Of a stretch of DNA of 13,970 nucleotides, positions 1 to 13,970 are shown in pieces. The stretch lies in assembly GCA_028748945.1 (NCBI GenBank), contig JAQTOL010000034.1:1-13970 (forward strand), given 5' to 3'. The translations under genes were made by a program, and so were the position numbers. The notes beneath the pieces were generated by a model that saw only the letters and a list, made by a program, of their open reading frames with translations, did no database searches and was not told where the DNA came from. Position 1 is the first letter of the stretch; every line of letters begins with the position of its first letter. The DNA is from Paludibacter sp. GTDB lineage: Bacteria > Bacteroidota > Bacteroidia > Bacteroidales > Paludibacteraceae.

Positions 1-180
1 GAAAACCTGCATCCCAAAACCTTACCCTTATTCCCTTATTTTTGTTGTTTTAAGTATTGTTTTCTATTTTCATAAAATAAGGAAATCGAAGATCAACGTA
101 GCTAATAAGGGAATAAGGGTGAATATTTTTATTTATTTTTGCTACTAAGGGTTACTAAAAAAAATAAGGTTTTATTCTGT
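1..180. repeat. Composite intergenic repeat, copy 1
   Basis: This stretch is closely matched in the same orientation at 1531-1716, on the other side of rsgA. Its core is an imperfect palindrome: a left arm at 24-43 (CCCTTATTCCCTTATT) pairs with a right arm at 104-119 (AATAAGGGAATAAGGG) around an AT-rich centre. Inside the right arm, 84-103 is a 20-bp segment that in copy 2 lies in the left arm in inverse complement, with two mismatches. The repeat begins at the window edge, so its true left end is unknown. No coding potential is apparent. Confidence 0.85.
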
Positions 181-242
181 TATGAACGTTGACAGGTCCT
201 TCGGGCGCAGTCAGGTTCCAATCTATTTAATTTTTAAAATCC

Positions 243-256
243 CCGATAGTTATCGG
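243..256. repeat. CCGATAGTTATCGG palindrome
   Basis: This is a near-perfect inverted repeat, CCGATAG/TTATCGG. Longer or degenerate forms occur at 2559-2576, 5853-5868, 11634-11650 and 11688-11706, always between genes. Short palindromes of this type are common in intergenic DNA of Bacteroidota. Their role is not evident from the sequence. Confidence 0.7.
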
Positions 257-303
257 AATACAATTTTTCGCAAGCTCAAGACCTTCGGTTCCCAATTACC
301 AAT

Positions 304-328
304 CATATCCGCTAATCCGCAAGGACGG
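304..328 (-). repeat. Stop-proximal GGATATG element, copy 1
   Basis: The plus strand reads CATATCCGCTAATCCGCAAG, the core of a family also seen at 1785-1800, 2719-2774, 5890-5904 and 11735-11789. This copy starts 51 nt beyond the rsgA stop codon. It is preceded by an AATTACCAAT stretch that recurs as AACTACCAAT at the second copy, so the two rsgA-flanking repeats may extend this far. Confidence 0.6.
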
Positions 329-379
329 AGAGAGTGGTTATCTTTCTTTCTCAATTTATACCTGTCATTCATTTTGAGT

Positions 380-1447
380 TCAGAAACTGTTTTTCTTCAT
401 ATCTTTTTTGTAGTTCTTAATCACTTTTCCAAACTCTTTATCTTTTTTTCGTTTCTCTTCAACTGTTGATTCAAAATGTGCTTTCTCTCGTACCATTTTC
501 AGGTAGTTTTCATAGGATTTTATATCGATTACACCTTTTTCAACAGCTTCCAGAACTGAACAACCAATTTCATTGCTGTGAGTGCAGTCTTTGAATTTAC
601 ACTTTTGAGAAAGACTGATAATTTTGTCGAATGTCGTTTCTAATCCGCTCGTTGTATCTGCAATTCGCACTTCTCGCATACCCGGATTGTCAATAAGAAT
701 CCCACCACTGTCAAGAATAATTAATTCTCTGTGACTTGTAATATGTCTTCCTCGATTTGTGCTCTGACTGATTGTATCTGTTTTCATTAAAGTTCTTCCC
801 GAAAAGTTATTCAATAATGTAGATTTTCCAACTCCCGATGAACCAAGCATGCAATATGTCTTACCCTTTTCGATCATCTTTTTTAATGCTTCGTATCCAT
901 CCGTTGTTTCATTGCTAATTGCAAAAACCGGAATGTCTTTAATTCGTTGCTTAATGCTGTCAGTTAATTCAGCAATCTTTTGTTCATTTATTAAATCAGT
1001 TTTCGTCAGAACAATTATTGGTTTTACCTTAGACGAATAACAAATGGTCAGGTATCTTTCAAGTCGGTTAATACTAAAATCCCTGTCAACGGCTTGAATC
1101 AGAAATGCATAATCAATATTAGTTGCAATGATTTGTATCTCGCCAAATTGACCGACTGCCTGTCTTGTTATGATTGAAAGTCTCGGTAATGTTTTATGGA
1201 TGATTGAAAAATCAGCATCATAAGTTGTCAACGCAACCCAGTCACCCACCGCAGGGAAATCTACACGACTTTGTGCTGAAAAGCGATAATTTCCAGTTAT
1301 TTCGGCTTCAAATTCACCGTTTTCTGTTTTTACAATATATCTTTCCTTATGTTCCGCAACGACTCTTCCAATCTCAAAGTCTGAAAGCTTACTCTCAATT
1401 CTCAATTTTTCGAGTTTGTCATTATATCCAAAATCTTCTAATTTCAT
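380..1447 (-). CDS. rsgA: Ribosome small-subunit-dependent GTPase A (RsgA/YjeQ family)
   Basis: This is a cytoplasmic GTPase that, in the known family, acts late in 30S subunit maturation and is stimulated by the small subunit. The 355-residue protein has the circularly permuted G-motif order of the family. An OB-fold region lies at about 24-90, G4 as TKTD at 148-151, a G5-like SNETTDG at 178-184, the P-loop GSSGVGKST at 202-210 and G3 as DNPGMRE at 253-259. A zinc-knuckle pattern follows at C283, C288, H290 and C296, and the tail is highly basic. Length is normal and no motif is missing. The start is supported by a GGAGGA site at 1461-1466, 13 nt upstream, which is unusual here because neighbouring genes lack one. 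The gene stands alone between two direct repeats, and no clear promoter was seen. Confidence 0.93.
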   Translation of the reverse strand: MKLEDFGYNDKLEKLRIESKLSDFEIGRVVAEHKERYIVKTENGEFEAEITGNYRFSAQSRVDFPAVGDWVALTTYDADFSIIHKTLPRLSIITRQAVGQFGEIQIIATNIDYAFLIQAVDRDFSINRLERYLTICYSSKVKPIIVLTKTDLINEQKIAELTDSIKQRIKDIPVFAISNETTDGYEALKKMIEKGKTYCMLGSSGVGKSTLLNNFSGRTLMKTDTISQSTNRGRHITSHRELIILDSGGILIDNPGMREVRIADTTSGLETTFDKIISLSQKCKFKDCTHSNEIGCSVLEAVEKGVIDIKSYENYLKMVREKAHFESTVEEKRKKDKEFGKVIKNYKKDMKKNSF

Positions 1448-1460
1448 AATATATGCAATC

Positions 1461-1466
1461 TCCTCC
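1461..1466 (-). promoter_or_regulatory. Shine-Dalgarno site of rsgA
   Basis: On the minus strand GGAGGA lies 13 nt before the ATG at 1447, slightly further than ideal. It is the only strong Shine-Dalgarno sequence found before a gene in this window. The secreted-protein genes have A-rich leaders instead, as is usual in Bacteroidota. Confidence 0.6.
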
Positions 1467-1530
1467 CCTTCGTTTGATTCTGATCTTTTTAATTTTTAAA
1501 CCCTTATTTTCTTTTCATTTACCCGTAGTA

Positions 1531-1716
1531 GAAAACCTGCATCCAAAAACCTTACCCTTATTAGCTACGCTAATCTTCGATTCCCTTATTTTAGTTTGAT
1601 TTAATTATTGTTTTCTATTTTCATAAAATAAGGGAAAAGGGAATAAAGGAATAAGGGTGAATATTTTTATTTATTTTTGCTACTAAATGTTCGAAAAAAA
1701 AAGGTTTTTATTCTGT
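1531..1716. repeat. Composite intergenic repeat, copy 2
   Basis: This is a direct repeat of 1-180, and both begin GAAAACCTGCATCC and run to TTTATTCTGT. The loop and flanks keep the same orientation in both copies, but the 20-bp segment AGCTACGCTAATCTTCGATT at 1563-1582 sits in the left arm here and in the right arm, inverted, in copy 1. After the repeat come three spaced occurrences of ATTCTGT within 1709-1761, a weak short tandem pattern. The copy lies between rsgA and the small secreted-protein gene, and together with 1448-1530 (nothing recognised beyond the rsgA leader) it fills that gap. Confidence 0.85.
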
Positions 1717-1784
1717 ATATCATTTTATTCTGTAAATTCAATAATTCTGTGAATTCTGATGCTGACAAATTCCCAACTACCAAT

Positions 1785-1800
1785 CATATCCATTACGACA
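1785..1800 (-). repeat. Stop-proximal GGATATG element, copy 2
   Basis: The plus strand reads CATATCCATTACGACA, ending 9 nt from the stop codon (1810-1812) of the minus-strand gene. It matches the core of the family and is preceded by AACTACCAAT, as copy 1 is by AATTACCAAT. Confidence 0.55.
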
Positions 1801-1809
1801 GGGGACTTA

Positions 1810-2454
1810 TCAGAGTGTTATTTTGTCGTGAGAGATATTACCTTCATCATCATTTATTTCCAGAATATATACACCATGAGCTATGCCTTTTAATGAAATA
1901 TTTCCGGTAGGATTTACACAAAGTAATACCTGTTTTCCCTCACTATTTATCACTTTTACAGATTGAATCGGGTGTTCAGTATCAATTATTAATATTTTAT
2001 TCTGTGAATCAACATTGAGCTTTATCTTTTTAGGTTCGCTTACCTCCTTAACCTGCACCGGCAAAGAACCATTGGTTATAATATTCGAAGCTAATGACTC
2101 ACCATTGGGGTTTGAATAGACAGCTGTGACCCAAACGGAACCTATTATACCTATTTCACTCGAATAAAAATTATTGGAAGTACTATCAATAACACTTATA
2201 TCGTCGTATGTTGTTTTATAATAAATCTTATACTTCGTTAGTCGAGCAGTTGTGGTTGTTGTATCAGGTGTTCCCCATTCGAAGTAAGAACAATAACTAG
2301 GGCCGAATATGCCTTGCCCGTTACAAATACCCCAATCATCAATCATTATGTATTCATAACTAAACTGGAAATTAACCGGTGCCGGAAATTGTGCTATTAC
2401 GTTTATAGAAAGGAGCAATAAAATAGTTACAATTTGTGTTTTCATAATTATCAT
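1810..2454 (-). CDS. Small secreted protein with FnIII-like domain and type IX sorting domain
   Basis: The product has 214 residues and was not recognised as a named gene. The signal peptide is clear: a hydrophobic stretch at about 8-20 with probable cleavage after A21, before QFPAP. Residues about 24-130 resemble a fibronectin III fold, with TKYKIYYKT in mid-domain and WVTAVYSNPNGES near the end. Residues about 140-214 look like a type A sorting domain (VKVINSEGKQV, then GVYILEI and the terminal DKITL), although the usual NPNP-type turn is absent. Such proteins are exported by Sec, then moved across the outer membrane by the type IX system and anchored. M4 (MKTQ, start at 2445) is a more typical start than M1. 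Its function is unknown. Confidence 0.75.
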   Translation of the reverse strand: MIIMKTQIVTILLLLSINVIAQFPAPVNFQFSYEYIMIDDWGICNGQGIFGPSYCSYFEWGTPDTTTTTARLTKYKIYYKTTYDDISVIDSTSNNFYSSEIGIIGSVWVTAVYSNPNGESLASNIITNGSLPVQVKEVSEPKKIKLNVDSQNKILIIDTEHPIQSVKVINSEGKQVLLCVNPTGNISLKGIAHGVYILEINDDEGNISHDKITL

Positions 2455-2502
2455 GTATTAAGTTAACCCTTTCATTCCTTTCTTAGTCCATATCCAATAA
2501 TA

Positions 2503-2510
2503 CAAACATA
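2503..2510 (-). promoter_or_regulatory. Possible -7 box for the small secreted-protein gene
   Basis: On the minus strand this reads TATGTTTG, matching the Bacteroidota TAnnTTTG element, about 48 nt upstream of the start codon. No TTTG is visible about 20 nt further upstream, so the call rests on the -7 box and its position alone. Confidence 0.4.
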
Positions 2511-2718
2511 CCTGGAATCCATTTCCCTGAGTATTATTTCTTATGCTCCTCGTTTGCTCCGATAGTTATCGCGGGGAGGTTTATGGTTTGCTAACAATAA
2601 AAAAAATTGAACTGGTATTTCATTTATCCATTTAAAAACGTAAAACCGATTCCTTCCTCGTCCTCCCGGATATTCTTATTAATTAAATAAATGGTGCTGC
2701 TTGTCGTTGGGAACTGTG
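2511..2718. other. Intergenic stretch with a CCGATAGTTATCG palindrome
   Basis: This is part of the 326-bp gap between the small secreted-protein gene and the 856-residue gene. It holds the family palindrome at 2559-2570, embedded in a longer pairing of CTCCTCG (2547-2553) with a C/G-rich right side (CGGGGAG, 2572-2578). No open reading frame with coding character and no clear terminator for the gene ending at 2781 was seen. Confidence 0.5.
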
Positions 2719-2774
2719 ATCCCATCCACCAGGACCAAACTCTACTCATTTAATAAACATATCCGCTAGGACGG
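2719..2774 (-). repeat. Stop-proximal GGATATG element, copy 3 (long form)
   Basis: About 55 bp match 11735-11789, including an identical stretch CTCATTTAATAAACATATCC. It ends 6 nt from the stop codon (2781-2783) of the 856-residue gene. Confidence 0.75.
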
Positions 2775-2780
2775 GTTCTT

Positions 2781-5351
2781 CTATTCTTTTATTATCTTCC
2801 TATATTCAAATGTCTTACCAGTTTTAAATTTAATCATGTATACACCCGAACAAAGTGAAGAAGTTTGCACCGTTGAGCTTTTAATCAAGTCACCATTATA
2901 AACAACTTGTCCCATTAAATTTAGAATTTCAAAAGTTGATCCTCCTTCAAAATCAATTCTTAACTGGTTTTTCACCGGGTTAGGATAAATGTTGATTTGT
3001 ATATTATTCCCATCTAACTCATTTACACTACTAAGAGAATTCGTTACAATGTTTGAGCGGGAAGAATTGTATGATAGCAATGAAGCTCCGGCTGAGTAAT
3101 CTGATTTTTTTGATTTTTGTATTGAAGCTGGCACTTTTGTTGGATTAATCAGATTTGGACTGATAACTTCCAGTTGATAAAAAACATCTCCGGTAGGTGC
3201 AGTCAAGTCGCTATACTGATTACTGCTTCCTGAAGTTGCATCCAGAAAATTCAAATTATTGATAGTAGTACCCCTATAGATATTGTATGTTGAAACATTA
3301 AATCCAAGATACGGTTCCCATATTAAATTCCATGTAGTGTTTTGTCCTTTATTTATTGATAAATGCATCGTTTTATGTGCATTGCTTAATGGAGACACCA
3401 TGCCATTATTATCGAAAATTGATAATTTATATTTATTTGATTTTACTTCGGGAAAAGATTGATTGTCTACAAAAACGCTCAATGAATCGTAAGGAACTGT
3501 GCCGATTTTCTCAAATACATTGCTTGTATTTGTTTCTCTATAAATATAATACGATGCAATACCTGTTGTAACAGGCTTGTTCCAAACAATCATGTTTTTA
3601 TTAGAACTTATAACTCCAACAATTCCAATTTCCGGTTGAGCCATTGATAATAAATTTACTTTGACATTTGCCGAAGTGCTGCAACCGCTAGCTGTAGTAA
3701 CAACAAGTGTATAGGTTATATTACTGGTGACAGTAGCAAAAGGATGTGCGATCGTATCATTATCTAATCCTGTTGAAGGAGTCCATTTATATTTTAATTT
3801 TCCACTTCCTGTATAACTTATTGTTGGGTATAGTATAACTGAACCTCCACTCATAAGTGCAGTATCTCTTAGTTCAATTATAGGCAATTGATTTACGGTA
3901 ACCATTGAATACGATACATTACCATCACCACAATCATTATGTCCTTTCACTGTTATGTTACCCGAAATAGCTGACTTGGTATAATTTACAGTGATACTAT
4001 TTGTTGTACTTGATCCTGTAGCTCCTGAAGGTAAAACCCATTTATAAGATGTTGCGTTATCAACAGCCGGAACAGTATAAGTTACAGAGTTTTCACCCTG
4101 ACAAACAGTTTTGTTTCCGGAAATAGAACCGGCAATTAGCGGCAATAAATTTGCAGTAATATCTAATTTAGAAGCAATTCCGTCTCCCCATTCATTATGT
4201 CCTTTTACAGTAAGACTTCCTGTAGTGAAATATCTTTCATATTTAACCGTAATACTATTTGTATAACTTGTTCCTACAATTCCTGCAGGCAAAGTCCATA
4301 TATAGGATGTGGCAAAAGCAATAGTCGGAACAGTATATGTGACTGAGCTTTGTCCTTGGCAAACTGTTTGAGCCCCGGAAATTATTCCTGCTGTATCAGG
4401 CATTGATGCAGTCGTAAACGATACCTCACTTCCATACACTGTTCTTTCTCCATCTGTGGCATAGGCTTTTACATAATACTTTGTGTTAGCCGATAAACCT
4501 GATATTGTATCACTAAATGCACCAAGTGTGGTTTTTAATCCATTATCTGTTTTGTTATCTGTAATTGTTGGCGATCCAGATGTATTCCAACAAAATCCAT
4601 ATGAGCTGACAGGAGAATCAGTAATGTAGTCAAAGTTACCATTAAGTACTACAGAAGATAATGCAACTGAAGTAACTGGCTGGGTCGTTAATGACAATAA
4701 CGATTCAGAAATACAACTGCTATAAAAACTCCAAACACTTGATTTATATGAATTGACACAACCCTTGGGGACATAAATATTGTTGGGAGTTATTCCTAGC
4801 AATGTTCCATTAAAATTGCTAATTGTTGCCGGATTGGGATTTAAACATCTGATTATTTTTAAGTTTGTACAATTGTAAAAAACATCATTATTAAAACTTG
4901 ATACTAAACTTGGGATAACTATTTTACTTATTCCAGTACAACCATTTAATGAATAATTACCCATTGATGTTATTGAATTAGGTAGTGCTATTTTAATTAG
5001 TGTACTTTTCCCTGTGTCCATTCCGAAAAAAAATGAACCTTCTGGCAGTTCATTAGCAGGGTAACTTGAAGTGCTATTCATAAAGCTTGTTCCAGAATTT
5101 CCGTTGTATGAAGTAATGTTTACATCACTTAAATCAAGATTAGCTAAAATTTTCATTTCATCACGTATACATTTTACATCGCGGGCATCAATGTTTCCCG
5201 TAACAGTCAAGTCAGTTATAGAGGTCTTTTCAGTTGCAGAAAGTGAAGTGCTAAGTGTTCCGGCTGTAGGAACATTAACTAATTTCGAAACCTGAGCCGA
5301 TACAAAATTGATAACTAGGACTAAAATGAAAATTGATAATAGTTTCTTCAT
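2781..5351 (-). CDS. Mosaic adhesin-like surface protein (LRR, FnIII, PKD-like, type IX sorting domain)
   Basis: The 856-residue product was not recognised as a named gene. A signal peptide covers about 1-19. Residues 20-215 form a short BspA-like leucine-rich region with the capping motif IYVPKGCVNSYKS near 192-204. An FnIII domain lies at about 220-315 (YGFCWNTSG, then YYVKAYATDG). Two near-identical PKD-like domains follow at about 320-400 and 405-487, each starting GxxxVCQG and carrying TVKGHN. A third PKD-like domain lies at about 488-568 (KWTPSTGLDNDT). Two FnIII-type units span about 572-735 (HKTMHLSINKG at the join), and the sorting domain covers about 785-856 (IYPNPVKNQL at 788-797). 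The likely role is surface binding, which is inferred from the modules. The N-terminus matches the 477-residue protein and the C-terminus the 954-residue protein. A repeat-borne promoter lies upstream, and there is no Shine-Dalgarno site. Confidence 0.85.
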   Translation of the reverse strand: MKKLLSIFILVLVINFVSAQVSKLVNVPTAGTLSTSLSATEKTSITDLTVTGNIDARDVKCIRDEMKILANLDLSDVNITSYNGNSGTSFMNSTSSYPANELPEGSFFFGMDTGKSTLIKIALPNSITSMGNYSLNGCTGISKIVIPSLVSSFNNDVFYNCTNLKIIRCLNPNPATISNFNGTLLGITPNNIYVPKGCVNSYKSSVWSFYSSCISESLLSLTTQPVTSVALSSVVLNGNFDYITDSPVSSYGFCWNTSGSPTITDNKTDNGLKTTLGAFSDTISGLSANTKYYVKAYATDGERTVYGSEVSFTTASMPDTAGIISGAQTVCQGQSSVTYTVPTIAFATSYIWTLPAGIVGTSYTNSITVKYERYFTTGSLTVKGHNEWGDGIASKLDITANLLPLIAGSISGNKTVCQGENSVTYTVPAVDNATSYKWVLPSGATGSSTTNSITVNYTKSAISGNITVKGHNDCGDGNVSYSMVTVNQLPIIELRDTALMSGGSVILYPTISYTGSGKLKYKWTPSTGLDNDTIAHPFATVTSNITYTLVVTTASGCSTSANVKVNLLSMAQPEIGIVGVISSNKNMIVWNKPVTTGIASYYIYRETNTSNVFEKIGTVPYDSLSVFVDNQSFPEVKSNKYKLSIFDNNGMVSPLSNAHKTMHLSINKGQNTTWNLIWEPYLGFNVSTYNIYRGTTINNLNFLDATSGSSNQYSDLTAPTGDVFYQLEVISPNLINPTKVPASIQKSKKSDYSAGASLLSYNSSRSNIVTNSLSSVNELDGNNIQINIYPNPVKNQLRIDFEGGSTFEILNLMGQVVYNGDLIKSSTVQTSSLCSGVYMIKFKTGKTFEYRKIIKE

Positions 5352-5523
5352 AATTCATTATATTTTGTTTATTGTTTTATAATCTTTTTTTGCGTTACGT
5401 TCATAATTTGTAGTTTAATTCAGCGTTTTGCAATGCTTTCTTTCATTTTCTAGAATGGGGCATAACACCCAAATAAACCTATCTGGATATATTTCACTTA
5501 TAGATTTATCAAATTACCGTGTT

Positions 5524-5539
5524 TATACTCCGTAGTATG
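5524..5539 (-). promoter_or_regulatory. Leader hairpin, copy A
   Basis: The plus strand reads TATACTCCGTAGTATG. TATACT and AGTAT(G) can pair around a four-base loop, and flanking GTTTA and TAAAC extend the pairing with a small bulge. It lies in the predicted 5' leader, about 25-40 nt after the expected transcription start. The same structure, with a perfect 6-bp stem, occurs in copy B. Confidence 0.5.
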
Positions 5540-5569
5540 GAATAAACCTGATTCTTTATTTTTATTCTC

Positions 5570-5601
5570 CAAAAATACGAACTCTTTTTAACTACACCAA
5601 A
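5570..5601 (-). promoter_or_regulatory. Promoter of the 856-residue surface-protein gene
   Basis: On the minus strand TTTG at 5601-5598 is followed after 20 nt by TATTTTTG at 5577-5570. This fits the Bacteroidota -33/-7 pattern (TTTG, about 19-21 nt, TAnnTTTG). Transcription would start near 5564 and give a leader of about 210 nt. The same two boxes with the same spacing occur in copy B. Confidence 0.7.
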
Positions 5602-5663
5602 AAATATCCTAATTATTTTTAAACAGTTGTAAAATCCCTTTATTTATGCGGGGCTGCGTTAAT

Positions 5664-5701
5664 AAAAAAAAACTTTCCCCGGCACTAAGAGGAAAGGTTT
5701 T
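5664..5701 (-). terminator. Rho-independent terminator after the 954-residue gene
   Basis: On the minus strand AAAACCTTTCC pairs with GGAAAGTTTTT (one mismatch), and the right arm runs into an uninterrupted run of T. It lies about 210 nt beyond the stop codon at 5911 and upstream of the next promoter, so it would separate the two surface-protein transcripts. Copy B has a perfect 11-bp stem. Confidence 0.75.
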
Positions 5702-5754
5702 AATTGATTTAAGGTGGAAGTACCAACAGAAAGTCGTGCCCCCACGAATAAGAC

Positions 5755-5882
5755 TTCGTCTGTTCATCGTTGCAAACGAGGTTTTACAAACCCGGACGAA
5801 ATAAATACAGCTAATAAATAGGATTACAAATCCTATGAATACATAAGGTGGTCCCGATAGTTATCGGGATACAAATTCCACC
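5755..5882. repeat. Array of small hairpins in the 3' region of the 954-residue gene
   Basis: An outer stem TTCGTC (5755-5760) / GACGAA (5795-5800) encloses two hairpins with three-base loops, TCGTT-gca-AACGA and GGTTT-tac-AAACC, giving a three-way-junction shape. Next comes a perfect 7-bp hairpin TAGGATT-aca-AATCCTA (5819-5835). Then GGTGG (5847-5851) / CCACC (5878-5882) encloses the palindrome CCCGATAGTTATCGGG (5853-5868). All would lie in the 3' untranslated region of the minus-strand transcript. Whether it is a repeat element or a functional RNA cannot be told from one copy. Confidence 0.6.
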
Positions 5883-5889
5883 TACCAGC

Positions 5890-5904
5890 CATATCCGCTA
5901 AGAC
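5890..5904 (-). repeat. Stop-proximal GGATATG element, copy 4
   Basis: The plus strand reads CATATCCGCTAAGAC, ending 6 nt from the stop codon (5911-5913) of the 954-residue gene. This is the same spacing as copy 3. Confidence 0.65.
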
Positions 5905-5910
5905 TAGGTT

Positions 5911-8775
5911 TTACTGCACTATTAATCTTGTTTTACCTAAAAATACATCATTCTTCACTTCCAGGAAATATAAACCTTTGGATAACGTTGATACATCCAA
6001 TTTATACATACTATCAGTTAATTGTTTATGAGAAACAACCTGCCCGGTAGAATTATAAATAATCAATGAAGTCTTGCCTGAAAGCTTACAATTAATGTCC
6101 AAAGTTGCTTCATTTCTGGTCGGGTTCGGATATAAGGTCAATAATTCAGATATATCGGAAACAGATTCCAAACTATTATATCCTGTTTGGTTAGTTGCAA
6201 TGTTTGAACGTGAAGAATAAACCGTTACAGTTTTACTACTGTTTGCATTCTCCTTTTTTATGCCACTGGCTGCCGACATTACAGCTTCAACTTGGTAAAA
6301 TACAACATCACCTGTTACAGTAATATCTGAGTATTGCGAATTACTACCTGACAATGAATTTATTAAAGTAATATTATCTTTATTGCTTCCCCGATAGACA
6401 TTATAAGTAGCTATTGACGCACCTTCATAGGGTTCCCAAATCAGATTCCAGATATTATTTGTGCCTTTGTTTATAGTTAAATGCATGGTTTTGTGGTAAG
6501 CACTTAATGCCGATTCAAAACCACAACCATCTATCTGACTTATTTTATAAATATTGGCCTGTATGTCTGGATTTGACAAAGTGTCAGTAAACTGATGCGA
6601 CGAGTTGAAATCTACCGAACCAATTTTTGTGAATACGTCTTTTATAGAACTTTCTCTAAAAATATTATATGACACTACATTGTTAAAACTTCCTGAATCC
6701 CATACAATCACATTTTTGTTTTTTTCTGACACGCCTACATAAGCGATATTTGGATTTGCTATTGCCGATGCACTTACCCCAACACTATCGGTTGCTGTAG
6801 AACCATACTGATTAGTTATTATCAGATGATAAACAGTATTTTTCAATGGTGATACAACCGGATTTGCAATAGTATCATTATCTATTGCATAATTGGGTGA
6901 CCATTTATATCTGAGCTTATTGCCTGTATAATTGGTTGAAACTACACCTAATTGCAAAAGACTACCACAACTCATAGTTTTGTTATCACCCAAATCCAGC
7001 GTCATGTTGATGGGATTGATTTTTACGGTTGCCGATGTACTGCATCCTCCCGATATCTTTGCTGTGATCGTATAGGTAGTTGTTACATTTTTAGCTTCCA
7101 GTGTAGGATTCAAAATGGTATCGTTACTAACTCCTACAGATGGAGACCATTTATATGTTATTTTATCATTTCCGTTATAATTGGTAGTTATAATAGGTGA
7201 TAAAGTTATTTTATTTCCACTCACAATATCTCCATATATATAATTACTGCTTAACGATAATCTTGATACATTGATACGTATCGAATCCTCAGCCATTTCA
7301 CCCAGTGGGGTAGTTACTTTCAACTTGTATTGAGTCGTCGACGAAACTGTAGCAACCGGGTTAGCCACTGTATCTGAACTTAAGCCGGAAGAAGGTGTCC
7401 ATCTAAATTTCAATTTAGAATAATCACTAAAATTTAATGTCGGTTGAAGTTGTATTTTTGCTGAACATACGATGGATTGATCATCACCGATATTCAGCGT
7501 TAATGGTACGATATTTACAGTAACTGAGTCAGTGGAAACACAGCTGTTCTCAGTTCTAGTAACATAATAAGTTGTACTAACGGTTGGTTGCGCAAATGGA
7601 TTGGCAATATTGGGATTGCTCAATCCTGCTAGCGGTGTCCAACTATAAGTCCCATTATCAACTGTTGGTTCAGGGCTAGTCAATTTACTCAGATAGGCGT
7701 TCGAACCAAAAATACAGCCCTGATCTTCGGCAAAAAAATCCGATCCTGCAAACCGGACTCCTGCATTATAGGTATAAAACAATTTCCAGGCTTTCCCAGC
7801 ATTCGTTGTTTTCAATACAAATCCTTCATAAATCCCTTTGGATATGGTTTTAGATCCACATATATAGCCAATTTTGTCGGTTACAAATTTCAATTTATTA
7901 AAAGTTGAACTTATAAGTGAATAAAACCCGATTCCTCCTGCAGAAGGATTGTTTTCATCATAATATTCTGTATAAACGGTATCAAACGGAATAGCCGACC
8001 AACTGGTTCCCCCATTTATTGTTTTCAATATAGAAGTTGAAGAAGTGGAGTAAGCAAAACCTGTCTCCTTACTGATAAATGAATAACCTGAAGATGAAAT
8101 GCCAGTTGGATTGGACTGAGCTATCCAGGTATCCCCTCCGTCGGTTGTTTTAAATATGGTTTGATTGATGCCAGACAAAAAACCTGTTTTTTTATCCAGA
8201 AAATATAACTTGGATACTGATGATGTTCCTGAAACAGTATGCAGATTCCATGTTTGACCTCCATCAGTAGTTATTAAATATCCATTCGTAAAACCTATCC
8301 CGTGCACTAATATTGTATCAGAAGAAATAAAACAAGCTCCTTTAAGGGATGAAGTAGACGCTGAATTTAATACGGTCCAAGTATCTCCTCCGTCAATAGT
8401 TTTGGATATCGTTCCATTGATACCAAAAGCTAATCCAATATTTTTGTTATAAAATAGCATACCGGCTAAGTAATTAGTAGAACCCCAGTTCGAACTTGTC
8501 CATGTATTCCCGGCATCGGTTGTTTTGAAGAATGTGCCCGTCGAAGTTGCTGCATAAATAATGCTGTCAGAGATTTGTTGAATAGAATTCAAATTGGTTG
8601 TAGAATCATAATTCAGAGTTGTAAAGTTCGGACTTACCAACAATTTTGCTTTTAGCTGAACTTTATCTTCTGCAGTTATAAAATGATTTACACCCGCATC
8701 AACTACACATTGTGCCTGAAGTTTTAACATTGAAATGATAATAATTAAAATGCACGATACTAATGTTTTTTTCAT
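5911..8775 (-). CDS. Secreted protein with YCF48 repeats, PKD-like domains and type IX sorting domain
   Basis: The 954-residue product was not recognised as a named gene. A signal peptide covers about 1-21 (LQAQC). Six YCF48-type motifs with a D/N-G/A-G-x-x-W core lie at 84-92, 125-133, 168-176, 209-217, 251-259 and 322-330; the first five are 41-43 residues apart, as in a beta-propeller. PKD-like repeats with W(T/S)P follow, complete at about 426-504, 508-587 and 592-668. A first one appears split around the propeller (24-46 and 374-422). Two FnIII-type units lie at about 674-832 (HKTMHLTINKG) and the sorting domain at about 878-954 (LYPNPTRNEA). The likely role is cell-surface binding, inferred only from the modules. 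There is no Shine-Dalgarno site, and no clear promoter was found in 8776-9186. Confidence 0.85.
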   Translation of the reverse strand: MKKTLVSCILIIIISMLKLQAQCVVDAGVNHFITAEDKVQLKAKLLVSPNFTTLNYDSTTNLNSIQQISDSIIYAATSTGTFFKTTDAGNTWTSSNWGSTNYLAGMLFYNKNIGLAFGINGTISKTIDGGDTWTVLNSASTSSLKGACFISSDTILVHGIGFTNGYLITTDGGQTWNLHTVSGTSSVSKLYFLDKKTGFLSGINQTIFKTTDGGDTWIAQSNPTGISSSGYSFISKETGFAYSTSSTSILKTINGGTSWSAIPFDTVYTEYYDENNPSAGGIGFYSLISSTFNKLKFVTDKIGYICGSKTISKGIYEGFVLKTTNAGKAWKLFYTYNAGVRFAGSDFFAEDQGCIFGSNAYLSKLTSPEPTVDNGTYSWTPLAGLSNPNIANPFAQPTVSTTYYVTRTENSCVSTDSVTVNIVPLTLNIGDDQSIVCSAKIQLQPTLNFSDYSKLKFRWTPSSGLSSDTVANPVATVSSTTQYKLKVTTPLGEMAEDSIRINVSRLSLSSNYIYGDIVSGNKITLSPIITTNYNGNDKITYKWSPSVGVSNDTILNPTLEAKNVTTTYTITAKISGGCSTSATVKINPINMTLDLGDNKTMSCGSLLQLGVVSTNYTGNKLRYKWSPNYAIDNDTIANPVVSPLKNTVYHLIITNQYGSTATDSVGVSASAIANPNIAYVGVSEKNKNVIVWDSGSFNNVVSYNIFRESSIKDVFTKIGSVDFNSSHQFTDTLSNPDIQANIYKISQIDGCGFESALSAYHKTMHLTINKGTNNIWNLIWEPYEGASIATYNVYRGSNKDNITLINSLSGSNSQYSDITVTGDVVFYQVEAVMSAASGIKKENANSSKTVTVYSSRSNIATNQTGYNSLESVSDISELLTLYPNPTRNEATLDINCKLSGKTSLIIYNSTGQVVSHKQLTDSMYKLDVSTLSKGLYFLEVKNDVFLGKTRLIVQ

Positions 8776-9186
8776 ATGACTTTTATTAATTTTTGTAATA
8801 CTTTTCTTGATTGCAATATTTTTTATTTTTTTTAGCCTGCCCCTAACGACCGAGGCGTGTGTTGAACTAAATTCCCTTCGGGAAGGGCTTTGATTAGCAC
8901 TGTATTTTTATTCTTCCATAAATTTATCCTATATTTGTGCCAACAATCCAACCATACTCACGTCACTTTCGCTGATAAAGTGTAAAAAAGTGCCGCTTTC
9001 TCCATAACTACTTTTTCTTCTCCACGCTCGTTGAATCACCACCCTGCAAAAGGGAATACGGTTCAACCGACGCTTCCTTGCTGGGTCGTTCCGACCGCAG
9101 GAAGCATAAGTATTATGGGCTAGGTGTATTCTTTCATATCCTTCTTTTTTTTCTCCAAGTGAAGCGTGTAATTCTTAGAAAATGAA
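8776..9186. other. Intergenic region with hairpins and no recognised gene
   Basis: The 411-bp gap between the 954- and 477-residue genes has no convincing reading frame on either strand. It holds a strong imperfect hairpin at 9072-9105 (GCTTCCTTGC...GCAGGAAGC, with GGTCG/CGACC inside) and a small CCCTT/AAGGG hairpin near 8873-8886. A lone plus-strand TATATTTG lies at 8930-8937, without a TTTG at the right distance. The large hairpin is about 80 nt past the stop of the 477-residue gene but has no T-run on the minus strand, so it is not a typical terminator. Confidence 0.5.
9072..9105. repeat. Long imperfect inverted repeat
   Basis: GCTTCCTTGC (9072-9081) pairs with GCAGGAAGC (9097-9105), with one unpaired base. 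An inner GGTCG/CGACC closes a loop of about three bases. No T-run follows on either strand. It may be a repeat remnant or an RNA-stabilising 3' structure of the minus-strand gene. Confidence 0.55.
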
Positions 9187-10620
9187 TTATTCCACAATTA
9201 CTTTTATACTTCTATTTCCAACTTTAATCACATAAACACCGGCAGCGTGCACGGTTAGTATTTCGTTTTGTGAAGCTTTTGTTATTTCAGCTACTTTACG
9301 TCCATAAATATCAAAAATTTGAATGCCTAAGTTTGAAGCATTATCTATAATTATTTTTCTGTTTTGATAATGAATAGAATAAGAAGTTGCTGAAACATTA
9401 GTTAAAAATGTAGGAGCTTCCTGAATATTTTTAAAATACGACCAACAGAATGTCGTATTGTAAGCATTCAAACTCCCTCGTGGTACAATAAGGGGAATAG
9501 TATCAGCAACAAACTGAAAAGTATTATAACTGAGATTTACAGGAGGGACTACTGCATTGATAGTTAAAGATTTTAATCCAATACAACCATAGAAAGCCAT
9601 TTCTGCAATAGAATCAACCGAATTAGGGATTGTAATAGTTGTCAACCCCATGCACCTAGAAAAAGCCATAGACCCAATTGATGTTACTGTATTGGGAATT
9701 GTAATTGATATCATATCAGAGCGACCATAAAAAGCACAATAACATAACTGGGTTGTTCCATCTGCGATGGTTATATTTGAATTGACCAGGGTATCACCTT
9801 TGTATTTGTAGGCACATTTTCCCACATAAATCACCCCGTCTGGTTGATCTTTATAAAAATTTATGTTACCGAAAGCATTGTCTCCAATAAAAGTAACAGA
9901 ATTTGGGACTGTAATAGTTGTCAGAGAAGTGCAATTCTGGAAAGCATTTTTCTTTATTGTGGTAACTGAATCAGGAATTATAATTGTAGTCAATTTTTCG
10001 CAATCCTGAAAAGCATATTCCCCAATTGTCTTTACAGAATTAGGAATTTCTATACTTGCCAATACGAAACAATCGTAGAAAGTGGCATTTTCTATTGAAG
10101 TAATCCTATTTGGCAATATTATAGATTTTAATTCATAGCAATTAGCAAAAGTGGCACTTCCAATTGAAGTTATTGAATTTGGAATTGTAATAGATGCCAA
10201 TCCTGTACAACACTCGAACGCATTCATTCCTATTGAAATTGCAGTGGTTGGAAAGGTGATTGTTGTAAGTGTTATCTTGCCTACACCATTACCTTTATAA
10301 AATGAAAATTGAGGGATTGTATTTTCTAAGTAATTTTGACCTCCATATATGTCAGTTCCATTTGCTCCATTATATGCTGCAATTGTTACAGCACTTAAAT
10401 CGAGTATTGACAAAACCGGCATACTATCACGAATAGTTTTGAAATCTCTGGCATCAAGACTACCACTAATTGTAAGATCTGTTACAGTAGTTTTTTCTGA
10501 AAAAGTGAGTAATGTGTACAGATTTCCTGCAACATCAACATTAATTGATTTTATTACTTGCGCTTGTCCAATAATAAAAAAAGATAAGCATAGCAGTAAA
10601 ATTTGTTTTCTTTTTTTCAT
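9187..10620 (-). CDS. BspA-like leucine-rich repeat surface protein with type IX sorting domain
   Basis: The product has 477 residues. A signal peptide covers about 1-20 (IIGQAQ). A conserved N-terminal segment at about 22-110 (TDLTISGSLDARDFKTIRDS) is shared with the 856-residue protein. Treponema/BspA-type LRR units of 23 residues run from about 132 to 246 and again from about 303 to 350, with the recurring pattern AFxxCxxLxxIxIPNSVTSIG. A less regular insert at 250-295 splits the two blocks. The cap PLIVPRGSLNAYN is at 376-388. Residues about 408-477 resemble a sorting domain (IQIFDIYGRKVAEI, GVYVIKV) but lack the NPNP turn. Proteins of this kind in other bacteria bind host or matrix proteins; binding here is only inferred. 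It is expressed from a repeat-borne promoter, with no Shine-Dalgarno site. Confidence 0.87.
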   Translation of the reverse strand: MKKRKQILLLCLSFFIIGQAQVIKSINVDVAGNLYTLLTFSEKTTVTDLTISGSLDARDFKTIRDSMPVLSILDLSAVTIAAYNGANGTDIYGGQNYLENTIPQFSFYKGNGVGKITLTTITFPTTAISIGMNAFECCTGLASITIPNSITSIGSATFANCYELKSIILPNRITSIENATFYDCFVLASIEIPNSVKTIGEYAFQDCEKLTTIIIPDSVTTIKKNAFQNCTSLTTITVPNSVTFIGDNAFGNINFYKDQPDGVIYVGKCAYKYKGDTLVNSNITIADGTTQLCYCAFYGRSDMISITIPNTVTSIGSMAFSRCMGLTTITIPNSVDSIAEMAFYGCIGLKSLTINAVVPPVNLSYNTFQFVADTIPLIVPRGSLNAYNTTFCWSYFKNIQEAPTFLTNVSATSYSIHYQNRKIIIDNASNLGIQIFDIYGRKVAEITKASQNEILTVHAAGVYVIKVGNRSIKVIVE

Positions 10621-10729
10621 GTTACTTAAATTCTATAAACTTCGGTTTTTATTTTTTACACTTGGCCATAACACCCAAATAAACCCATCTGGATATATTT
10701 CACTTATAAATTTATCAAATTATTGGGTT

Positions 10730-10745
10730 TATACTCCGTAGTATA
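10730..10745 (-). promoter_or_regulatory. Leader hairpin, copy B
   Basis: The plus strand reads TATACTCCGTAGTATA, a perfect 6-bp inverted repeat with a four-base loop. GGTTTA and TAAACC outside it can extend the stem with a three-base bulge. It lies about 25-40 nt into the predicted transcript, as in copy A. Confidence 0.55.
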
Positions 10746-10776
10746 GAATAAACCTGATTCCTTTAAAATTCACCCC

Positions 10777-10808
10777 CAAAAATACGAACTCTTTTTAACT
10801 ACACCAAA
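10777..10808 (-). promoter_or_regulatory. Promoter of the BspA-like gene
   Basis: On the minus strand TTTG at 10808-10805 is followed after 20 nt by TATTTTTG at 10784-10777. Both boxes are identical to copy A although nearby bases differ. The predicted start is near 10771, giving a leader of about 150 nt. Confidence 0.7.
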
Positions 10809-10870
10809 AAATATCCTAATTATTTTTAAACAGTTGTAAAAACCCTTTATTTATGCGGGGCTGCGTTAAT

Positions 10871-10908
10871 AAAAAAAACCTTTCCCCGGCACTAAGAGGA
10901 AAGGTTTT
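10871..10908 (-). terminator. Rho-independent terminator after the 206-residue gene
   Basis: AAAACCTTTCC (10875-10885 on the plus strand) and GGAAAGGTTTT (10898-10908) form a perfect 11-bp stem, and the minus-strand right arm continues as a run of eight T. It lies 70 nt past the stop codon at 10978. Confidence 0.8.
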
Positions 10909-10977
10909 AATTTGATTGAAGGTGGGAGTACCGACTGAAAGTCATGCCCACGAATAAAGAACATAAAGCAAAGAAAT

Positions 10978-11598
10978 TTACATCACGTAACTTGTGATTT
11001 CGAAACTCCAGGCCCGGCGTGGGTCGGTTCCTACACCTGCCACCTGAATAACATATTGTTGTCCCGGAATAAGATTCTCGAGGATAATTTTATGTTTGGT
11101 GGTAGTTACTTTTTCGTACACACTGGTTTCCGTTTTAGGAAATTTGGTGTAGCGTACTTCGTAACTGCGTGCATGATCTACCACATCCCAGCTTAGTTCA
11201 AGTGTACCGTTAATCTTACCTGCTTTTACAATTACATTTTCCGGTTGATCCAGTATATCCACATAGACGGGTTTGCGGTTGATATCGAAACCCGAACTAA
11301 GTATCATTACTTCGTCACCTTTACTGATGTTTTGCACCAAACGTCCGGTTTCACAAAGTGCTTCCGTCAGATTTAAACGTGCATTATTTTTTTCAGCTGT
11401 AACTTTTTTGCCACCATCAGCCATTTTGGCCAGGCAGTCATCGAATGTTGTGATAAGTGCCCGAATGGTCACAACATTGGGAGCCAACGTGGGGAAATAT
11501 TCATTCCCGTCCAGATTAATTACAATATTCGACGCCTTTACTTTTAATTCAGGGTCGGAATACTCATTTGTTGAAAATCCTAAACTTACTTTGTTCAT
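10978..11598 (-). CDS. Protein with helical N-terminal half and C-terminal fibronectin III domain
   Basis: The 206-residue product has no signal peptide or membrane segment. The N-terminal half (about 15-100) is predicted mostly helical from its composition, with a charged stretch MADGGKKVTAEKNNARLNL at 59-77. The C-terminal domain at about 117-203 has typical FnIII landmarks: LELSWD at 133-138, YEVRYT at 146-151, LIPGQQYVIQV at 176-186. From memory this matches a small family of FnIII-containing proteins, frequent in Bacteroidota, whose function is unknown. No sorting domain is present, unlike the genes on its left, so it may stay in the cytoplasm or leave by another route. The start MNKVSLGF fits the family. 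The gene ends just before repeat copy B, which supplies its terminator, and no promoter was identified. Confidence 0.75.
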   Translation of the reverse strand: MNKVSLGFSTNEYSDPELKVKASNIVINLDGNEYFPTLAPNVVTIRALITTFDDCLAKMADGGKKVTAEKNNARLNLTEALCETGRLVQNISKGDEVMILSSGFDINRKPVYVDILDQPENVIVKAGKINGTLELSWDVVDHARSYEVRYTKFPKTETSVYEKVTTTKHKIILENLIPGQQYVIQVAGVGTDPRRAWSFEITSYVM

Positions 11599-11633
11599 AG
11601 GCTAATGTGTTTTAAAAATTAGAGGCCCCCTAT

Positions 11634-11706
11634 CCCGATAGAATCGGCCCACCGGATGGGAAATAATCGATTTAGTAAAAAATTGTTCCCGAGATAGCTA
11701 TCGGGA
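11634..11706. repeat. Two GATAG-type palindromes upstream of the 206-residue gene
   Basis: CCCGATAGAATCGG (11634-11647) and CCCGAGATAGCTATCGGGA (11688-11706) are variants of the family palindrome at 243, 2559 and 5853. They lie 36-108 nt upstream of the start codon on the minus strand and would be in or near the leader or promoter of the 206-residue gene. Confidence 0.55.
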
Positions 11707-11734
11707 CTTTAAAATACATAGGGTGGAATTACAC

Positions 11735-11789
11735 ATCCCACCAACAAGTACCGAACTTTGCTCATTTAATAAACATATCCGTTAGGACA
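11735..11789 (-). repeat. GGATATG element, copy 5 (long form)
   Basis: This matches 2719-2774 over about 55 bp. It is the only copy in the window not close to a stop codon: the nearest minus-strand stop is at 12444, about 650 bp away. It may mark a deleted gene end or a relocated copy. Confidence 0.7.
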
Positions 11790-11879
11790 GATGTTGCCGT
11801 TCTCCGGCTGACCGGCTGCTCCTTGTTAACCTGCTGTAAAATTTTATCTTAATACCAAACAATATATTCAAAAGATACT

Positions 11880-11887
11880 TACTTTTG
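11880..11887 (+). promoter_or_regulatory. Possible -7 box of small-RNA unit 1
   Basis: TACTTTTG matches TAnnTTTG and is followed by CCCCGTAAA, exactly as at 12121-12128. No TTTG is seen at the -33 position. Confidence 0.4.
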
Positions 11888-11892
11888 CCCCG

Positions 11893-11966
11893 TAAAACTT
11901 ACTTACAGCCTAAGAATAAATGAATACTAAAGCTGAACAGGCCGGTTTGTAAGAATCAGTCTGTTC
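11893..11966 (+). ncRNA. Candidate small RNA, unit 1
   Basis: This would be a transcript of about 75 nt beginning just after a TAnnTTTG box and ending in the hairpin GAACAG...CTGTTC (11935-11966). It resembles unit 2 over promoter, start region and hairpin, while the middle differs. No T-run follows the hairpin, so unit 1 may be decayed or may not end here. There is no start codon with a useful reading frame. The call is an inference from the arrangement, since no known RNA family was recognised. Confidence 0.35.
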
Positions 11967-12120
11967 TGCATGAGTATCCGGGCTTCGTTTCATAATCCAC
12001 TCCGTCTTCGTTTGATAAACTTCAGTAAACAGATAAGCAGTTTTGCAGCATTTAGCAGAAAAAAAATATCGACGTATTTATTTTTTTCTCTTTTTTATAC
12101 GACTTATTGAAAAAAACCAT

Positions 12121-12128
12121 TATATTTG
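12121..12128 (+). promoter_or_regulatory. Possible -7 box of small-RNA unit 2
   Basis: TATATTTG matches TAnnTTTG and is followed by CCCCGTAAA. The region upstream is very T-rich but has no exact TTTG at the expected distance. Confidence 0.5.
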
Positions 12129-12133
12129 CCCCG

Positions 12134-12211
12134 TAAACATAATCTACAGACAGATTTAGGTTAATTTAGGTAAGAACAGACCGGTTCGAGAGAATCAGTC
12201 TGTTCGTTTTT
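12134..12211 (+). ncRNA. Candidate small RNA, unit 2
   Basis: About 78 nt follow a TAnnTTTG box and end with a hairpin at 12174-12205 (GAACAGAC pairing with GTCTGTTC, extended by G-U pairs) and then TTTTT at 12207-12211, a plausible Rho-independent terminator. The 5' half contains a short duplication (ATTTAGGT twice). It is on the opposite strand to all protein genes and converges on the aldehyde dehydrogenase. It could instead be the leader or attenuator of a lost gene. Confidence 0.45.
12174..12211 (+). terminator. Hairpin plus T-run ending small-RNA unit 2
   Basis: An 8-bp perfect stem GAACAGAC/GTCTGTTC, with further weak pairing inside, is followed by GTTTTTATATTG. The stem is conserved at 11935-11966, but the T-run is not. 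On the minus strand no T-run follows, so it would not serve the aldehyde dehydrogenase transcript. Confidence 0.55.
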
Positions 12212-12443
12212 ATATTGTTTCGACTCCTGTTTATGGCTTTCCCTGAGCGTTGTCATTTTTTACCTCTTGCCTTTATTATGTAAACAGGTCATTTGTTTCC
12301 GGACATTATGTGATTCCACAACCGTAATCTATCATTTCCATAGCAGTAGTATGTCATTGGATGGGTGTATGAAATTAGTCATTAAGTTCAAAACACAACA
12401 ATCCCCCGGTTTTACCAAAGGATCGTATCGGACTGTAAAGAGT
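12212..12443. other. Intergenic tail without recognised features
   Basis: About 230 bp lie between small-RNA unit 2 and the stop codon of the aldehyde dehydrogenase gene. No hairpin with a T-run on the minus strand, no repeat from the families above and no convincing coding sequence was seen. A plus-strand reading frame from 12267 runs into the antisense of the dehydrogenase and looks non-coding. Confidence 0.4.
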
Positions 12444-13820
12444 TTAAAGTATCTTTTTCACCCACTTGAAATACCGGAAGGGTACATATTTTACAGGTAA
12501 ATCGAACCAGATGGGTGTAGTAACTATGGCCCGGGCATGGCTGAATGCAAGGAAACTCTCCCGGCCATGGTAATGTCCTGTTCCACTGTTTCCCACACCG
12601 CCAAACGGAAGATAATGATTGGCAATATGCATCAATGTGTCATTTATGCATCCACCACCCGAACTTGTTTGTGCAAGGATTTCTTTTGCCTTGCTGTTCT
12701 TCCCAAAATAATAAAAAGCCAGCGGTTTTTCGTGGGAGTTGACATAAGCGCTAACCGTTTCTATTGCATCAAACGTCATCACCGGTAGCAGGGGTCCGAA
12801 TATTTCTTCCTGCATAATAGGAAAATCCGGTTCCACATGGTCGATCAGTGTAGGAGAAATATAATTGTCATCGGCATCAACCTTTCCACCATAGACAATA
12901 GTTCCGTTTAAAAGCAGCTTTTGAAGCCGTTCCATGGCATTCCGGTTGACAATGCGTGGATAATACCGACTTTCCTGCGCGTTTTCGCCAAACATTTGCC
13001 CCAGATGAAAGGCAATTTTTTTCAATAATTCATCTTTAACGGATGCATGCACAAAAAGATAATCGGGGGCAATGCAGGTTTGCCCGGCATTAATCGTTTT
13101 TCCCCATGCAATGCGTTTGGCAGCGCGGTCCAGGTTGGCACCGGCATCAACAATGCAGGGGCTTTTACCACCCAGCTCCAGCACCACGGGGGTCAGATGC
13201 CGGGCGGCAGCGGTCATCACTATTTTGCCTAAAGCGGGACTTCCGGTGAAAAAGATCAGATCGAAACGCTTTTCCAGCAACAGCGTATTCACATCTCTCC
13301 CACCCTGCACCACCGAAATGTACTTTTCTTCGAATGTTTCATGTACCAGCGTTTCCATTACTGCCGCTATATGAGGCGTATAAGGCGAAGGTTTCAACAC
13401 GGCGCAACAGCCCGACGAAATAACTCCAACCAGTGGATTCATCAACAGTTGAAAAGGATAATTCCACGGGGCAATAATTAGTGATACACCCAACGGTTCG
13501 TACATGATTTTACTTGACGAAGGCAACAACTGGATGGGTGATGGCACCCGCTTGCTTTTGGCCCAACGTTTCAAATGCCTGATATGATTATCAATTTCCT
13601 GAAGAACAATGCTGGTCTCCGTCAGATAAGCTTCTTCCTCCGACTTGTGTAAATCCAACCAGAGTGCATCAGCAATTTGGATTTCAAACTTCCGAACGGC
13701 ACTTTTGAAACGTTTCAGGGATTCAATTCTGAAGGTTATATCTTTGGTTTGTTGTGTATTAAAATAGCTGCGATGCCCCTGAATAAGCTTTTCTATCGCA
13801 TCTGTTGAAATTTCGTTCAT
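12444..13820 (-). CDS. NAD(P)-dependent aldehyde dehydrogenase, class 3-like
   Basis: This enzyme oxidises aldehydes to carboxylic acids with NAD(P)+; the substrate is unknown, though the family includes medium- and long-chain fatty aldehyde dehydrogenases. With the start at 13820 (MNEISTDAIEK) it has 458 residues, the usual class 3 length. Motifs are PWNYP at 118-122 (catalytic Asn120), LKPS at 142-145, FTGS at 191-194, ELGGKSP at 215-221 (Glu215), NAGQTC at 244-249 (nucleophile Cys249), EEIFGP at 338-343, PFGGVGNSG at 405-413 and the class 3 ending FSHARAIV. A longer reading frame from 13889 would overlap the upstream gene and adds an atypical 23 residues, so it was not used. No signal peptide is present. 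Its base composition is visibly richer in G and C than the surface-protein genes. It probably shares a transcript with the gene cut at the right edge. Confidence 0.92.
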   Translation of the reverse strand: MNEISTDAIEKLIQGHRSYFNTQQTKDITFRIESLKRFKSAVRKFEIQIADALWLDLHKSEEEAYLTETSIVLQEIDNHIRHLKRWAKSKRVPSPIQLLPSSSKIMYEPLGVSLIIAPWNYPFQLLMNPLVGVISSGCCAVLKPSPYTPHIAAVMETLVHETFEEKYISVVQGGRDVNTLLLEKRFDLIFFTGSPALGKIVMTAAARHLTPVVLELGGKSPCIVDAGANLDRAAKRIAWGKTINAGQTCIAPDYLFVHASVKDELLKKIAFHLGQMFGENAQESRYYPRIVNRNAMERLQKLLLNGTIVYGGKVDADDNYISPTLIDHVEPDFPIMQEEIFGPLLPVMTFDAIETVSAYVNSHEKPLAFYYFGKNSKAKEILAQTSSGGGCINDTLMHIANHYLPFGGVGNSGTGHYHGRESFLAFSHARAIVTTPIWFDLPVKYVPFRYFKWVKKIL

Positions 13821-13839
13821 CTTGCATTGTTTTAAAGGG

Positions 13840-13968
13840 TTATTTTCTGCCTGTAAAATGATCCATGGTTTTGTAAATCCGCAATACACTCCCCGCGAAC
13901 CAATCGAAAACAGGGATGGGTAAAACTCCCTGACATAAGCGTATAAAGTGCATACTGAAAGGCATGCT
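13840..13968 (-). CDS. C-terminal fragment of an upstream gene, possibly an oxidoreductase
   Basis: An open frame enters from the right edge and ends with TAA at 13840-13842, 19 nt before the aldehyde dehydrogenase start. The 42 visible residues, including PVFDWFAGSVLRIYKTMDHF near the end and finishing TGRK, look like real protein, with balanced hydrophobic and aromatic content. The ending recalls short-chain dehydrogenase/reductases, but this is from memory and weak. Close spacing and shared strand suggest an operon with the dehydrogenase, as would suit a reductase/dehydrogenase pair. The gene is truncated only by the window. Confidence 0.55.
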   Translation of the reverse strand, partial: SMPFSMHFIRLCQGVLPIPVFDWFAGSVLRIYKTMDHFTGRK

Positions 13969-13970
13969 CA

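Follow-up and report, generated by a model that had tools for sequence, protein, structure and literature searches.

In a 13,970-nt stretch of Paludibacter sp. DNA (assembly GCA_028748945.1, contig JAQTOL010000034.1; hereafter the window), two LRR protein genes each follow a copy of the same intergenic unit, raising the question of what this unit is and how the genes came to lie behind it. An earlier note had described direct repeats at 5461-5751 (unit 1) and 10667-10957 (unit 2), and the two copies are indeed 92% identical over 291 b; BLAST extends the repeat by ~20 nt, to 5441 and 10647 (90% over 313 columns). On the minus strand, both have the order terminator, Pc-type promoter, attI-like site. 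Differences between the copies are unevenly spread, with 9 differing alignment columns of 91 on the terminator side and 14 of 111 in the leader, against 1 of 91 in the upstream and promoter segment. The promoter segment differs less than the rest (Fisher p = 0.002), so the remark that conserved boxes lie between varying bases is valid for the promoter. Similarity drops off at a GTTATG core, and the sequences behind it are unrelated. The picture of a module with a terminator, a promoter, and a conserved leader followed by differing genes is supported.

The note had also placed a minus-strand hairpin with a T-run in each unit. Unit 2 contains a convincing terminator at 10872-10912 (-17.3 kcal/mol, z -4.25, 0/200 shuffles equally stable), but the terminator-like hairpin of unit 1 at 5665-5705 is weak (-10.6 kcal/mol, z -1.95, 11/200 shuffles equally stable). 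The promoter motif TTTG-N20-TATTTTTG was found in both units. A search with the extended 31-bp pattern TTGGTGTAGTTAAAAAGAGTTCGTATTTTTG, which lies on the minus strand at 5570-5600 in unit 1 and has its counterpart at 10777-10807 in unit 2, returned 31 matches with up to three mismatches in 12 of 48 genus genomes, namely two more places in the genome under study and 11 other genomes; the reversed pattern gave none, and the extended promoter was absent from 197 genomes outside the genus in an order-level sample. Relatives of the units, sought genome-wide as the note had proposed, occur in the same genome and in 11 others of the genus, and full copies of the 291-bp unit in the assembly number two only. 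One further copy, apparently split between contigs C3 and C44 by an IS-like insertion, was counted through its C44 half alone. The predicted Pc consensus upstream of the attI-like site is kept between copies and between species. A clear cassette start within 205 nt was seen at only 10 of the 31 promoter places. Among 20 attI loci without a visible integrase, 17 have TAnnTTTG within 200 nt upstream (3.5 expected).

The leaders, at 5461-5569 and 10667-10776 (both minus strand), resemble integron attI sites. Their GTTATG cores (5466-5461 and 10672-10667) form the 3' end, as the insertion core does in attI, and a cassette 5' signature stands behind both. The strict integron core consensus is GTTRRRY, from which GTTATG departs by a T at the second R; GTTATG is also the core at four integrase-linked attI sites (L095, L096, L100, and L135). 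A weight matrix for the 18 nt after GTTA was trained on 25 cassette starts that follow attC sites elsewhere than in the window. Applied to the 129 GTTA sites of the window, it ranked the unit 2 core best (17.2), followed by an attC remnant at 8847 (16.9) and the unit 1 core (14.6); the next-best site scored -3.4. The core of the third copy, on C44, scored 11.1, the best of 16. Both window leaders aligned to the leader on C12 of the same genome, and to that of G061, better than any of 1000 shuffles. Alignments to most other sister leaders were weaker (1-13 of 1000 shuffles as good), and unit 2 against G015 and G011 gave 75/1000 and 71/1000. An HMM of 24 other attI sites gave 2/500 for the unit 1 leader and 0/500 for the unit 2 leader. 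The strictest model, built on eight attI sites that each separate an integrase stop codon from the first cassette, did not match either leader of the window (E > 5), and simple local alignments to integrase-linked attI were weak (L001, 8/400; L002, 82/400). The same eight-sequence model did match integrase-less promoter leaders in relatives (L089, 1.9e-15; L084, 8.6e-6; L062, 3.6e-5; L083, 8e-4; L066, 0.016; L075, 0.044) and the leader on C437 of the same genome (0.0083). With the leader alone, BLAST of the 48 genus genomes at E < 1e-5 found nothing beyond the genome itself except in G017. A related leader on C14 of G017 lacks the GTTA core. Sites of the attI-like kind are present in 38 of the 48 genomes, several per genome and many without a visible integrase; an integrase motif was absent nearby in 18 of 30 inspected cases.

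The two ends of a cassette fit each other. In 29 pairs, the cassette start was complementary to the R'' of its own cassette at 5.76 of 7 positions, against 3.53 when the partners were re-dealt (0/2000), in a test that admitted only cassettes with a AACACACG box before the next R' core. The attC alignment folds as a single hairpin with an extrahelical base. Contigs C75, C12, and C53 of the genome under study carry attC sites; on C12 the attC is complete (E 2.1e-38) and closes a cassette that follows an attI and a promoter partly similar to that of the units. Promoter-attI modules in relatives are followed by a cassette with a complete attC in G071, an attC cut by the contig end in G061, and an R'' box only in G032. 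Behind sister leaders L062, L105 (L084), and L106, the start matches R'' at 6, 7, and 6 of 7 positions; a complete attC with an R'' match lies behind L084/L105, as behind the C12 leader, a partial one at the contig end behind L062, and an R'' box only behind L106. Within the window, an attC remnant, AACACACGCCTCGGTCGTTA, containing an exact GCCTCGGTCGTTA, precedes the YCF48-like gene (8844-8863, minus strand). No attC was recognizable behind the 856-aa LRR gene. Behind the 477-aa LRR gene, a possible R''-like box (9112-9121, minus strand) is complementary to the cassette start at 5 of 7 positions, a level also reached at three other places within 6 kb; the stretch beside it, 8994-9115, is common to G071. 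Neither LRR gene is thus followed by the attC hairpin with complementary R'' that marks a gene cassette. A reading of the 291-bp unit itself as a complete ORF-less cassette was rejected, as inspection by eye found no R'' that would pair with its 5' border.

All genes around the units are encoded on the minus strand. In the cassette position behind unit 1 lies a gene for an 856-aa LRR/PKD/T9SS protein (2781-5351), and behind unit 2 one for a 477-aa BspA-type LRR protein (9187-10620; LRR_5 E 4.7e-71); both have a cassette-type 5' end. Their products share the N-terminal LRR module that had been noticed (38% over 185 columns). The expected T9SS sorting domain is present in the 856-aa protein (Por_Secre_tail) but not in the 477-aa protein, which has DUF6383 instead. 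As described earlier, each unit also lies 3' of an unrelated gene: a 954-aa YCF48-like T9SS protein (5911-8775), which occupies a cassette position with the attC remnant on one side and unit 1 on the other, and a 206-aa FN3 protein (10978-11598) immediately upstream of unit 2. In two other species, homologues of the FN3 protein lie ahead of attI-like sites (L066, 37%; L172, 40%). Elsewhere in the genome, the relatives of the units are followed by a 199-aa (C44) and a 257-aa protein (C12), neither with a Pfam match, and by ORFs of 940 aa (C437) and 165 aa (C398). In other genomes, the cargo includes AAA/nSTAND ATPases, a HEAT protein, and genes that by eye look like restriction-modification genes (L063, L073). 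The proposed regulon of surface proteins was rejected because sister units precede genes of so many kinds; among these cargos the LRR proteins are only two.

No intI gene adjoins either attI-like site in the window, and no integrase of the ~560-aa type found in the genus was detected in the assembly, an 85%-complete MAG. TIGR02249 gave no match over its cut-off in this or 23 genus genomes; G042 has an integrase that passes it, but was dropped as a source of attC when none was recognized there by eye on the stretch read. In the genus integrases, the stretch corresponding to the additional domain of IntI is missing, and ~290 residues are added at the N-terminus. When the enzyme P0001 was compared with TIGR02249 (217.7 bits, below the cut-off of 265), positions 179-238 were uncovered, and 23 of its residues face residues 180-245 of 2a3v, a stretch that we take to be the IntI-specific additional domain around patch III. 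P0001 does not contain this domain, which is held necessary for integron recombination.

We consider it probable, at roughly 0.8, that the 291-bp units are integron platforms without an integrase gene, whose cargo consists of cassettes joined at GTTATG by attI x attC recombination. The figure is not higher because the C12 promoter matches the 31-bp motif of the units in its downstream half only and G032 offers an R'' box only. The hairpin would end the upstream transcript, and a Bacteroidota-type promoter (Pc), if it fires as predicted, would start a new one. The ~105-nt transcribed leader would serve as the attachment site, with the crossover core at its terminal G|TTATG. Since an integron-type core closes the leader, which also resembles attI, genes, including those for the LRR proteins, were most likely added behind the units by site-specific recombination, presumably by a recombinase acting in trans or formerly in cis. 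With cassettes joining at the core, cargo would therefore be exchangeable while terminator, promoter, and attI stay.

Other origins of the repeat were weighed. In one, the intergenic promoter/terminator region simply underwent segmental duplication and has no recombination function. This reading fits the inclusion of the terminator side in the block, the 92% identity, and the restriction to two full copies; it does not explain the cassette-start signatures, the attC cassettes behind sister units, or the abundance of attI-like sites in the genus, and is very unlikely as a full account, even if this particular pair may have arisen in that way. Still less credit goes to a structured 5' leader RNA, riboswitch-like or protein-binding, whose small regulon would keep the repeat under regulatory selection. 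The leader does sit downstream of a promoter and has two inverted-repeat arms, with the pairing of one stem surviving, by eye, the changes between copies. However, the inverted repeats differ between units and conform to the attI layout, no Rfam match overlapped either unit up to E 5, and similarity stops at the cassette core with unrelated genes behind.

A weightier alternative differs from the platform reading on origin only: integrase-less attI sites would be what remains of complete integrons after loss of the neighboring integrase gene. Integrase fragments do precede some attI sites in relatives, and loss of intI is one route to CALIN in the text matched from PMC8618304. Upstream of the window units there is no trace of an integrase, the unit promoter is unlike those behind integrases, and in G071 two different leaders follow one and the same promoter region (identical over its last 121 b), all of which speaks against such decay and leaves it doubtful. 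Integrase-less attI sites matched the integrase-linked attI of their own genome best in 14 of 35 cases, a result equaled by 70 of 720 label permutations.

Descriptions of integrons generally give each a single integrase, attI, Pc, and array. More tentatively than the platform reading itself, we suggest a distributed integron in Paludibacter. An XerA/IntI-like recombinase that carries an N-terminal extension of three repeats instead of the IntI additional domain might act in trans on numerous docking sites, spread along the chromosome and each composed of a promoter and an attI, with one or a few cassettes expressed from a transcript of their own at every site. The 291-bp unit would be one such docking site, and would itself be copied, in part by moving as the 3' end of a cassette. 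If several integrase-less Pc-attI sites per genome operate in this way, captured genes would be expressed in parallel rather than queued behind one promoter, which would alter thinking on cassette expression and cost. The findings also point to a large integron-like lineage in Bacteroidales, with an integrase lacking the additional domain, and to cassettes big enough for LRR/T9SS surface proteins.

Among the literature matches listed, as titles and abstract starts, none dealt with Paludibacter integrons or with many attI sites per genome; the matched text of PMC9024848 (IntegronFinder 2.0) reports a complete integron in Bacteroidetes for Salinibacter ruber. As excerpted, PMC3607928 describes Treponema chromosomal integrons in which intI is transcribed toward attI, and Paludibacter shares the integrase gene co-directional with the cassettes and the attI between integrase stop and first cassette. 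In contrast to Treponema, attI-like sites in Paludibacter number several per genome, many of them with no integrase visible, and the enzyme lacks the additional-domain stretch and bears the ~290-aa extension. A putative attI directly downstream of intI is likewise described for archaeal integrons, whose IntI, in contrast to the Paludibacter enzyme, retain the additional domain (PMC9668308, in part). Promoters inside arrays drive following genes in promoter-bearing ORF-less cassettes, according to the extracts of PMC6557892 and PMC11014356, whereas no complete cassette borders were found for the 291-bp unit. The YCF48-like gene, between the attC core at 8847 and the unit 1 attI core at 5466, may be the window's counterpart of DeltaattI-type cassettes, in which a gene has an attI-derived site at its 3' end; those of class 1/2 integrons, as the excerpt of PMC12901181 presents them, mostly carry short attI remnants in mobile integrons, whereas the window has a terminator, a promoter, and a whole attI-like site. 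Finally, cassettes without a neighboring integrase, with attC on C75, C12, and C53, recall CALIN, defined in the passages matched from PMC9024848 and PMC8618304 as clusters of attC lacking an integrase, but the Paludibacter units add to that definition a promoter and an attI-like site.

The 291-bp direct repeat described in the earlier note was confirmed in the source assembly (3.46 Mb in 540 contigs, 85% complete, with the window as contig C34), where unit 1 (5461–5751) and unit 2 (10667–10957), both read on the minus strand, are 92% identical. The segment containing the upstream and promoter sequence has 1 difference in 91 columns between the copies, whereas its flanks have 9 in 91 and 14 in 111 (p = 0.002). 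A hairpin terminator had been proposed for each copy; the one in copy 2 is strong and the one in copy 1 is weak. Further copies were found in the same genome by BLAST as four partial relatives, with those on contigs C3 and C44 matching the leader only and those on C398 and C437 matching the promoter part. The C3 and C44 sequences (locus L003, 1567–1689, and locus L006, 1–46) look like halves of a third leader copy, apparently parted by an IS-like insertion whose inverted ends are CACTACTGTCCGG / CCGGACACTAGTG, with a 9-bp target repeat, AATTGAAAT. The 31-bp extended promoter common to both units was counted 31 times, spread over 12 of the 48 genus genomes, whereas the reversed pattern gave 0; none of the 197 other genomes in the order-level sample contained it, and the genes 3' of it mostly show no kinship among themselves. 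A cassette start follows within 205 nt at 10 of these places clearly and at two (L079 and L083) as borderline cases; since the other 19 have none within that distance, the promoter also occurs apart from attI. At L064, no attI-like leader was found ahead of the cassette start. Locus L090 (G017, contig C14, 1–2300) has two promoter-leader units in tandem followed by small genes, and the GTTA core is absent.

At L084, from genus genome G071, the leader ends in GTG|TTAGCAGGC and GCCTGCTAACACACG...GCCTCGGTCGTTATGGGC follows two genes further on. The latter belong to an integron attC as its R'' and R'; R'' is reverse-complementary to the start of the cassette, and an attC model found the site complete (E 1.5e-30). 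The attC of L062 is cut by the contig end (E 1.7e-17), and L106 has an R'' box only, with no match to the attC model. The core GCCTCGGTCGTTA forms same-strand arrays with a spacing of ~1 kb in several genus genomes. Allowing at most one mismatch, 42 of 48 genomes contain it, but in some of them the reversed control reaches a similar order, so only arrays and exact runs were counted as evidence. Over 29 cassettes, drawn from 12 of the 14 loci analysed and including four pairs with poor agreement (2–4 of 7), the start agreed with its own R'' at a mean of 5.76 of 7 positions, compared with 3.53 when R'' was reshuffled among cassettes (0/2000). Ten attC align and share one fold, a 39-pair hairpin that includes an extrahelical base (RNA parameters). 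At locus L103 (G016, contig C1, 2870000–2889000), about ten R'' boxes mark a cassette array; its genome, a single contig of 3,685,504 b, has three attI-like matches and no full-length integrase of the ~560-aa type.

A tyrosine recombinase of that type lies upstream of attC cassettes, in the same direction, at L095, L096, L100, L101, and L135. Twelve of 48 genus genomes encode full-length homologues, with some 480 or more of the 563 residues in the alignment; these include G015, G017, and G071, three of the 12 genomes with the promoter. There is no full-length homologue in the window's own genome, where the two matches are ~300-aa frames with 27–33% identity and are therefore XerC/D-like; because this MAG is fragmented and incomplete, integrases may be missing from the assembly. 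Of two Paludibacter integrases, P0001 is barely over the cut-off of NF040815 (223.6/220) and P0002 barely under it (218.3); their matches to TIGR02249 are sub-cut-off and leave profile positions 179–238 uncovered. Alignment to IntI4 (2a3v) placed 66 residues opposite 23, and the missing stretch is presumably the IntI-specific additional domain. PMC9668308 describes the IntI additional domain as needed for integron-mediated recombination. In an AlphaFold model (pLDDT 75, pTM 0.39), the N-terminal 270 residues are predicted to form three similar small α/β repeats, and 2a3v is the best fold match to the model. One homologue gave a sub-threshold match to HARP (E 0.021). The XerA/IntI-like recombinase family (L095, 377–2068; L096, 3835–5565; and relatives) is large, with 2016 of 7995 scored proteins at E ≤ 0.001. 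Its Paludibacter members are extended at the N-terminus by ~290 aa in three repeats, have no IntI additional-domain stretch, and adjoin attC cassettes at several loci; L101 comes from another family of the order. Among 17 integrase 3' flanks, 11 continue into attI-like sequence whose GTT core lies ahead of the first cassette, usually with a TAnnTTTG box in front; in L098 the core falls at the end of the contig, L137 and L142 stop too soon, and L097, L139, and L143 have no such stretch.

A model built from sequence only, using eight integrase-linked attI, was run against 32 sources (165,747 b) with E 5 as the upper limit. Nine of its 11 matches fall within the leaders of L089, L084, L062, L083, L066, and L075, and two lie in L072, some 500–600 nt 3' of the promoter; the window leaders gave no match in this range. 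The leader on C437 of the same genome did match (E 0.0083). An HMM of 24 attI (8 integrase-linked and 16 model-found, none with the 31-bp promoter) responded to the window, with 2/500 shuffles scoring better for unit 1, none for unit 2, and one for the C44 copy. On contig C12 of the same genome, the promoter motif is represented by its downstream half, TTAAAAAATAGTTTGTATTTTTG; next come a distal inverted repeat, ACTTATAAATGGAATATATGCGCAATTGCGTATATATTTGGTGTTATG, and a 257-aa gene closed by a complete attC, whose R'' agrees with the cassette start at 6 of 7 positions. C12 is the closest bridge between the window leaders and attI; both leaders align with that of C12 better than all 1000 shuffles, likewise for G061, whereas other sister leaders performed more poorly (mostly 1–13/1000, with two unit 2 comparisons at 71–75/1000).

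Matches to the attI model at E ≤ 0.01 occur in at least 38 of 48 genus genomes, with a maximum of at least 15 per genome. In 30 attI loci, one per genome, a simple motif scan that decayed genes could escape detected an integrase motif in 10 and none in 18 despite ~1.5 kb of upstream sequence; two were too short. TAnnTTTG lies within 200 nt upstream of attI at 17 of the 20 loci without a seen integrase (the 18 and the two short ones), where 3.5 were expected. Genome G030 has three near-identical attI, each followed by a different cassette; because integrase ends lie upstream of two (C114 and, by eye, C59; the third is at a contig end), complete platforms have been repeated in some of these cases. 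Among the first genes behind units or attI, 8/18 exceeded a Pfam cut-off, 1/18 had only a sub-cut-off match to M1 peptidase, and 9/18 had none. The families were AAA_15/AAA_21, nSTAND1, HEAT, BanI, Cap4 nuclease, PhzF, ApbA, and Fib_succ_major, and PADLOC added AriA/PtuA-like and LmuA-like matches. The earlier idea of a unit that insulates and drives any gene behind it comes close in effect, but its limitation to surface proteins does not hold, as other genes stand behind units, and the device that places them reads as a recombination site.

Within the window, a cassette-start matrix trained on outside sequences (left-out training scores 3.5 to 20.7) set three GTTA sites apart from the other 126, of which the best scored -3.4: the leader ends of unit 2 (17.2) and unit 1 (14.6) and an attC remnant at 8847 (16.9). 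Behind unit 1, the start TGCCCCATTCTAGAAAA is almost the same as that of a G071 cassette, TGCCCCATTCTAAAAAA. On the minus strand the order is FN3 gene, unit 2, LRR477, possible attC, attC remnant, YCF48 gene, unit 1, and LRR856; no attC was recognised behind the LRR856 gene. Because attI-like sites in G066 (L066) and G032 (L172) likewise have FN3-type genes in front of them, unit 2 may occupy an old hot spot. A ~122-bp element at 8994–9115 is 77% identical to L085, 2620–2745, lies behind first genes in two species, and is perhaps a second attC type. Imperfect repeats at 1–180 and 1531–1716 (75%, partly inverted) flank an RsgA-like GTPase gene (380–1447), and a REP-like intergenic repeat containing ATATGTTTATTAAATGAG (2719–2787 and 11735–11803, 78%) has similar pieces in L064.

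Collectively, the observed anatomy, similarity, and cassette borders best support the unit as an insulator, transcription start, and docking site; its activity, the enzyme, and the capture event are inferred. A captured cassette would be joined at G|TTATG, transcribed from the unit promoter, and shielded by the unit from upstream. In its form, the stretch from 8847 to 5466, where unit 1 follows the YCF48 gene on the 3' side, matches a ΔattI-type cassette, and the unit might travel as the 3' end of such a cassette. Cassettes of this type are reported in PMC12901181 to work with IntI1.
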